Below the pieces are notes generated by a model. It worked only from the letters and a program-made list of their open reading frames with translations, searched no databases and was not told the origin of the DNA. This document shows, in pieces, positions 1 through 64,000 of a DNA stretch of 64,000 nt (its first letter is position 1; each line of letters starts with the position of its first letter). Both the position numbers and the translations under genes were made by a program. Source of the DNA: an uncultured Clostridia bacterium (GTDB lineage Bacteria; Bacillota; Clostridia; Christensenellales; Borkfalkiaceae); NCBI GenBank assembly GCA_947624225.1, contig CANQJF010000003.1:1-64000 (forward strand), read 5' to 3'.

Positions 1-171
1 ATCCTTCTCTTCCAAACTCCACAACTTCTCTTTGAACAAAATCTCAAATCCTGTTGCACTTAGTTTGACAATTCACTCGAGTGCGTACTTTATATCAATT
101 GTAAAAGAAGTTTTCTCGATTGATAAACATCTTTTCTTGACTCTGTGTGCGGCATGGGATATCATCAAGGT

Positions 172-405
172 ATGAAGCGCATCGATCTCATCTTTCTTGT
201 CATTCTCTGTCTCATTGCGGCCGCCGCGGCCATACACATGACGGTCAACTATTTTGCCGTTCTCAACAGCACCACGAGCGCACCCGCATGGGTGGGGTTG
301 TTGGTCGGCATCCCCTACCTCGCCGCCTCTTTGCTCACGGGAACGATTTGGCTCACCGTTTTTTTCTGCCGGAGGCATTGCAACCGGCGCCGCGACGTGG
401 TATAA
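172..405 (+). CDS. small two-TM membrane protein, hypothetical
   Basis: ORF MKRIDLIFLVILCLIAAAAAIHM... with two hydrophobic segments; lies just upstream of an HTH gene on the same strand; start chosen at the internal ATG 172. Confidence 0.45.
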   Translation: MKRIDLIFLVILCLIAAAAAIHMTVNYFAVLNSTTSAPAWVGLLVGIPYLAASLLTGTIWLTVFFCRRHCNRRRDVV

Positions 406-406
406 T
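378..406 (+). promoter_or_regulatory. sigmaA-type promoter TTGCAA-N17-TATAAT (extended TGGTATAAT), apparently leaderless
   Basis: -35 at 378-383, -10 at 401-406; ATG at 413, 6 nt after the -10. Confidence 0.6.
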
Positions 407-412
407 GTTTTC

Positions 413-838
413 ATGAAAAAGCTCGGCGAAAATATTTGGCGGTTCCGCGAACAGGCGGGGCTCTCGCAGGAACAGCTCGCGGAAGCGCTCGGCGTATCCC
501 GCCAAACCGTCTCCAATTGGGAAAACGACAGGGCCACGCCGGACGCCTATAAATTCGGCCGCCTGTGCGAACTGCTCGGGGTAGGCGCGGAGGAACTGCT
601 GGGGACCTCTCCGTCCTCGCCGCAAAAACAGCGCGCCAAAAAGAGGATCGCCGCACTCGTCGTCGCCGTTCTGGCCTTTCTGTTTGCCATTGCGGCCATT
701 TTGCTCGCCGTTTTTACTTCCGACACACAGATTACCTCCACCGTCCTCTTTTCGCAGGCATTCCTTTGGGGAGCGGCCGCCGTGCTCGCGCTGGCCGCCT
801 GCCTCGTTGCATTGATCTATTATTTTAAGAAACATTGA
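413..838 (+). CDS. XRE-family HTH regulator with C-terminal TM helices
   Basis: MKKLGENIWRFREQAGLSQEQLAEALGVSRQTVSNWENDRATPD (classic HTH_3) followed by two hydrophobic helices. Confidence 0.9.
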   Translation: MKKLGENIWRFREQAGLSQEQLAEALGVSRQTVSNWENDRATPDAYKFGRLCELLGVGAEELLGTSPSSPQKQRAKKRIAALVVAVLAFLFAIAAILLAVFTSDTQITSTVLFSQAFLWGAAAVLALAACLVALIYYFKKH

Positions 839-876
839 AAAAAGGGCTCCGACGCGGGGCCCTTTCGTTTTTTGAT
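838..876. terminator. bidirectional intrinsic terminator between convergent genes
   Basis: AAAAAAGGGCTCC GACGC GGGGCCCTTTCGTTTTTT hairpin. Confidence 0.75.
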
Positions 877-881
877 CTTTC

Positions 882-2168
882 CTATTTTACCATCCGCAAG
901 CCCTTAGGGAGGTGGTTTTTGACCGTGCCGTTCACGATCTTGCCGAGGCCGAGCGGGAATTCCTCCACGCACACGACGCACCATCCGTTTGAAAGATTTG
1001 TCTCCGCCGTCTCGCCGTGCAGGTAGCGCACGGCCTCATCCCGTGAGAGCGAAACTTTCCTCCGAGCCCCCGCGCCGAACGCCATGGCAAGGGCATGGGC
1101 GGGCTTGAAGAGCTTGCCGTCCCATTCGCCGAGCTCCACGCCCAGCCGCAAGAGATTCAGCCCCGAAAGCATGGGCATGCCCGCGGGCACGAGATACATC
1201 CGCCCGTCCGCAAGCGTGTGCACCGACCCCACAAAGGGCGCGCCGAAAAAGTCCTCCCAAAATTCTTGCAGCGCCCGCTCCGCTTGCGCATTCCTCTGCA
1301 CGGGATAGGGCTTCGCACGCCGCATCTCCCCCTCCCCTCTTCGGAACAGGGCGCAAAAGTGCCCCTCTCCGCGCACGAGATGGGGATAGAGCTTCTTCAT
1401 CTCCACGCATTCAAAGGCAGGATGCCGCCTTAAAAAATCCTCTGCCTGCCACTCGTCCTCCTCCTCGGCAAAGGTGCAGGTGGAATAGAGAATGTGCCCG
1501 CCGGGGCATACCATGTCCGCGGCATAGTCCAAAATTTCCCTCTGACGCGCGGCACAGCGGGCGACGTTTTCCTCGCTCCATTCGGGGATGGCGTTCTCCT
1601 CTTTTTGAAACATCCCCTCGCCCGAGCAGGGCGCATCCACCAGCACGAGGTCAAAATATGCAAAAAAGCGCGCGGCGAGCGTCTCGGGGCCTGCGCTCGT
1701 GACGGCACAGTTGGGGATCCCCATGCGCTCGACGTTTTGCAGCAGAATTTTCGCCCGCGAAAAATTGATCTCGTTGGCAATGAGAATGCCCTCCCCCGCC
1801 ATCTGTGCGGCGAGCTGGGTCGTCTTTCCGCCGGGGGCGGCACAGAGGTCCAAGACGCGTTGCTTGGGCAGACTTTCGGACATGCCCCCCACCGACATCG
1901 CCGATGGCTCCTGCAAATAATAGAGCCCGGCGAAGTGATAGACGTCCGCCCCGGGTTTTTCTTCCTCGATATAAAAGGCGTTCTGCTCCCACTGCACCCT
2001 GTCCCCGAGCGGGAATGGCGCGCGGCGGGCAAACTCCTCCGCGGAGATCTTGCGCGGGTTGACCCTCAATCCCTTTGCGGGCGGGGACTGATAAGACGAC
2101 AAAAAGGCGGGGAATGCCTCTCCCAGCCTTTTTTGCATGCGTTCTATGAATTTTGCGGGCAATTCCAT
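882..2168 (-). CDS. RsmB/RsmF (NOL1/NOP2/Sun) family rRNA m5C methyltransferase
   Basis: VLDLCAAPGGKTTQLA, DAPCSGEGMFQKEE, LYSTCTF motifs. Confidence 0.93.
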   Translation of the reverse strand: MELPAKFIERMQKRLGEAFPAFLSSYQSPPAKGLRVNPRKISAEEFARRAPFPLGDRVQWEQNAFYIEEEKPGADVYHFAGLYYLQEPSAMSVGGMSESLPKQRVLDLCAAPGGKTTQLAAQMAGEGILIANEINFSRAKILLQNVERMGIPNCAVTSAGPETLAARFFAYFDLVLVDAPCSGEGMFQKEENAIPEWSEENVARCAARQREILDYAADMVCPGGHILYSTCTFAEEEDEWQAEDFLRRHPAFECVEMKKLYPHLVRGEGHFCALFRRGEGEMRRAKPYPVQRNAQAERALQEFWEDFFGAPFVGSVHTLADGRMYLVPAGMPMLSGLNLLRLGVELGEWDGKLFKPAHALAMAFGAGARRKVSLSRDEAVRYLHGETAETNLSNGWCVVCVEEFPLGLGKIVNGTVKNHLPKGLRMVK

Positions 2169-2170
2169 GC

Positions 2171-3130
2171 CTATGCTTCCTCCAAGACCTGTTCGCGGAA
2201 ACGTTCGAGGGGAACAAACTCGGCGCCGCCCTCCATTGCACTCTCAAAGCGCATGCCGCCCTCATCCCGGGCGATGTAGACATTGCACTCCGCCGGATGG
2301 GAGGTATATCTCCCGCCCGATTTGAAGATGGAGGCGACGAGCTCCACGGACATGGGTACGTCGATCTCTACATCCTTGGCAAAACAGAACACTTTGCCTT
2401 CAAGCGCGCCCCCTTTCTTGCGGCGGTGCATATACTTGTTGACATAGCGATAGAACTCTTCGTGTGCGCGGTGATATTCCTCGCGCTCCTTGGCCCGCTC
2501 GGCGTAAAACTGCCTTTGCCCCGCCGAGCTCGGCGTCTGCACGCGGTAGTTCTCGATGCGCCCCCCGCGGATGCGGTAGCGGGAGATGAGCCCCTCGACG
2601 TTCACCCCCTCCCGCTTGCAGAGGGCCTCACAGACGCGCATGGTCGCATAGGCGTCGTCCACGGCGCGGTGCGGCGTGAACTCCACCCCGAGGTGCTCGG
2701 CCATGATGCCGAGGCCCACCTGCCGCGTGTATTCCCCCTCCGTGTTCATCCAGAAAAACTGCGTGTCGTGGAAGATAAATTTAAAGGAGGGGAGCTTATA
2801 GCGCTTGGTTTCAAGATTGAGATAATTGACATCGTTGAGGGTAGCATGTCCGAGAACGATGGTCTCTTTGTCCTCCAAGAGCGCCTTGATGCGGGGATAT
2901 TCGTCGCGGAAGAGGGGATATTTTTTGAAGTCCTCATACTCATAGGGTAGCACGAGGCCCTCGTGCCCCTTGCGGTCGGTGAGGTGGAATTTCCCCTTGG
3001 GGTTCATGAGAATGTCCTCGCGGGCAAGAACGTTGAACGCCTCGTCCGTGACGACATACCCAAAGGCACAGATCTTGGCGGTGTATTTAAAGACGCAAGC
3101 GCACTCGATGTCGAAAAAAACGTACTTCAC
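2171..3130 (-). CDS. DnaQ-like (RNase T/DEDD) 3'-5' exonuclease family protein
   Basis: MKYVFFDIECA...VLGHATLNDVNYL...HRAVDDAYATMRV; start overlaps serS stop. Confidence 0.8.
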   Translation of the reverse strand: MKYVFFDIECACVFKYTAKICAFGYVVTDEAFNVLAREDILMNPKGKFHLTDRKGHEGLVLPYEYEDFKKYPLFRDEYPRIKALLEDKETIVLGHATLNDVNYLNLETKRYKLPSFKFIFHDTQFFWMNTEGEYTRQVGLGIMAEHLGVEFTPHRAVDDAYATMRVCEALCKREGVNVEGLISRYRIRGGRIENYRVQTPSSAGQRQFYAERAKEREEYHRAHEEFYRYVNKYMHRRKKGGALEGKVFCFAKDVEIDVPMSVELVASIFKSGGRYTSHPAECNVYIARDEGGMRFESAMEGGAEFVPLERFREQVLEEA

Positions 3131-4413
3131 TTTTGGGGCACGATCTCCTTCTGTCCGCCCATGTAGGGGCGCAAAACTTCGGGAATGTGCACGCTCCCGT
3201 CGGCGCGCAAATGGTTCTCTACAAATGCAATGAGCATGCGCGGAGGAGCCACCACGGTGTTGTTGAGGGTGTGTGCGAATTTGCTGCCCTTGTCGTCCTT
3301 ATAGCGGATGCCCAACCTCCTCGCCTGTGCATCGGTGAGGTTGGAACACGAGCCCACCTCGAAATACTTCTTCTGGCGGGGCGACCATGCCTCCACGTCC
3401 ACACTGCGGTATTTGAGGTCGGCCAAGTCCCCCGTGCAGCATTCGAGCGTGCGGACGGGGATCTCCATGGAGACGAAGAGCTCGACGGTGTAGTTCCACA
3501 TCTTCTCATACCACGCCTCGCTCTCCTCGGGCTTGCAGATGACGATCATCTCCTGCTTCTCGAATTGGTGGATGCGGTAGATGCCGCGCTCTTCGAGGCC
3601 GTGGGCCCCTTTCTCCTTGCGGAAGCAGGGCGAATAGCTCGTGAGCGTCAGGGGGAGCTGCTTTTCATCGAGCGTGGTGTTCATGAAGCGGCCGATCATG
3701 GAGTGCTCGCTGGTGCCGATGAGGTAGAGGTCCTCCCCCTCGATCTTATACATCATGCCGTCCATTTCCTCGAAAGACATGACGCCCGAGACGACGTCGG
3801 AGCGGATCATAAAGGGCGGGATGCAATAGGTGAAGCCCTTTCCGATCATGAAATCGCGCGCATAGGCGAGCACGGCGGAATGGAGGCGCGCAATGTCCCC
3901 CGTGAGATAGTAGAATCCCTGCCCGCTTGTCCGACGGGCGCTGTCGATGTCGATGCCCGAGAGCTTTTCGAGGATATCGAGGTGATACGGCACTTCAAAA
4001 TCGGGCACTTTGGGCTCCAAGAAGCGCTGACGCTCGACATTCTCCGAATCGTCCCTGCCGATGGGCGTCTCGTCGGAGACAAAGTTGGGGATGCGCATCA
4101 TGATCTCTTTCAAGCGCGCACCCGTCTCCTCGGATTGCTTCTCGATCTCGGCGAGGCGGGCTGCGTCGCGGGCGACTTCCGCTTTCACGGCCTCCGCCTC
4201 CTCCGACTTCTTCTCGCGCATGAGCTGCCCGATCTTCTTGGAGAGGCTGTTGCGCGAAGCGCGGAGAGAATCTCCCTCCGTTTGGAGCGCGCGGCGTTTT
4301 TCATCGAGGGAAAGCGCCTCGTCCACAAGGGGAAGTTTGTGGTCCTGAAATTTCTTCTTGATATTCTCGCGCACCCTGTCGGGGTCTGCACGAAGCACGG
4401 CAATATCGATCAT
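3127..4413 (-). CDS. serS: seryl-tRNA synthetase
   Basis: MIDIAVLRADPDRVRENIKKKF..., class II motifs TSEHSMIGRFMN, CFRKEKGAHG, RIHQFEKQEM, EVGSCSNLTDAQARRLGIRY. Confidence 0.97.
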   Translation of the reverse strand: MIDIAVLRADPDRVRENIKKKFQDHKLPLVDEALSLDEKRRALQTEGDSLRASRNSLSKKIGQLMREKKSEEAEAVKAEVARDAARLAEIEKQSEETGARLKEIMMRIPNFVSDETPIGRDDSENVERQRFLEPKVPDFEVPYHLDILEKLSGIDIDSARRTSGQGFYYLTGDIARLHSAVLAYARDFMIGKGFTYCIPPFMIRSDVVSGVMSFEEMDGMMYKIEGEDLYLIGTSEHSMIGRFMNTTLDEKQLPLTLTSYSPCFRKEKGAHGLEERGIYRIHQFEKQEMIVICKPEESEAWYEKMWNYTVELFVSMEIPVRTLECCTGDLADLKYRSVDVEAWSPRQKKYFEVGSCSNLTDAQARRLGIRYKDDKGSKFAHTLNNTVVAPPRMLIAFVENHLRADGSVHIPEVLRPYMGGQKEIVPQK

Positions 4414-4443
4414 GAGAATCAACCTCTTTGACGAATTTTCTAT

Positions 4444-4472
4444 ATTATACACCTTTTTGCGCAAAAAGGCAA
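4444..4472 (-). promoter_or_regulatory. serS promoter TTGCCT-N17-TATAAT with an 18-bp perfect palindrome filling the spacer
   Basis: minus strand -35 4467-4472, -10 4444-4449; palindrome CCTTTTTGCGCAAAAAGG at 4452-4469. Confidence 0.7.
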
Positions 4473-4523
4473 TGTTTTCATCCCCACATCGCGTCTTTTC
4501 GAGAAAAAATACGAAAAGATGTT

Positions 4524-4553
4524 TTGACTTTTTGCCCGCTGCCGTGGTATAAT
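4524..4553 (+). promoter_or_regulatory. sigmaA-type promoter TTGACT-N18-TATAAT for the P-type ATPase gene
   Basis: -35 4524-4529, -10 4548-4553; SD AAAGGAGGT at 4569-4577. Confidence 0.8.
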
Positions 4554-4584
4554 GAAATTGCTCGGACCAAAGGAGGTATTCCCA

Positions 4585-7164
4585 ATGAGTGACGATTCCG
4601 AAAACCGGGATAATGAAACCCGGGATAACGAAAACCGGGATAAGCAGTCTTTCTCCTCGCGCGTGCTCGGCGCATTCTCGGGAAAGACGACCGCGCCCGC
4701 CGATAAAAAACTCATGAAGAGATTCCGCCATGCCAAACACATCCCCGCCGCATCCGACGTGGAGCGCTTTACGCCCGACCTCGACAAGGGGCTCACGCAA
4801 GAGCAGGTAGAACTGCGGCGGAGTCAATTTCTCTTCAACGACGTCAACAAGAAGTATTCCAAATCCTACGCCAGCATCTTCTTCGGCAATATCTGCACTT
4901 TCTTCAACTTCCTCTGCCTCGCGGTGGCTCTCGCCCTCATCTATGCGGGCGCCTCCATCTCGCAATTTTTGTTTGTGGCGATCTTTGCGGTCAACCTCCT
5001 CATCGGCATCGTGCAGGAGATCCTCGCAAAGGTGCAGATCGATAAACTCGCCGTGCTTATCTCCTCTTCGACAAAGGTGATCCGCGGCGGCGTGCAATAT
5101 GAGATCCCCATCAAGGACATCGTGCTCGACGACGTCATCCTGCTTGAAACGGGGCAACAGGTCCCCGCCGACTGCATCCTCGCAAACGGCGTGGTGGAAG
5201 TCAACGAATCGCTCCTCACGGGGGAATCCCTGCCCGTCAAAAAACAGAACGGCGACATGCTCTATGCCGGCTCCTTTATTTCGAGCGGAAGTTGCAGCGT
5301 GCGGGCGGACAAAGTGGGCGCCGCCACCTATCTCAACTCGCTCACCTCCAAGGCAAAGAAATATAAAAAGCCGCACTCGGAGATCATGAACTCCATCAAG
5401 CTCTTCATCCGCGGCATCGGCGTGCTCATCGTCATCATCGCCGTTCTCATGTTTTGGAGGAATTGGGAGGCCATCACCTCGGACATGGTAGCCTCCGGTG
5501 GCGTCAATGAGTGGGAACGCCTCTCCCAAACCATCCAGCTCACCTGTGCGGTCATCATCGGCATGATCCCCTCCGGGCTGCTGCTCCTCACCTCGTTCGC
5601 CATCGAAATGGGCATCCTGCGCCTCGGCAAAAAGAACACGTTCGTGCAAGACCACTATTCCCTTGAAATGCTCGCGCGCGTGAATGTGCTGTGCCTCGAC
5701 AAGACGGGCACGATCACCGACGGCAGAATGACCGTCAACGACTGCATGCTGCTCGGCAACTTCATCGACACGCCTTTCGAAGAGGTCATGGGGAGCATGC
5801 TCTTTGCGCTCGACGACAACAACCAGACCTCCATCGCGCTCACCGAGCACTTCGGCCATTCGCACACGCTCTCCGCGACGGACATCCTCCCGTTCTCCTC
5901 CAAGCGAAAACTCTCCGCGGTGACTTTCGGAGACCTCGGCACTTTCGTCATGGGTGCCCCCGAATTCGTCTTGCGGCCCCTGCCGTTCAAGGTGGAGAAG
6001 ATCGTGAAGCAATACGCGCAATCGGGCCTGAGGGTGCTCGTCGTGGCCTTTTCGCCCAACCCGATCTCGGGGGAGAAAGTCCCCTCCATGCTCCGTCCGG
6101 CGGCCATCATCACGCTTGCCGACAACGTCAGGAGCGACGCCATCGAGACCATCAAGTGGTTCCGCGAGAACGACGTGGAGATCCGCATCATCTCGGGCGA
6201 CAATCCCGTCACCGTCTCCGAAGTGGCGCGGCGCGTGGGCGTAAAGCATGCCAATAAATATATCTCCCTCGACGGGCTCACCGACATCGAGGTGGAAAAT
6301 GTGGCCAATCAATACACGGTATTCGGGCGCGTGACACCCGAACAGAAAGCCATCCTCGTCAAGACGTTGAAAAAGCAGGGCAACACCGTTGCAATGACGG
6401 GGGACGGCGTCAACGATATTCTCGCCCTCAAAGAGGCCGACTGTGCCATCTCGGTCGCCTCGGGCGCCGAGGCCGCGCGCAATGTCTCCCACCTCGTGCT
6501 CATGGACAACAACTTCATGAACTTGCCCTCCGTCGTGTATGAGGGCAGGCGGGTCATCAACAACATCAAGGCAAGTGCGTCGCTGTATATCATGAAGACG
6601 CTCTTCATCACCATGCTCGCCATTCTTTGTGCTGCCCTCGGCACGCAATACTTCTTTAAGACAAACAACATGCTCCTCTTCGAAGTGATGATCGCGGCTT
6701 TCCCTTCCACCATCGTCACCATCTTCCAGCCCAACACGGCGCGGGTCAAGGGGAAATTTATTCCCTATGTCATGTCGCGAAGTATTCCGGGCGCCATCAC
6801 GCTCATTTCCTGCATCATGGCGGTGTACATTGCCTCGCTGTGCCTGCCGGAGACGTATGGCTTCTCGGGCCCTACCCTCGACGCACTGTACCTCTTGGCG
6901 CTGACTTTCGGCGGCCTCGTCATGCTCTTCCGCATCCTGCAACCTTTCAACATTCTAAGGCTTGTGGTGTATGCCCTATCGGTGGCGGTGTGCATCACGG
7001 TGCTGTCCATCCCCATCTTCGGGAACATTGTCTTTGACGATTGGGATGTCATCGCGTTCACTTTCCCGCAAATTTTGTATATCACATGCGTGGTGCTTGC
7101 GGCTTTCCCGCTCTCCAACGCCCTCGTCAAACTTTGCGACCTCATGAACCCGACCAACACGTAA
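4585..7164 (+). CDS. cation-translocating P-type ATPase (HAD-IC, CtpE/Ca2+-ATPase-like)
   Basis: LLTGESLPV, CLDKTGTITDGRM, VAMTGDGVNDILALKEAD motifs; multiple TM helices; IPSGL in place of IPEGL in TM4. Confidence 0.93.
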   Translation: MSDDSENRDNETRDNENRDKQSFSSRVLGAFSGKTTAPADKKLMKRFRHAKHIPAASDVERFTPDLDKGLTQEQVELRRSQFLFNDVNKKYSKSYASIFFGNICTFFNFLCLAVALALIYAGASISQFLFVAIFAVNLLIGIVQEILAKVQIDKLAVLISSSTKVIRGGVQYEIPIKDIVLDDVILLETGQQVPADCILANGVVEVNESLLTGESLPVKKQNGDMLYAGSFISSGSCSVRADKVGAATYLNSLTSKAKKYKKPHSEIMNSIKLFIRGIGVLIVIIAVLMFWRNWEAITSDMVASGGVNEWERLSQTIQLTCAVIIGMIPSGLLLLTSFAIEMGILRLGKKNTFVQDHYSLEMLARVNVLCLDKTGTITDGRMTVNDCMLLGNFIDTPFEEVMGSMLFALDDNNQTSIALTEHFGHSHTLSATDILPFSSKRKLSAVTFGDLGTFVMGAPEFVLRPLPFKVEKIVKQYAQSGLRVLVVAFSPNPISGEKVPSMLRPAAIITLADNVRSDAIETIKWFRENDVEIRIISGDNPVTVSEVARRVGVKHANKYISLDGLTDIEVENVANQYTVFGRVTPEQKAILVKTLKKQGNTVAMTGDGVNDILALKEADCAISVASGAEAARNVSHLVLMDNNFMNLPSVVYEGRRVINNIKASASLYIMKTLFITMLAILCAALGTQYFFKTNNMLLFEVMIAAFPSTIVTIFQPNTARVKGKFIPYVMSRSIPGAITLISCIMAVYIASLCLPETYGFSGPTLDALYLLALTFGGLVMLFRILQPFNILRLVVYALSVAVCITVLSIPIFGNIVFDDWDVIAFTFPQILYITCVVLAAFPLSNALVKLCDLMNPTNT
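4600..4644 (+). repeat. three 15-bp tandem repeats encoding (E-N/T-R-D-N/K)x3
   Basis: GAAAACCGGGATAAT GAAACCCGGGATAAC GAAAACCGGGATAAG. Confidence 0.9.
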
Positions 7165-7230
7165 GGGGAGCCGCTGTCATACCGTCCGCCACTCTTGTCG
7201 CCCCTGAAAGGGGTAGGCCTTAGGTTACCA

Positions 7231-7474
7231 CTGTCATACCGAGCGAAGCGAGTGTATCCCCTAAAACGAAGTCCGCTACTCTCGGCGCCCCTGTAAGGGG
7301 GGCTGGCCCACGCTCTTACGGGACTGAGGGGTTTCTCGGCTGCCCTCCGCTGTCATACCGAGACCCCAACGGGGTCGAGTGTATCCCCCTCAAACGAAGT
7401 CCGCCACTCTCGGCGCCCCTGTAAGGGGAGCTGGCCCGCGCTCTTGCGGGACTGAGGGGTTTCTCGGCTTCCCC
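7231..7474. repeat. tandem pair of ~119-125 bp intergenic repeats
   Basis: two copies of CTGTCATACCGAG...GTGTATCCCC...AAACGAAGTCCGC.ACTCTCGGCGCCCCTGTAAGGGG.GCTGGCCC...GGGACTGAGGGGTTTCTCGGCT starting at 7231 and 7350. Confidence 0.85.
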
Positions 7475-7517
7475 TTTGGGGAAAGCAAGAACACGGGCAA
7501 ATAACAAAATATAACGA

Positions 7518-7544
7518 CGCCCCGCGGCAGATTGCCGCGGGGCG
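7518..7544. terminator. GC-rich hairpin downstream of the small XRE gene
   Basis: GCCCCGCGGCA GAT TGCCGCGGGGC. Confidence 0.6.
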
Positions 7545-7550
7545 CATGCT

Positions 7551-7784
7551 TTAATCGGTCACATCATTGAAAATATTATCTGAAAAGAACTCTTCAAGGG
7601 TTATCCCAAGTGTTGACACAATCTGATATATCGTATCCAATCGCACCGTTTTAAGCTTCCCTGCAATAATAACGCTGAGCGTTGAACGAGGAATGCCTCC
7701 CTGCTTGCTCAACTCATATTGCGTCATGTGTCGTTCTTGAAGCAAACCATCTATTCGCTTCGCGACCGCCTCTATCAATTTCAT
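7551..7784 (-). CDS. small XRE/Cro-like HTH regulator
   Basis: MKLIEAVAKRIDGLLQERHMTQYELSKQGGIPRSTLSVIIAGKLKTVRLDTIYQIVSTLGITLEEFF. Confidence 0.85.
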   Translation of the reverse strand: MKLIEAVAKRIDGLLQERHMTQYELSKQGGIPRSTLSVIIAGKLKTVRLDTIYQIVSTLGITLEEFFSDNIFNDVTD

Positions 7785-7877
7785 AATTGCCCCCGTTCCG
7801 TAACTGAACGCCTTGGGACTATTATAAAACACAGAAACAAATTTTTAGTTCATTACAATAAACGCTTGACATTTGGT

Positions 7878-7893
7878 GTTTAATATATTAAAC
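7878..7893. promoter_or_regulatory. 16-bp perfect palindrome (operator-like)
   Basis: GTTTAATATATTAAAC, preceded by TTGACA at 7866-7871. Confidence 0.45.
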
Positions 7894-7939
7894 TATTGGA
7901 AAACATATTCCGTTCCCATGGTTTGCGACGCCATAACAA

Positions 7940-7970
7940 CGCGCCCCGCGGCAAGTTGCCGCGGGGCGCG
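7940..7970. terminator. GC-rich hairpin downstream of the alpha-galactosidase gene
   Basis: CGCGCCCCGCGGCA AGT TGCCGCGGGGCGCG. Confidence 0.6.
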
Positions 7971-7985
7971 TCGTTCCATTTTCAT

Positions 7986-10127
7986 CTATAAAACCTCTTC
8001 GAGGTGCCAAACCCATGTCTCATAGTCATGCTGTTTGGGGATGAGCAGGCCCGCGTGCATGAGGGTGGAGCCGTGCAATGTGATCCCCAACTCTCGGACA
8101 TGGTATTGCTTGTTTTCGTCTAAGCCTTTCAAGCGGAGCCGCCTGTTGTAGTCCGAGGGAATAAAGCGGGCGGTCATGCCGACCAAATAGGCGCGGGCCT
8201 TATCCTTGGAGACGACGAGCTCCGCAAAGTAATTTGTCTCAAACGGGTCGCACAGGCGGTAGAGGTCTCCCCGCAAGATGAGCTCCTCCGTCTCGCGGTA
8301 GGCGCGAATTTGCGCCTTTATTTCCTCTTTCTCCTCCTCCGTGAGCTTGCAGAGATCCAGCTCATAGCCCGTTGCGCCGAGAGAAGCAATGTGTCCGCGC
8401 ACGGAGAGGGCGGTTTTTCTGCCCGTCTGATGGTTGGGACTTGCCGAAACGTGACAGCTCATCGCGGACATGGGGTAGGCATATGACGTCCCCCATTGGA
8501 TCTTGGCGCGCTCAAAGGGGTCGGTGTCATCGCTGGTCCAAACCTGCGGAAAGTAGTAGAGCATGCCCGCGTCGAAGCGGCCACCCCCGCCCGAACATCC
8601 CTCAAAGAACACGTCGGGGAAGTTCTTCGTCAGCCGCTCGGCCAGCGCGTATACGCCAAGCATATAGCGGTGCGCGAGTTCCCCTTCGCGCCCGCGGCAC
8701 TTTTCACCGCAAAACTCCGTGATGTGCCTGTTCATGTCCCATTTAACATAGGAGATGTCGTATTCCGTCAAGAGCGCCGCCATGCGGGCATAGATTTCGT
8801 CCACGATCTCGGGGCGGGAGAAATCCAGCACATACTGGTCCCTGCTCTTGCAGCGCGGCTCCGTTCCGATCGCCCAATCGGGGTGCGCGCGGAAGAGGTC
8901 GGAGTCCTCCGAGATCATCTCGGGCTCAAACCAAAGTCCGAACTTCATCCCCCGCTCTTTGCAATGTGCAATGATGGGTTGCAGACCGCCCGCGAGCTTT
9001 TGCGTATTGACATACCAATCGCCGAGCGCACGGTGGTCGTCGGAGCGCGCGCCGAACCAGCCGTCGTCCAAGACAAAGGTGTCCATCCCAAGCGGAGCCG
9101 CCTCGTCGATGAGCTTTAAAATGGACGGCGTATCGAAATCGAAGTAGGTCGCCTCCCAATTGTTGATGACGATGGGACGGGGCGAATAGACATGCTTAGG
9201 CGGGAGAATGTGGGCGCGCAAAAAATCGGCGTAAACGCGCGAGAGGCCACCCATGCCCGAGGAAGAGTAGGCGAGAATGGCCTGCGGCGCCGTAAATTTC
9301 TCCCCTCGCCCGAGTTCCCACGAAAAGCCGAGGTCGTTGATGCCGCCCTGCACGCGGACATCCGTTTGGCCGCACTCGGCCTCCAAAGCAAAGGAGCCGC
9401 TGTAAATGAGGCCAAAGCCATAGACGCTCCCGTGATCCTCCCCCGCGGCGTGCTCCATGACGGCGAGAAAGGCATTCATCTGATGCGAAGAAGCCCCGCG
9501 CGACGATTCGATGCGGCAGAGCCCGTGCCCGAGCGGCGTTCTGCAAGGGATGCGCTCGGCGAGGTGCCGCCCGTGAAGGCGGAGGACGTCGTATTCCCCC
9601 ACGGGCAGATCCAGCGAAAAGGAGAACGCACGCTCCAACGTGAGCTCCTCCCCCGCCTCGATCTCCATATGGCGCACGAGGACATCGCTGTCGGGCGCGA
9701 GGGTATAATAGAGGGTCACCGCAACGTCGGCCAGGGTGTCATGCAGTTTTACGGCGAGCGTCTCGCCCGCGCGCACGTGCGGCAGGCCCTGCGGGACGAC
9801 ATTTTCGCCGATCTCATACCCCGCATACCGCAAATTGCTCGCGCGCCCCCCCTTACGCCGATAAATCGCCGAGGGGCGCCGAAAATCGCCCTGCCCGTAC
9901 GTCGCATACTCCTGCGGCGCGGTGTCGAGAGAAAAATCGACGGAGGTCGCCTGCGGCGGCATGGGAGAAAAACTCAAAAAGGACGGCGCGGCGAGATGGG
10001 AGATGTCCTCGTCGGCAATGCGGGGGCCGAAGTAGAGGTGCAAAAGATAACCCGCGGCGTCGGCCTCGAACACGTAACTGAAATTTTTGCCCGCAAGATG
10101 AAAGCGGCGGCCTGTGACAGAGATCAT
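7986..10127 (-). CDS. alpha-galactosidase, GH36
   Basis: DTFVLDDGWFGARSDDHRALGDW, YVKWDMNRHITE, FEGCSGGGGRFD motifs; SD GGAGGGAAGC before ATG 10127. Confidence 0.93.
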   Translation of the reverse strand: MISVTGRRFHLAGKNFSYVFEADAAGYLLHLYFGPRIADEDISHLAAPSFLSFSPMPPQATSVDFSLDTAPQEYATYGQGDFRRPSAIYRRKGGRASNLRYAGYEIGENVVPQGLPHVRAGETLAVKLHDTLADVAVTLYYTLAPDSDVLVRHMEIEAGEELTLERAFSFSLDLPVGEYDVLRLHGRHLAERIPCRTPLGHGLCRIESSRGASSHQMNAFLAVMEHAAGEDHGSVYGFGLIYSGSFALEAECGQTDVRVQGGINDLGFSWELGRGEKFTAPQAILAYSSSGMGGLSRVYADFLRAHILPPKHVYSPRPIVINNWEATYFDFDTPSILKLIDEAAPLGMDTFVLDDGWFGARSDDHRALGDWYVNTQKLAGGLQPIIAHCKERGMKFGLWFEPEMISEDSDLFRAHPDWAIGTEPRCKSRDQYVLDFSRPEIVDEIYARMAALLTEYDISYVKWDMNRHITEFCGEKCRGREGELAHRYMLGVYALAERLTKNFPDVFFEGCSGGGGRFDAGMLYYFPQVWTSDDTDPFERAKIQWGTSYAYPMSAMSCHVSASPNHQTGRKTALSVRGHIASLGATGYELDLCKLTEEEKEEIKAQIRAYRETEELILRGDLYRLCDPFETNYFAELVVSKDKARAYLVGMTARFIPSDYNRRLRLKGLDENKQYHVRELGITLHGSTLMHAGLLIPKQHDYETWVWHLEEVL

Positions 10128-10137
10128 GCTTCCCTCC

Positions 10138-10980
10138 TTAAAAATATGTGACGGTATAGAGGCAGCGCTTGCGCTCCCCTGGCAACACGGCAAAGACGCC
10201 CTCTTTTTCTTTGAATTCTCGCTCTTCGCCCGCCCTGTCCGGGAGATTGCTCCACGGCTCGACGCACAGCATGCGGGCGCCCTCGGGCCTCCACAGAAGC
10301 AGGTTCCCAAACCCCGCAAAGCTCACTTCCGCGAGCGGACCGACGCTGCGGGAGACGAGCGTCACCGAGCGGGATCTGAGGCCGCAAAGGATGAGCGTTT
10401 TGCCGTCATGATAGAAGTCGTCAGACAGCGCGAGCGTTTTCCCCCACCCCATGTCCGAGGTCTGCCCCGTCAAAAGCCCGTCATCGTCATGTTCGTGCGA
10501 CAGGAAAACTTCCTCCTCGGGGAAGATGAGCAGGTGCTCCCCCACGGGCCCGAAGAGCGCATGGGAGAGGTGCCCTCCGCATGCAAAATACAGCGGCTTC
10601 TCTGTGGGATTTTGCACCTCGTAACAGATTTCCAGCGAGTTGCCGCGAAGCGCATAGGTGACATCCAGCACGAACGCAAACGGATACACCGCTTGGGTCT
10701 CTGCATCGGACAAAAGGCGGAAAGTAGCCGTGTCGGGGGCGGCATTGAGAACGCAAAAACGCTTGCGGCGCGCAAACCCGTGCCGCCCGAGCGGATAGTT
10801 TTTCCCCTCCACGCGCATGTGACAGTTGCCCGCGACGGGAAAGAGGACGGGGGCATGCCCCGCCCAGCTGCCGTTTTCATTCTGCCAGAGCCTTTCGCGA
10901 CCGTGATAGAGCAGACTGACGGGCTCCGCGCCCGTCTCGGAAACAGTCATTCGGATGTGTTCGTTTGCAAGAATTATCAT
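10138..10980 (-). CDS. aldose 1-epimerase family protein (LacX-like)
   Basis: MIILANEHIRMTVSETGAEPVSLLYHGRERLWQNENGSWAGHAPVLFPVAGNC...HGFARRKRF. Confidence 0.85.
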   Translation of the reverse strand: MIILANEHIRMTVSETGAEPVSLLYHGRERLWQNENGSWAGHAPVLFPVAGNCHMRVEGKNYPLGRHGFARRKRFCVLNAAPDTATFRLLSDAETQAVYPFAFVLDVTYALRGNSLEICYEVQNPTEKPLYFACGGHLSHALFGPVGEHLLIFPEEEVFLSHEHDDDGLLTGQTSDMGWGKTLALSDDFYHDGKTLILCGLRSRSVTLVSRSVGPLAEVSFAGFGNLLLWRPEGARMLCVEPWSNLPDRAGEEREFKEKEGVFAVLPGERKRCLYTVTYF

Positions 10981-11000
10981 AGGCGGCTCCGAGATTTGTC

Positions 11001-11020
11001 TGAACGTTCAAGCGCTTTCG
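11001..11020. promoter_or_regulatory. putative LacI/CcpA-type operator upstream of the epimerase/alpha-galactosidase unit
   Basis: TGAACGTTCA palindrome overlapping a cre-like core; minus strand CGAAAGCGCTTGAACG. Confidence 0.4.
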
Positions 11021-11082
11021 GCGCGAGTTTGCCCCGTCGCCCCCCGCGGGCGGAAAACAGCCCAAGCGACGGGCCCCGGGCG

Positions 11083-11111
11083 AAAAAATGTACCCGAACG
11101 GGCCGGGTACA
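11083..11111 (-). terminator. intrinsic terminator downstream of the oxidoreductase gene
   Basis: minus strand TGTACCCG GCCCGTT CGGGTACA TTTTTT. Confidence 0.75.
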
Positions 11112-11123
11112 CAGTGCATTTTT

Positions 11124-12383
11124 TCAGTGAAGTTCGATCTTCTCGCCGCCCTGCAACCGGGAGCGCTCGGCCGCATAGGCCATGAGGTGGCTCTCGACGG
11201 AGGCTTCGAGCGAGGTCGCCCCCACCTCCTCACCGCTGAGTACGGCATAGAGGTCGGAAATCAGGCCGCTGTCGCCGCCGCCATGCCCGCTCTCCACATC
11301 CCCGAGTTCGGAGATCTTATAGAGGATGGGACGCATGCCGAATATTTTGAGCGCAAGTGTGTCCGCCGCTTCGTCCAAGACGATCTCGCCGTGCGTGCCG
11401 AAGAAGCGCATGATGCGGCCGCCTTCCGCCGTGAAGCCCATCATGGTGAGGTTGGCCTTTACGCCATTTTCAAAGACGATCTCCACGAGCTGGTGGTCGA
11501 CGACGTCGTTGTCCGAGTGGTAGACGCAACGGCCATACGGTCCCTCTTTGAGCGCTTTTGTGAGGTCGGTCTCGGACATGGGGTAGGCCGACGTCACCTG
11601 ACTGAACGGCCACTCCTGTGCAGGGCGTCCTTTCTTTTTAAAGTCGTCGAGGTAGATCCTCTTGGCGCTGTAAGGGCAGGTCTCAATATACTTGCATTCG
11701 AGGCAGCGCATCGCCGCACCCTCGGGGGCGTTCTCCTCCTTGAAGTGGGAGAGCTCCCCCACCGAGGAAACGCTCTTGGCGCGCGCACCGGCATAGTATT
11801 GCAGAAGATCCAGATCGTGGCAGCATTTGGCGAGGATCATCGGCGCGGTCTCCTCCCGCGAGTGCCAATTCCCGCGGACAAAGCTGTGCGCGACGTGCCA
11901 ATACGCCACCTGTTCGAGCGCCTGGATGGCGACGAGCTTGCCGATCCTGCCCTCCCGCAAGAGCTCTCCCGCCTTTTTGAATGCGGGCGCATAGCGAAGA
12001 ACATGGCAGACGAGCACCTTGCCGCCGTATTTCTTCTGTGCCGCGAGAAGCGCTCTGCACTCCTCCTCGCTGTCGGTGATGGGCTTTTCGAGGAGGATGT
12101 CATACCCAAGGGCGAGCGCGCGGAGGCCCTCTCTAACGTGGTCCCTGTCCATTGTCGCGATGACGAGAAGATCCGCGCGCTTGCTTTCCAAAAATTTTTC
12201 TTCGTCCGCAAACCTGTCTTGCGGGGGCACGGAGAAGCGTTCGCCGAACGAATGCAGCCGCTCGGCGTTCCGATCACACAGGGCTACGATCTCAAACTCC
12301 TCGGGACGCATGTGCATGAGCGCTCCGTATGTCTGCGCCCCGCGGTTGCCGCACCCGAGAATGGCCACGGTGAAAGTTTTCAT
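11124..12383 (-). CDS. Gfo/Idh/MocA family oxidoreductase
   Basis: MKTFTVAILGCGNRGAQTYG (Rossmann), DILLEKPITDSEEECRAL, Cys cluster CLECKYIETCPYSAKRIY. Confidence 0.9.
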   Translation of the reverse strand: MKTFTVAILGCGNRGAQTYGALMHMRPEEFEIVALCDRNAERLHSFGERFSVPPQDRFADEEKFLESKRADLLVIATMDRDHVREGLRALALGYDILLEKPITDSEEECRALLAAQKKYGGKVLVCHVLRYAPAFKKAGELLREGRIGKLVAIQALEQVAYWHVAHSFVRGNWHSREETAPMILAKCCHDLDLLQYYAGARAKSVSSVGELSHFKEENAPEGAAMRCLECKYIETCPYSAKRIYLDDFKKKGRPAQEWPFSQVTSAYPMSETDLTKALKEGPYGRCVYHSDNDVVDHQLVEIVFENGVKANLTMMGFTAEGGRIMRFFGTHGEIVLDEAADTLALKIFGMRPILYKISELGDVESGHGGGDSGLISDLYAVLSGEEVGATSLEASVESHLMAYAAERSRLQGGEKIELH

Positions 12384-13090
12384 TGTTCTCCTCCCGCCAT
12401 GAATCCGGCGTGCGAAGTAAATACGCTCCAAAACATCTCGGTGATGCCCTTGGGACGGGTGATGGCGCCGCCGATGACGACGCGCTCCATGCCGACATCC
12501 AGCAATTCGCGGAGGGCCGCAAAGCTGTTGACGCCGCCCTCGGCAATCACTTGGGCATTCTTCACGTTGTCCAAGAGCTGTCTGCAAAAGGCGGGATCGG
12601 GAATTTTGAATCCCTCCGTCTCGGCGGTGTAGCTGCGCATCGTCGTGGAGACATAGTCAAACCCGAGCTCATCGGCCGCCATTGCCTCGTCGAACGTGGA
12701 GATGTCCGCCATGATCGCCTTGTCCGAATGGTCGCGGATATAGCGGACGAGCGTCTCCACCGTCACGCCGTCCGGGCGAGGGCGCGCCGTCGCATCCATT
12801 GCAATGACATTGCAGGAGGAATCGATCAGCGCTTTCACTTCCCGAAGCGTGGGCGTGATGTAGACGGGGGAGCCGCAATAGTCCCGCTTGATCAGGCCGA
12901 TGATGGGCAGATCATCGCCGATCCGCTTGCGGATCCCGTTGATGTCGCGCACGGTGTTGGCACGAATGCCGACGGCTCCGCCGAGCTTTGCCGCAAGCGC
13001 CATCTTCGGGATGGTATCTCCGCCATAGAGAGGTTCGTCTTTGAGTGCCTGACAGGATACCACAAGGCCTCTCGGAATCACGTTCATCAT
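12380..13090 (-). CDS. nanE: putative N-acetylmannosamine-6-phosphate 2-epimerase
   Basis: IPRGLVVSCQALKDEPLYGGDTIPKMALAAKLGGAVGIRANTVRDI...PIIGLIKRDY...IAMDATARPRPDG; exact start uncertain (13087-13105). Confidence 0.93.
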   Translation of the reverse strand: MMNVIPRGLVVSCQALKDEPLYGGDTIPKMALAAKLGGAVGIRANTVRDINGIRKRIGDDLPIIGLIKRDYCGSPVYITPTLREVKALIDSSCNVIAMDATARPRPDGVTVETLVRYIRDHSDKAIMADISTFDEAMAADELGFDYVSTTMRSYTAETEGFKIPDPAFCRQLLDNVKNAQVIAEGGVNSFAALRELLDVGMERVVIGGAITRPKGITEMFWSVFTSHAGFMAGGEQ

Positions 13091-13187
13091 AATTTTCAAC
13101 CCCATAGTTAAAGTTTTCGGGCCGCACGGCGCCGCTTCCCATGGTCCCATGGCAATTGCAAACGGGGCGGTGTTGTTGTGCGTGTTC

Positions 13188-15116
13188 TCAACGGTTTTTT
13201 GCGTTGCGGAAGCCCTCTTCAAAGGCATGCCATGTCTCTTCGAGGTCTCCATAGGTCTCGCCCTTTCTGTTGAGCTCGCCGTCGGGCGCATCGGCAAACT
13301 TGAAGCGGTTCATCACGGTATCGCCCGCATAGTCGTTGCAGTTGAACCAGATGAGCCCCTTGATCTGCCGCACATAGGGCGCGGGCTCCGAGGCATTGAG
13401 CTCCTCAAACATGCCGCGCACCCACTCGGCCTGCGCGTGGCCGTTTCTTCCGATGGCGCCCGTGGTGCCGCCGCCCGAGCCGCACGCAAACTCGCCGATG
13501 ATCATGCCATACTCCGCAAAGTAGGGCAAGTTCTTCTCATAGAGTTTTTTGTAGTGTGTGCGGAACGTCGTCATCTGCGCTACGGCATCGCCGTTGTAGT
13601 TGTTCATCTCATAGCTCGTGCCGCCGAGCAGTTGCACATAGTCGATGCCGGGGAAGTAACACAGATCCTCCCCCCATCCCGAGAACGGGCAGGAGCGCGC
13701 AATGGGATTCCACACCCAGATCACGTTGTCGCACCCCTCGCGGATGAGAATGTCGTAAAACCTGTGCCACGTCATGTTGAAGATGTCGGGGTCGAGCAGG
13801 GTCATCATGCCGCAATAACTCGTCCAATCGGAGTTCATCTCGTTGTTGAGGCGAAGCATCATGGGCTTGCCGTATGCCTTGATGTCGTGCGCGAGGCGCA
13901 CGAAGTAGTCGTCGTATCTGCCGCGGAGGATATCGAACATGGGCGTGAGTTCCTCGTGGACGAGATTGTTGTTGGTGGTGAATTGATAGGTGAATTCGAG
14001 AGCGGGCCGCGCATCCGTGCCGTTGCCGCCCGCGAGCGCCTTACTCATCGCCACGGGGTAGTAATGCGGCGTGCGCCCCTCTTCTCCCCACGCGCCCTTG
14101 CCGAGGTGGGTGTAGGTCATGTAGATATCAAATTTCTTGCCGCCCCACACGCGCTCCTCGATGAATTTTTGCAGTTTGACGCTGTCGTGATAGAACACGT
14201 CATACCGACCGCTGCCGGGGACCAAGCTGTCCTCTTCGCCGGGCATGGAGTAGGAAAAGACGCCCCAGCTCTTGGTCTTTTGCGCCATGAATGCGCGGAA
14301 GAAAGCGCGCGTCTCCGCGTTCCAATGGGGGTCCTCCTTGGGCATGCCCGCGGTGAAATAGTTGCGGCGGGTGCCCGAGGGCGCAAACAGCTCATAGCTC
14401 TGCACGATGGCGTCCATCAAGGCGGCGTTGTTCTTCTTGGACTTCAAAACAAACAGTCCGAAGCGGATCTCCTCGCCGAGCTTGCGGATGATGCCGAGGT
14501 TGTAAAAGGGCCGCTCGATCCCTTCCGCCTCGTCGATGCGGATGTCGAAGCGGTAGATCTCATAGCCCGCGCGCATTTCGCGGTTGCCCTCGCAAATGGT
14601 GGGATAGCCGCGCGTGCCGTCCGAAGTCCCGTCGGGGCCGACGGGCAGCATCTTGAACCCGAGGCTCTCCGCGTTCAGGAGCGTCAGTTGCTGATTCCGG
14701 TAGAATTCGGGATGCACGAGGTGGCGGAGCAGCCACTCATTGATGTAGATGAACCAACAGCTGTCGCCGCGGTCGGCATAGGGATTTTGATCCTCGGCGG
14801 AAGCGGTGAGAATGCAGTCTCCGAAAGTATATTGCGTCCGATATTTCGCAAGGGCATAGTCGACGGCGACCTCCTCAGAGACGGGGAGGGTGAACGCCAT
14901 GCCGGCGGAGAGGTCGACATAGCGCTTGGCATTCTTGCCGAAGAACTCGAATTTGACGTCGTCTCCCCCCACTATGTCTGCATAGCGGCCATCGGAAAAG
15001 CATTTTGCGCCGATGAGGTCCTCTGCAGAGGAGATGCCGTTTTTCACGTCTTTTGAGGCGGGCGCCCGCCCGAAGAGCTCCCCGGGCAGGGCACGGCTGA
15101 GATTGTTTTTGTCCAT
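13188..15116 (-). CDS. GH26-like protein (clan GH-A) without signal peptide
   Basis: PMMLRLNNEMNSDWTSYCG, NVIWVWNPIARSCPFSGWGEDLCYFPG, MIIGEFACGSGG; strongly similar to the next gene. Confidence 0.75.
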   Translation of the reverse strand: MDKNNLSRALPGELFGRAPASKDVKNGISSAEDLIGAKCFSDGRYADIVGGDDVKFEFFGKNAKRYVDLSAGMAFTLPVSEEVAVDYALAKYRTQYTFGDCILTASAEDQNPYADRGDSCWFIYINEWLLRHLVHPEFYRNQQLTLLNAESLGFKMLPVGPDGTSDGTRGYPTICEGNREMRAGYEIYRFDIRIDEAEGIERPFYNLGIIRKLGEEIRFGLFVLKSKKNNAALMDAIVQSYELFAPSGTRRNYFTAGMPKEDPHWNAETRAFFRAFMAQKTKSWGVFSYSMPGEEDSLVPGSGRYDVFYHDSVKLQKFIEERVWGGKKFDIYMTYTHLGKGAWGEEGRTPHYYPVAMSKALAGGNGTDARPALEFTYQFTTNNNLVHEELTPMFDILRGRYDDYFVRLAHDIKAYGKPMMLRLNNEMNSDWTSYCGMMTLLDPDIFNMTWHRFYDILIREGCDNVIWVWNPIARSCPFSGWGEDLCYFPGIDYVQLLGGTSYEMNNYNGDAVAQMTTFRTHYKKLYEKNLPYFAEYGMIIGEFACGSGGGTTGAIGRNGHAQAEWVRGMFEELNASEPAPYVRQIKGLIWFNCNDYAGDTVMNRFKFADAPDGELNRKGETYGDLEETWHAFEEGFRNAKNR

Positions 15117-15135
15117 AAGGTCCTCCTTGCGGGGA

Positions 15136-17223
15136 TCAGGAGAGCTCCAATTTTTTTGCATCCTCGAAGCCCTGCTTGAACGCATCCCACGTCGCTTTCA
15201 AATCGCTGTAATCCTCTTTCTTGCGGGAGAGAGCGAATTCTGCCGGCATGGCAAATCTGAGGCGGTTGGTGATGCCGTAGCGGCCGCTTCCGCCGTAGTC
15301 GTTGCAGTTGAACCAAATGAGTCCCTTGATCTGCTGCACATAGGGATCGGGATCTGCCTTGTTGAGTTCGGTGAACATGTCGGCGACCCACTTGGCCTGT
15401 GCGTCGCGATTTCTGCCGAGCTCTCCCGTGGCGTCGCCGCCGGAGCCGCACGCGAATTCGCCGATGATCATGCCGTATTCGTCGAAGAAAGGCTTGTTCT
15501 TGGCATAGAGGCTGCTGTAACGGTCTTGGAAAGACACCATCTCGGTGGCAGCGTCTCCCGTGTAGTTGTTGAACTCATAGCTGGTCCCGCCGAGGAGCTG
15601 AACATAGTCCACGCCCGGGAAGTAGCAGAGATCTTCTCCCCAACCCGAATAGGGGCAACTGTCCGCGATGGGATTCCACACCCAGATGATGTTGTCGCAT
15701 CCCTGCTCCATGAAGATGTTGTAGAGGCGCTTCCACGTCATGGTGAAGATGTCGGGATCGAGGAAGTTCATGATGCCCGAATAACTCGTCCAGTCGGTGT
15801 TCATCTCGTTGTTGAGACGGAACATGACGGGCTTGCCATAGGCCTTGATGTCGTTGCCGAGGCGCCTGAAATACTCATCGAATTTGCCGCGGAGGATATC
15901 GAACATGGGCGAGACCTCCTCGTCGACGAGGTTGTTGTTGGTGGTAAACTGATAGGTGAATTCGAGCACGGGCTTGCCGTTGAAGCCGTTGCCGCCCGCA
16001 AGCGCCTTGGTCATATCCAGCGGGTAGTAGTGAGGTATGCGCTTGGGGTTGTCAAAGGCGCCCGTCCCGAGGTGGGTGTAGGTCATGTAGACGTCATACT
16101 TCTTGCCGCCCCAAACCGTCTCCTCGATGTAATTCTGCACGCCTAAGCTGGCCTCATAATAGTTGTCATAGCCCTCCTCTCCGGGATGCAGGCAGTCTGC
16201 CTCACCGGGCATGGAGTAAGAGAACACGCCCCAGCTCTTGGTCTTTTGATTCATGAACTTGTTGAAGAAATTCTTTGTCTCCTCGCTCCAATGGGGATCG
16301 ATCTTGGGCGTGCCGCCATCGAAATAGATCTTCTGCGTTCCTTTCTTGGTGATGCGTTGCCAGCTCATGACGATCTTATCCATGAGGTCAGAGTGGTCCT
16401 CCTTGCCCTTCATGACGAAGAACGCGGCATTGATCTTATCGTTGGCGTCGTGGATGATGCCGATGTTGTAGAAGGGCCGCTCCATCTCGCCCGCCTCCAA
16501 CACTTCGAGGTCAAAACGATAGATCTCATACCCGGGGCGCATCGTGAGGTCACCCTTTTTCACCGTGGGATAGGTGTGCTCGCCGTCCGAAGTCTTGTCC
16601 TCGCCGACGGGCGTCACCTCGAAGTTGAGGGGATTGGTGCGCGCGATGTTCTGGTTGGTCATGTATGTGTCGTTGACGAGGTGACGGATGCCCCACTCGT
16701 TGATGTAGACATACCACCCGTTGCTGAGCGCCGTGTAGGGATTGCCCGATTCCGCCGAGGCCGTGAGGATGATGTCGTCAAAGGAGTATTGCGTGCGATA
16801 TTTTGCGAGGGTGTAATCGACGGTGATCTCCTCCTCGGTGGGAATGGTGAACTCCATCCCCGCGGACACATTGATCATGCGCGCCGCCTTTCCGTTGTAG
16901 AGTTCGAGCTTGACATCCGAGCGGCTGCCCATCGTGCCGAGGCGGTCGTAATAGTCGCCGTTGATGAAGTAGCGCGCGCCCGTGACGTCCTCCGCTTTCT
17001 CGAAGCCGTTGGCCGCATCCACAAACGTATTGGGATTGTAGAGCTCGTCAAAGACGTATTTGATGGCTTCCGGGTCGGTTTGGATGGTATCGTCGACCAC
17101 ATTTCCCTCTACGGGAGGGGGGGTCTCGCCGATGTCGGGCTCCTCGCCGTCTCCCGTGCAGCCCGCAATGCAGCACGTTCCGAGCATACAGACGCCCAAC
17201 ATGATTGCAAATAGTTTTTTCAT
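15136..17223 (-). CDS. GH26-like lipoprotein
   Basis: MKKLFAIMLGVCMLGTCCIAGCTG lipobox; PVMFRLNNEMNTDWTSYSG, NIIWVWNP, IIGEFACGSGG. Confidence 0.78.
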   Translation of the reverse strand: MKKLFAIMLGVCMLGTCCIAGCTGDGEEPDIGETPPPVEGNVVDDTIQTDPEAIKYVFDELYNPNTFVDAANGFEKAEDVTGARYFINGDYYDRLGTMGSRSDVKLELYNGKAARMINVSAGMEFTIPTEEEITVDYTLAKYRTQYSFDDIILTASAESGNPYTALSNGWYVYINEWGIRHLVNDTYMTNQNIARTNPLNFEVTPVGEDKTSDGEHTYPTVKKGDLTMRPGYEIYRFDLEVLEAGEMERPFYNIGIIHDANDKINAAFFVMKGKEDHSDLMDKIVMSWQRITKKGTQKIYFDGGTPKIDPHWSEETKNFFNKFMNQKTKSWGVFSYSMPGEADCLHPGEEGYDNYYEASLGVQNYIEETVWGGKKYDVYMTYTHLGTGAFDNPKRIPHYYPLDMTKALAGGNGFNGKPVLEFTYQFTTNNNLVDEEVSPMFDILRGKFDEYFRRLGNDIKAYGKPVMFRLNNEMNTDWTSYSGIMNFLDPDIFTMTWKRLYNIFMEQGCDNIIWVWNPIADSCPYSGWGEDLCYFPGVDYVQLLGGTSYEFNNYTGDAATEMVSFQDRYSSLYAKNKPFFDEYGMIIGEFACGSGGDATGELGRNRDAQAKWVADMFTELNKADPDPYVQQIKGLIWFNCNDYGGSGRYGITNRLRFAMPAEFALSRKKEDYSDLKATWDAFKQGFEDAKKLELS

Positions 17224-17274
17224 GGTAATCTCCTTCTTGTTTTTTGATATCGTCAGACCTTACAGTCCCATTTC

Positions 17275-19086
17275 TTATCCGACGGTCACCCGCGTGGGCA
17301 TGCCGTACAGCCCGACCGTGCCGCTGCCGCCCGACCGCGTGTCATAATCCTGCGTGATGTAGGGCACCACGACGGCCTCCGTCCCGCTCTGTTCCACGAC
17401 GACGAATTCGCACTCCTGCTCCGTCATCCAGCCGTTATACGCCGTGCAGGCAAACTTGAATTTGCCCGAGGCGAGCTGCTCGGCCGTCATCTTGACGGGC
17501 GCGTCGGAGATGGTCTTTATGAGCGACGCGCACTTTTCGGCGGCATTGGTCGTGGCGACGTTTGCCTTTATGTCAAAGTGGCGGCAATCCTCGAACGTCC
17601 ACGTGTTCAGTGTGTAGCCGCGGGCAAGGTAGTCCTGCGCCGTGTTGTTGCTGTTGGAGTCCATGGTGTCCTTCTCGTTGTCGAAAGTCATCTCGTCGAG
17701 CCCCATGTTGTACTTGCGGCAGAGGTCGATGGTCCCGCCGATGTTGCTCAGCGGCTTGTAGTCGCCGTTCCATGCCGTCTTGTCCGCGGCCGTCTCCCAC
17801 TTGGACCTGCCCGCACCGAGGAAGCCGACGGGGATCTCGGGCAGGACTTCGCGCATCTTCTCCGCATAGTGCGAATAGAAAGTGATGGTGTACCAATGGC
17901 CCGCGATGCCGGGATATTTGTCCATGAGCGCTTTGAGCGTCTCGATGGCTTTGAGCTGGTTGACCGCTTTCTCGCTGCCGTTGTCGAGTTTGAGCTCCAC
18001 GATGAGGATGACGTCCGTCTTTTGCATCATCCGCACGACGTCGTCGAGGGTGGCGAACGTGTCTCCATACTTTTTGCTGTACGTCGCAAGTTTATATTTG
18101 AAGAGCATAGCGGAAGTCGTCTCCGCGATGGTGAGGCCTGCCGCATTCTTGGTCGCGTTGGTGATGGTGTCGTCGTGGTTGATGACGATGACGCCGTCGC
18201 TCGTGATCTGGATGTCGATCTCCACGTGCGTCGAGCCCTCGTTGTGGGAGGCCATGATGCCCGTGAGCGACTGTTCGTTGGCATACTTGGTGATGCCGCG
18301 ATGCGCCGCGATGTATTGCGCACGGGCGAAGCCCGGCTTGGAAAAGACGGAAACGGCCCCTACCATGTCCGAAAGAGACTTCGACGCAACGCCGTAACAA
18401 CCCGCCGCGACGGCCGTGACCGCTTGGAGCTTGGTCTCGGTGTAGGCCCAGCAGACCTTGGTCATTGCCTCGACATATTCGGCGACGACGGGGAGGTTTT
18501 CGTCCGAGCCGTTGTACATCAGAATGTTGCAGCCCGCCTTGTTGGCCTCGGCAATGTGCGGCCACTCGGCATAGCGGTCGGAGGAGAGCGTCTCGTTCGT
18601 GAGGTCGTAGACGGTATTCACAATGCGCCCCGTGTCGTCCGCGAAGATCTTCTCGATGACCCCGATCTCCGCGCTGACGGCCATGATATCATAGATGGCA
18701 AATGTTTCGTGCAGGAAGGTGAGGAAGGCGTCTGCCGTGCTCCCGTCGAGGCGCAGAGCGGGGATGGCCTTGCCGCGCACATACTTGCTGAACACGTTGA
18801 GGAAAGGCGTCTTTTCCGTTCCAAAGACGACGTTCATCTGCTCGTCCACGGTGAGAATGACTGTTGCGGGCTTGATCGTTGCGGAGGTCGCAGCGTCCAG
18901 CTCGTCCATCGACGTCGGCTCCAAAACCAGCGAGGGTTCGATTTTGAGCCCGCTGGAAAGCGAGTTGACCCGATAGTAATCCCGATAGGTATTTACGGCG
19001 GCACTGACGGGCTCCGTGGCACCCATGCCCAAAACACCGGCGAATAAAATCACAAATGCCGCCATGAGGGACAGAATCTTTTTCAT
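17275..19086 (-). CDS. secreted glycerophosphodiester phosphodiesterase (GDPD) family protein
   Basis: signal peptide; AHRGITKYANEQSLTGIMASHNEGSTHVEIDIQITSDGVIVINHDDTI. Confidence 0.88.
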   Translation of the reverse strand: MKKILSLMAAFVILFAGVLGMGATEPVSAAVNTYRDYYRVNSLSSGLKIEPSLVLEPTSMDELDAATSATIKPATVILTVDEQMNVVFGTEKTPFLNVFSKYVRGKAIPALRLDGSTADAFLTFLHETFAIYDIMAVSAEIGVIEKIFADDTGRIVNTVYDLTNETLSSDRYAEWPHIAEANKAGCNILMYNGSDENLPVVAEYVEAMTKVCWAYTETKLQAVTAVAAGCYGVASKSLSDMVGAVSVFSKPGFARAQYIAAHRGITKYANEQSLTGIMASHNEGSTHVEIDIQITSDGVIVINHDDTITNATKNAAGLTIAETTSAMLFKYKLATYSKKYGDTFATLDDVVRMMQKTDVILIVELKLDNGSEKAVNQLKAIETLKALMDKYPGIAGHWYTITFYSHYAEKMREVLPEIPVGFLGAGRSKWETAADKTAWNGDYKPLSNIGGTIDLCRKYNMGLDEMTFDNEKDTMDSNSNNTAQDYLARGYTLNTWTFEDCRHFDIKANVATTNAAEKCASLIKTISDAPVKMTAEQLASGKFKFACTAYNGWMTEQECEFVVVEQSGTEAVVVPYITQDYDTRSGGSGTVGLYGMPTRVTVG

Positions 19087-19099
19087 GAATATTCCTCCT

Positions 19100-19669
19100 T
19101 TAACTCAACCCGACGCTGAGTTCGAAACTTGCCGCATATTCGCCGAGCGTCACGGTAACGGTGGCCGAGCCGCGGGCCAGCGCCTTGACGTGGACGATGA
19201 GCCCCTGCCCCTCGATGCTGCCGATGCTCGTATCCGAGATCTTCCACACGGCCTCCCCCTCCACGGGGACATCGCAGATGGCCTTGACGGTCGCGACGCC
19301 GTTCTTGGCGAGCACGAGTTTCCCCTCGGGCAGGAAGATGGAGAGCGGGGATCCTTCCACGGTCACCGTGCATTCGGCGAGGGTTTGGCCGTCGTCCATG
19401 AGCCGCACGGTCGCGGTCCCGACGGAGACGGCCTTGACGACGACTTTCTCCGCGCCCTCCTCCCAGGAGAGGGTGGCAACGGTCTCGTCGGAAGAGGTCC
19501 ACGTCACACCGTCCCCGCAGTTGTTCAGCGTCGCCGTGATCGTTGCCTCCGCGCCGACAGTGAGCGAGAGCTCCGTCTTATCCAGTGTCGCCGAGGGCGC
19601 GGCACACCCGCAGAGGACGGCAACCAGCATCGCACACACAAGGATGGCTGTATTCAAGATTCTTTTCAT
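19100..19669 (-). CDS. lipoprotein with Big-2-like Ig repeats
   Basis: MKRILNTAILVCAMLVAVLCGCAAPS; LDKTELSLTVGAEATITATLNNCGDGVTWTSSDETVATLSW. Confidence 0.8.
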   Translation of the reverse strand: MKRILNTAILVCAMLVAVLCGCAAPSATLDKTELSLTVGAEATITATLNNCGDGVTWTSSDETVATLSWEEGAEKVVVKAVSVGTATVRLMDDGQTLAECTVTVEGSPLSIFLPEGKLVLAKNGVATVKAICDVPVEGEAVWKISDTSIGSIEGQGLIVHVKALARGSATVTVTLGEYAASFELSVGLS

Positions 19670-19686
19670 AATTCCTCCGAATGTCA

Positions 19687-21651
19687 TCAATAGATTTTTT
19701 CGCGGCCCATGCGCATGGTGCGGAAAGGCGTTGAGGTCTTGTTCTTCTTTGCATAGCATTCCCGCTGATTCCAAATGAGCGAGATGTGGTTGCCGAGATC
19801 GTCGATGAAGTCGTATTTGCCCTCGCCGCTCACGAGAAACGTGAGCTCGGTATAGCCGTCTAACCTGTTCCCGACGTCACTGCACAGTTTGCCGTCCTTT
19901 AAATTGAGGGCAATGCAGGAATTTTCGCGGAAGAATACGGGGAGATGGTGCTCCTCTGTTTTGATCTCATGCCAGCCGCCCCCGTACACGGCGCCCGTGT
20001 AGAAGTCGTACCAGCGGCCGCGCGGGAGATAGACCTTGCGCGTGGGCGTGTAGTCGCGGAGAATGGGCGCAATGAGGAGCGCGTCGCCGAGCATGAACTC
20101 ATCGTCCATGTGAAAGACGGCTTCGTCGTCGGGGAATTCCAGCGCGAGATGGCGCATGGGCGGGACGCCCGTCTTGCCCGCTTCCCGCATGAGGTTATAG
20201 AAATAGGGCAGCAGGTTGTAGTGCAAAAAGAACTGTTCCCGAAGAATGCCGAGCAGGCGGGGGTCCTTATGATAGGCCGCCATGTTCCACGGGCTCCTGT
20301 CGTTGCATTGCCATGCGCCCGAGAAATCGCACCTGCCGTTGGAGACGGGGTCGCTGTGCCACTGCATGACGGGGACAAAGGCGGCAGCCTGCACGGCGCG
20401 AAGGTAGAGTTCCCGCGTGGGCAGATAGCCCGAAAACCCGCCGATATCAAAGCCCCAGAGCGACGTACCCGAGATGGATGCAGAAAGGCCCGCCTTGATG
20501 ACGGCGGCAAATTCCTGCCACGTGGACTCCTGGTCGCCCGCCCACATCACCGAGAACGAGGGACTGCGCTGCCCGCCCGCGCGGGAGAACACGATGCCCT
20601 CCTCCCCGATGAACTTTGCAAATGCCTCCGTGTAGTCCTCGCAATACCTGTTCTGACCTTCGAGGCCGGAACTGCCGTCTGCAAATTTTACCGTGGGGTG
20701 GTGGATGAACTCGCCGCCGTCCGTCTTAAAGCCGTCGATCCCGACGTCTTTCAAGTAGGAAAAGCGGTCGAACCAATGCTTGGCGCCTACGGGATCGGAG
20801 AAGTCGGGCACCATGCTCCCGATGCACCACGTGTGCGGGATCTCATAGGGCGTCCCGTCCGCATTCAGCACGCACTCTCTGTGCGCCTTGACGTATTCGT
20901 TGTCCGAGAGGCATTGGCTTTCGTTGAATTTGCTTTCGAGATTGATGCCCTGCGCGTATTGCGGAACGATCCACAGCAGCACGCGAATGCCGTCTGCATG
21001 CAGGCCGTCCACGAGGGCGCGGGGATCGGGCCACGGATCGGAGAAGTGCAGTTCGGAAAAACTCGCATACTCATCCCCCGCCTTGGGCGGGACCGTGCAG
21101 CCGTTGAAGAGATAGTGGGTCGTGAGGTCGCTCCACGGCTCGATGACGAGCACATTGTGCGGGAAGTTGTGCTCCCGCGTGAGCCGCCTCTGCTCTTCCA
21201 CCTCCTCCTGCGTATGCCAGCGGTTGGCGCTCATCCAGCACCCGAGCGCCCACTTGGGAAAGACGCGGGGCAGACCCACGAGTTTGCGGAATTCTCCGAG
21301 GATCTCCTTGGGGCTCCCCTCGAAATACCACACGCTCGCCTCTTCCCCATTTGTTCCCGCCCCGAAAGTGATCGTGAGCTCCCCCTCCTTGCGGAAGTCG
21401 AAGTCCACCTCCAAGTAGGTATCCACATAGATGCCGAAACCGTCGGGGGTCAGGAAGAAAGGCATGGAGTAATAGGTATACTCCCCCTGCCGGAAACACT
21501 TTTCTCGCACACAGGCACGCACAAACTTGCCCTTTTGGTTGACATTGTCAAACTTTTCTCCAAAGCCGAACACTGCACGATATTCGCGGGAAAGTGTCAG
21601 CGAAAAGCCTTCCTCTGTCCTTGTGATATGCCGACTGTTGATTTTTTTCAT
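19687..21651 (-). CDS. GH31 family glycoside hydrolase (alpha-xylosidase/alpha-glucosidase-like)
   Basis: VGIDGFKTDGGEF, FSRAGGQRSPSFSVMWAGDQESTW, LWGFDIGGFSG. Confidence 0.9.
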   Translation of the reverse strand: MKKINSRHITRTEEGFSLTLSREYRAVFGFGEKFDNVNQKGKFVRACVREKCFRQGEYTYYSMPFFLTPDGFGIYVDTYLEVDFDFRKEGELTITFGAGTNGEEASVWYFEGSPKEILGEFRKLVGLPRVFPKWALGCWMSANRWHTQEEVEEQRRLTREHNFPHNVLVIEPWSDLTTHYLFNGCTVPPKAGDEYASFSELHFSDPWPDPRALVDGLHADGIRVLLWIVPQYAQGINLESKFNESQCLSDNEYVKAHRECVLNADGTPYEIPHTWCIGSMVPDFSDPVGAKHWFDRFSYLKDVGIDGFKTDGGEFIHHPTVKFADGSSGLEGQNRYCEDYTEAFAKFIGEEGIVFSRAGGQRSPSFSVMWAGDQESTWQEFAAVIKAGLSASISGTSLWGFDIGGFSGYLPTRELYLRAVQAAAFVPVMQWHSDPVSNGRCDFSGAWQCNDRSPWNMAAYHKDPRLLGILREQFFLHYNLLPYFYNLMREAGKTGVPPMRHLALEFPDDEAVFHMDDEFMLGDALLIAPILRDYTPTRKVYLPRGRWYDFYTGAVYGGGWHEIKTEEHHLPVFFRENSCIALNLKDGKLCSDVGNRLDGYTELTFLVSGEGKYDFIDDLGNHISLIWNQRECYAKKNKTSTPFRTMRMGREKIY

Positions 21652-21662
21652 AGCGAACCCTT

Positions 21663-23180
21663 TTACGACCTGTTACGACTGAGTTTGAGACACAGATCAA
21701 TCTCGAACGTACGGTTCCACGGGCTCACGACGTCGATGTCCTCGACTTCATTGGCAAGCGACGGAAAGTTCTCGCGCATGTAGCGCATGATCTCTTCCCT
21801 TGCCTCCGCAACGCACTTCCCGCGTTCGCCATCCAAGGCGAAAACGGTGCAGCCGTATTTGGGGACCGCGTGGATATCCGTCCATGTACGCGCGTGGGAG
21901 CAATAGCCCACGTCGTCGTAGTAACGGTGCAACAGAAAATACTTGTTGCCCTCGGCATCGCCGCCCGCAAGCAGCAAGGCGCTTTCACAGATCACGGTGC
22001 CGAGCGTGTTCGAGGAGGTGTTCCATCCCGCATAGGCGTGGATCTTCAAGAGAAGGTCCTCGTCGCGCAGGAAGTGCATGAGTTCGAGATCGTTGTGCGT
22101 GGGATAAGCCACGTCTGCCACCGCCACGAGCTTTTTTTCCTCCAATGCGTATTTGAGAAAACGGATATATTCGGGCAGACTTCGCTCGACATCGTATGCC
22201 CGCGTCATCTGCCCCGGGGTGCCCTCATAGATCATCTCCGCGCCGATGTTTACGGCGACCGCGATGTCGCATTCCGCAAGGCTATACACCCTGATACAGC
22301 CCGCCGCCATGATCTGGCACTTGATTGTCGCGTCGATGGTCCTGTCCTCGAACGAGGGGGTCACAAAGGGTCCGAAATGGGAGGCATAGTAGACATAGAT
22401 CTTGGGCATGGTACCCACCGTTTCGTTCACTGCCCGCACGAGCATGGTCATGCCCGTGTCGTCGGCCGCGGGATAGATGGGGACTTTCAGTTCGAGGCGG
22501 CGCTCTTTCAGGAAAGCGCGCACTTTCTCTTGATCCATGGCGGTAAACCCGTACGGCGCGCTGTCGTCTTGCGGGACGATAAACCCGTCCACGATCTCCT
22601 CTTCCATGAGCGTCAGCGCATGGCACAGCACGTCTGAGTTGACGGCGCGGCGGGCCGTATAGTCCGCGAGCGCATCCCGCGGAATGCGGGCCTCGATGGC
22701 CGCAAGCTCCCCTCTCTCCGCCTCCGTGAGCATCCCGAGCGCTTTTCTGTGCGTCAAGATCCCATACTTGTGAATGTCGGCGCCGCAATCCCAATAATAT
22801 TCGGGCTCCTCGTCGCCGTTGGAGAACCGCGGGCAGCGCATGATCGTCATGAAAGCATAGATTTTGAGCGCGGGATTGAGCTTGCGCAACTCCTTTACCA
22901 AATCGACGCGCGCCATGAGCGCTTCCCGCTCCTCCGCGTGGAGGCGCGACGGGATGAGACCGCCATAGACAAGGGTGTCGAGCGCAAGGATGAGGATGTT
23001 CGCTTCCCCCGCTTTGCGCCTCAGCCACGCCGCGATGGCGTCCCTGTCCGCGGGCCTTTTTTTGAGCCCCATCATGGACATGGGTACCATTTCGAGCGTG
23101 TATTCCGCTTTCGGCATGATCTGCGGGAAGCGATAGTTGCAGGGCCGCTCGTCGAGCGGGACCATGAGGATGCGATTCAT
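21663..23180 (-). CDS. DUF4127 family protein (copy 1)
   Basis: MNRILMVPLDERPCNYRFPQIM...LALDTLVYGGLIPSRLH...PQDDSAPYGFTAMDQ...GWNTSSNTLGT. Confidence 0.85.
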   Translation of the reverse strand: MNRILMVPLDERPCNYRFPQIMPKAEYTLEMVPMSMMGLKKRPADRDAIAAWLRRKAGEANILILALDTLVYGGLIPSRLHAEEREALMARVDLVKELRKLNPALKIYAFMTIMRCPRFSNGDEEPEYYWDCGADIHKYGILTHRKALGMLTEAERGELAAIEARIPRDALADYTARRAVNSDVLCHALTLMEEEIVDGFIVPQDDSAPYGFTAMDQEKVRAFLKERRLELKVPIYPAADDTGMTMLVRAVNETVGTMPKIYVYYASHFGPFVTPSFEDRTIDATIKCQIMAAGCIRVYSLAECDIAVAVNIGAEMIYEGTPGQMTRAYDVERSLPEYIRFLKYALEEKKLVAVADVAYPTHNDLELMHFLRDEDLLLKIHAYAGWNTSSNTLGTVICESALLLAGGDAEGNKYFLLHRYYDDVGYCSHARTWTDIHAVPKYGCTVFALDGERGKCVAEAREEIMRYMRENFPSLANEVEDIDVVSPWNRTFEIDLCLKLSRNRS

Positions 23181-23181
23181 C

Positions 23182-24126
23182 TCAACCCTTCACGGAACCG
23201 ATTTGCAGTCCGCTCTTGATGTATTTGACGACGTAAGGATACATGAGGATGATGGGCACGATGCTCATGAACATCATGGCCGCTTCCACGTTGGCGATGT
23301 TGGGTTGAAGCCACGAATCTGTCGTGTCGAGCACGCTCTTGTTCATGAAGTAGAAGATGTAATAGGCGAGCGGCATATTGGGCACGCCGCGCGAGGACTC
23401 GGGGATGAAGAGCATGGCCGAGCCATAGCTGTTCCATGTGCCCACGATGGTGAAGAAGCAACAGCTGCCGATGATGGGCAGGGACATGGGCACGATGATG
23501 AGGAAGAAGAGGGAGAGATCCCCCGCCCCGTCGAGCCGCGCGGCCTCCTCGATGTCGGTGGGGATCCCCTCGAAGAACGTCTTGAAGTAGAGCAGGTGGG
23601 TGACGTTGCTGATGGAGATGAGGATGACCGACCAGATGTTGTTGAGGAGATTGAAGCTGAGCATCAAGAGGTAGATGGGCATGATGCCTGCCGAGAAGAG
23701 CATGGTGATGATAAAGAACATCATGATGCCGCTGCGGCAGGGGCAATCTTTCTTGGAGAGCGGATACGCCGCCATTGCCTCCACGAGGTTGGATACGATC
23801 GTGATGACGACCGTGATGAACACCGAGTTGCCGAAAGCGCGCCAGAAGTCCGTGGCACCGTTCCCCGCAAAGATGTATTCAAAGGATGCGAGCGTGGGCC
23901 TTACGGGATAGAATACCACATCTAAGTTGAAGTATCCGTCGTTGAATGCGAGCGAAAAGTAGTTGAGTAAGGGGAAGATGGTGATGAGCACGCCAAAGAG
24001 GAGCAGTGCGATATTGAGGACGTTGAGCACTCTGTCCATCACGCTTTCACGGATCTTGTTGGGATTCTTGCGGAAACGGTCCAAAAAGGAACGCTTCTTG
24101 GGGACCGTCGTCTTGATTTCTTCCAT
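23182..24126 (-). CDS. carbohydrate ABC transporter permease (YtcP/MalG-type)
   Basis: EAARLDGAGDLSLFFLIIVPMSLPII EAA-loop; 6 TM segments. Confidence 0.92.
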   Translation of the reverse strand: MEEIKTTVPKKRSFLDRFRKNPNKIRESVMDRVLNVLNIALLLFGVLITIFPLLNYFSLAFNDGYFNLDVVFYPVRPTLASFEYIFAGNGATDFWRAFGNSVFITVVITIVSNLVEAMAAYPLSKKDCPCRSGIMMFFIITMLFSAGIMPIYLLMLSFNLLNNIWSVILISISNVTHLLYFKTFFEGIPTDIEEAARLDGAGDLSLFFLIIVPMSLPIIGSCCFFTIVGTWNSYGSAMLFIPESSRGVPNMPLAYYIFYFMNKSVLDTTDSWLQPNIANVEAAMMFMSIVPIILMYPYVVKYIKSGLQIGSVKG

Positions 24127-24139
24127 GATCGTCTCCTCC

Positions 24140-25168
24140 TTACCAAAGTCCGCGCTTCAACGTCTTGGTCGTGATGGCGTTGCCGATGAGCATCAACGCG
24201 AGCGCGATGGCGCCGTTTACCACACCGAGCGCGGTCGCATACGGGATGTCGTCCTGGTTGACAATGGAGATGTTGTAGAGATAGGTATCCAATGTCATCT
24301 GGGAATTGAACAGGTCCGCGTTGATCTTCATCATCGTCCACACCTGCTCGAAGCCGACGGCCATCATGCCGCTGATGTTCAAGACCAGCATGAGCGCAAT
24401 GGTGGGCATGATCGACGGGATCGTGAGATACCACATCTTTTGCAGCTTGTTTGCGCCCTCGAGGGTGGCCGACTCATAATACGTCTTGTCGATGGCCATG
24501 ATCGCGGAATAGAAGAGGATACACCCCCATCCCGCGCCTTTCCACGCCGACAGGAATACGACGAGCGGCTTGAACCAATACGGGTTGGCCATGATGTGCC
24601 CCGTGATCCTGCCCAGGATGCCGGTATCGGGGTGCAAAAAGCCTGCCCAAATCCCGATGACGATGGCCCACGACAGGAAGTTGGGGATGGTGATGATGAT
24701 GAGCACCGTCTTGGCGACCCACTGCCGTTTGAGCTCGGAGAGCATCACGGCAATGAGGATGGAGAGCGGGAAACAGAGGAAGAGACGGATGACGTTGATG
24801 GTGAGCGTATTCCCGATTGCCTTGCCGACGTCCGGATCATCAAAAATATGCAGGAAGTTATTGAGTGTCCACGATCCGTGCGTCAGATTATACATGACGT
24901 CCGCTTTCGTGAGGTCGAACTCCGGCCCCTTGAACGCAAAGAGCACGCCGAACATGGGCACATATGAAAAAATCAGTGTAAACGCGGCGGCCGGTAGGAT
25001 AAACAATAACAGTTTCCAATATTTCTTGGCGCGTTTCCCCTGATCTCTCCAAAAACCTGTCTTTTTTTCTGCTTTTTGCTTCGTAACAGCCGGGAAAGCC
25101 GCCTGCTCTTCGGGAGCTCCCGCCGCTTCTGCGGCGGGAGTTTCCGTCAGTTGCAAGTTATGATCCAT
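24140..25168 (-). CDS. carbohydrate ABC transporter permease (LplB/MalF-type)
   Basis: YYESATLEGANKLQKMWYLTIPSIMPTI EAA-loop; TM segments. Confidence 0.92.
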   Translation of the reverse strand: MDHNLQLTETPAAEAAGAPEEQAAFPAVTKQKAEKKTGFWRDQGKRAKKYWKLLLFILPAAAFTLIFSYVPMFGVLFAFKGPEFDLTKADVMYNLTHGSWTLNNFLHIFDDPDVGKAIGNTLTINVIRLFLCFPLSILIAVMLSELKRQWVAKTVLIIITIPNFLSWAIVIGIWAGFLHPDTGILGRITGHIMANPYWFKPLVVFLSAWKGAGWGCILFYSAIMAIDKTYYESATLEGANKLQKMWYLTIPSIMPTIALMLVLNISGMMAVGFEQVWTMMKINADLFNSQMTLDTYLYNISIVNQDDIPYATALGVVNGAIALALMLIGNAITTKTLKRGLW

Positions 25169-25205
25169 AATTGCACCTTCTTTGTCCCCGGGGGAACTTC
25201 TTTTC

Positions 25206-27257
25206 TTAATTCCGGTTGAGTTTCACGTTGTTATACCATTCGGTCATTTCGTCGACCATGGCCTGCGTCCAATAGCCGGTGCTGGCACTGCGGGCCTGTT
25301 CGCGGATGGCTTCGATGGTTTCCTTGGCGATGTCCCTCCCCTCCTTGGGTTGGGCGTCGATGGCCGAACTTACGCCGTTTTTGAGCAATGTGCGGCACAG
25401 AATGGACTTTTTCGACCAATTCTCCATGGGCGGGCACATCTCCATGGGGTTGCGGATGAGCGTTTCGTCGTTGGGAATGACAACGCGCCAAGCGCCGAAG
25501 CCCGTCTCGCGCAAGTGGAACAGAACGCGCGCCGAGACGGCATTGGTGCCGTTGCAATATTGCGAGTTATCGTTGATCTGCTCGATATAGCGATCCGTGA
25601 GCTGCACCCACATGCCCGGTTTGGAGACCGTGACCTCCTCGACGTTTACCTTGGATTCATCCTCGGAGAGCACATTGCCGTCGTTGGGATTCTTGTTGCT
25701 GTACTTCTTGTATGTGAAGCTGTACGGGCGCAAGAAGATGACCCGCTTGCTGAGATCCTCGAATTGGTTATACACCTCTTGCTCCACTTTCTCCGCGGCC
25801 ACCGCCGGGGTGTTGCCCTTGGCGATATATTCCTGCAAATAGGTCTCATAGTCCTCTTTGCCGGGGACTTTGTCCACGCCGGGGACGATGCTCGCGGGCG
25901 TCGGGACCTCATACCAGTGGGTATTTTCGGGGAACTTTTCGGGATCGTTTCCATACTTGGCCTGCTCCTCTAAGCTGAGGCCGTTTCCGCCATAGAATTC
26001 ACCGAAGAATTCCATCTTCTTGGCGAGGAAATCCACCACATAGAGCGCCTTGTCCTGCATGTAGGCGGGGATGACGGTGTAATAGGAGACGCCGCCGTTG
26101 CCGCCCTCGATGCGCGCGACCTCTTGGTTGGGGCTCGTGACGGTCTGCTTGTCATCTGTCTCGAAAGAGAAGCCGTCACCGCGGATGCGGAGTTGCCAAC
26201 CGATCGCCTTGGCCTTAACGTTCTCGGGAGTGTTCTCGTTTTCGGGAATGCCGAGCTGCTCCACAAGGCTGCCTGCGTATTTCACGCTCGCCACCGCGCT
26301 GATCTCGTTGATGAGGTCGTCGACATTCCAATAGGGCAGGGACACGCACGAATAGTTTTGGCGCGCGAACTTGGAGTTGAGCCCTGCGTCCGTTTCCGAC
26401 TGCCAGGCATCGGAGAGGATCCCCTTGTAGCGGATCCTGTGCATGTATTGGGCATACATCGTGGTCCCTTCGCTGAACTCATACTGCTGGATCTGTCCGC
26501 TTTTGTCCACGAAGAATTGGAACGGGACCTCGAACGCGCCTTTGAGCGAGGTGATCTCGTTGGAGTTGCTGCCGGGCAAGCCAAGGGCGTGATAAGAATC
26601 GTTCCCCGCTTCCTCGCCGAACTTCTTCTGGCACTCTAAGATCGCCCAGTCGAATTCGCTCAGCGTCTCGGGGAGGCTGCCCTCTTCCTTATTGAAATGC
26701 TCGGCAAAGCCGATCTGTTTGAGGTGGTCTCTGTTCCAGATCAATGCCGAATCGGTCATGGGCACATAGCCGAAATCGGGGATCCCATAGATATGTTTTT
26801 GCCCCTCGGAATCGACATAGGTCACGGAATCCCACCCGTAATCCATGAGGTCGATGAGCTGATAGAGGGTGCGCCCTGCCTGCGTTTTCTGTAAAATTTC
26901 CGTGAGGTCACAGAAAGTCCCCTTTTCGAGATAGGGGTGATACTGCGCCTCGGTAAGTTTCATGAAATGATATTGTGCGCGGGAATTGAGATATTTGTTG
27001 ACGTCCACGTCCGCATTGGTCCCCAATTCCTCATAGGTGACCTGATATCCCGTCGTCTGTTCGATGATCTTGGCGGTGTCGTCATGCCCGAACGTCCCGA
27101 TGGCCGTTTCGGGATACAGGCCTTTGAGCGCAATGGGCTCGGAGAGATCGACGTTCCAATCGATGGGAACATCGTAAAGCTCCCCGCAACCTGCAAAGAC
27201 GGCAAGTCCGGAGACGGCGAGCACACCGGCAAGCGCAACGGCAAATAGCTTCTTCAT
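25206..27257 (-). CDS. large extracellular solute-binding lipoprotein of the ABC importer
   Basis: MKKLFAVALAGVLAVSGLAVFAGCGE lipobox; 683 aa; immediately upstream of both permease genes. Confidence 0.85.
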   Translation of the reverse strand: MKKLFAVALAGVLAVSGLAVFAGCGELYDVPIDWNVDLSEPIALKGLYPETAIGTFGHDDTAKIIEQTTGYQVTYEELGTNADVDVNKYLNSRAQYHFMKLTEAQYHPYLEKGTFCDLTEILQKTQAGRTLYQLIDLMDYGWDSVTYVDSEGQKHIYGIPDFGYVPMTDSALIWNRDHLKQIGFAEHFNKEEGSLPETLSEFDWAILECQKKFGEEAGNDSYHALGLPGSNSNEITSLKGAFEVPFQFFVDKSGQIQQYEFSEGTTMYAQYMHRIRYKGILSDAWQSETDAGLNSKFARQNYSCVSLPYWNVDDLINEISAVASVKYAGSLVEQLGIPENENTPENVKAKAIGWQLRIRGDGFSFETDDKQTVTSPNQEVARIEGGNGGVSYYTVIPAYMQDKALYVVDFLAKKMEFFGEFYGGNGLSLEEQAKYGNDPEKFPENTHWYEVPTPASIVPGVDKVPGKEDYETYLQEYIAKGNTPAVAAEKVEQEVYNQFEDLSKRVIFLRPYSFTYKKYSNKNPNDGNVLSEDESKVNVEEVTVSKPGMWVQLTDRYIEQINDNSQYCNGTNAVSARVLFHLRETGFGAWRVVIPNDETLIRNPMEMCPPMENWSKKSILCRTLLKNGVSSAIDAQPKEGRDIAKETIEAIREQARSASTGYWTQAMVDEMTEWYNNVKLNRN

Positions 27258-27299
27258 TGAAAATTCCTCCCTACATTGTTGAGACGTTCCCCCTCTTGC

Positions 27300-27530
27300 C
27301 TCGGTCCCTCCCCGCCCGTGCGGCGGGGAGAGGCGAGGGGCCTTTTTCGTTAAGGGGGGGGGAATGGCGAAAAAGGCGGTGTTGGTTCAGGGCGGGCCTC
27401 CCCTCTCTCCGGTTGCGGAGTCGAGGTCGGCCTATGTGTCAAATTCCCCCACGGACCCTCTCCCGCATGCGGCGGGAGAGGGCGGGTATGGAGGAATTTC
27501 ACTCACCTTCCGGTGAGGAATCGGTGAAAT
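27300..27530. repeat. hairpin-rich intergenic repeats (REP-like) between the giant lipoprotein and SBP genes
   Basis: CTCCCCGCC-CGTGC-GGCGGGGAG, CCCTCTCCCGC-ATGC-GGCGGGAGAGGG, ATTTCAC-TCACCTTCCGGTGA-GGAATCG-GTGAAAT; G9 run at 27354-27362. Confidence 0.7.
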
Positions 27531-27531
27531 A

Positions 27532-30500
27532 TTACTTGGCGGTGACGTTGGCGGTGATACCCATGCCCGCTTCATTCGCGGTGGCGCCGTTGGTCACGAG
27601 CCATGCGATCACGGAGTCGAGATATGTCTTGAAGTTCTTGCCGCCATCGAGGGAGAGCCCGAAGCAGGTGATGAACTTATCGCTGCGGCCGCCAAAGCTG
27701 CCGGTGTCTTTCTGGTAGTTCCAATTCAAGCCGCCCTCGCCGAATCTCTCCTTGCCGACCATGGTCTTGTTGACAAGTTCGGCGAGATCTGCGGTGAGCT
27801 TCAAATTGGCGTTATCTTCAAGCATCTTGGCGATCTTCAAGACTGCGAAGATGTAGTCGAGATCGTTATAGATGTGTTCGCCGCCCTCAATGCTTTCGAG
27901 GAGGTCATCCACAAAGCCGGGGAGCTTGAATCCGAGTTCGCGCATCGTGACCGCGAGGAAGTATGTGCGAACGCCGGGCTGCCAGTTGTTGTCGCTGGTG
28001 AGCGTTGTCACGCCGTTGTTGTTGGGGTCGTCATTGTCCCATTCGCCGCCCCACTTGGTGCCGGCAGCGATGAGCTTGGCGCCCGTGTAGATCTCTACGA
28101 TGGCTTCCGCGGCGGTGAGCGTCACGAGGCCGTCGTTCCATCTGCGTCCCAAGACGGAGATGGTGGTGCTTTCAAAGTCCTTGGTGGCAACGAGGGCGTT
28201 GATCTCGGTTGCGAGCGCTTTCCATGCCTCCCACTTCGCGCCGTTTGCAACGGTCACACCGCTCTTATCGGTGAGGTCGTTGTAGGCTTTGAGGATGCGG
28301 TTGAAGAGCTGCACTTCGCTGTAAAGGAAGCCCTGCTTCTTGCTGCCGCGCGTCTCCCAACCGATGAGATTGTACTTCGTCATGTCGGTGACGTCGGAGA
28401 GCTTTTGGAAGTTCTCGTTGATCTCCGCGGCGGTGACGATGGGCGTCTCGACGGCGGGGATCTCGATGGTGATGTCGGTCACGCCCCAGCCGTTGCTGTT
28501 GATGGTGTAGCCGCATTTTTTGAGGAAGTTGGACACGATCTCGAAGTATTCGCGGGCTTTGAGCGGGACCTCGGTGGGATCGCCGGCCTGTGCGGGCGTG
28601 ACGGTCTTGGTGAGGGTGCAACCGCCGAGAATGGTCATGTAGACCATCGCGTCGCTGAGATACATCTCAAACTTGTTGCCCTTGTTCCAGTTCCAATCGA
28701 GCAATTCGCCGATGGTATACGTGCTCACCCAAACTTTGTTGAGGAATGTGAGGTCGTCATCGGTGAGGTCTGCAAGCACTTCGGGATTTTCATCGTGGAT
28801 GCGCTGTGCGAGCCTTGCCGTTTCAACGATGGGATACCATGCCGTCTGATAGAAGGTCTCGAACTCGATCTCTTCGAACAGATCTTGCAGGAAGCCGGGC
28901 AGCTCATAGTCCGCCGCCGCCTTGCTCATCAAGAGCTCATAGCACGAGCAGAGATAGCTGGACGGGAAAGGAGCGCCGTTGAAATCGAGGATGCCGTTGC
29001 CCTTTCTGTAATCGTTGAATTCGCCGAAATCACCGCCGATGCGGAGCTTATACGCCCAACGGACGATGTGCTCGAACAATTCCATCCCGCTGAAATCCTT
29101 CTTCTCGGTGGTGTTCTTGGGATTAACATAGGTGTTTACGGTGATGTTTGCGAGTGCGGGATAGGCTTCAAGGATGGTGTCGTCCTCGGCGAGCTTCATC
29201 CACTCGTTGAAAGAGTGCATATTGGCAATGATCTCGAAGTCGGACTTATCGCCCTCGGAGAGATTGTCATAGAGCGGCTTCACTTTGGTCTTGAAAGCCT
29301 GCACTTCGTTGTAGAGATATCCGCTAATGTCGTCCCCGGTCGTCGACCAGCCCTTGTATTCATACTTGGGCATGGAGGAGAAAGAGGCAAATGCCTCGCG
29401 CACTGCCTTCACGGCGGCGGAAACATTCTCTCTCGGGTCCTCGGCGAGCGGCTTCACGTTGGCCTTGTAGGCTAACCCGGACTTCAAGAGTTCTGCCGTG
29501 GCATCGGCCGAGCTGACGACCTCGATGATGTATTGCAGGTTGGCGCGGAAGTTGTTGTTTGCGTTGGGGAGCCCGAAGTAGATCTCATAGTTGGTGTCGC
29601 CGTTGCGGAGGTCGCCGTGGGGATTGGGTTTCGTGACGCAGTTCCACTGGAATCCGCCCTCATCGAAGCCGTCTTTGCCGACCATGCAGGCATTGATGCG
29701 ATCTGCAAGCTCTTGATTCAACCACACGAATTCTCCCGCCTCTTGCGCTTTGTAGATCTCGCCCGCAATGGTGAGCACGGGATAGATGTAATCGTTGAAG
29801 TCGGTCAAGAAGCCCATGGAGCGCTCCGTTGAGGTGATTGCGGACAGGAACATCTCGTCGAAGATGGCGGGAACGGTGACCTGCTCTTCTTTCATCTTCT
29901 GCAACAAGAAGAGGAGATGGAAGCCGTCTTGGTAGCAACCGGTGGCGTCGCTGCAAAGGGTGCCCGCCTCTTCCTTGGGAACACCCTCATAGGTCGTCGT
30001 GTGGATCTTGATGGCGAGCTCGAAGAGCTTTTCGAGAGCCTGTGCGCCCGTGTAGGTGACCGTACCGCTCATCGCGATGTTGCCGATGGTGTAGTTCTTG
30101 CCCGTGAAGGCGGCATTGTCCATGTAGCTCTTGATGCCCTCATAGGTCTTTTTCCAAGATTCGAACTCTTCCTTGCCGCCCTCATAGAGACGGAGGATGT
30201 TGCTTTTATCGGCGCTTTCGAGCGCGTTATACTTTTGAAGCAGCGCGCCGAACTTCTGTGCTTCGCTCCACAGATAGCCCTTTACGTCGGTGCCCGCGGG
30301 AGCTTCCCAGCCCTTGTAGTTGTAGGCGCTGAGGAGACTGTAAGTTCTGAGCTCTTCGAGGATGGCCTGCCCCTGCTCGGTGAGCTTGAAAGAGGCCTCG
30401 TATGTGGGCTTGGCTGCCTCATAGGGTGCGAAATCGAGGACGAGCAGGTATTGTTGGAGAATGCCCGTGCTGCCGGTGTGATCTTTGTCCGCACCGTACC

Positions 30501-32037
30501 ACTTGGTCACTTCGTCATAGGTGGCGAGGTAATCGGAGGCGTTTTCGACCGTCATGGCCGAAAGGGAATCGACCTTGTCCTGATACTCTTTGAGCGTGCC
30601 GCCCACCTCGGTCTCCGCAACGGGATTGCCGTCGAACTTGAAGTTGTAGACGTCGGTTCCGTCTTTCGACTCATAGGAGGTGCAGCTATAATTATAGAGA
30701 TAGGTGTAGTCCCAAGTGTTCTCCACCACTTCGTCGTTGGCCATGAGCGCATCGCACCAGCGGCCGCGGAGGTCGGGATCGATCACTGCCAGGGCATACT
30801 CTGCATCGTTGATCTCCTCCAAGGTGGGGAAATACACGGCGGCCGCCGTCACGGTGAAGTTCTCGAACTTGGCGCCGTTGAAATAGTCGACATTGGGAAC
30901 GGTCGTCACGGTTTTGTCGTGATTCTTGATGTCGAGACCGGCAATGAACACATACCCGTTGTCCGCACTGATGGGACGCGAGAAGTAGTTGTTCATCATG
31001 GCGTCGTCGATGAGAAGATCGTATTTGCTCTCCTGCTTGGTGCCCTTATCGAACACGATGGAGAACCTGTCTTCCCAATACACCGACTCGTCCTCGTCGA
31101 TGCCGCGATAGGTCTTGATTTCGAGGTCGGCCGTCTTGACGTTGGGCGTGAAGTAGCCGCCGTTCTCATCGTCGTGCCACGTGGAGGTGAAGAGCGGCTT
31201 GGACTTGCCGTCTACGTTGTATTCGATATCGTAAAAGCTGTCGTCACGGGAGGTCCCGCGGAAAGGATACCAATCACCAGTGGTGGTGTCGCACGCGATA
31301 CCCGTTGCAAGCACGTAAAAATCTTGCCACGTATAGGTGCCGAAGTAGGCATACACGCCGTCCGTGATGCCCTCATAGGCGGGAGTGATCTTCACATTGG
31401 ATAAATCAATGGAATAGCGGAGACCGGAGACACCCCTCTTTCTTGCGGGGAAGCCCATGATGCCGGCATCCATCGGCTTGGAGAATTCCCAAGTGGGAGG
31501 CGCGACCTTTTCGTTGCCAATGAGCTGTGCGTGCGCATCGAGCAGGCCGAATCCGTTCCACGACTGCATGGATTCCTGCCCCATGGATGTGGTCTGGTGG
31601 CCGACGACCTTGGCGTTCTGCAAAATGGAGATGCCCTGCACCTTGTCCCAGCAGTTGAACGCCGTCAGCTTGTTGCCGTCCTCATAGTACCAGAAGCAAT
31701 CGGAGTTGTTCCCCCCGAAGCCGTTGAGGTTGTCAAAGAGGTGTTTGGTTCCGCCCTTTTTGATGACATAGCCGCCTTTTGTGCCGGGTGTTTGTTCATC
31801 GTCCTCGGTGAAATCTTTGTCCGCTTCGACCGTCGCATTGATGGCGGCCGCAATCGAACGATACGCCCCCACCTTTGCGCCCGTGTAGTCATAAGCCTCA
31901 TATGAATCTTGCGGGAACGGATCGGGCCGACGCGTGGCTTCGCCGCCCCCTCCTCCTTTCGGCCCGCATGCAGCGAGGCCGGCGATAGCCGTTGTTACCA
32001 TCGCTGAGCCGAGTAATAGCGCTACCAGCTTTTTCAT
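27532..32037 (-). CDS. giant lipoprotein (~1500 aa) with unique N-terminal region and three diverged C-terminal repeats
   Basis: MKKLVALLLGSAMVTTAIAGLAACGPKGGGGG lipobox; repeat signatures Y.GW..(G)(Y/F)L(W/Y)(S/N)E.Q.F and LPGF..DL.E.I; SD AGGAGG at 32041-32049. Confidence 0.85.
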   Translation of the reverse strand: MKKLVALLLGSAMVTTAIAGLAACGPKGGGGGEATRRPDPFPQDSYEAYDYTGAKVGAYRSIAAAINATVEADKDFTEDDEQTPGTKGGYVIKKGGTKHLFDNLNGFGGNNSDCFWYYEDGNKLTAFNCWDKVQGISILQNAKVVGHQTTSMGQESMQSWNGFGLLDAHAQLIGNEKVAPPTWEFSKPMDAGIMGFPARKRGVSGLRYSIDLSNVKITPAYEGITDGVYAYFGTYTWQDFYVLATGIACDTTTGDWYPFRGTSRDDSFYDIEYNVDGKSKPLFTSTWHDDENGGYFTPNVKTADLEIKTYRGIDEDESVYWEDRFSIVFDKGTKQESKYDLLIDDAMMNNYFSRPISADNGYVFIAGLDIKNHDKTVTTVPNVDYFNGAKFENFTVTAAAVYFPTLEEINDAEYALAVIDPDLRGRWCDALMANDEVVENTWDYTYLYNYSCTSYESKDGTDVYNFKFDGNPVAETEVGGTLKEYQDKVDSLSAMTVENASDYLATYDEVTKWYGADKDHTGSTGILQQYLLVLDFAPYEAAKPTYEASFKLTEQGQAILEELRTYSLLSAYNYKGWEAPAGTDVKGYLWSEAQKFGALLQKYNALESADKSNILRLYEGGKEEFESWKKTYEGIKSYMDNAAFTGKNYTIGNIAMSGTVTYTGAQALEKLFELAIKIHTTTYEGVPKEEAGTLCSDATGCYQDGFHLLFLLQKMKEEQVTVPAIFDEMFLSAITSTERSMGFLTDFNDYIYPVLTIAGEIYKAQEAGEFVWLNQELADRINACMVGKDGFDEGGFQWNCVTKPNPHGDLRNGDTNYEIYFGLPNANNNFRANLQYIIEVVSSADATAELLKSGLAYKANVKPLAEDPRENVSAAVKAVREAFASFSSMPKYEYKGWSTTGDDISGYLYNEVQAFKTKVKPLYDNLSEGDKSDFEIIANMHSFNEWMKLAEDDTILEAYPALANITVNTYVNPKNTTEKKDFSGMELFEHIVRWAYKLRIGGDFGEFNDYRKGNGILDFNGAPFPSSYLCSCYELLMSKAAADYELPGFLQDLFEEIEFETFYQTAWYPIVETARLAQRIHDENPEVLADLTDDDLTFLNKVWVSTYTIGELLDWNWNKGNKFEMYLSDAMVYMTILGGCTLTKTVTPAQAGDPTEVPLKAREYFEIVSNFLKKCGYTINSNGWGVTDITIEIPAVETPIVTAAEINENFQKLSDVTDMTKYNLIGWETRGSKKQGFLYSEVQLFNRILKAYNDLTDKSGVTVANGAKWEAWKALATEINALVATKDFESTTISVLGRRWNDGLVTLTAAEAIVEIYTGAKLIAAGTKWGGEWDNDDPNNNGVTTLTSDNNWQPGVRTYFLAVTMRELGFKLPGFVDDLLESIEGGEHIYNDLDYIFAVLKIAKMLEDNANLKLTADLAELVNKTMVGKERFGEGGLNWNYQKDTGSFGGRSDKFITCFGLSLDGGKNFKTYLDSVIAWLVTNGATANEAGMGITANVTAK

Positions 32038-32091
32038 AATTTTCCTCCTGCTATTCCCTTGTTTTTTATGAAGGAATACTTTTGTAGTGTC

Positions 32092-32120
32092 ATTGTACAA
32101 CCGAAACGTGCTTTTGTCAA
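32092..32120 (-). promoter_or_regulatory. sigmaA promoter TTGACA-N17-TACAAT upstream of unit B
   Basis: -35 32115-32120, -10 32092-32097. Confidence 0.85.
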
Positions 32121-32335
32121 TGCTTTTTGAAAAAAATTTTTATTTTTTCTGCAATTTTCTTTTTATTTTGTTCATTTTATCGTCTTGTTTTCGTGCATAT
32201 GAAAAAATTTTTCTTTCAATAATATACAAGAGAGGAAAAACTTCCCTCTCCGCCGGGCGTTTTCGGGGAAAATTTTTGCGCGGTGCGTTTTGAAAAAAAT
32301 TTTCCGACGTCGGGAGCGGGCGGCCTTTGCGGCAT

Positions 32336-32360
32336 AAAAAAAGCCCTGCCAAGGCAGGGC
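32336..32360 (-). terminator. intrinsic terminator of the RpiR-family gene
   Basis: minus strand GCCCTGCC TT GGCAGGGC TTTTTTT. Confidence 0.9.
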
Positions 32361-32392
32361 GCTTCAAGAGCGGAAATTTGGATTTGGGATGT

Positions 32393-33223
32393 TTAGATGA
32401 GTTTGCTCACGGTCGCGCGGCTGCTCTTTGCGTAATACGCATCGAAGCGCGGCTTATCCGCGTTGTGCATGCCCGTACAGAGCACGTCTACCATGAACAG
32501 CTGCATGATCTTGCCCGCCATGGCGCCGGGGTGCATGGGCGAATCCATGGGCTCCGCCGCAAGGACCAGATCGCCATACCGCGAGAGCGGCGAGTTCTTG
32601 TAGCAGGTGATGACCAGCAGCTTCATTCCGATGGCACGGGCGAGTTCGGCGGCCTCCACCGTATCCTTGGAGGCGCCGGAGACGGAGAAGATGATCATGA
32701 GGTCTCCCTCCCCTCTCGACGACAGAAGCACGTTTTGCAGGTGGGTATCTCGTTCACAGAACGTGACGAGCCCCATCATCATGAGGCGGTTGTGCAGTTC
32801 GAGCGCCGCGAGGTGCGAATGGCCCACGCCGAAACAACACACGGTGTTTGCGGACAAGATCATGTCGATGGCCTCGTGCAGCTGGACCTCGGTGAGCCCC
32901 TTTCTCACATTTTCCATTGCGAGTTGATAGGTATCTTCGAGCTCGCCGACGAAAGCAATGCCGCCGTCGTCCTCATCGTCGTCCTCCACCGCGCCTTGCG
33001 CAAGGTTCAGGCGGAATTCCTGATAGCCGTTGAATCCGAGCGAGCGGCAAAAGCGCAAAACGGTGGCCTCTGCCACATCCGTCGCCGCGGCAAGATCGGT
33101 GATGGACATATAGATGACCTTGCGAAGGTCCACCGTCTCGAAATATTCAACGAGTTTCTGTTGGCTCTTGGTGAGTTTCCCTTCTTTGAGGCGTGCAATT
33201 TTGCGTTTGATGGTGTTTGGCAT
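32393..33223 (-). CDS. RpiR/MurR family regulator (HTH + SIS domain)
   Basis: KSQQKLVEYFETVDLRKVIYMSITDLAAATDVAEATVLRFCRSLGFNGYQEFRLNLAQ; SIS domain FSVSGASKDTVEAAELARAIGMKLLVIT. Confidence 0.93.
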   Translation of the reverse strand: MPNTIKRKIARLKEGKLTKSQQKLVEYFETVDLRKVIYMSITDLAAATDVAEATVLRFCRSLGFNGYQEFRLNLAQGAVEDDDEDDGGIAFVGELEDTYQLAMENVRKGLTEVQLHEAIDMILSANTVCCFGVGHSHLAALELHNRLMMMGLVTFCERDTHLQNVLLSSRGEGDLMIIFSVSGASKDTVEAAELARAIGMKLLVITCYKNSPLSRYGDLVLAAEPMDSPMHPGAMAGKIMQLFMVDVLCTGMHNADKPRFDAYYAKSSRATVSKLI

Positions 33224-33319
33224 TTTCTGAAACCCTCCGTTTTTTCTGTCCCGAAAAGCAAGCGTGGGAGCGGTGTCCCGGTAACTGCCTTTCTTATGTG
33301 GCTACACGCGTTACGTTTT

Positions 33320-33349
33320 ATTCTACAAAATTTTTTCCGCTCTTGTCAA
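33320..33349 (-). promoter_or_regulatory. sigmaA promoter TTGACA-N18-TAGAAT for the RpiR-family gene
   Basis: -35 33344-33349, -10 33320-33325. Confidence 0.75.
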
Positions 33350-33425
33350 CTCATTCCCAATGAAAAAAGAAACTTTTCTTCATTTTATCTACAAATTATC
33401 TGCAAAAAGCAGGAGCAAAAGCAGG

Positions 33426-34220
33426 CTATTCCGCGGATCTGAGGATCCCGCGGGCAACGCCGAGCGTGTTCCCCCGCAAGAGATGCACTTTGAGCGCCCG
33501 CTGCAAGGAGGTGACTTCCGGGTAATCGGCGGGAGGGGTCCCCGGCGGGCATCGGAAAACAAATTCCTCATAGTCGCGCTTGTCATACTCCGCAACGATC
33601 TCGAAGCGCCCGGCAAAGGCGAGGATATTCGAAGAGGAGGGCAGGAGCGCGCGGAGCGTCGGGGCGAGCATCCACGAACAGCAGGTGAACGGCGCACCGC
33701 CATACTGCGGGAAATGGGTCCCGAAGAAATCGCGGGCGGCCGAGAGCGAAGCATCCACGGCGGCGGGCGAAAGGTCTGCCCCCGAGGGGATGTGGACGGA
33801 GAGTTCCCGCCCCGTCTCCTCCTCGCACATCTCATATTCCAGCGCGCCGAGGCGGAAGAGCTTTAAGGAGGTCTGCCGGCCCGCCCACCACCACGTGGAG
33901 AATCCCCATTGCCCGTATTTTGCGTGATGCTCCCGCACGAAGCGGGAGAACGCTTTCATGGTCTCCACATACACAGTGTGTGGGATCTCGCGTTTTGAAT
34001 ACTCCCTTTCGGACATGGTGGCGGCTTCGAGCATGGCCGAGAGGATTTTTGCGCCGTCCTCATCGGGTGCGAGACCCTCGTGCAGGGCGTTTGCGGCGGC
34101 CTCGAAGCGCGAGATTGCAAGCAGTGCGCCGATCTCCTCCGAAAATCCCGAAACAGGGTGCAATTTTTTCGTCATCTCGGGCGGCATTTCAATGAGCTCG
34201 GCGAGCTCTGTGATACCCAT
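33426..34220 (-). CDS. acyltransferase-like (DUF5596-type) domain protein
   Basis: YGQWGFSTWWWAGRQTSLKLFRLGALEYEM...ELSVHIPSGADLSPAAVDASLSAARDFFGTHFP. Confidence 0.6.
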   Translation of the reverse strand: MGITELAELIEMPPEMTKKLHPVSGFSEEIGALLAISRFEAAANALHEGLAPDEDGAKILSAMLEAATMSEREYSKREIPHTVYVETMKAFSRFVREHHAKYGQWGFSTWWWAGRQTSLKLFRLGALEYEMCEEETGRELSVHIPSGADLSPAAVDASLSAARDFFGTHFPQYGGAPFTCCSWMLAPTLRALLPSSSNILAFAGRFEIVAEYDKRDYEEFVFRCPPGTPPADYPEVTSLQRALKVHLLRGNTLGVARGILRSAE

Positions 34221-34221
34221 G

Positions 34222-36216
34222 TCAGGGTTCCACCGTCACGGTTTCAAAGTTTTCGAGGCTCGATTTACTGAATCCGTCGTCGCGACAGATACGGTATTGC
34301 GTCGGCTCGGAAATAAATTTGAGCCATGTGAGATGTTCTTCGTCGAGGGAGGCGACGTTCTTGGCCGGCTTTGCGAGCGGCATGACTTTGCCCTCTTTGA
34401 GGAAGAACACGATCTCGTCGAGGGGCACTTCGATGTAATACTCCCCTTTCTCCACGATGCGCTCGGTGTAGCGGTCGCCCGCTTTCATGCGGATCATCTT
34501 CATGCGGGCGGGCACATAGACATAGCGGCCGCGCGCGTTCTGTTCGATGACGGGCGCGATCATGATGCTGTCGCCGATGAGGAGCTGGTCCTCCACGGTG
34601 CGGGCGCGCGCATCGTCGGGATAGTCAAAGCACAGCGGGCGGGAGAGCATTCCCCCGTTCTTAGCGCATGTTACGAATTCGCTGTAAAGGTAGGGCAGGA
34701 TGGAATAGCGGATACCGAGCAGGTTGCGGAATGCTTTCTTATCCTTAAAGATGTAGAACTCCTGGTCGCGCGTGCCCTGCGTGGCATGGTTGCGCAAGAG
34801 CGGCTCGAAGATGCCGAAAGCGAGCCAGCGCAACATGAGCTCCTCGGTGGTGCGGTCGCCGTGGCCGCCGAGGTCGGCGCCCGCGTAAAGAAAACCGCAC
34901 ATGTCGAGGCCGGGCATCATGGCGATGTTGTGTTTGAGGTGCGACCACCACGAGCAGTTGTCTCCCGTCCAGATGCCCGCATAGCGGTGCAGCCCGATAT
35001 ACGAGGAGCGCGAGAAGAGCAAGAACCGTCTGTCGGGGGCGTACTCCTCAAAATACTCCGCCGCCCCGCGCGTCATGTTGTAGCCATAGAGGTTGTGCGC
35101 ATCCGTGTGGACATGGCGGCCGTCCGGGGCGTTGTGGTAGAAGCTGTCGTAATCCGCGAGGCTGTTTGCAAGGTGATGGAAATTGCCGGTGACCTCGTTA
35201 AATTCCTCCACCTGCAAATTCTTGCCCACGGCCTTGGCGACCTCCCCGAGCGCGCTCTGCAACCTCGTCTTGCTGTAAAAGATGGCCGGCTCGTTCATGT
35301 CGTTCCAAAAGCCCTCGATCCCCTGGTCGAGCAGGGCCTTGTATTGGGAACCGAACCACAGCCGCGCCGCAGGATTCAACACGTCGGGCAGGAGGCTGTC
35401 TCCCGGCCACACGCCGATGACAAAGGGCTCCCCCTCCTTGTCCGTGCAGAAGTACCCTTTCTCGACGCCCTCTTCATAGACGGAATAGCCCGCCTGCACC
35501 TTGACGGCGGCATCGATGATGGGCACGAGGTATACCCCGTCCGCTTTGAGTTCGGCGGAAAGGGCGGGAAGATCGGGATAGCGCTCCACGTTGACGGTGA
35601 AGTCCTTGTAGTCCTGCATATAGTCGATGTCGAGGTAGATCATATCGAGAGGGATGTCCTCGCGGCGGTAGCCCTCGTACACGGTGCGGATATCCGCCTC
35701 GCACTTATACCCCCATTTGGACTGCGCATATCCGAACGCCCACTTGGGGGGAATGTAGCTCGGGCCGATGAGTGTGCGGAACTTCTTGACGATGTCGAGC
35801 GCATTTTCACCCTCGATCACGTATACGTCCACATCTTTCGCGCAAACGGTCAAGAGGTCGGGATCGGAGTAGCCGATGTCGAAAGTGACCTTGCCGCCGC
35901 AATCGAAGAAAGCGCCGAACGTCTTTTTCCCAAAGATGAGGATGAAGTTGTGCGCGCCATAGAGACAGGACCGCCCCTCGGTGATGGAGGGATCGTCATA
36001 GTTCCAGCTCTCATAGATCCAGCCACGCTTGTTCATGCCGCGCAACTGCTCGCCGAGGCCAAAGACGGCGTCGTCGCGGTCCATGGCATAGGCAAACTGA
36101 ACGCCCGTCTCCGTCTCGGTGACGGTAAAGGGGGCAGGCATGCCCACGGTTGCATTGAGCGGAATGACGGTGGCGTCTGTTTGAATGGGTTTCCCATAGG
36201 TGTACTTTTTGATCAT
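34222..36216 (-). CDS. GH31 alpha-glucosidase family protein
   Basis: IEGFWNDMNEPAIF, SRSSYIGLHRYAGIWTGDNCSWWSHLK motifs. Confidence 0.93.
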   Translation of the reverse strand: MIKKYTYGKPIQTDATVIPLNATVGMPAPFTVTETETGVQFAYAMDRDDAVFGLGEQLRGMNKRGWIYESWNYDDPSITEGRSCLYGAHNFILIFGKKTFGAFFDCGGKVTFDIGYSDPDLLTVCAKDVDVYVIEGENALDIVKKFRTLIGPSYIPPKWAFGYAQSKWGYKCEADIRTVYEGYRREDIPLDMIYLDIDYMQDYKDFTVNVERYPDLPALSAELKADGVYLVPIIDAAVKVQAGYSVYEEGVEKGYFCTDKEGEPFVIGVWPGDSLLPDVLNPAARLWFGSQYKALLDQGIEGFWNDMNEPAIFYSKTRLQSALGEVAKAVGKNLQVEEFNEVTGNFHHLANSLADYDSFYHNAPDGRHVHTDAHNLYGYNMTRGAAEYFEEYAPDRRFLLFSRSSYIGLHRYAGIWTGDNCSWWSHLKHNIAMMPGLDMCGFLYAGADLGGHGDRTTEELMLRWLAFGIFEPLLRNHATQGTRDQEFYIFKDKKAFRNLLGIRYSILPYLYSEFVTCAKNGGMLSRPLCFDYPDDARARTVEDQLLIGDSIMIAPVIEQNARGRYVYVPARMKMIRMKAGDRYTERIVEKGEYYIEVPLDEIVFFLKEGKVMPLAKPAKNVASLDEEHLTWLKFISEPTQYRICRDDGFSKSSLENFETVTVEP

Positions 36217-36237
36217 AACGTCGTCTCCTTGCTTGAT

Positions 36238-38091
36238 TTATTCGTTGACATTGACGGAAGTCATCCTGCGCCAACGCCATTCGCACTGGTCGTAATCCTG
36301 CTCGAACTCCTCTCCATGGCCCATGAAGTCGAGCAATTTTTCTTCGAGCTCCGGAACGGTGGGCGCCCGCCCTGCGAGGAAGTCGTCGAGTTTTTCGACG
36401 GCCACGAGGATGCGCTGTTTTAAGGCGCCGATGCGGATGTCCTGCACATCCAATCCGTTGGGCCTGTTCTCGGCATTCCACTGTGCGCGGAAAGCGCGGT
36501 AGAACTGCTCGATGCGCGCGGGAAGCTGCCTCAGTTCCGTGAGGAGGCGGGCGAGCCGCTCCCTGTCGCCGTCCGCATAGGCAGCCCTAAGCCGGATGCC
36601 GAGATCGGCTTTCACGGCAAGCACGCGAGCGAGTTCGAGCTGCGTCCGGAAGAGGTAAGCAAATCTGCCTGCACGCTTCTCCGCACGGCGGAGGGCATAG
36701 GCATGTCTGAGGTAGAGGGCTCCGAGGCCCTCATACACAGTGGTATCGAGCGTGCCGAGGAGAACGTCGTTGAACAGCAAAAATTTATTGGCGCTGTTCT
36801 TCTCCTCGACATCGGTGCTCTCGCTGACGCGGTTGCAGAGGTCGATGGTCATGAAATCTTCAAAGGGCATGCCGGAGAGCGTCTCAAAGCTCTTCTCGAA
36901 GTCCCCGTCGATCTCAAACATCCCGTAATTCATGCGGGCACAGTGCAGGAGAGCGGGAAGCGTTGCGAACGGCGAGCATTCGCCGCCGTTGTCTCCCCAG
37001 CCCGTGACGATATAGCGCGGGATACCCTCCCGGATGCAGGCACGCGCCGAGGCGGCGTTGGATGCAAAGGAATAGCGGTTGTCGGGCGTGTAGCCCAACC
37101 ACTTCCACGCGCCTGCTGCAAAGCCGAGGGGGTTGTGGAACGCGCGGTGCTTTTGGATCATGGCCGCATAGTGCTCCTCGGAGACGTGGTAATAATCCCA
37201 ATAGATGAGCTCCACAGTGAGGGGAACGCGGCGCGCGATCTCCTCCGCGATATCCTCTCCGTATTGCGCGCCCCACATCTGCGAGAAAAACATATCTGAC
37301 CACATCATGGGCCTCAGGCCGTATTTCTCGCACAGCGCGAGCACGCGTTCGAGGTGCGCGTTCATGATGTCAAAGCGGGGCTTGTAGCCGTTCTTGTCGA
37401 GGTATTTGCCCCGCCCCAACATGTACGCTTCATCCATTCCCAAGTGCACGGAACGCGTCTTGAAGTATTCGGACACCGTCTTTAAGAGCGCATCGAGGAA
37501 CTCATAGGTGCGCTCCTCGCCCGCCATCAGAATATCGGCCGTATCGAAAAATCCGTCCATGGCGTAATGGCGGGTCAGCGTGTTGAAGTGCGCGAGCGTC
37601 TGGATATAGGGCACGAGCTCGATGCCATAGGCGTCGCACACCGCCTCCATGCGCGCGATGTCCTCCCTTGTGTAGGGGTTGCGCAAGTATCCGAAATAGG
37701 GATAGCCGGGGAGGACGAAAGTATCCTCCATGTAGAGGCCGAGGGAATCATAGCCCATCACGGCGAGGTGGCGCACGAGCTCCTCCACCGTTTCACACTT
37801 TGCGACCGCGTTGCGGGAGCAATCGAGCATATAGGTAAGGTTGCGGAAAGCAGCCCTGCGGGAGAAAGCATATTCTCCCCCGGCATACTCATCCGCCACC
37901 GTCTTTAAGGCGAGAAAGATCTGCACGCGCTTTTGGTAACAGACGGTGAGCACGCCGTCCGCCACGCGCGCGGAAAACTCTGCCGACGGAACGAGCACCG
38001 TCTCGATGCCCCTCTCGTCCACCTCGATGCCGAACTGCGCAAGCGCTCTCGCGGCTGTGGCAACACCTTCATCGGAAATATTAAAACGCAT
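36238..38091 (-). CDS. GH20 family beta-N-acetylhexosaminidase-like protein
   Basis: LGLYMEDTFVLPGYPYFGYLRNPYTREDIARMEAVCDAYGIELVPYIQTLAHF...RSVHLGMDEAYMLGRGKY. Confidence 0.85.
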   Translation of the reverse strand: MRFNISDEGVATAARALAQFGIEVDERGIETVLVPSAEFSARVADGVLTVCYQKRVQIFLALKTVADEYAGGEYAFSRRAAFRNLTYMLDCSRNAVAKCETVEELVRHLAVMGYDSLGLYMEDTFVLPGYPYFGYLRNPYTREDIARMEAVCDAYGIELVPYIQTLAHFNTLTRHYAMDGFFDTADILMAGEERTYEFLDALLKTVSEYFKTRSVHLGMDEAYMLGRGKYLDKNGYKPRFDIMNAHLERVLALCEKYGLRPMMWSDMFFSQMWGAQYGEDIAEEIARRVPLTVELIYWDYYHVSEEHYAAMIQKHRAFHNPLGFAAGAWKWLGYTPDNRYSFASNAASARACIREGIPRYIVTGWGDNGGECSPFATLPALLHCARMNYGMFEIDGDFEKSFETLSGMPFEDFMTIDLCNRVSESTDVEEKNSANKFLLFNDVLLGTLDTTVYEGLGALYLRHAYALRRAEKRAGRFAYLFRTQLELARVLAVKADLGIRLRAAYADGDRERLARLLTELRQLPARIEQFYRAFRAQWNAENRPNGLDVQDIRIGALKQRILVAVEKLDDFLAGRAPTVPELEEKLLDFMGHGEEFEQDYDQCEWRWRRMTSVNVNE

Positions 38092-38196
38092 AGTTCCTCC
38101 TTGATTCCTGTCTTTTTTTCTTGATGGGATGTGAAACCTCCAAGCCGTTCGGCGGAGGGGCTGCCCGAGGGGGCAACCATGCCCGGGGGGCCGGGG

Positions 38197-39042
38197 TCAG
38201 ATCCGCTCGGAGATGGCGCCATAGACGCCCGCAAGCGAACCGCGGCGGGCGAGCACGACGTCCTCCGCTCCCCCGATGACTTCCTCCATGACGGAGACGG
38301 ACTTGGCAACGCCGCCGCCCAAAATGATGTATTCCGGAGCGAGCACGGTGCGCACGTTCTCCAAGAGAATGCCGAGATGATCCTGAAAGCGGGCAACGAC
38401 GTCCACGGCCTCCGTCTCGCCCGAAGCCGCCCGGTCGAAGAGCTGTTTGCAGTCCACCAACCCGAGCATGCGCTTTTGGCCCTGTTTTATGAGGGCCGTC
38501 GCGGAGAGATACACCTCCGCACAGCCGCGCTTGCCGCAATTACAGCGGATCCCGTGCGGCACGAGGATGGTGTGTCCCCAGCGCGCGGCGCCGAAATTCT
38601 TTCCCCGCAAGATCTCGCCGTTCACGAGGCTCGCACCGCCCACTCCCGTTCCGAATGTCAGCATGGTCACATTCTTCGCTTCGGGGTAAAAGGCAAGTTC
38701 GCCTTTGAGGGCCGCAACCGCGTCATTGTCGACGAGAACGCGGACATGGTACCGCCGTTCGAGCTCTCCTCGGATATTTGCACCCGTCCAGCCGATGAGG
38801 TTGTCGGTTGCGTGGACACAGATCCCGCGCACGGGATCGATATCCCCCGCCGACGAAACGCCGATGAGGCCGACATCCTCTTTCCAGAGTTTATCCACCG
38901 CGCAATAGATCGCCTGAAAAATGGGCATTCTCCCCGCGCGCGCGGGCGTGGGGATGGAAAATTCATCTTCGAGCTCTCCCTCCTCGCCAAAACGGGCGGC
39001 CTTGATCGCCGTCCCTCCCAAATCGATCCCGATTTTCTTCAT
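38197..39042 (-). CDS. ROK family sugar kinase
   Basis: MKKIGIDLGGTAIKAA, LTFGTGVGGA, CNCGKRGCAE Zn motif. Confidence 0.93.
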   Translation of the reverse strand: MKKIGIDLGGTAIKAARFGEEGELEDEFSIPTPARAGRMPIFQAIYCAVDKLWKEDVGLIGVSSAGDIDPVRGICVHATDNLIGWTGANIRGELERRYHVRVLVDNDAVAALKGELAFYPEAKNVTMLTFGTGVGGASLVNGEILRGKNFGAARWGHTILVPHGIRCNCGKRGCAEVYLSATALIKQGQKRMLGLVDCKQLFDRAASGETEAVDVVARFQDHLGILLENVRTVLAPEYIILGGGVAKSVSVMEEVIGGAEDVVLARRGSLAGVYGAISERI

Positions 39043-40538
39043 TCTTTCACCTTTAAGCGTAAATCTATTTCAAACATTCTTCGCCACGGCATCTCCACGG
39101 CGACCTCCTCCACGAGCGCTGAAAGGGAGGGAAAGTGTTCCGCCATATACGAGACAATGCCCTCGCGAACAAGCGCGGCGACCTTTCCATTCTTTCCGTC
39201 CGCGTGGAAGTAATCCAGCCCCAAGGCGGGAAGTTTGTTTTTGGTCACGTCACCGCGGACATGCCCCATGTAGGCGTGGTCCTCATAATAGCGGTGCAGG
39301 AGGAATTGCTTTCTCCCCCTTTCGTCGCGGCCGATGAGATACAGAACGGCCATGCAGACGGCCGTCCCTAACGTGTTGGAGGAGGTATTCCAGCCCGCAT
39401 AGGCATGCAACTTCATGAGCAGCCCCTCCCCATCCAAAATGCGAAGAAGCTCCCCGTCGCTGCCGTTGCACGCCGCAACGTCTCCCACCGCCACGATCTT
39501 TTGCATGCCGAGCGCATAGCGGAGGTAGGCGACGAATTCGGCGAGATTGCGCTCAACGTCATAGGCCATCGCATATCTGCCGTCGGAGGCGTCGAACATC
39601 CCCGAGCCCATGTTGACCGAGAGCACGATGTCCGCCTCGGGGAGGGAATAGACCTGCTGCCCGTGCACGGCCAGGATGTGATATTTCACCGTCTCGCCGA
39701 GCGGCCTATCTTCAAACCACGGCACCACGCTCTCCGCCTTGGTGGACGCATAGTGCACGTAAATCTTGGGGGTGAGACCGTTGTATTCGGCCACCGCGCG
39801 CCCCAAGAGAATGAGGCCGGTGTCGTCCGCCGAGGGATACATGGCCGTTTTCATGTGCAGGACATTGTCCTTTAAAAAGGTCCGCACGGTCATCTGGTCC
39901 ATGGATGTGAAGCCATAGACGGCGGCATCGTCTTGCGGGACGATGAAGAAGTCGGCCGTCCCGTCGCGGATCATTTCGAGGTCGTGGAGCAGAACGGCGA
40001 GGTTCTTTTCCCGCCTCCCGAGGTAGTCCCCGATGACAGCCTCCGTCCTCTGCTTTACGCGCTCGAAGTCCTCCCGTTCCTCCTCTGTCAGGATGCCGAG
40101 CCGCTTTTTGTGCGTGTAGCGGCCGAAGAGATGCAGCTCCCGTCCGCAATCGTCGTAATAATCGGGCTCCTCGTCGGAGAGCGAATAGTCGGGACAGCGC
40201 ATGATGAGCTGGAAGAGATACAGCTTCATCGCGGGATTGCGCTTGCGCAACTCTTTCACCGTGTCTGCCCGTGCAATGAGCTCCTCCAAGGGAAGTTCGT
40301 GCAGGCGCGAGGGGACGATCCCGCCATAGATGAGCGTGTCGAGGGAGAGGATGCACGCATCCGCCTCAGACACATTCTCGCATAACCATGTCCGAAGTTG
40401 GGCCGTATCTGCGGGCGTTTTCTTGTCCCCCATCAGCTCTTTCGGGGGCATGATGAGCTCATAGTTTGCCCGCGGCATCATTTGAGGATAATTGAAATTG
40501 CAGGGCCGCTCGTCGAGCGGAAGCATGACGATCTTCAC
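39039..40538 (-). CDS. DUF4127 family protein (copy 2)
   Basis: MKIVMLPLDERPCNFNYPQMM...LSLDTLIYGGIVPSRLH...PQDDAAVYGFTSMDQ...GWNTSSNTLGT; ATGA overlap with the ROK gene. Confidence 0.85.
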   Translation of the reverse strand: MKIVMLPLDERPCNFNYPQMMPRANYELIMPPKELMGDKKTPADTAQLRTWLCENVSEADACILSLDTLIYGGIVPSRLHELPLEELIARADTVKELRKRNPAMKLYLFQLIMRCPDYSLSDEEPDYYDDCGRELHLFGRYTHKKRLGILTEEEREDFERVKQRTEAVIGDYLGRREKNLAVLLHDLEMIRDGTADFFIVPQDDAAVYGFTSMDQMTVRTFLKDNVLHMKTAMYPSADDTGLILLGRAVAEYNGLTPKIYVHYASTKAESVVPWFEDRPLGETVKYHILAVHGQQVYSLPEADIVLSVNMGSGMFDASDGRYAMAYDVERNLAEFVAYLRYALGMQKIVAVGDVAACNGSDGELLRILDGEGLLMKLHAYAGWNTSSNTLGTAVCMAVLYLIGRDERGRKQFLLHRYYEDHAYMGHVRGDVTKNKLPALGLDYFHADGKNGKVAALVREGIVSYMAEHFPSLSALVEEVAVEMPWRRMFEIDLRLKVKE

Positions 40539-41635
40539 GGCTTCATCCTCCCGAGGCGGCGCAATTCGCGTTCATAGGCGTCTGTGAGCGCGCGCATGCC
40601 CACATCGTCGGGATGAACGCCGTCACAGGTGTATTCGGTAAAATTGCCCTTGAAGAGCTTGAAGCCGTCGGCAAATGTCACGAGACGGCCCCTCTTTCTG
40701 TACGTTTTCGCGAGCTCGCGGAGGAACGCGCGGTAGTAATCGGCCATACGGGCGCGGTAGTCGTCATAGAGGTCGAGCGCGAACGGAACGCGCGAAAACA
40801 GCACCACGGGCACATCCCGGTGTGCAAAAAAGGCGTCGAGGAAGGGCTCGGCATTGTCGCGGAGGCGCTCGTCGCACCCCGCATTGGGCTCGACGTCGAC
40901 GATGAGCGCATCGAGGCCGTGCGCGCCGAGGATGTCCCCCACGTCGGGCTCCATCATGGCGCTTCCCGAAAATCCGAAGTTGTATACCTCGCAACCGAGG
41001 CGGCGGGAGAGGAGGTTGGTGGGCGCAAGTCCGGGGCGGGAGGCGCCGCAACCGTGCACGATGCTCGTGCCGTAAACGCCGATGCGCGCGGAACAGGCAA
41101 AGCCCGCGGGGCGGACTTCGGCGCCCTCATCGAGGCCGATCTCCAACTTCTTTACGGCGATGTAGAGGGGGAGGTTTAAGATGTAGCGACGCATTTTGCG
41201 GGGGGCATGTACGAAATGAGAGAGCGGAACTTCATAATAGGAGGCGTCCAAATCATACCGCGCGACCTCGTGGAGGGCGTAGCCGCCCACCCGTTCGTCA
41301 TAGACATAGAGGTCGACGCCGCACTGCCCCGTCTCCGTCATGTTGGTCATGTTGAACTTGCCGTCGAGCGTCACGCGCACGCGGATGTCCGAGGCGTCCG
41401 TCTCGAACTTCACCTGAATGCCCGAGGAGTGCTCGGCACACCACGCCTCCCCGTCGTTGAAAGCACGGATGCGTGCCCGCTGTGCCGCCGTGAGACGGTG
41501 CCACCCCTCCTCTTCGAGGGCGTCGGAACCAAAGCGCGCGAATTCGGGCCCCTTCGCATCGCGCCAGACAAGGGGACGGTCCCCGCCCCCTTGCTGTTGC
41601 ATGTTCGTATCGAAATCAAAGATGTTCTTCGTCAT
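40535..41635 (-). CDS. SGNH/GDSL-type hydrolase (carbohydrate esterase-like)
   Basis: ARIGVYGTSIVHG, NFGFSGSAMMEPDVG, CDGVHPDDVG blocks. Confidence 0.82.
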   Translation of the reverse strand: MTKNIFDFDTNMQQQGGGDRPLVWRDAKGPEFARFGSDALEEEGWHRLTAAQRARIRAFNDGEAWCAEHSSGIQVKFETDASDIRVRVTLDGKFNMTNMTETGQCGVDLYVYDERVGGYALHEVARYDLDASYYEVPLSHFVHAPRKMRRYILNLPLYIAVKKLEIGLDEGAEVRPAGFACSARIGVYGTSIVHGCGASRPGLAPTNLLSRRLGCEVYNFGFSGSAMMEPDVGDILGAHGLDALIVDVEPNAGCDERLRDNAEPFLDAFFAHRDVPVVLFSRVPFALDLYDDYRARMADYYRAFLRELAKTYRKRGRLVTFADGFKLFKGNFTEYTCDGVHPDDVGMRALTDAYERELRRLGRMKP

Positions 41636-41651
41636 ATGCGGGCCCCGTCTC

Positions 41652-43091
41652 TCAGCGCTTGACGACGAGGATGGAATTCACCACGGAGCGGGTGCTCATG
41701 AGCCCGGTGCCTGCGGTATCCGAGGAGCGGATGATGACGTGCCCCTCCGTCTCCTTTTCCCCGCGCGCGACGAGCTGGGTGGAGCCGCCGCCATCGAAGT
41801 TGGCCGCTTCGTTGCAGCCATAGAAATAGATGAACTCGGCGAGCTCGGGCAGGTTCATGCCGTGAGGATCGTTTTTCGCCGCGGGCTTATCCTTTCTCCC
41901 CGGTTGGTTGGTCCCATAATACATCGACTCCACGGCGAAGATGACGACGGTGTGGTCGTCTTTGAGTCCGACGGCCGAGCGGGGAACATCGGGGCTCTGT
42001 GCGCCGTTGGAGTTCTCCTTGGTGACGGTGGGAGCGATTGCCCCGCCGGTCACGAGCGCCTGACGGCAGCCGAGGATGGTCTGATAGCCGTTCCATGTCC
42101 CGTCGGGAGAGGCGACATTGAAAGAGAGGTTTTCGCCCTCTCTCAGGGAGGAGAGGTAGGTGGTGCAGGCCCCGGAGCCCGAGGCCGCCAAATATTTATA
42201 GCCCTGTTCGAGGGTGGATTCCGCCGTGATCGGGATGACTTCGAGCACTTCGACGGCAGACATGCCCTTCGCCGTGCTCACCTTTACGGCGCATCCGCTC
42301 GTCATCTTCACATTACTGCCCGCCGTAAAGAGGGCGAGATGATCGTCGGCCACCGCGCTGTCGAGGCTCACCGGGTGCCCGCTCACTTCATAGCTCAGCG
42401 TGCTCTTGACAAACTGCTGCTTGACGGCGGGATCGGTGGGATCTCCGTCCACCTTGACGATGGGTGCGATCTGCGCCTTTTTGCCCTTTACGCCGAACAG
42501 CATGGGCGCCGAGGCAGGCACATCGGAGGAAGTCTGCTTGTAGTCATAATTCCGATTATCATTGTGCCCCGCCTTGATGATGTAGCCATCTTTGACAAAG
42601 GCGTTGACGCACACCCCGGTCGAAGAACCCGGGTCAAAGAAGTCGGCATTCAGCGAGGTGTAGACATGCCCATTCGTAAATGCCTCCCAATCCAGCGCCA
42701 TCTGATAGGGCGCCGCATGGGAAAAATCGGCGCCGACGGTTTTGTTGCCCTGAGTCCCCGCGATGATATTCGCCTTGTTGAGGTCCACCTCGACGGCCCA
42801 CACGACGGAGGTGTCCCCGTTTGTTTTTACGGCCGTGTTCTTGACGAGGTGCACACCCGCGCCGAGCTCGGTGACCTCGCTTTTCACTTCTTTCCCGAAC
42901 TTCGTCGGTGCAAAATCGCTGCGGTATTGCACTGAGAAAGGCTCGGGTTGGGGATTTTGGTCCTCGGGCGTTGTGGCGGGCGGATCCTCCTTATCCGGCA
43001 CGGACGACGTATCCAGCGGCCCGCACGCCGCGAAGAGGAACAAAAGCGTCAAAATACAGCTGATTACGGCAAACAATTTTCTCTTGGTCAT
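41652..43091 (-). CDS. phosphodiester glycosidase (NAGPA domain) lipoprotein
   Basis: CILTLLFLFAACGP lipobox; GMNLPELAEFIYFYGCNEAANFDGGGSTQLVARG. Confidence 0.85.
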   Translation of the reverse strand: MTKRKLFAVISCILTLLFLFAACGPLDTSSVPDKEDPPATTPEDQNPQPEPFSVQYRSDFAPTKFGKEVKSEVTELGAGVHLVKNTAVKTNGDTSVVWAVEVDLNKANIIAGTQGNKTVGADFSHAAPYQMALDWEAFTNGHVYTSLNADFFDPGSSTGVCVNAFVKDGYIIKAGHNDNRNYDYKQTSSDVPASAPMLFGVKGKKAQIAPIVKVDGDPTDPAVKQQFVKSTLSYEVSGHPVSLDSAVADDHLALFTAGSNVKMTSGCAVKVSTAKGMSAVEVLEVIPITAESTLEQGYKYLAASGSGACTTYLSSLREGENLSFNVASPDGTWNGYQTILGCRQALVTGGAIAPTVTKENSNGAQSPDVPRSAVGLKDDHTVVIFAVESMYYGTNQPGRKDKPAAKNDPHGMNLPELAEFIYFYGCNEAANFDGGGSTQLVARGEKETEGHVIIRSSDTAGTGLMSTRSVVNSILVVKR

Positions 43092-43133
43092 ATCTCGTCT
43101 CCAATGTTATCCGAAGAATATATCTTCCTCTGC

Positions 43134-43162
43134 ATTGTAAAACCATTTTATTATTTTGTCAA
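43134..43162 (-). promoter_or_regulatory. sigmaA promoter TTGACA-N17-TACAAT upstream of unit A
   Basis: -35 43157-43162, -10 43134-43139; upstream block resembles the unit B promoter. Confidence 0.85.
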
Positions 43163-43306
43163 TGGATTTGAAAAAAATTTTCTTCGCTTTTGAGGAAATT
43201 CTTTTCGAAAATCCCCGAAAACCGAAGAAAATTCGTTCAATGTGGAAATTATTTTCATTTTGGAGCGAGGTTGGGACTTATCTTCCGCTTGCAGCGAGGT
43301 TCAGGC

Positions 43307-44476
43307 TTATTTTGCGGCGCGGTATTCCTCCATGAGTGCCGCAAAAGCGGGCAGGCTCCGCTCGATGACGCTCCGCTCGACGCAGTATGAGATGCGCACA
43401 TAGCCCTCCACGCCGAAAGTGTGGGAGGGAACGAGCAGAAGTTCGTGGCGCTTTGCGCGCTCCGAAAAGGCCGCGGAGTCGGGTTCAAGCGCCCTCACAA
43501 AGAGATAGAAAGCACCCTCGGGGACGATGCAGGTGTACCCCATGTCCGAAAGAGAGGTGTAGAGAAGATCCCGATTGGCGCGGTAGACTTCAAGCCCGGC
43601 GCACTGCCCGAGGGAGCCTGTCACCGCCCGTTGGAAGAGTGCGGGCGCACAGACATAGCCATGCCTCCTGCCCGCCCCGCAGACGGCCTCGAACAGCCGC
43701 GCCGCCTCACGGCATTTGGGCGAGACGGCGATGTAGCCGATGCGCTCCCCCGCCAGCGAGAGCGACTTGGAAAAGGAATACAGCACGACGGTGTGGTCGT
43801 AGACCCGCATGGGATAAACGGGTGCCGCGCCATAGGTGAGCTCGCGGTAGGGTTCGTCCGCAAGCAGCAGAACAGGCCCTTGCGGGCGGTCTGCAAACTG
43901 TGCGAGCATGTTCCCGAGCGCGAACATCTCCTCTTCGGAATAGACCGCCCCGGTGGGATTGTTGGGAGAATTGATGAGCACGGCGCGCGTCCTTTCCGTG
44001 ATGGCGCACCGGATGGCGTCGACGTCGAGATGAAATTTTTCATCGGTGGGAACGGGAACGAGCACGCCGCCCGCTTCTTCGAGGAACACGGCATATTCGG
44101 GAAAGTAGGGCGCGGGCACGATGACCTCCTCCCCCGGCTCGATCACGGCGGTGAGCGCGATGACGATGGAAGCCGAGGCGCCGCACGTCATGTAGACGAG
44201 ATCCTCGGACATGGGTACCCCGAATGACGTCTGAATATAGTCGGAGACGGCCTTGCGGACGGCGGGGAGACCGGGTGCGGACGTGTAGCCGTGGCCGCCC
44301 GTATCCGTCCGTATGAACGCCTCCACCTCCCGCGGAGAGGGCACGGAGGGATTCCCGATGGAAAAATCAAAGACGTTTTCCCCGCCGATCTCTGCCTTGC
44401 GGCGGTTGCCGTATTCGAACAGTTCCCGGATGACAGACCTCTCTGCCCCCCGCTTGACCATGATATCGTTATACAT
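43307..44476 (-). CDS. pyridoxal-phosphate aminotransferase (class I/II, AspB-like)
   Basis: FDFSIGNPSVPSPREV, INSPNNPTGAVYSEEE, LYSFSKSLSLAGERIGYIAVSP. Confidence 0.92.
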   Translation of the reverse strand: MYNDIMVKRGAERSVIRELFEYGNRRKAEIGGENVFDFSIGNPSVPSPREVEAFIRTDTGGHGYTSAPGLPAVRKAVSDYIQTSFGVPMSEDLVYMTCGASASIVIALTAVIEPGEEVIVPAPYFPEYAVFLEEAGGVLVPVPTDEKFHLDVDAIRCAITERTRAVLINSPNNPTGAVYSEEEMFALGNMLAQFADRPQGPVLLLADEPYRELTYGAAPVYPMRVYDHTVVLYSFSKSLSLAGERIGYIAVSPKCREAARLFEAVCGAGRRHGYVCAPALFQRAVTGSLGQCAGLEVYRANRDLLYTSLSDMGYTCIVPEGAFYLFVRALEPDSAAFSERAKRHELLLVPSHTFGVEGYVRISYCVERSVIERSLPAFAALMEEYRAAK

Positions 44477-44583
44477 AGAACACCTCGGAAAAAATCTAAG
44501 AAACCAACGCTGCATTTTCGTCCGCGCGTGGCTTCTATTGCGGACTAAACGCGACACGAGGAGCGTTAGCGACGATGTAGCCG

Positions 44584-44654
44584 TTGTCATTTCGAGCCGC
44601 AAGAGTTTGATTTTCAACGAACTGCCCATCCGCGAGAAATCTTACTTCGACCAA
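44584..44654. repeat. intergenic repeat family R2, copy A
   Basis: TTGTCATTTCGAGCCGCAAGAGTTTGATTTTCAACGAACTGCCCATCCGCGAGAAATCTTACTTCGACCAAG; closely matches 51060-51130. Confidence 0.85.
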
Positions 44655-44806
44655 GCGTGGCAGAACTCTCGCCTTCCCCCTTGGGGAGTCCCCCTCCCAT
44701 GGAGGGGGCAGATTCCTTGTCGCCCCTGTAAGGGGAGATGTCACGAGCCCTGCGAGTGACAGAGGGGTTTCAACCTCACAATTCGAAATGCTGAGGAAAC
44801 CCTTTC

Positions 44807-44945
44807 GGCGCACAAGGACAGTGCGCCACTGTCTCACGCGGGTAGAGCCCCGCGTTCGGTCACCGTTCGCGCGGCAAATGCGCTCACTCACCGCAAAACG
44901 CCGCCCACAGCACACTGTGCTGGTGTGCGAGAAGTGCGTTTTGCG
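44807..44945. other. multi-stem structured element inside a repeat-rich intergenic region
   Basis: GGCGCAC/GTGCGCC (44807-44827), ACGCGGG/CCCGCGT (44836-44855), CGCAAAACGC...CAGCACA-C-TGTGCTG...GCGTTTTGCG (44892-44945). Confidence 0.6.
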
Positions 44946-44992
44946 ACCTTTCAGGGACAGCAAGATCCCGACCATGCCTCTTCGACACACCG

Positions 44993-45043
44993 TCACCTCA
45001 TCCGTCACGGCTTTGCCGTGACACCTTCCCCAAAGGGGAAGGT
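44993..45043. repeat. intergenic repeat family R3, copy A
   Basis: CACCTCATCCGTC...CACCTTCCCCAAAGGGGAAGG; matches 48040-48087. Confidence 0.75.
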
Positions 45044-45057
45044 AAGCCTTGCCCGGA

Positions 45058-47871
45058 TCAGAGCACCTTTTTCAGGAATTGGCCCGTATAGGAGGCCTCG
45101 CACGCGGCGATCTCCTCGGGCGTTCCCGTTGCGACGATTGTCCCGCCGCCGTCTCCCCCCTCGGGGCCGAGGTCGATGATGTGGTCGGCGATCTTGATCA
45201 CGTCGAGGTTGTGCTCGATGACCACCACCGTGTTGCCGCCCTCCCGGAGCCGCAAGAGGATCTTGACGAGTTTGTCGACATCGAAACTCGAAAGCCCCGT
45301 CGTGGGCTCGTCGAGAATGTAAAAAGTCTTGCCCGTCGAGCGCTTGGAGAGCTCGGTGGCCAGCTTCACGCGCTGTGCCTCGCCGCCCGAGAGCGTCGTG
45401 GAGGACTGCCCGAGCTTGATATACCCCAGCCCGACTTCATACATGGTGGAGATCTTGTTGTAAATGGAGGGCAGGGGCTTGAAGAATTCGCACGCCTCCT
45501 CCACCGTCATATCGAGCACATCGGCAATGGATTTCCCCTTATACTTTACTTCCAGCGTCTCGCGATTATACCGTTTCCCCCCGCACACGCCGCAGGGGAC
45601 AAAGACGTCTGGCAAAAAGTGCATCTCGATCTTCATGATCCCATCGCCCTGACAGTTCTCGCATCTGCCACCCGGCACGTTGAAAGAGAACCTGCCCGAC
45701 TTGAAGCCCATCGTCTTTGCGTCGGTGGTCGCGGCAAAGAGGTCGCGGATGTTGGTGAACACGCCCGTATACGTCGCCGGGTTGGAGCGCGGCGTCCTGC
45801 CGATGGGAGACTGGTCGATGGCAATCACTTTGTCGAAATGTTCGAGCCCGTCGAAGCCGTCGGAATCCCCCGTGGGGAGACGCGCGCCGTTGAGGTTGTT
45901 GGCGAGAATGGGAAGAATGATCTCGTTTACGAGCGAACTCTTGCCCGAGCCGCTCACCCCCGTCACGACGGTCACGAGCCCCGCGGGGATCTCCACGTCG
46001 ATGCCTTTCAAATTGTTTTGGCGGCACCCATGTACGCGAAGCCACCTTCCGTCTGGCGCTTTGCGCTGTGTGGGAACGGGAATTTTTCTTCGCCCCGCGA
46101 GGTAGTCGCCCGTGATGGAGGCGGGTTCATTCATGATGTCCTGAGGCGTGCCGCACGCGACGACCTGCCCTCCGTGGATGCCCGCACCGGGGCCGATGTC
46201 CACGATGTAGTCGGCCGCGCGCATGGTGTCCTCGTCGTGCTCGACCACGATGAGCGTGTTCCCGATGTCGCGGAGGCCTTTGAGGGAGGCGAGGAGCTTC
46301 TCATTGTCCCGCTGGTGCAGGCCGATGGAGGGCTCGTCGAGGATATAGAGAACGCCCGAGAGCGCGCTGCCGATCTGTGTGGCGAGGCGGATGCGCTGGC
46401 TCTCCCCGCCGGACAGAGTCGCGGCGCTCCTTGCAAGGGTGAGGTAATCCAGCCCGACGCCTACCAAAAAGCGGATGCGCGCGCGGATCTCCTTGATGAT
46501 GATATCGGCAACCGCGTGCTGCGTGGCCGTAAGCGTGAGCCCGTCGAGAAACGCTTCGAGGTGTCTCACCGGCATCTCGCACACCTCGGCGATGTTCTTG
46601 CCCCCCACCGTGACCGCGAGTGCCTCCTTTTTGAGGCGTTTTCCGTTGCACGCCGTGCAAAAGGCCGTGCGCATATAGCGCTCGATGTCCCACTTCACGC
46701 TCACGGAGGAAGTCTGTTCATACCGCCTCTGCAAGTTGCAGACAAACCCCTCCCACGGGGCCTTGTAGGTGGACCGATGCGTCTTGGTGACGTATTCGAG
46801 GTCGATCTTCTCGCCGCCGTTGCCATACATGAGCATATCGAATACCCCCTCGGGCAGCTCGCGGACGGGAACGTCGAGGGAGAATTTGTAGTGGCGGGCG
46901 AGTGCGCCGAGGTAGGCCTGCGTGACGGCGGAGGAATCAAGATTCCACCCGCTGATGCGAATGGCCCCCTCGCGGAGCGTCTTGGTGCGGTCGGGACAGA
47001 TGAGGTCGGCGTCCACCTTTTGGGTGAAGCCGAGGCCCGAGCAGGCGGGGCATGCCCCCCACACCGTGTTAAAGGAGAAGAGGCGCGGTTCGATCTCCTC
47101 GATGGAGATGCCGCAATCGGGGCAGGAATAGCGGGAGGAATAGAGGGTCTCCTCGTCGCCGTCATCCACCGTGACGAGCCCGTCGGTCAGCTTTAAGGCC
47201 GTTTCGAGGGACTCGGTGAGGCGCTTCAACACCCCCTCTTTCACGACGAGGCGGTCGACGATGACGGTGATGTTGTGCTTGATGTTCTTTTCGAGGGCGA
47301 TCTCCTCCTGCAAATCATAGACGATGCCGTCGATCTTTACGCGCGCAAATCCGCTCTTGCGGTAGCCCGCGAGTTCCTTTTTATACTCCCCTTTCTTGCC
47401 GCGGATGACGGGCGCCCCCACGAGGATCTTGCTGCCGGCGGGCATCTCCATGACGCGGTCGGCGATCTCATCCACCGTCTGACGGCGGATCTCCCTGCCG
47501 CAATTGGGGCAATGGGGCGTCCCCGCGCGCGCAAAAAGCAGACGGAGATAATCGTATATCTCCGTCACGGTCCCCACGGTGGAGCGCGGGTTGTGCGATG
47601 TCGTCTTTTGGTCGATGGAGATGGCGGGAGAGAGCCCCTCGATGGATTCGACGTCGGGCTTCTCCATCATGCCGAGAAATTGGCGGGCATAGGAGGAAAG
47701 CGACTCCATGTAGCGGCGCTGCCCCTCGGCAAAGATGGTATCAAAGGCGAGGGTGGATTTTCCGCTCCCGGACAGCCCCGTGAAAACAGTGAGGCTGCCC
47801 CGCGGAATGCGCACGTCGATGTTTTTGAGGTTGTTCTCCTTGGCTCCCTTTACATAGATAAAATCATTCAT
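45058..47871 (-). CDS. uvrA: excinuclease ABC subunit A
   Basis: [66 protein letters not shown]; two ABC domains. Confidence 0.98.
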
Positions 47872-47989
47872 AATTGTTTTGCGATGATCGTAATTTTTAT
47901 GGGTTTGATGGGTTTTTGTGAGGGTCTGTTTCGGGCATGGTACCGCCCTACGCGGTGTAAATGTCACGAGGCCCCACGATTAGAACAGA

Positions 47990-48088
47990 GGTTCTTCGGC
48001 TTCCCCTCCGGGGAAGCTCCCGCGGAGCGGGTGATGAGGTCACCTCATCCGTCTCACTCCGTTCGACACCTTCCCCAAAGGGGAAGGC
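47990..48088. repeat. intergenic repeats including R3 copy B (48040-48087)
   Basis: TTCCCCTCCGGGGAAGCTCCCGCGGAGCGGG hairpins and CACCTCATCCGTC...CACCTTCCCCAAAGGGGAAGG. Confidence 0.7.
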
Positions 48089-48097
48089 ATGGGCTCC

Positions 48098-48685
48098 CTA
48101 TCTGATCAATCCGAGGATGTGGTGCACGGCGGCGTCGATCTGTTTCCAATTTGCCCCGCCGTAACGGACTTCCCCCGCGCGGTGGATGTTGTGCCTGCCG
48201 ACGGCGAGAACGGCGCGCACGCCCAGTTCCTGTGCCGGGATGCAGGCGTCGGGATCGTCGTCAATGAGGATGGGGATATCGTGCTCCTTACAATATTTCC
48301 CTTTCTCGGCGGAGGGGATGGCGGCGACGATCTCATCGTAAGGAATGCGCCGCTTTTCCAGCCAATCGTGGGCGACTTTTTCGGGATTGACGAACCACTC
48401 CTCGTCCCGCGAGGTGAGAATGACGACCTCGTGCCCCTCCTTGCGCCACGCGGTGAGCACTTCCCTTGCGCCCTTGCGCGCTTCGGCATCGGTAAAGGCC
48501 ACAACGCCCCCATCGCGGATGAACTGCAAAACGTCCGCGAGCTCCCAGTCATAGACCTCAACAAACTTGTTGGAAAATTCCTTTTCGAGATGAAAATTCA
48601 ACCCTTTCCGCTCAATATACGCCCCCGCCTTTCCGACGCGGTCGATGATGTTTAAGGTATCGTCGATATCAACTGCAATTTTCAT
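48098..48685 (-). CDS. HAD-superfamily 5'(3')-nucleotidase-like protein
   Basis: MKIAVDIDDTLNIIDRVG...VVILTSRDEEW...IPILIDDDPDAC. Confidence 0.85.
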   Translation of the reverse strand: MKIAVDIDDTLNIIDRVGKAGAYIERKGLNFHLEKEFSNKFVEVYDWELADVLQFIRDGGVVAFTDAEARKGAREVLTAWRKEGHEVVILTSRDEEWFVNPEKVAHDWLEKRRIPYDEIVAAIPSAEKGKYCKEHDIPILIDDDPDACIPAQELGVRAVLAVGRHNIHRAGEVRYGGANWKQIDAAVHHILGLIR

Positions 48686-48988
48686 AGTATTTTTCCTTTG
48701 ATAGAATGCTAACTTCGTATCGGCTGCGCAATACTTCATCGTGCTGTGTTTTTCTCGGTTGCGTACGTCGACGGATCGCTTGTCCTTTTCCGCCCCAAAG
48801 GGGAGATGAGGGCTCGACCACGCCTCGTCGCCACCCCACCCCCTTACCCCCTTCCCATGGAGGGGGCTCAGGTGCCGCTCCTACCCCTTGGGGGGCTCCT
48901 ACCCCGTTGTCATACACCACAATAGAAGCCTCGGGGGCGGTATGACAGCGGTGGACGGGGTTTTCGCAAACGGCATGACGGCGCTTTC

Positions 48989-50950
48989 TCATTTTCTCAG
49001 GCGTTTGCGGAGTTCGTTGATGGTTTCCCGGATCTCGATTGCCTTTTCGTAATCGAGAGCGTTGGCCGCGATGCGCATGAGCGTTTTGAGCTTTTCGATC
49101 TCCTCTGGGATGTCCTTTTGCGCCACTTCCTCGCTCTTTTTTGTCTTGCCCGTGATGGCGAGCGACGACTTCACTTCCTTGATGATGGTCTTGGGCGTGA
49201 TACCGTGCGCCTCGTTGTAGGCCTGCTGCTTGGCGCGGCGGCGGTTGGTCTCTCCGATGGCCCGCTCCATGCTCCCCGTCATCTCATCGGCATACATGAT
49301 CACCCGTCCCTCCGCGTTTCTCGCGGCGCGGCCGATGGTCTGCACCAGAGCGGTTTCGCTCCGCAAGAATCCCTCTTTGTCCGCATCGAGGATGGCCACC
49401 AATTTTACCTCGGGGAGATCGAGCCCCTCCCTTAAAAGATTGATGCCGCACAGCACATCGAATTCCCCGCTCCTCAGCCCATTCACGATGTCCACGCGTT
49501 CGAGCGTGTCGATGTCCGAGTGCATGTAGCGCACCTTGATACCCGCCTCTTTCATGTAGTCGGTGAGGCTCTCTGCCATGCGCTTGGTGAGCGTGGTCAC
49601 GAGCACGCGTCCCCCACCCATGACCGTGGTGTGCACCTCAGAGAGCAGGTCATCGATCTGTCCCTTGGTGGGTTTTACGGTGACGGGCGGATCCAAAAGT
49701 CCCGTGGGGCGGATGAGCTGTTCGACGACGTTCCCCGCCTCGCCGAGTTCATACGGAGCGGGCGTCGCGGAGACACAGATGAGCTGGGGCACGCGCGCAT
49801 CGAACTCCTCAAAGGTGAGCGGACGGTTGTCGTAAGCCGACTGCATGCGGAAGCCGTATTCCACGAGGTTGATCTTCCGCGCGCGGTCGCCGTTGTACAT
49901 GGCGCGGATCTGCGGGATGGTCATGTGGCTCTCGTCGATGAACACGAGAAAATCGGAGGGAAAGTAATCGAGCAGAGTGAAAGAGGGCTGCCCCGGAGAA
50001 CGCCCGTCGAAGTAGCGGGAGTAGTTCTCGATGCCCGAGCAATAGCCGATCTCGCGCATCATTTCAAGGTCGTGTTCGGTGCGCTGGCGGAGGCGCTGTG
50101 CTTCGAGCAGTTTGCCCTCTCGTTCAAAGGCGGCAACTTCCCCTTCGAGGTCCTCCGCGATCATTGCAAGCGCCGAGGCAAGCCGTTCGCTCCCCACCGC
50201 ATAATGGCTCGCGGGAAAGATGACGGCATGCTTTAAGGTGGAGACGATCTTGCCCGTAGTGACGTCCTCTTCACAGATGCGGTCGATCTCGTCGCCGAAG
50301 AATTCAACGCGGATGGCCACTTCGGAATTGGACGCGGGGAAGATCTCCACCACGTCACCGCGCACGCGGAACGTGGTGCGCTTAAAGTCGATGTCGTTGC
50401 GGGAATATTGGATGTCGACGAGGCGGGACAGCAGCTCGTTGCGCTCCATTTGCTGCCCCGGCCGCAGGGAGATGCCGAGGCGGAAGAACTCCTCGGGGGC
50501 ACCCAAGCCATAAATGCAGGAGACGGAAGAGACGACGATGACGTCGTCGCGCTCGCCCAGCGAACAGGTGGCGGCATTGCGGAGCTTGTCGATCTCGTCG
50601 TTGACCGACATGTCTTTCTCGATGTAGGTATCCGTGGAGGGGATATAGCTCTCGGGCTGGTAGTAGTCGTAATAGGAGACAAAATACTCCACGCGGTTCT
50701 CGGGAAAGAACTCGCGGAATTCGTTGCATAGCTGGGCGGCAAGCGTCTTATTGTGCGCGATGACAAGGGCAGGCCGGCCCACGTTCTTGATGACGTTGGC
50801 CATGGTGAAAGTCTTGCCGCTGCCCGTCACGCCGACTAGGACCTGTGTGCGGATGCCGTCTAAGACGCCCTCCGTGAGCGCTTGGATGGCCTCCGGCTGG
50901 TCGCCCGTGGGCTCAAACGGTGCATGAAGTTTAAAATCGAAATGCTCCAT
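48989..50950 (-). CDS. uvrB: excinuclease ABC subunit B
   Basis: [61 protein letters not shown]. Confidence 0.98.
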
Positions 50951-51059
50951 ATGTTTACGAATTTGTTTTCTCTTCCGCTGTGATGCCGAATGCGAGAGGC
51001 GGTCTCCACCATGCTTCGGACAAAGCCTCTCTGTATGGGGTAGGCCTTGGGTCACCCCG

Positions 51060-51130
51060 CTGTCATTTCGAGCCGATAGAGTTTAGCTTTCAACGAACCG
51101 CTCATCCGCGAGAAATCTTACTGCGACCAA
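51060..51130. repeat. intergenic repeat family R2, copy B
   Basis: CTGTCATTTCGAGCCGATAGAGTTTAGCTTTCAACGAACCGCTCATCCGCGAGAAATCTTACTGCGACCAAG. Confidence 0.85.
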
Positions 51131-51341
51131 GTAAAGGCAGTACGAATTATGGGGGCTCATGCGCCGCTCCACCCCCATGGAGGGGGGCTCGGACTTCGTA
51201 CAGGGGATACACTCAAAGGGCGTTGCCCTTCCCGGTATGACACGGGGTTCCCATGGAGAGGGCAAGTACTCCTCGTTTTTATGCAAACAAACGTTCCATA
51301 AAGTATAACGCAAACGCTCAACCTCTGTCAAGCGTTTGCAA

Positions 51342-51713
51342 TCAAGAAAAAATCACTTTTAAAAGCAACCCTATCGCCGCGGAGAGCAATCCGCAAACCC
51401 CCGCGAGCAATAGCCGCACGACCAGATCGCGCCGCCGCCTCACGTCCTCACGGCGAAATGCCAACCCCGCGGGACGCATGTGGATGACATACATCTTTTC
51501 CCCTTTCCGGTCGGAAAGGATCCATTCGAAATAGCCGTCGAGCTCCAACGAGCGCAAGGTGCGCTCCAATTTTTCCTCATCGAACTTTGCCCGTGCGGGA
51601 AGCATCTGCAAAAGTTCATAGGAGGAGACCAAAAACCTCTCCTTGCCCTGCGAGAGAAGAAAGACCGCCGCCATGACCTCGTTCTCCCGCCGCGAAAGCT
51701 GTGCACTGAACAT
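51342..51713 (-). CDS. small winged-helix-like protein with C-terminal TM helix (paralogue 2)
   Basis: MFSAQLSRRENEVMAAVFLLSQGKERFLVSSYELLQMLP...RRRDLVVRLLLAGVCGLLSAAIGLLLKVIFS. Confidence 0.65.
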   Translation of the reverse strand: MFSAQLSRRENEVMAAVFLLSQGKERFLVSSYELLQMLPARAKFDEEKLERTLRSLELDGYFEWILSDRKGEKMYVIHMRPAGLAFRREDVRRRRDLVVRLLLAGVCGLLSAAIGLLLKVIFS

Positions 51714-52087
51714 CAGAGCAGGAGCGCAACGAGCCCCACGAGAAGCGCCGCCGCAAATCCGCCCGCGAGCGCCCCGAAAAAGGCGCCGAGCACCGTGTCC
51801 CTGCGGCCCCGTTCCCGTTCCGCATTTTCCCGACGGACACGCTCCAAGTAGCTCCGTCCCTCGGGCATGGTACGCACGCAATACGTCCCCTCGTCGGCAT
51901 AGCGGAGTTCTATGAGCCTCTTTTCTTCGAGCAGGGAGAGCGTCTTTCCAACGTCCTCCTTGGGCACGATCCTTGCGAGGTCGTCCTCTTCGATGATCTT
52001 GAAACCGCCGCCACGGCACGCCTCATTGACGGCTGCGAGCATGGCGCAAGCGTTTTCCTCTAACATAGCGCATAAAGTATGCGCCAT
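51713..52087 (-). CDS. small winged-helix-like protein with C-terminal TM helix (paralogue 1)
   Basis: MAHTLCAMLEENACAMLAAVNEACRGGGFKIIEEDDLARIVPKEDVGKTLSLLEEKRLIEL...GRRDTVLGAFFGALAGGFAAALLVGLVALLL. Confidence 0.65.
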   Translation of the reverse strand: MAHTLCAMLEENACAMLAAVNEACRGGGFKIIEEDDLARIVPKEDVGKTLSLLEEKRLIELRYADEGTYCVRTMPEGRSYLERVRRENAERERGRRDTVLGAFFGALAGGFAAALLVGLVALLL

Positions 52088-52098
52088 TTACACCCTTT

Positions 52099-53196
52099 TC
52101 ATGCCAAGGGCATGGGAGTATAGAAAGGATTGGCATACAGCGCGCGGGCGAGCGGCGCCGAACTCAGCCACGCTTCGATGCTCTGGAACCAGCCGTCCAA
52201 CCCGGTGATGAAGTCGGCGACCGGTTGAAGCGATGCGCCGTTTTCGCCGAGCGTTTGCATGACCTGCTGCACGAACTGCGAGAGCACTCCCTGTGCAAGC
52301 GCCGCGACCGCGATATTCAACCCGATGACGATGGCGAGCATCACGATGAGGGAGAGCGCGCATCCAAAGACGGCATCGAGGGTCCCCCAAAAGTAGTCAT
52401 AGCGGATGTGCCGCATGAGTTTGACCATGAAGAAGCCCAGGATGCAACAGATGACAAAGAAGATGAGGAAGAGCACAAAGCCGATGATGGCCGTCCCGAT
52501 GATCTTGCCGACGGCCGGGGAGATGCCGGCAAAGCCCGCCGCGATCCCGTCTGCCATGCCCGAGAAGAAAGGCACGGCGAGCGCAAGATAGATGCCGAGC
52601 GCCAACGACCCGATGGAGAGGGCGAGCATGATCACGATGATGAACACCCGCCCGAAGCCCACGCGCCAACCGCCGCGCATTGCAAAGACGAAAACTGTCA
52701 CAAGGAGCAGATCGAGGGCGTGACGGGCCAAGAAATCCGTCCAGATGCCGAGTTCGAAGAAGCCGCCGACCGCATCCCAGACGGGAGAACCGTACAGCAC
52801 GAAGTAAATGAACGAGAGCGCCGCGCCGCCCAAAACGGCGACGATCATGAGGTAATCCCATAGCGCCGTTATCCCGCCGAGCAGTCTGTCCGTGACCTGC
52901 CATGCGGGGTGTGCGGGCATGCGTTTTTTGTGCATCGCGCCACGCAAGAGCGCCCCGCCCCCGACGATGAGGACCGTTGCTCCGATCAGAACAAGCAGCG
53001 AGAGCAATAAGCGCCAGAAAGGATCCGCCTTCGCGGGAAGAAGATCGAGTAGCGCCACGATGAGAAAGACGAGCGGGATCTGGTAGGAGAGCCAACTCAT
53101 CTGTGTGAATTTCCGAAAGACGCCATAGATCACGGAAGCAATGGCAAAGATGACCCCCACGACGATCAAGATGGTGATGATAGTTTCGGCCGGCAT
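52099..53196 (-). CDS. CvpA-like multi-TM membrane protein
   Basis: multiple TM segments; SD GGAGGT before ATG. Confidence 0.65.
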   Translation of the reverse strand: MPAETIITILIVVGVIFAIASVIYGVFRKFTQMSWLSYQIPLVFLIVALLDLLPAKADPFWRLLLSLLVLIGATVLIVGGGALLRGAMHKKRMPAHPAWQVTDRLLGGITALWDYLMIVAVLGGAALSFIYFVLYGSPVWDAVGGFFELGIWTDFLARHALDLLLVTVFVFAMRGGWRVGFGRVFIIVIMLALSIGSLALGIYLALAVPFFSGMADGIAAGFAGISPAVGKIIGTAIIGFVLFLIFFVICCILGFFMVKLMRHIRYDYFWGTLDAVFGCALSLIVMLAIVIGLNIAVAALAQGVLSQFVQQVMQTLGENGASLQPVADFITGLDGWFQSIEAWLSSAPLARALYANPFYTPMPLA

Positions 53197-53263
53197 ACGG
53201 TACCTCCAAAAATTTCTTAGCGGGAGCCCTCAGACATGCCCCCATCCGATGATGTCTATATTG

Positions 53264-54892
53264 CTATTTTGTCTCTTTATTGAAGTTATCTTTCAGCGAG
53301 ACGATCTCCGAGAGCACGAGTTTTCCGTTCTCGCGGAAAGCGCGGTAATATCCCGTGCGCATGAGCTGGTAGCTTCCCTCGTTTTCCATGAGATAAGGCT
53401 CGGCCTTGGCGTGGAAGATGTGCTCGCTGTTCAAATTCATGCGCTCGGAGAAATCCTGCCCCGCATAGTCGGCATCGCGCAAGAGGTGATCGTATTGGCG
53501 GAGTTCGGCGTCCGCGCATGTGGCCGCATTCACCCAATGCAGAACGCCTTTCGCCTTAATCCCGCTCGTGTCGTTTCCGCTGCGGCTCTCGGGGAAATAG
53601 GTGCACTTGACCTCCACCACCTCGCCGTTTTGATCTCTGACGGCCTCGTCGGCGCGGACGATGTAGGCGTTTTTGAGGCGGACATACCCCCCCAATTTCA
53701 GCCTGTGATACTTGGGAGGCGGGTCGAGGGAGAAGTCTGCGCGCTCGATATAGAGCGTCTTGGAGAACTTCACCTTGCGCGTGCCGGCGCCCTCGTCGAG
53801 CTGATTGATGTCGAAGTCGACGTCCTCCTCCCCCTCATAGTTGGTGACGGTGAGTTTGAGCGGCTCAACGACGGCCATGGCGCGGGGAGCATGCACATTG
53901 AGATAATCGCGGACAACGGCCTCGAAGTAGCCGATCTCGCACTCCGATTGTGCCTTTGCAACGCCGATGCGCGCGCAAAAATCCCGCACTGCTTCGGCGG
54001 GGATCCCGCGGTTGCGGATGCCCGCGAGGGTGGGCATGCGGGGGTCGTCCCAGCCGTGCACCGACCCGTCCTCGACGAGCTTCTTCAAATAGCGCTTGCT
54101 CATGACGAGATTGGTCACGTTGAGGCGGGCAAATTCGATCTGCCGCGGCTTGGGCGAGAACCCGAGATTGATCCCCACCCAATCGTAAAGCGGCCTGTGA
54201 TCTTCGAATTCCAGCGTGCACAGCGAGTGCGTCACGCCCTGCAAATAGTCGCAAATGGGGTGGGCATAGTCGTACATGGGGTAGATGCACCACTTGTCCC
54301 CCGTGCGGTGATGGGTGGCGCGGAGGATGCGGTAGATGACGGGATCGCGCATGTTGATGTTGGGCGAGGCCATGTCGATCTTGGCGCGCAAACACTTCTC
54401 CCCGTCGGCATATTTCCCCGCCCGCATTTCGCGGAAGAGCGTTAAGTTCTCCTCGGGGGGACGGTTGCGGTAGGGGCTCTCCTTGCCCGGCTCGGTGAGC
54501 GTGCCGCGCGTCTCGCGGATCTCGTCGGCCGAGAGGTCGCACACGAAAGCCTTGCCCTCGACGATGAGCTTTTCGGCGTATTCATAGATGGTATCGAAGA
54601 AGTCGGAGGCATAGACCTCCCTGTCCCACTTGTAGCCCAGCCACGAGATGTCGCGGCGGATGGCGTCGACGAACTCCGTCTTTTCCTTGGACGGATTGGT
54701 GTCGTCGAAGAAGAGATTGCACGTGCCGCCATACTTCTCGGCGGTGCCGAAGTTGACGAACATGCTCTTGGCATGCCCGATATGCAAATATCCGTTGGGT
54801 TCGGGCGGGAAGCGCGTCTTAACGCAAGAAACTTTCCCCGCCGCGAGGTCCTCATCGATAAATGCCTGGATAAAATTTTCCGCTTCCGCCAT
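53264..54892 (-). CDS. glnS: glutaminyl-tRNA synthetase
   Basis: TRFPPEPNGYLHIGHAKSM (HIGH), FDDTNPSKEKTEFVDAI, VMSKRYLKKL (KMSK-like). Confidence 0.97.
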   Translation of the reverse strand: MAEAENFIQAFIDEDLAAGKVSCVKTRFPPEPNGYLHIGHAKSMFVNFGTAEKYGGTCNLFFDDTNPSKEKTEFVDAIRRDISWLGYKWDREVYASDFFDTIYEYAEKLIVEGKAFVCDLSADEIRETRGTLTEPGKESPYRNRPPEENLTLFREMRAGKYADGEKCLRAKIDMASPNINMRDPVIYRILRATHHRTGDKWCIYPMYDYAHPICDYLQGVTHSLCTLEFEDHRPLYDWVGINLGFSPKPRQIEFARLNVTNLVMSKRYLKKLVEDGSVHGWDDPRMPTLAGIRNRGIPAEAVRDFCARIGVAKAQSECEIGYFEAVVRDYLNVHAPRAMAVVEPLKLTVTNYEGEEDVDFDINQLDEGAGTRKVKFSKTLYIERADFSLDPPPKYHRLKLGGYVRLKNAYIVRADEAVRDQNGEVVEVKCTYFPESRSGNDTSGIKAKGVLHWVNAATCADAELRQYDHLLRDADYAGQDFSERMNLNSEHIFHAKAEPYLMENEGSYQLMRTGYYRAFRENGKLVLSEIVSLKDNFNKETK

Positions 54893-55016
54893 GATAGTTT
54901 GCTCCTTTTCGGATGTTCTCCGGCGCGTATTCCCGAACGCACGCACGCTTTCGCAATAATTATAGCATATCTCTTGAAAAAATGATAGTTTTTCAGAGGT
55001 ATTTTTTTGGAAATTG

Positions 55017-55025
55017 TGGTATAAT
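55017..55025 (+). promoter_or_regulatory. extended -10 promoter GTGGTATAAT, leaderless
   Basis: TATAAT 55020-55025; ATG 55032, no Shine-Dalgarno. Confidence 0.6.
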
Positions 55026-55031
55026 CGGAAT

Positions 55032-55883
55032 ATGGAACAAGTTATTTTACAATTTTTCGAAGGTTTGCGCTGCGACGCGCTCACCTATGTGCTGGGATTC
55101 TTCTCGTTCTTGGGGGAGGGGATCACCGTGGGCGCCGTGATCCTGCTCCTGTATTGGCTCATCGGCGGCAGAACGGGCGAACAGCTCCTCTACACCGTTT
55201 TGACCTCCGCGGCGACCAATGCGCTGGCGAAAGAGGCGGTGCACCGGACACGGCCGTATGCGGCGGGCGTCGTCTCGCGGCTGGATGTGGACACACCCCT
55301 CTTCTCGACGCGCGACCTCGGCGATGCGCTCTCCTTTCCGAGCGGGCACGCCATGACTTCCACCGCCGCGTGGTCGGCGGGCGCGATGAAAGCAAAGCGG
55401 TGGTGGGTCTGGGTCATCGCCGTGCTTCTCATTGCCACGATCTGCTGCTCCCGCCTCTACTTCGGCGTGCACTACCCCACCGATCTGCTCGCGGGCATCC
55501 TCTTCGGGTTGCTCATCGCCCTCTTCTGGCAATTGGTGTTCAAGGAGCTCTATGCCTACCGCCAATTCTTTTTGATGGCCATTGCGCTTGTGTGCCTCGT
55601 CATGCTCCCTATGGCGCCCTCCTCGGACTATGTCCACATGACGGCACTCCTCTCGGGCGGGGCGTTCTTCCTGCCGCTCGTCTCCTTTTTGAAATACGAT
55701 GTGCCCAAGAGCTTCAAACGGCGGCTGTGGCGCATCCCCGTCGGGCTCGTCTGCGTCGGCGTCGTGTTTGCCGCCACCTACTTCCTCCCCGAGGGATCCG
55801 GGTATTCCCTGCTCAAATGGTTTTTGCTCGTCGGAGCCGGCACGTTCGTCGCCGCCTGCTTCTTTAAACTGCTGAAAATCTGA
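55032..55883 (+). CDS. PAP2 family phosphatase
   Basis: KEAVHRTRPY, LSFPSGHAMTST, SRLYFGVHYPTDLLAG motifs. Confidence 0.93.
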   Translation: MEQVILQFFEGLRCDALTYVLGFFSFLGEGITVGAVILLLYWLIGGRTGEQLLYTVLTSAATNALAKEAVHRTRPYAAGVVSRLDVDTPLFSTRDLGDALSFPSGHAMTSTAAWSAGAMKAKRWWVWVIAVLLIATICCSRLYFGVHYPTDLLAGILFGLLIALFWQLVFKELYAYRQFFLMAIALVCLVMLPMAPSSDYVHMTALLSGGAFFLPLVSFLKYDVPKSFKRRLWRIPVGLVCVGVVFAATYFLPEGSGYSLLKWFLLVGAGTFVAACFFKLLKI

Positions 55884-55898
55884 TCTTTGCGGAAATCT

Positions 55899-55944
55899 AA
55901 AAGGCCCGCGCCCCGCTCGATGAGCGGGGCGCGGGCCTTTTTTT
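55899..55944. terminator. strong bidirectional terminator
   Basis: perfect 19-20 bp stem AAAGGCCCGCGCCCCGCTC GAT GAGCGGGGCGCGGGCCTTT with T7. Confidence 0.95.
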
Positions 55945-55987
55945 AACGCTATATCTCGGACATGGGTCCCCCCATTTTCCGTGAAAC

Positions 55988-56626
55988 TCACTTGGTGCCG
56001 AAGAGGCGGTCGCCCGCGTCGCCGAGGCCGGGTAGGATGTATCCGTGCTCGTTGAGGCACCTGTCGAGCGTGGAGGCGAACACGCGGACGTCGGGGTGCG
56101 CCGCAACCAGCCGCTCGATGCCCTCGGGTGCGGCAATGATGCACATCATGGTGATGTCCTTTACGCCCCGCTTTTTGAGCGCGGAGATGGCGTCCGCAGC
56201 CGAGCCGCCCGTCGCGAGCATGGGATCCACGACAAAGACTTTCTTCTCCTCGATCCCGTCGGGCAACTTGCAGTAATATTCCTGCGGTTGGAGCGTCTTT
56301 TCGTCGCGGTACATGCCGATGTGCCCCACGCGCGCCGTGGGAAGAACGCGGTGCACGCCGTTGACCATGCCGAGGCCCGCGCGCAAGATGGGCACGATGG
56401 CCACGCTCTCCTCGGGGACGCGGTATTGCACCGTCCTTTCGAGCGGGGTCTCCACTTCCACGGGGATGAGGTCCACATCTTTCATGGCCTCATAGGTCAT
56501 GATGGTGGTGATCTCCTCGATCAGCTCGCGGAATTCTTTCATGCCCGTGTTTTTATCGCGCAAAATGGATACCTTATGCTTGATGAGCGGATGGTCGAAC
56601 ACAAACACATTGGGATACTGTTTCAT
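55988..56626 (-). CDS. upp: uracil phosphoribosyltransferase
   Basis: [42 protein letters not shown]. Confidence 0.97.
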
Positions 56627-56671
56627 AGATTGTCTCCTTCGCAATATTTTTTTGCCGTTCAAAGGCCATGA

Positions 56672-57652
56672 TCACAAAATATCGTGCATGATGGGCTCAT
56701 AGAAGAGTCCCTCGATGTCCTCGTCCCCCGCAAAGGGTAGGATCCACATCAGTTTGCAGACGGCGGATTCGAGCGTCATGCTGCGCGCTTCGAGCACGCG
56801 GCCGAGCTCCTTTAAGCGGTTGCCCACTTCGTATTTGTCGAGAGCGCTCCCCTCGCGCTCCACTTGGGTCGTGAATACCACCGTCTTTCCCATCTGCAAA
56901 AAGAATTGCAGGCGTTCCTCCCAGCCGCCATAGGCGGGGAGCCCGCCCGTGCCGAACGACTCGATGACGAGCGCACTGCAATGGCCGTCTAAGTAGTCGA
57001 AGATGTCCGAAGAGAGCCCGGGGATGAGTTTCAACACGACCACGTCCTCGTCGAGCGCGCGGTAAAACCGCGGTCCGGCGGGCTTGGGCTCGCGAATGTA
57101 GTAAAATGGCTTGCCGTCGCGCATGATGGCCGTATCCGGGAAATCGATGCTCGAAAAGGCATTGTAGCTCCGCGTGCGCGTTTTCTTGGCCCGCGTGCCG
57201 AGGATGACGTTGCCGTCAAACACGACGTGCACCCCCGACGCCCCGTCGTCGGCACAAAAGGCGAACGCATCCGCGAGATTCCTGCGCGCATCCGTATCGC
57301 GCAAATATACCGACTTTTGAGAACCCGTGAGAACGATGGGCTTGGGGCTGTCCTGCACGAGATAGGAGAGCGCGGCGGCGGTATACGCCATGGTGTCGGT
57401 GCCGTGAGTGATCACAAAGCCGTCGAAGTCCGCATAGCGCTCCTCAATGACGCGCGCGATCTCCAACCAATGCGCGGGACAGACGTTGGTGGAATCGAGA
57501 TTGAAAGGCTGGACTTCATCCACGCGGGCGATCTCCCCCAGCTCGGGGACATAGGAGAGGAGCTCGGCCGGCGTAATGGAGGGCGCGAGGCCGTTTTTGG
57601 TGGGTTTGGAGGCGATGGTGCCCCCCGTCGCGATCAAGAGAATTCGTTTCAT
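56672..57652 (-). CDS. ansA: type I L-asparaginase
   Basis: MKRILLIATGGTIASKPT, GFVITHGTDTMAYTAAALSY. Confidence 0.93.
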   Translation of the reverse strand: MKRILLIATGGTIASKPTKNGLAPSITPAELLSYVPELGEIARVDEVQPFNLDSTNVCPAHWLEIARVIEERYADFDGFVITHGTDTMAYTAAALSYLVQDSPKPIVLTGSQKSVYLRDTDARRNLADAFAFCADDGASGVHVVFDGNVILGTRAKKTRTRSYNAFSSIDFPDTAIMRDGKPFYYIREPKPAGPRFYRALDEDVVVLKLIPGLSSDIFDYLDGHCSALVIESFGTGGLPAYGGWEERLQFFLQMGKTVVFTTQVEREGSALDKYEVGNRLKELGRVLEARSMTLESAVCKLMWILPFAGDEDIEGLFYEPIMHDIL

Positions 57653-57706
57653 ATTCCGTCCCGTCCGCACGCTTGCGGTGCGCCGTGTTTTGCGCAATGC
57701 CGTGCG

Positions 57707-58354
57707 CTATGCGCCATACTTTGCGCGATATTCTTTCATGGCGGAGAGAGATTCCCTCCCCCCGATGATCCCGTTTTCGATGGCCGCGATGATGTCACGC
57801 ATGGTCACGATGGAGTAAACGGGAATGCCGTATTCTTCGTAAGCCTCGCGGACCGCCGAGCGTTCCCCCGTGCCCCGTTCCTCGCGGTCCACGGAGATGA
57901 GCACGGCCGCGACATGCACATCCGCCTCGCCGGTGAGCTTGGGAAGAATTTCTCTGAGCGCCTTGCCCGAGGTCATCACGTCCTCGACGATGCAGACGCT
58001 GTCGCCGTCGGTAAGTGGCTGACCCACGAACATGCCCCCCTCGCCGTGGTCCTTGGCCTCTTTCCTGTCGAAGCAGAACCCGACGTCCCTGCCGCGCTGT
58101 GCAAGCGCGATGCTCGTGGCGACGGCGAGCGGGATACCCTTGTAGGCGGGCCCGACGAGCGTTTCGGCTTGAATGCCGTGCTCCAAAAAGCACTCCGCAT
58201 AATACCCGCCGAGCCGCGCGATCTGATCGCCCGTGCGGTATTTTCCCGTGTTGATGAAGTACGGCGCAACTCTTCCGCTCTTTAAGGTAAACTCTCCAAA
58301 GAGCAGCACGCCGCTCTCCGCCATAAACTTGATGAATTCCTCTTTATACGTCAT
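57707..58354 (-). CDS. pyrE: orotate phosphoribosyltransferase
   Basis: LKSGRVAPYFINTGKY, VCIVEDVMTSGKALRE. Confidence 0.96.
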   Translation of the reverse strand: MTYKEEFIKFMAESGVLLFGEFTLKSGRVAPYFINTGKYRTGDQIARLGGYYAECFLEHGIQAETLVGPAYKGIPLAVATSIALAQRGRDVGFCFDRKEAKDHGEGGMFVGQPLTDGDSVCIVEDVMTSGKALREILPKLTGEADVHVAAVLISVDREERGTGERSAVREAYEEYGIPVYSIVTMRDIIAAIENGIIGGRESLSAMKEYRAKYGA

Positions 58355-58366
58355 ATGTCCCTCGCT

Positions 58367-59287
58367 TCAATTCATGGTCAAGGTGCCCGTGAGGTCGCGC
58401 ACGCGCTCCACGCCGTGGAGCGCGTGCGCGACCTCACACCACTTCCCCAGCCCCGCGATGATCTTGGGGCACGCGAGCGCATCAGTGAAATTTTGCGTGC
58501 CCACCTGCACGGCGACCGCACCGGCCATCAAAAATTCCACCGCATCCTCGGCGCACGTGATGCCGCCCATGCCGATGACGGGGATGCCCACCGCGTGGCT
58601 CGCCTCATACACCATGCGCACGGCAATGGGCTTGACGCCCGCACCGGAGACGCCGCCCGTGTTGTTGGCGAGGATGGGCCGCCGCCGCTCAATGTCGATG
58701 GCGAGGCCCGTCAGCGTGTTGATGAGCGACAGACCGTCCGCTCCCCCCGCCTCGGCCGCGCGCGCGTTCTCGGCGATGCTCTCCGCGTTGGGGGAGAGCT
58801 TTACGATGAGTGGTGTCTTTTTTAATGCCGTCTTTGAGACATGGGTGACCTCTTTCACGTCTTGCGGTCGGATCCCAAAGGCCATGCCGCCGCACTTTAC
58901 GTTGGGACAGGAGATGTTGAGCTCCACGAGATCGACGAGCCCGTCCAGACGGGCGCAAATTTCGCCGTAATCGGAGAGCGTCGCCCCCGCAACGTTGGCG
59001 ATGACCTTCGTCTTGCCTCTCAGCCACGCCAAATCGTGCTCGATGAAATGCTTTACTCCGGGATTTTGCAGCCCCACGGCATTCAGGATGACGCCGCGGC
59101 TCTCCGCGATGCGGGGAGTGGGATTCCCGAGGCGGGGCTCCAACGTGAGCCCCTTGGTCGCCACCGCGCCGAGGCAGGAGATATCGTAAATCTCGTCGAA
59201 CTCGCGCCCGAAGCCAAAGGTGCCCGAGGCGGGGATCACGGGATTTTTGAGCTCCACCCCGCAGATGTTTACATGTAGATCGGCCAT
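58367..59287 (-). CDS. pyrD: dihydroorotate dehydrogenase (class 1B-like)
   Basis: NPVIPASGTFGFGREF, LNISCPNVKCGG, VIGMGGITCAEDAVEFLMAGAVAVQVGT; pyrK in operon. Confidence 0.96.
   Translation of the reverse strand: MADLHVNICGVELKNPVIPASGTFGFGREFDEIYDISCLGAVATKGLTLEPRLGNPTPRIAESRGVILNAVGLQNPGVKHFIEHDLAWLRGKTKVIANVAGATLSDYGEICARLDGLVDLVELNISCPNVKCGGMAFGIRPQDVKEVTHVSKTALKKTPLIVKLSPNAESIAENARAAEAGGADGLSLINTLTGLAIDIERRRPILANNTGGVSGAGVKPIAVRMVYEASHAVGIPVIGMGGITCAEDAVEFLMAGAVAVQVGTQNFTDALACPKIIAGLGKWCEVAHALHGVERVRDLTGTLTMN
58389..58437. repeat. perfect inverted repeat, 23-bp arms, 3-nt loop, inside pyrD
   Basis: GTGAGGTCGCGCACGCGCTCCAC GCC GTGGAGCGCGTGCGCGACCTCAC. Confidence 0.97.
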
Positions 59288-59366
59288 GTCGATGTTCCCT
59301 TACAAACGCACTGTTCCGCCGCGCAGTCCCGCCCGGCGGGATAAATTTCCGTCTCGGACAGAACGC

Positions 59367-60119
59367 TCAAAGCTCTATTTCATCCAACCGAAAGACGGGA
59401 CCATCCCTGCAAACGCGGGCATGGATGCCGTCTTTTTTGTCACAGACGCACACGAGGCAGGCGCCGATCCCGCACGCCATGCGCTCTTCGAGGGAGACAT
59501 AGACGGGGATATCGCGGCCCTCCGTTGCGCGCTTCAAGGCGCGGAGCATGGGCGTCGGCCCGCATGCGAGCACGGCATCCGGCCGCACGTCGTCGATGTC
59601 CGCAAGAAATGCCTGCACCGCCGTTCCCCTCACACCGCACGAACCGTCGTCTGTGCAGAGAACGAGCTTCTCGCCGCACTCCAACTCATGGGAAAGGCAG
59701 ACCGCCTCGCGGTTCCGAAAGCCCATGTATGAAAAAAGCTGTTTTTGGTTTTGAAATTCCCGAAGCGCCGCAATGAGCGGAAACACGCCGACACCGCCGC
59801 CCACCAAAGCGATCCGCTTCTCCTCGGGCTTCAAACAAAATCCGTTGCCGAGCGGCAGGGTGACAGAAATGCGCTCTCCCGCACTGTGTTCCTCGGCCAG
59901 CGCCCTCGTTCCCGCCCCCCTCACTTGGTAGCAGACGGTGATCCGCTCCTCCTCGGCCTTGCAGACGGCGAGCGGCCTCTTCAACGGAAACCCCGGCACA
60001 CCGACCATGCAAAATTGCCCGCAGCGGACGGCCACCCTCTCCTGGATGGCAAACATGAGGGAATAGATGCCCGGCGCGATGGGCTTATTTTCCAAAATCA
60101 GGGCGTCGAACTCAGGCAT
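59367..60119 (-). CDS. pyrK: dihydroorotate dehydrogenase electron transfer subunit
   Basis: FAD/NAD domain GGGVGVFPLIAAL; Fe-S Cys motif ERMACGIGACLVCVC. Confidence 0.95.
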   Translation of the reverse strand: MPEFDALILENKPIAPGIYSLMFAIQERVAVRCGQFCMVGVPGFPLKRPLAVCKAEEERITVCYQVRGAGTRALAEEHSAGERISVTLPLGNGFCLKPEEKRIALVGGGVGVFPLIAALREFQNQKQLFSYMGFRNREAVCLSHELECGEKLVLCTDDGSCGVRGTAVQAFLADIDDVRPDAVLACGPTPMLRALKRATEGRDIPVYVSLEERMACGIGACLVCVCDKKDGIHARVCRDGPVFRLDEIEL

Positions 60120-61002
60120 GGATGTCTCCCAAGACGGACAGCAGGTCCTCCCGCATCTTGCGCGCGGCATCGCGCGCACAGAGCCCCACGCGGCCGCCGT
60201 CATGTTGGTAAGCGTCTGTATGACGGTAGGCGCACAGGATGCCGCGGGAGTTGTTCACGATGCCGCCCATGCCCCCCTCTTTGAAGCAATTTTTGAGCAT
60301 TCGGGCGTTGGCGCCCTGTGCCCCGTAGCCGGGAATGAGGAAGAAAGAGTGCGGCATGCGCCCGCGGAGGACCTTTGCCTCCTCGGGATAGGTCGCCCCC
60401 ACGACGGCTCCCACGCGAGAGTAGCCGTATTTGCCGCAAGCGTCCCTGCCCCACTGCTCCACCATATCCCCCATGCACTCATACACGGTGCGCCCGTCGG
60501 CGAGTTTTTGGTCCTGCAATTCGCCCGAGGAGGGATTGCTCGTCTTTACCAGCACAAAGATGCCCTTGTCCGCCTCCCCGGCCCTTGCGAGAAAGGGGAC
60601 AATACCGTCCGTGCCGAGGTAGCCGTTGACGGTGAGGAGGTCGACATAGCTGCCGAGCTCTCGCTCGAAATAGGCCCTTGCATACTGTTCCGCCGTAGCG
60701 CCGATGTCGTTCCGCTTGCAGTCGGCAATGACGAACAGCCCGTGCTCCTTGGCACAAATACAGGTATCGCGGAAGCACTTCATGCCGTCGGCCCCGATGG
60801 CTTCATAGTAGGCAATTTGGATCTTCACGGCGGGGACGAGCTCGGACACGGCGCCGATGATCTCCTCGTTGAAGCGGTAGATGTCGCCCGCCCAATGCCG
60901 TTCGTCGGTCGTGCCGGGCAGGTATTCGGGCGAGGTGTCCAGCCCCACGCAAGCGGGATTTTGCTTTTCGATGATTTTTTCTATAAGACTGTCGAAAATC
61001 AT
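60112..61002 (-). CDS. pyrF: orotidine 5'-phosphate decarboxylase
   Basis: CVGLDTSPEYLP, GLFVIADCKRNDIGATAEQYA. Confidence 0.96.
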   Translation of the reverse strand: MIFDSLIEKIIEKQNPACVGLDTSPEYLPGTTDERHWAGDIYRFNEEIIGAVSELVPAVKIQIAYYEAIGADGMKCFRDTCICAKEHGLFVIADCKRNDIGATAEQYARAYFERELGSYVDLLTVNGYLGTDGIVPFLARAGEADKGIFVLVKTSNPSSGELQDQKLADGRTVYECMGDMVEQWGRDACGKYGYSRVGAVVGATYPEEAKVLRGRMPHSFFLIPGYGAQGANARMLKNCFKEGGMGGIVNNSRGILCAYRHTDAYQHDGGRVGLCARDAARKMREDLLSVLGDIHA

Positions 61003-62273
61003 GCGCGCGCCTCCCTGTATTTGATCTCTCCGTCCGAGAGGGTATATTTGACCCTGCCCTGCAACTTCTTGCCGGCAAACGGGGTGTTCTTGCCCTTGGA
61101 GACGAACGCGGCGGGATCCACCCTCCAACTCTCGTTCAAATCGGCGAGCATGAGATCCGCGGGCGCGCCCACGGCGATCTCCCCGCCCGTCAGCGACAAA
61201 ATGCCGGCGGGATTTGCGCTCATGAGGGCAGAGAGCTTGGGGAGCGAGAACCCGTTCTCGCACACGAGCACAGTGTAGGAGAGCGCAAAGGAGGTCTCCA
61301 ACCCGCTGATCCCAAAGGCCGCATCGTTGAATTCCACGTTCTTGTCGTCGGCATGGTGCGGGGCATGGTCGGAGGCAATGCAGTCGAGCGTGCCGTCTTT
61401 GAGCCCCGCGATGACGGCAACTCTGTCCCGCTCCGCGCGGAGCGGCGGGTTGACTTTGGCATTGGGATCGAAGTCGCGGATGGCCGCATCGGTCAGCGTA
61501 AAGTAGTGCGGGCAGGTCTCCGCCGTCACTTTCACACCGCGTGCCTTTGCTTCCCGGATGAGTTGGATGCCGCTGTACGTCGAGACATGGCAGATGTGGA
61601 CGGGCAGTTCCAAACTCTCGGCGAGGCAGAGCTCCCGCGCGATCATGATGTCCTCCGCCGCCCGAAGGCTGCCTTTGAGGCCCGTCAGCGTGGAATAATC
61701 CCCCTCGTGCACGACGGCGCCGTCGACGAGCGAGGCGTCCTCGCAATGGCAGAGGCATTTGAGGCCGAAATCGGATGCGTACAGCATCGCCTTTGCCATG
61801 AGCGCGCTGTTTTGCACGCTCTTCCCGTCCTCGGAGAGTGCAACGGCCCCCGCCGCTTTCATGCCCCCGATGGCCGCGAGCGCCTCCCCCTTTTGTCCCT
61901 CCGTGATCGCCCCGATGGGATGCACTTTGCAGAGACCGACTTCCCTCGCCCGCGCTTTCACATAGGTGACGACGACCTTGTTGTCGATCACGGGCCGCGT
62001 GTTCGGCATGCAGCAAATTTGCGTAAATCCGCCCTTGACCGCGGACATGGTACCCGTCTCGATGGTCTCTTTCTTCTCGAACCCGGGATCGCGAAGATGC
62101 ACGTGCATATCGATGAGCCCGGGGAAAGCGGTCAGTCCCGCCGCCTCCAAGACCTCCTCGTTTTCCGGGGGATCGAGGGTGGGCGCGATTTGGGTAAACA
62201 GTCCTCCCTCTATGCGGATATCCGATTTCCGTACGCCGTCCGAAAAGACAACGTCTGCACCGCGGATGAGCAT
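60999..62273 (-). CDS. pyrC: dihydroorotase
   Basis: FPGLIDMHVHLRDPGFEKKETIETG, IASDHAPHHADDK. Confidence 0.97.
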   Translation of the reverse strand: MLIRGADVVFSDGVRKSDIRIEGGLFTQIAPTLDPPENEEVLEAAGLTAFPGLIDMHVHLRDPGFEKKETIETGTMSAVKGGFTQICCMPNTRPVIDNKVVVTYVKARAREVGLCKVHPIGAITEGQKGEALAAIGGMKAAGAVALSEDGKSVQNSALMAKAMLYASDFGLKCLCHCEDASLVDGAVVHEGDYSTLTGLKGSLRAAEDIMIARELCLAESLELPVHICHVSTYSGIQLIREAKARGVKVTAETCPHYFTLTDAAIRDFDPNAKVNPPLRAERDRVAVIAGLKDGTLDCIASDHAPHHADDKNVEFNDAAFGISGLETSFALSYTVLVCENGFSLPKLSALMSANPAGILSLTGGEIAVGAPADLMLADLNESWRVDPAAFVSKGKNTPFAGKKLQGRVKYTLSDGEIKYREARA

Positions 62274-62274
62274 T

Positions 62275-63189
62275 TCAGTCCTCCTTTCCAAGTAATGCAA
62301 GCATGGACATCCGCACCGCGACGCCCGAAAGAACTTGATCTTCGATTTTGCTCGTATCGCCGTCGATGAGGGCGGAGGTGAGTTCTACGCCCCTGTTGAC
62401 GGGCCCGGGGTGCATGATCAGCGCGCCCGGTTTTGCATATTTTATGACTTCCTCGTTCGCTCCGTAATACTTTGCAAACTCGCCGAGCGAGGGAAAATTC
62501 CCCGCCTTTTGGCGTTCGAGCTGGATGCGAAGGCCCATCACGACGTCGGCGCCATCGACGGCCTCTTCGCGGGAGGAGCAGATCTTCGCGCCCAATTTTT
62601 CGATGCCCGCGGGGATGAGCGTGCGCGGCCCGAACATTGTCACCTGCGCGCCGAGCTTCGTGAGCCCATATAGATTGCTCTTTGCTACGCGGGAGTGATA
62701 GATATCCCCGAGAATGGCCACTTTCAACCCGGAGATCTTGCCGAAATGTTCGCGCATGGTCAGCATGTCGAGCAGGGCCTGCGAGGGGTGCTCGTTCATG
62801 CCGTCCCCCGCATTGATGACGTGCGCCCTCACCGTCTTTGCCAAAAGGCGCGCCGCGCCCGACGCGGGATGGCGGATGACCATCACGTCGTTCTGCATGG
62901 CGTCTAACGTCTTTCCCGTGTCGACGAGCGTCTCCCCTTTCTGCACGGAGGAGGCCGCGACGGAGATGTTTACCACCTGTGCGCCCAAAAATTTGCCCGC
63001 AAGCTCAAAGGAGCAGCGCGTGCGGGTGGAATTCTCATAGAAGAGGGTCACCATGGATTTCCCCGACAGCGCGTGAAAGACCTTGTTGCCCCGTTTGAGC
63101 TCTGATTTATAGGCGAGGCCGCGCGTCAGGATCTCGTCGATGACGGCAGCCTCCATGTCATAGAGACCGAGGATATCCTTTTGATTCAT
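62275..63189 (-). CDS. pyrB: aspartate carbamoyltransferase catalytic subunit
   Basis: LFYENSTRTRCSFELAGKFLGA, VIRHPASGA, ALLDMLTM, MHPGPVNRGVE. Confidence 0.97.
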   Translation of the reverse strand: MNQKDILGLYDMEAAVIDEILTRGLAYKSELKRGNKVFHALSGKSMVTLFYENSTRTRCSFELAGKFLGAQVVNISVAASSVQKGETLVDTGKTLDAMQNDVMVIRHPASGAARLLAKTVRAHVINAGDGMNEHPSQALLDMLTMREHFGKISGLKVAILGDIYHSRVAKSNLYGLTKLGAQVTMFGPRTLIPAGIEKLGAKICSSREEAVDGADVVMGLRIQLERQKAGNFPSLGEFAKYYGANEEVIKYAKPGALIMHPGPVNRGVELTSALIDGDTSKIEDQVLSGVAVRMSMLALLGKED

Positions 63190-63200
63190 GTGTTCCTCTG

Positions 63201-63234
63201 AAAAAAGTCTTACGGCAATTGCCGCAAGACTTTT
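63201..63234 (-). terminator. leader terminator (attenuator) upstream of pyrB
   Basis: minus strand AAAAGUCUUGCGGC AAUU GCCGUAAGACUUUUUU. Confidence 0.85.
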
Positions 63235-63287
63235 CATGCTCATCAATCCGTCTTGACGGCAAAAAAATGCCGCATGAAGCCGTTAAA

Positions 63288-63317
63288 ATTATACCATGAA
63301 GGGACAGTGCTTGTAAA
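63288..63317 (-). promoter_or_regulatory. pyr operon promoter TTTACA-N18-TATAAT (TGGTATAAT)
   Basis: -35 63312-63317, -10 63288-63293. Confidence 0.75.
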
Positions 63318-63322
63318 GCATT

Positions 63323-64000
63323 TCAAAGAATTTCCGTGAGGGAAAATTTCGTCTTGTCGCAAGAGGTGAGAAAGTATTCGATCCCCGCTTTCTCCGCGCG
63401 GAGCGGGAAGTATCCGGTGCCGTGCAGGTGGCCGAAGATCACCTTTTCCACGCCGTTTTTCTCAAAGAGTTCGGTGAACAGCGTGTCCTCTTTTTTGATG
63501 GAAAAGGGCGGGAAATGGATGAGCGCCAACAGACGGTCCCCCTCTTTTTTCACCTTTTCCGCCTCCCGAAAGGCAAGGCGAAAGCGCTCGGCCTCGCGCA
63601 AATACAGCTTCATGTCCTGCTCCTTAAAATCGACGCTGGCGGGGCAAGTCCATCCGCGGGAGCCCACGATCACCAAATTTTCGAGGCGGATGCAGTCGTT
63701 TTGCAGGAAGTAAAACCCATTGGGGGCCATTTCACGGATGCGGGAGATGCCGTTCCACCAATAATCGTGATTGCCGCGGATCAAAACTTTGCGCCCCGGG
63801 AGTTCCTCCAAGGAGCGCACGTCGAACATGCCCTCCTCAGGTTTCATGCCCCACGAGGTGTCGCCGCCGATGAGAACGATATCCTCGGCTCTGACTTTTT
63901 CGCGCCAATCGGCCTTGATTTTGTCGAAGTGACCTTCCCACCCGGGTCCGAAGATATCCATCGGCTTATTGGCCATCCCGGATAGATGCAGGTCGCTGAT
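63323..64000 (-). CDS. metallophosphoesterase (calcineurin-like), truncated by the window edge
   Basis: ISDLHLSGMANKPMDIFGPGWEGH...IVLIGGDTSWGM...LIRGNHDYWW...IFGHLHGTG; reading frame continues to 64000. Confidence 0.92.
   Translation of the reverse strand: MSDLHLSGMANKPMDIFGPGWEGHFDKIKADWREKVRAEDIVLIGGDTSWGMKPEEGMFDVRSLEELPGRKVLIRGNHDYWWNGISRIREMAPNGFYFLQNDCIRLENLVIVGSRGWTCPASVDFKEQDMKLYLREAERFRLAFREAEKVKKEGDRLLALIHFPPFSIKKEDTLFTELFEKNGVEKVIFGHLHGTGYFPLRAEKAGIEYFLTSCDKTKFSLTEIL

Follow-up and report, generated by a model that had tools for sequence, protein, structure and literature searches.

The window, the 64,000-nt stretch of DNA analysed here, carries on its minus strand a pyr operon that opens with pyrB (ATG at 63189) and is preceded by a short leader, a promoter and a phosphoesterase gene (Table 1). 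Present in 99 of the 103 genomes of the genus, this phosphoesterase served as our synteny anchor for locating the locus in relatives. The promoter is also kept in the sister species G104, and the likely transcription start, estimated from sequence, lies within UUUUAACGG.

Table 1. Features of the pyr leader and neighbouring genes in the window.
Feature	Position	Strand	Evidence or remark
Calcineurin-like phosphoesterase, upstream of leader	63323..63976	-	Pfam Metallophos 4e-12
Promoter TTTACA-18-TATAAT	63288..63317	-	11/12 consensus matches; 1 found vs 0.2 expected in shuffles
Possible leader ORF MRHFFAVKTD*, overlapping P1	63243..63275	-	Sequence; no Shine-Dalgarno
P1, anti-antiterminator hairpin CGGCA-UUUUUU-UGCCG	63257..63272	-	Homologue of PyrR binding loop, CNGNGA hexaloop replaced
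Antiterminator (AT) 5' arm GCCG(U)CAAGAC	63250..63260	-	GCCG(A)CAAGAC in nearly all pyrR-bearing relatives
GUCUUGCGGC, AT 3' arm shared as terminator 5' arm	63221..63230	-	Sequence and fold
Intrinsic terminator (T), 14 bp, loop AAUU, U tract	63201..63234	-	-21.1 kcal/mol alone
Shine-Dalgarno AGAGGA of pyrB	63194..63199	-	Sequence
pyrB, aspartate carbamoyltransferase catalytic chain	62275..63189	-	Pfam OTCace_N 3.8e-42, OTCace 4e-23
Operon remainder: pyrC, pyrF, pyrK, pyrD, pyrE, asparaginase (ansA), upp	55988..62273	-	Pfam hits

Folding the leader (ViennaRNA, 37 C, from the estimated start site) yields three predicted structures built from overlapping segments of the minus strand. P1 consists of CGGCA (63272-63268), a U6 loop (63267-63262) and UGCCG (63261-63257), the AT duplex pairs GCCG-U-CAAGAC (63260-63250) with GUCUUGCGGC (63230-63221) in 10 bp with one bulged U (-13.5 kcal/mol), and T is a perfect 14-bp stem of AAAAGUCUUGCGGC (63234-63221) and GCCGUAAGACUUUU (63216-63203) around its AAUU loop, with P1 and T together reaching -29.2 kcal/mol. 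Because P1 and AT have the GCCG at 63260-63257 in common, and AT and T have 63230-63221 in common, the three are mutually exclusive, just as the original prediction for 63190-63293 had it, and its anti-antiterminator/antiterminator/terminator logic before pyrB is supported, with pyrBCFKDE as the target operon. The fold of 63170-63310 is better than that of shuffled sequences (z = -3.1), and the AT duplex outscores 300 of 300 shuffles of the leader. T went unflagged by a simple terminator scanner; the probable reason is that the stem runs into the U tract. Searching the AT pairing for covariation gave no excess over shuffles; covariation is not demonstrable here because the arms, being nearly invariant, offer too little variation for the test. 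Two further candidates were set aside: a long fold, GGCUUCAUGC/GCAUGAAAAGUC, which is specific to the window and not conserved in G104, and an in-frame ATG at 63237, a start that would lengthen PyrB across the terminator and has no counterpart in G104.

To place this leader, we turn to the congeners that encode the attenuation protein PyrR, in which the locus is ordered phosphoesterase, leader, pyrR, pyrB: pyrR directly follows the anchor in 39 loci, and pyrB comes next in nearly all of them. The sequence preceding pyrR in these relatives (UCUUUAAGAGCGGYACCGUGAUGCCGACAAGAC...GUCUUGCGGY...terminator) is, judged by its elements, a PyrR attenuator, with a CGGYA/UGCCG stem, a CNGNGA hexaloop and a UUUAAG internal loop, followed by AT and T. 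The hexaloop occurs in 38 of the 39 pyrR-bearing loci (37 by strict pattern, L042 having CGGCGA with a closing mismatch), and its true form is absent from 15 pyrR-less leaders (loci with an intergenic leader longer than 60 nt), while UUUAAG is found in 38/39 pyrR-bearing loci versus 0/15 pyrR-less leaders. The arms of the window leader match those of the congeners almost letter for letter, with the hexaloop now UUUUUU and UUUAAG lost. On the evidence of synteny and near-identical arms, the window leader is thus of common descent with the PyrR attenuators, and the separate, non-PyrR origin that had been implied for it finds no support, its arms being homologous and nearly identical to those that about 40 congeners carry at this locus.

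Standard family models are silent here. An Rfam scan of the leader returned nothing usable at either threshold and no family match, and RF00515, Rfam's PyrR model, found no PyrR site across the genus, even directly before pyrR, so that its silence at the window leader is not evidence because it also fails on the pyrR-bearing congeners. In the genus's PyrR sites the top of the upper stem is unlike the Bacillus consensus. R1, a custom 33-nt covariance model of the PyrR site built from the genus's own sites, matches in 41 of 47 PyrR-encoding genomes and in 0 of 56 lacking PyrR (103 genomes; Fisher 1e-22). RF00515 does not match the window leader, and R1 matches neither the leader nor any other place in its genome. 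The only PyrR-like protein match in that genome is weak and belongs to hypoxanthine phosphoribosyltransferase (HPRT), in an assembly that is 98% complete. The earlier statement that the leader has no PyrR site and the window no pyrR is therefore correct and extends to the whole genome. The leader is a PyrR attenuator by descent and logic; by definition it is one no longer, because both the regulator and the recognition loop proved absent when tested.

This absence is widespread in the genus. Thirty-one genomes, that of the window included, have pyrB and lack PyrR, with an R1 site in none, and all pyrR-less pyrB loci fall within one clade of 53 loci (SH-aLRT 99). Several separate losses are likely because only three pyrR genes remain in this clade, all coding for shortened proteins; we leave the number of losses unstated because many forks of the tree are weak. 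The three shortened proteins (L042, L048, L077) lack some 15-20 residues around TRDDLVSAFFVPDA, with PRPP-loop residues altered too in two of them, and their sequences suggest a PyrR caught partway through degeneration. In most PyrR-bearing genomes there is also a second PyrR paralogue (about 45-53% identical), which lies away from the pyr operon (e.g., G035:C17:22686-23180) and has likewise been lost from all 31 pyrB-bearing, PyrR-less genomes. Separately, pyrB went undetected in about 30 of the 103 genomes, a sign that de novo pyrimidine synthesis may have been lost repeatedly.

Leaders left without pyrR have met different fates. A terminator hairpin homologous to T is kept in 13 of the 15 sampled, eight of which retain the terminator with AT complementarity at chance level (L046, L062, L073, L075, L078, L086, L100, L126); in the window's clade AT complementarity is kept (shuffle fraction <=0.01). 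At 16 further loci the leader is deleted and pyrB abuts the upstream gene, and L035 and L047 have lost the pyr biosynthetic genes from this locus but not the promoter, leader and terminator, which now lie directly upstream of ansA. The window's exact leader form with an intact operon occurs in only two species, its own and G104.

Comparing these two species, we asked how much constraint has acted on the leader since the loss. Neither has pyrR, and they have the derived segment ACGGCUUCAUGCGGCA in common (16/16 identical); the loss of pyrR therefore predates their split. Between the two species, identity at fourfold-degenerate sites is 63% in one flanking gene and 66% in the other, our measure of neutral identity, which codon usage may bias. 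Against this, 35 of 37 bases of the attenuator arms are identical (binomial P ~3e-5 under 0.65), among them all 17 of those that make up the P1 arms and the 5' arm of AT, both changes preserve pairing as G-U, and the linker is mostly different. These figures bear on a reading in which the leader is a decaying relic, with no selection for switching after pyrR loss, only promoter and terminator mattering, and the P1 and AT arms persisting through the short time elapsed. A decay series within the genus, from the intact leader with pyrR through the eight terminator-only leaders to the 16 deletions and the leaders stranded before ansA, favours such a reading; yet arms this well preserved beside a largely changed linker at about 65% fourfold identity argue against it, as does the different, stronger P1 of L035 and L037 (6 bp with a triloop). 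We regard decay as an unlikely but serious possibility, and the window leader is, from these comparisons, probably not just a relic.

Calculated energies point to a shift in balance after the regulator was lost. P1 has a stability of -7.0 kcal/mol in the window, -6.7 in G104 and -8.0 in L037 and L035, and of -3.9 or -5.9 in pyrR-bearing relatives, and because the window's P1 is thus the stronger, P1 would approximately equal AT in stability without any protein. We evaluated P1 against AT in constrained ensembles, taking the transcript at the point where the terminator's 3' arm is about to be made. Over 38 pyrR-bearing leaders P1 minus AT has a median of +3.8 kcal/mol (AT favoured); the values are 0.0 for the window, -0.3 for G104, -0.5 for L037 and -5.9 for L035 (P1 favoured). 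The shift is significant by Mann-Whitney (P = 0.002), a value that overstates the evidence because the four pyrR-less leaders are related and non-independent, and small or reversed gaps also occur in pyrR-bearing L077, L097, L042 and L069; the size of the shift depends, moreover, on ViennaRNA folding at 37 C and on the estimated start site. Added to the homology, the loss of regulator and site and the constraint on three retained helices that comparison establishes, this calculated balance suggests that the RNA alone would do part of the job that PyrR does elsewhere.

We therefore favour, as a reasonably probable reading, an orphaned PyrR attenuator that has been retained as a PyrR-independent, poised attenuator. 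Its ancestor would have been a standard PyrR-dependent attenuator before pyrR-pyrB, and the lineage would then have lost pyrR (both paralogues) together with the PyrR-binding hexaloop and internal-loop sequence, retaining P1, AT and T as P1 gained intrinsic stability and the leader became PyrR-independent. As the RNA emerges, P1 would be the first structure to fold, as step-by-step folding leads us to infer; in a fraction of transcripts it would persist, allowing the terminator to form and transcription to stop before pyrB, and in the remainder AT would displace P1 and the operon would be read. Such partial termination would presumably be of benefit by capping pyr expression after loss of the repressor. 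A reason to re-balance may be seen in Streptococcus pneumoniae, where, according to PMC6296669, a PyrR-site mutant shows constitutive pyr overexpression with a fitness cost and a locked terminator causes a severe growth defect without uracil. By analogy, poising the switch would steer clear of overexpression and locked termination alike.

Other mechanisms could act on the same structures. The leader might be a protein-free kinetic sensor, in which P1 and AT are nearly isoenergetic, P1 folds first, and slow, UTP-limited transcription of the U-rich loop and linker gives AT time to displace P1, so that read-through would rise as UTP falls; we think this rather improbable. UTP could also be sensed as at the enterobacterial pyrBI operon, with a ribosome on the short ORF (AUG 63275, MRHFFAVKTD) trailing a polymerase that pauses at the U7 tract when UTP is scarce and so blocking the terminator. 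An in-frame ORF of like length (MRQLFAVKT* in G104) and a U-rich stretch are indeed found in both species, and the window's ORF stops short of the terminator, but it has no Shine-Dalgarno sequence, transcription probably starts only ~10 nt away from its AUG, its codon changes between window and G104 are non-synonymous, and the equivalent stretch of L037, L046, L073 and L086 shows neither an AUG nor any counterpart. From its sequence the ORF is probably fortuitous, and we hold a pyrBI-like mechanism to be very unlikely.

Recognition of the altered loop of P1, or of the conserved stretch ACGGCUUCAUG, by some other trans-acting factor or small ligand would fit the complete identity of derived ACGGCUUCAUGCGGCA in the two species, though the leader has no Rfam family match and P1 loops vary among pyrR-less leaders, even between the window and its sister, and we hold this to be still more improbable. 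That PyrR is present but unassembled, with the leader as its non-canonical target, seems to us extremely unlikely: the assembly comprises 67 contigs and the genome is therefore not closed, yet it is 98% complete, the pyr locus sits inside a 79-kb contig without pyrR, and the 31 pyrB-bearing congeners without PyrR (own genome included) all lack the site.

The poised, PyrR-independent attenuator that we favour can be set beside known systems. PyrR attenuation in B. subtilis is reviewed in PMC7430163. Compared with such attenuators (RF00515), the window leader has the same locus logic, homologous AT and T arms, an anti-antiterminator in the same position and a pyr operon as target, and differs in that its genome lacks PyrR, CNGNGA and the UUUAAG internal loop are lost, and P1 is by calculation intrinsically as stable as AT. 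The Escherichia coli pyrBI attenuator places a terminator before pyrB behind a U-rich leader, needs no repressor protein and has no antiterminator/anti-antiterminator pair; the window leader is like it in terminator and U-rich leader and would likewise act with no repressor, and is unlike it in having that pair and probably no translated leader peptide. Bacillus subtilis pyrG has a reiterative-transcription attenuator that is PyrR-independent and nucleotide-linked, its antiterminator being made by slippage. The window leader may resemble it in PyrR-independent attenuation in a Gram-positive, but no 5' GGGC start motif is seen at the likely start, and AT is encoded rather than made by slippage. 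No description of a retained, PyrR-free derivative of a PyrR attenuator was found in the literature searched, whose coverage was partial.

Taken on these terms, the window leader would be a regulatory RNA caught after the loss of its protein partner, within a genus whose apparently true PyrR sites are missed throughout by Rfam's PyrR model. All the stages are represented within this one genus: the switch intact, PyrR shortened, a switch that would be rebalanced and protein-free, the terminator alone, and the leader missing. The fate of an attenuator after the loss of its regulator is therefore directly testable.
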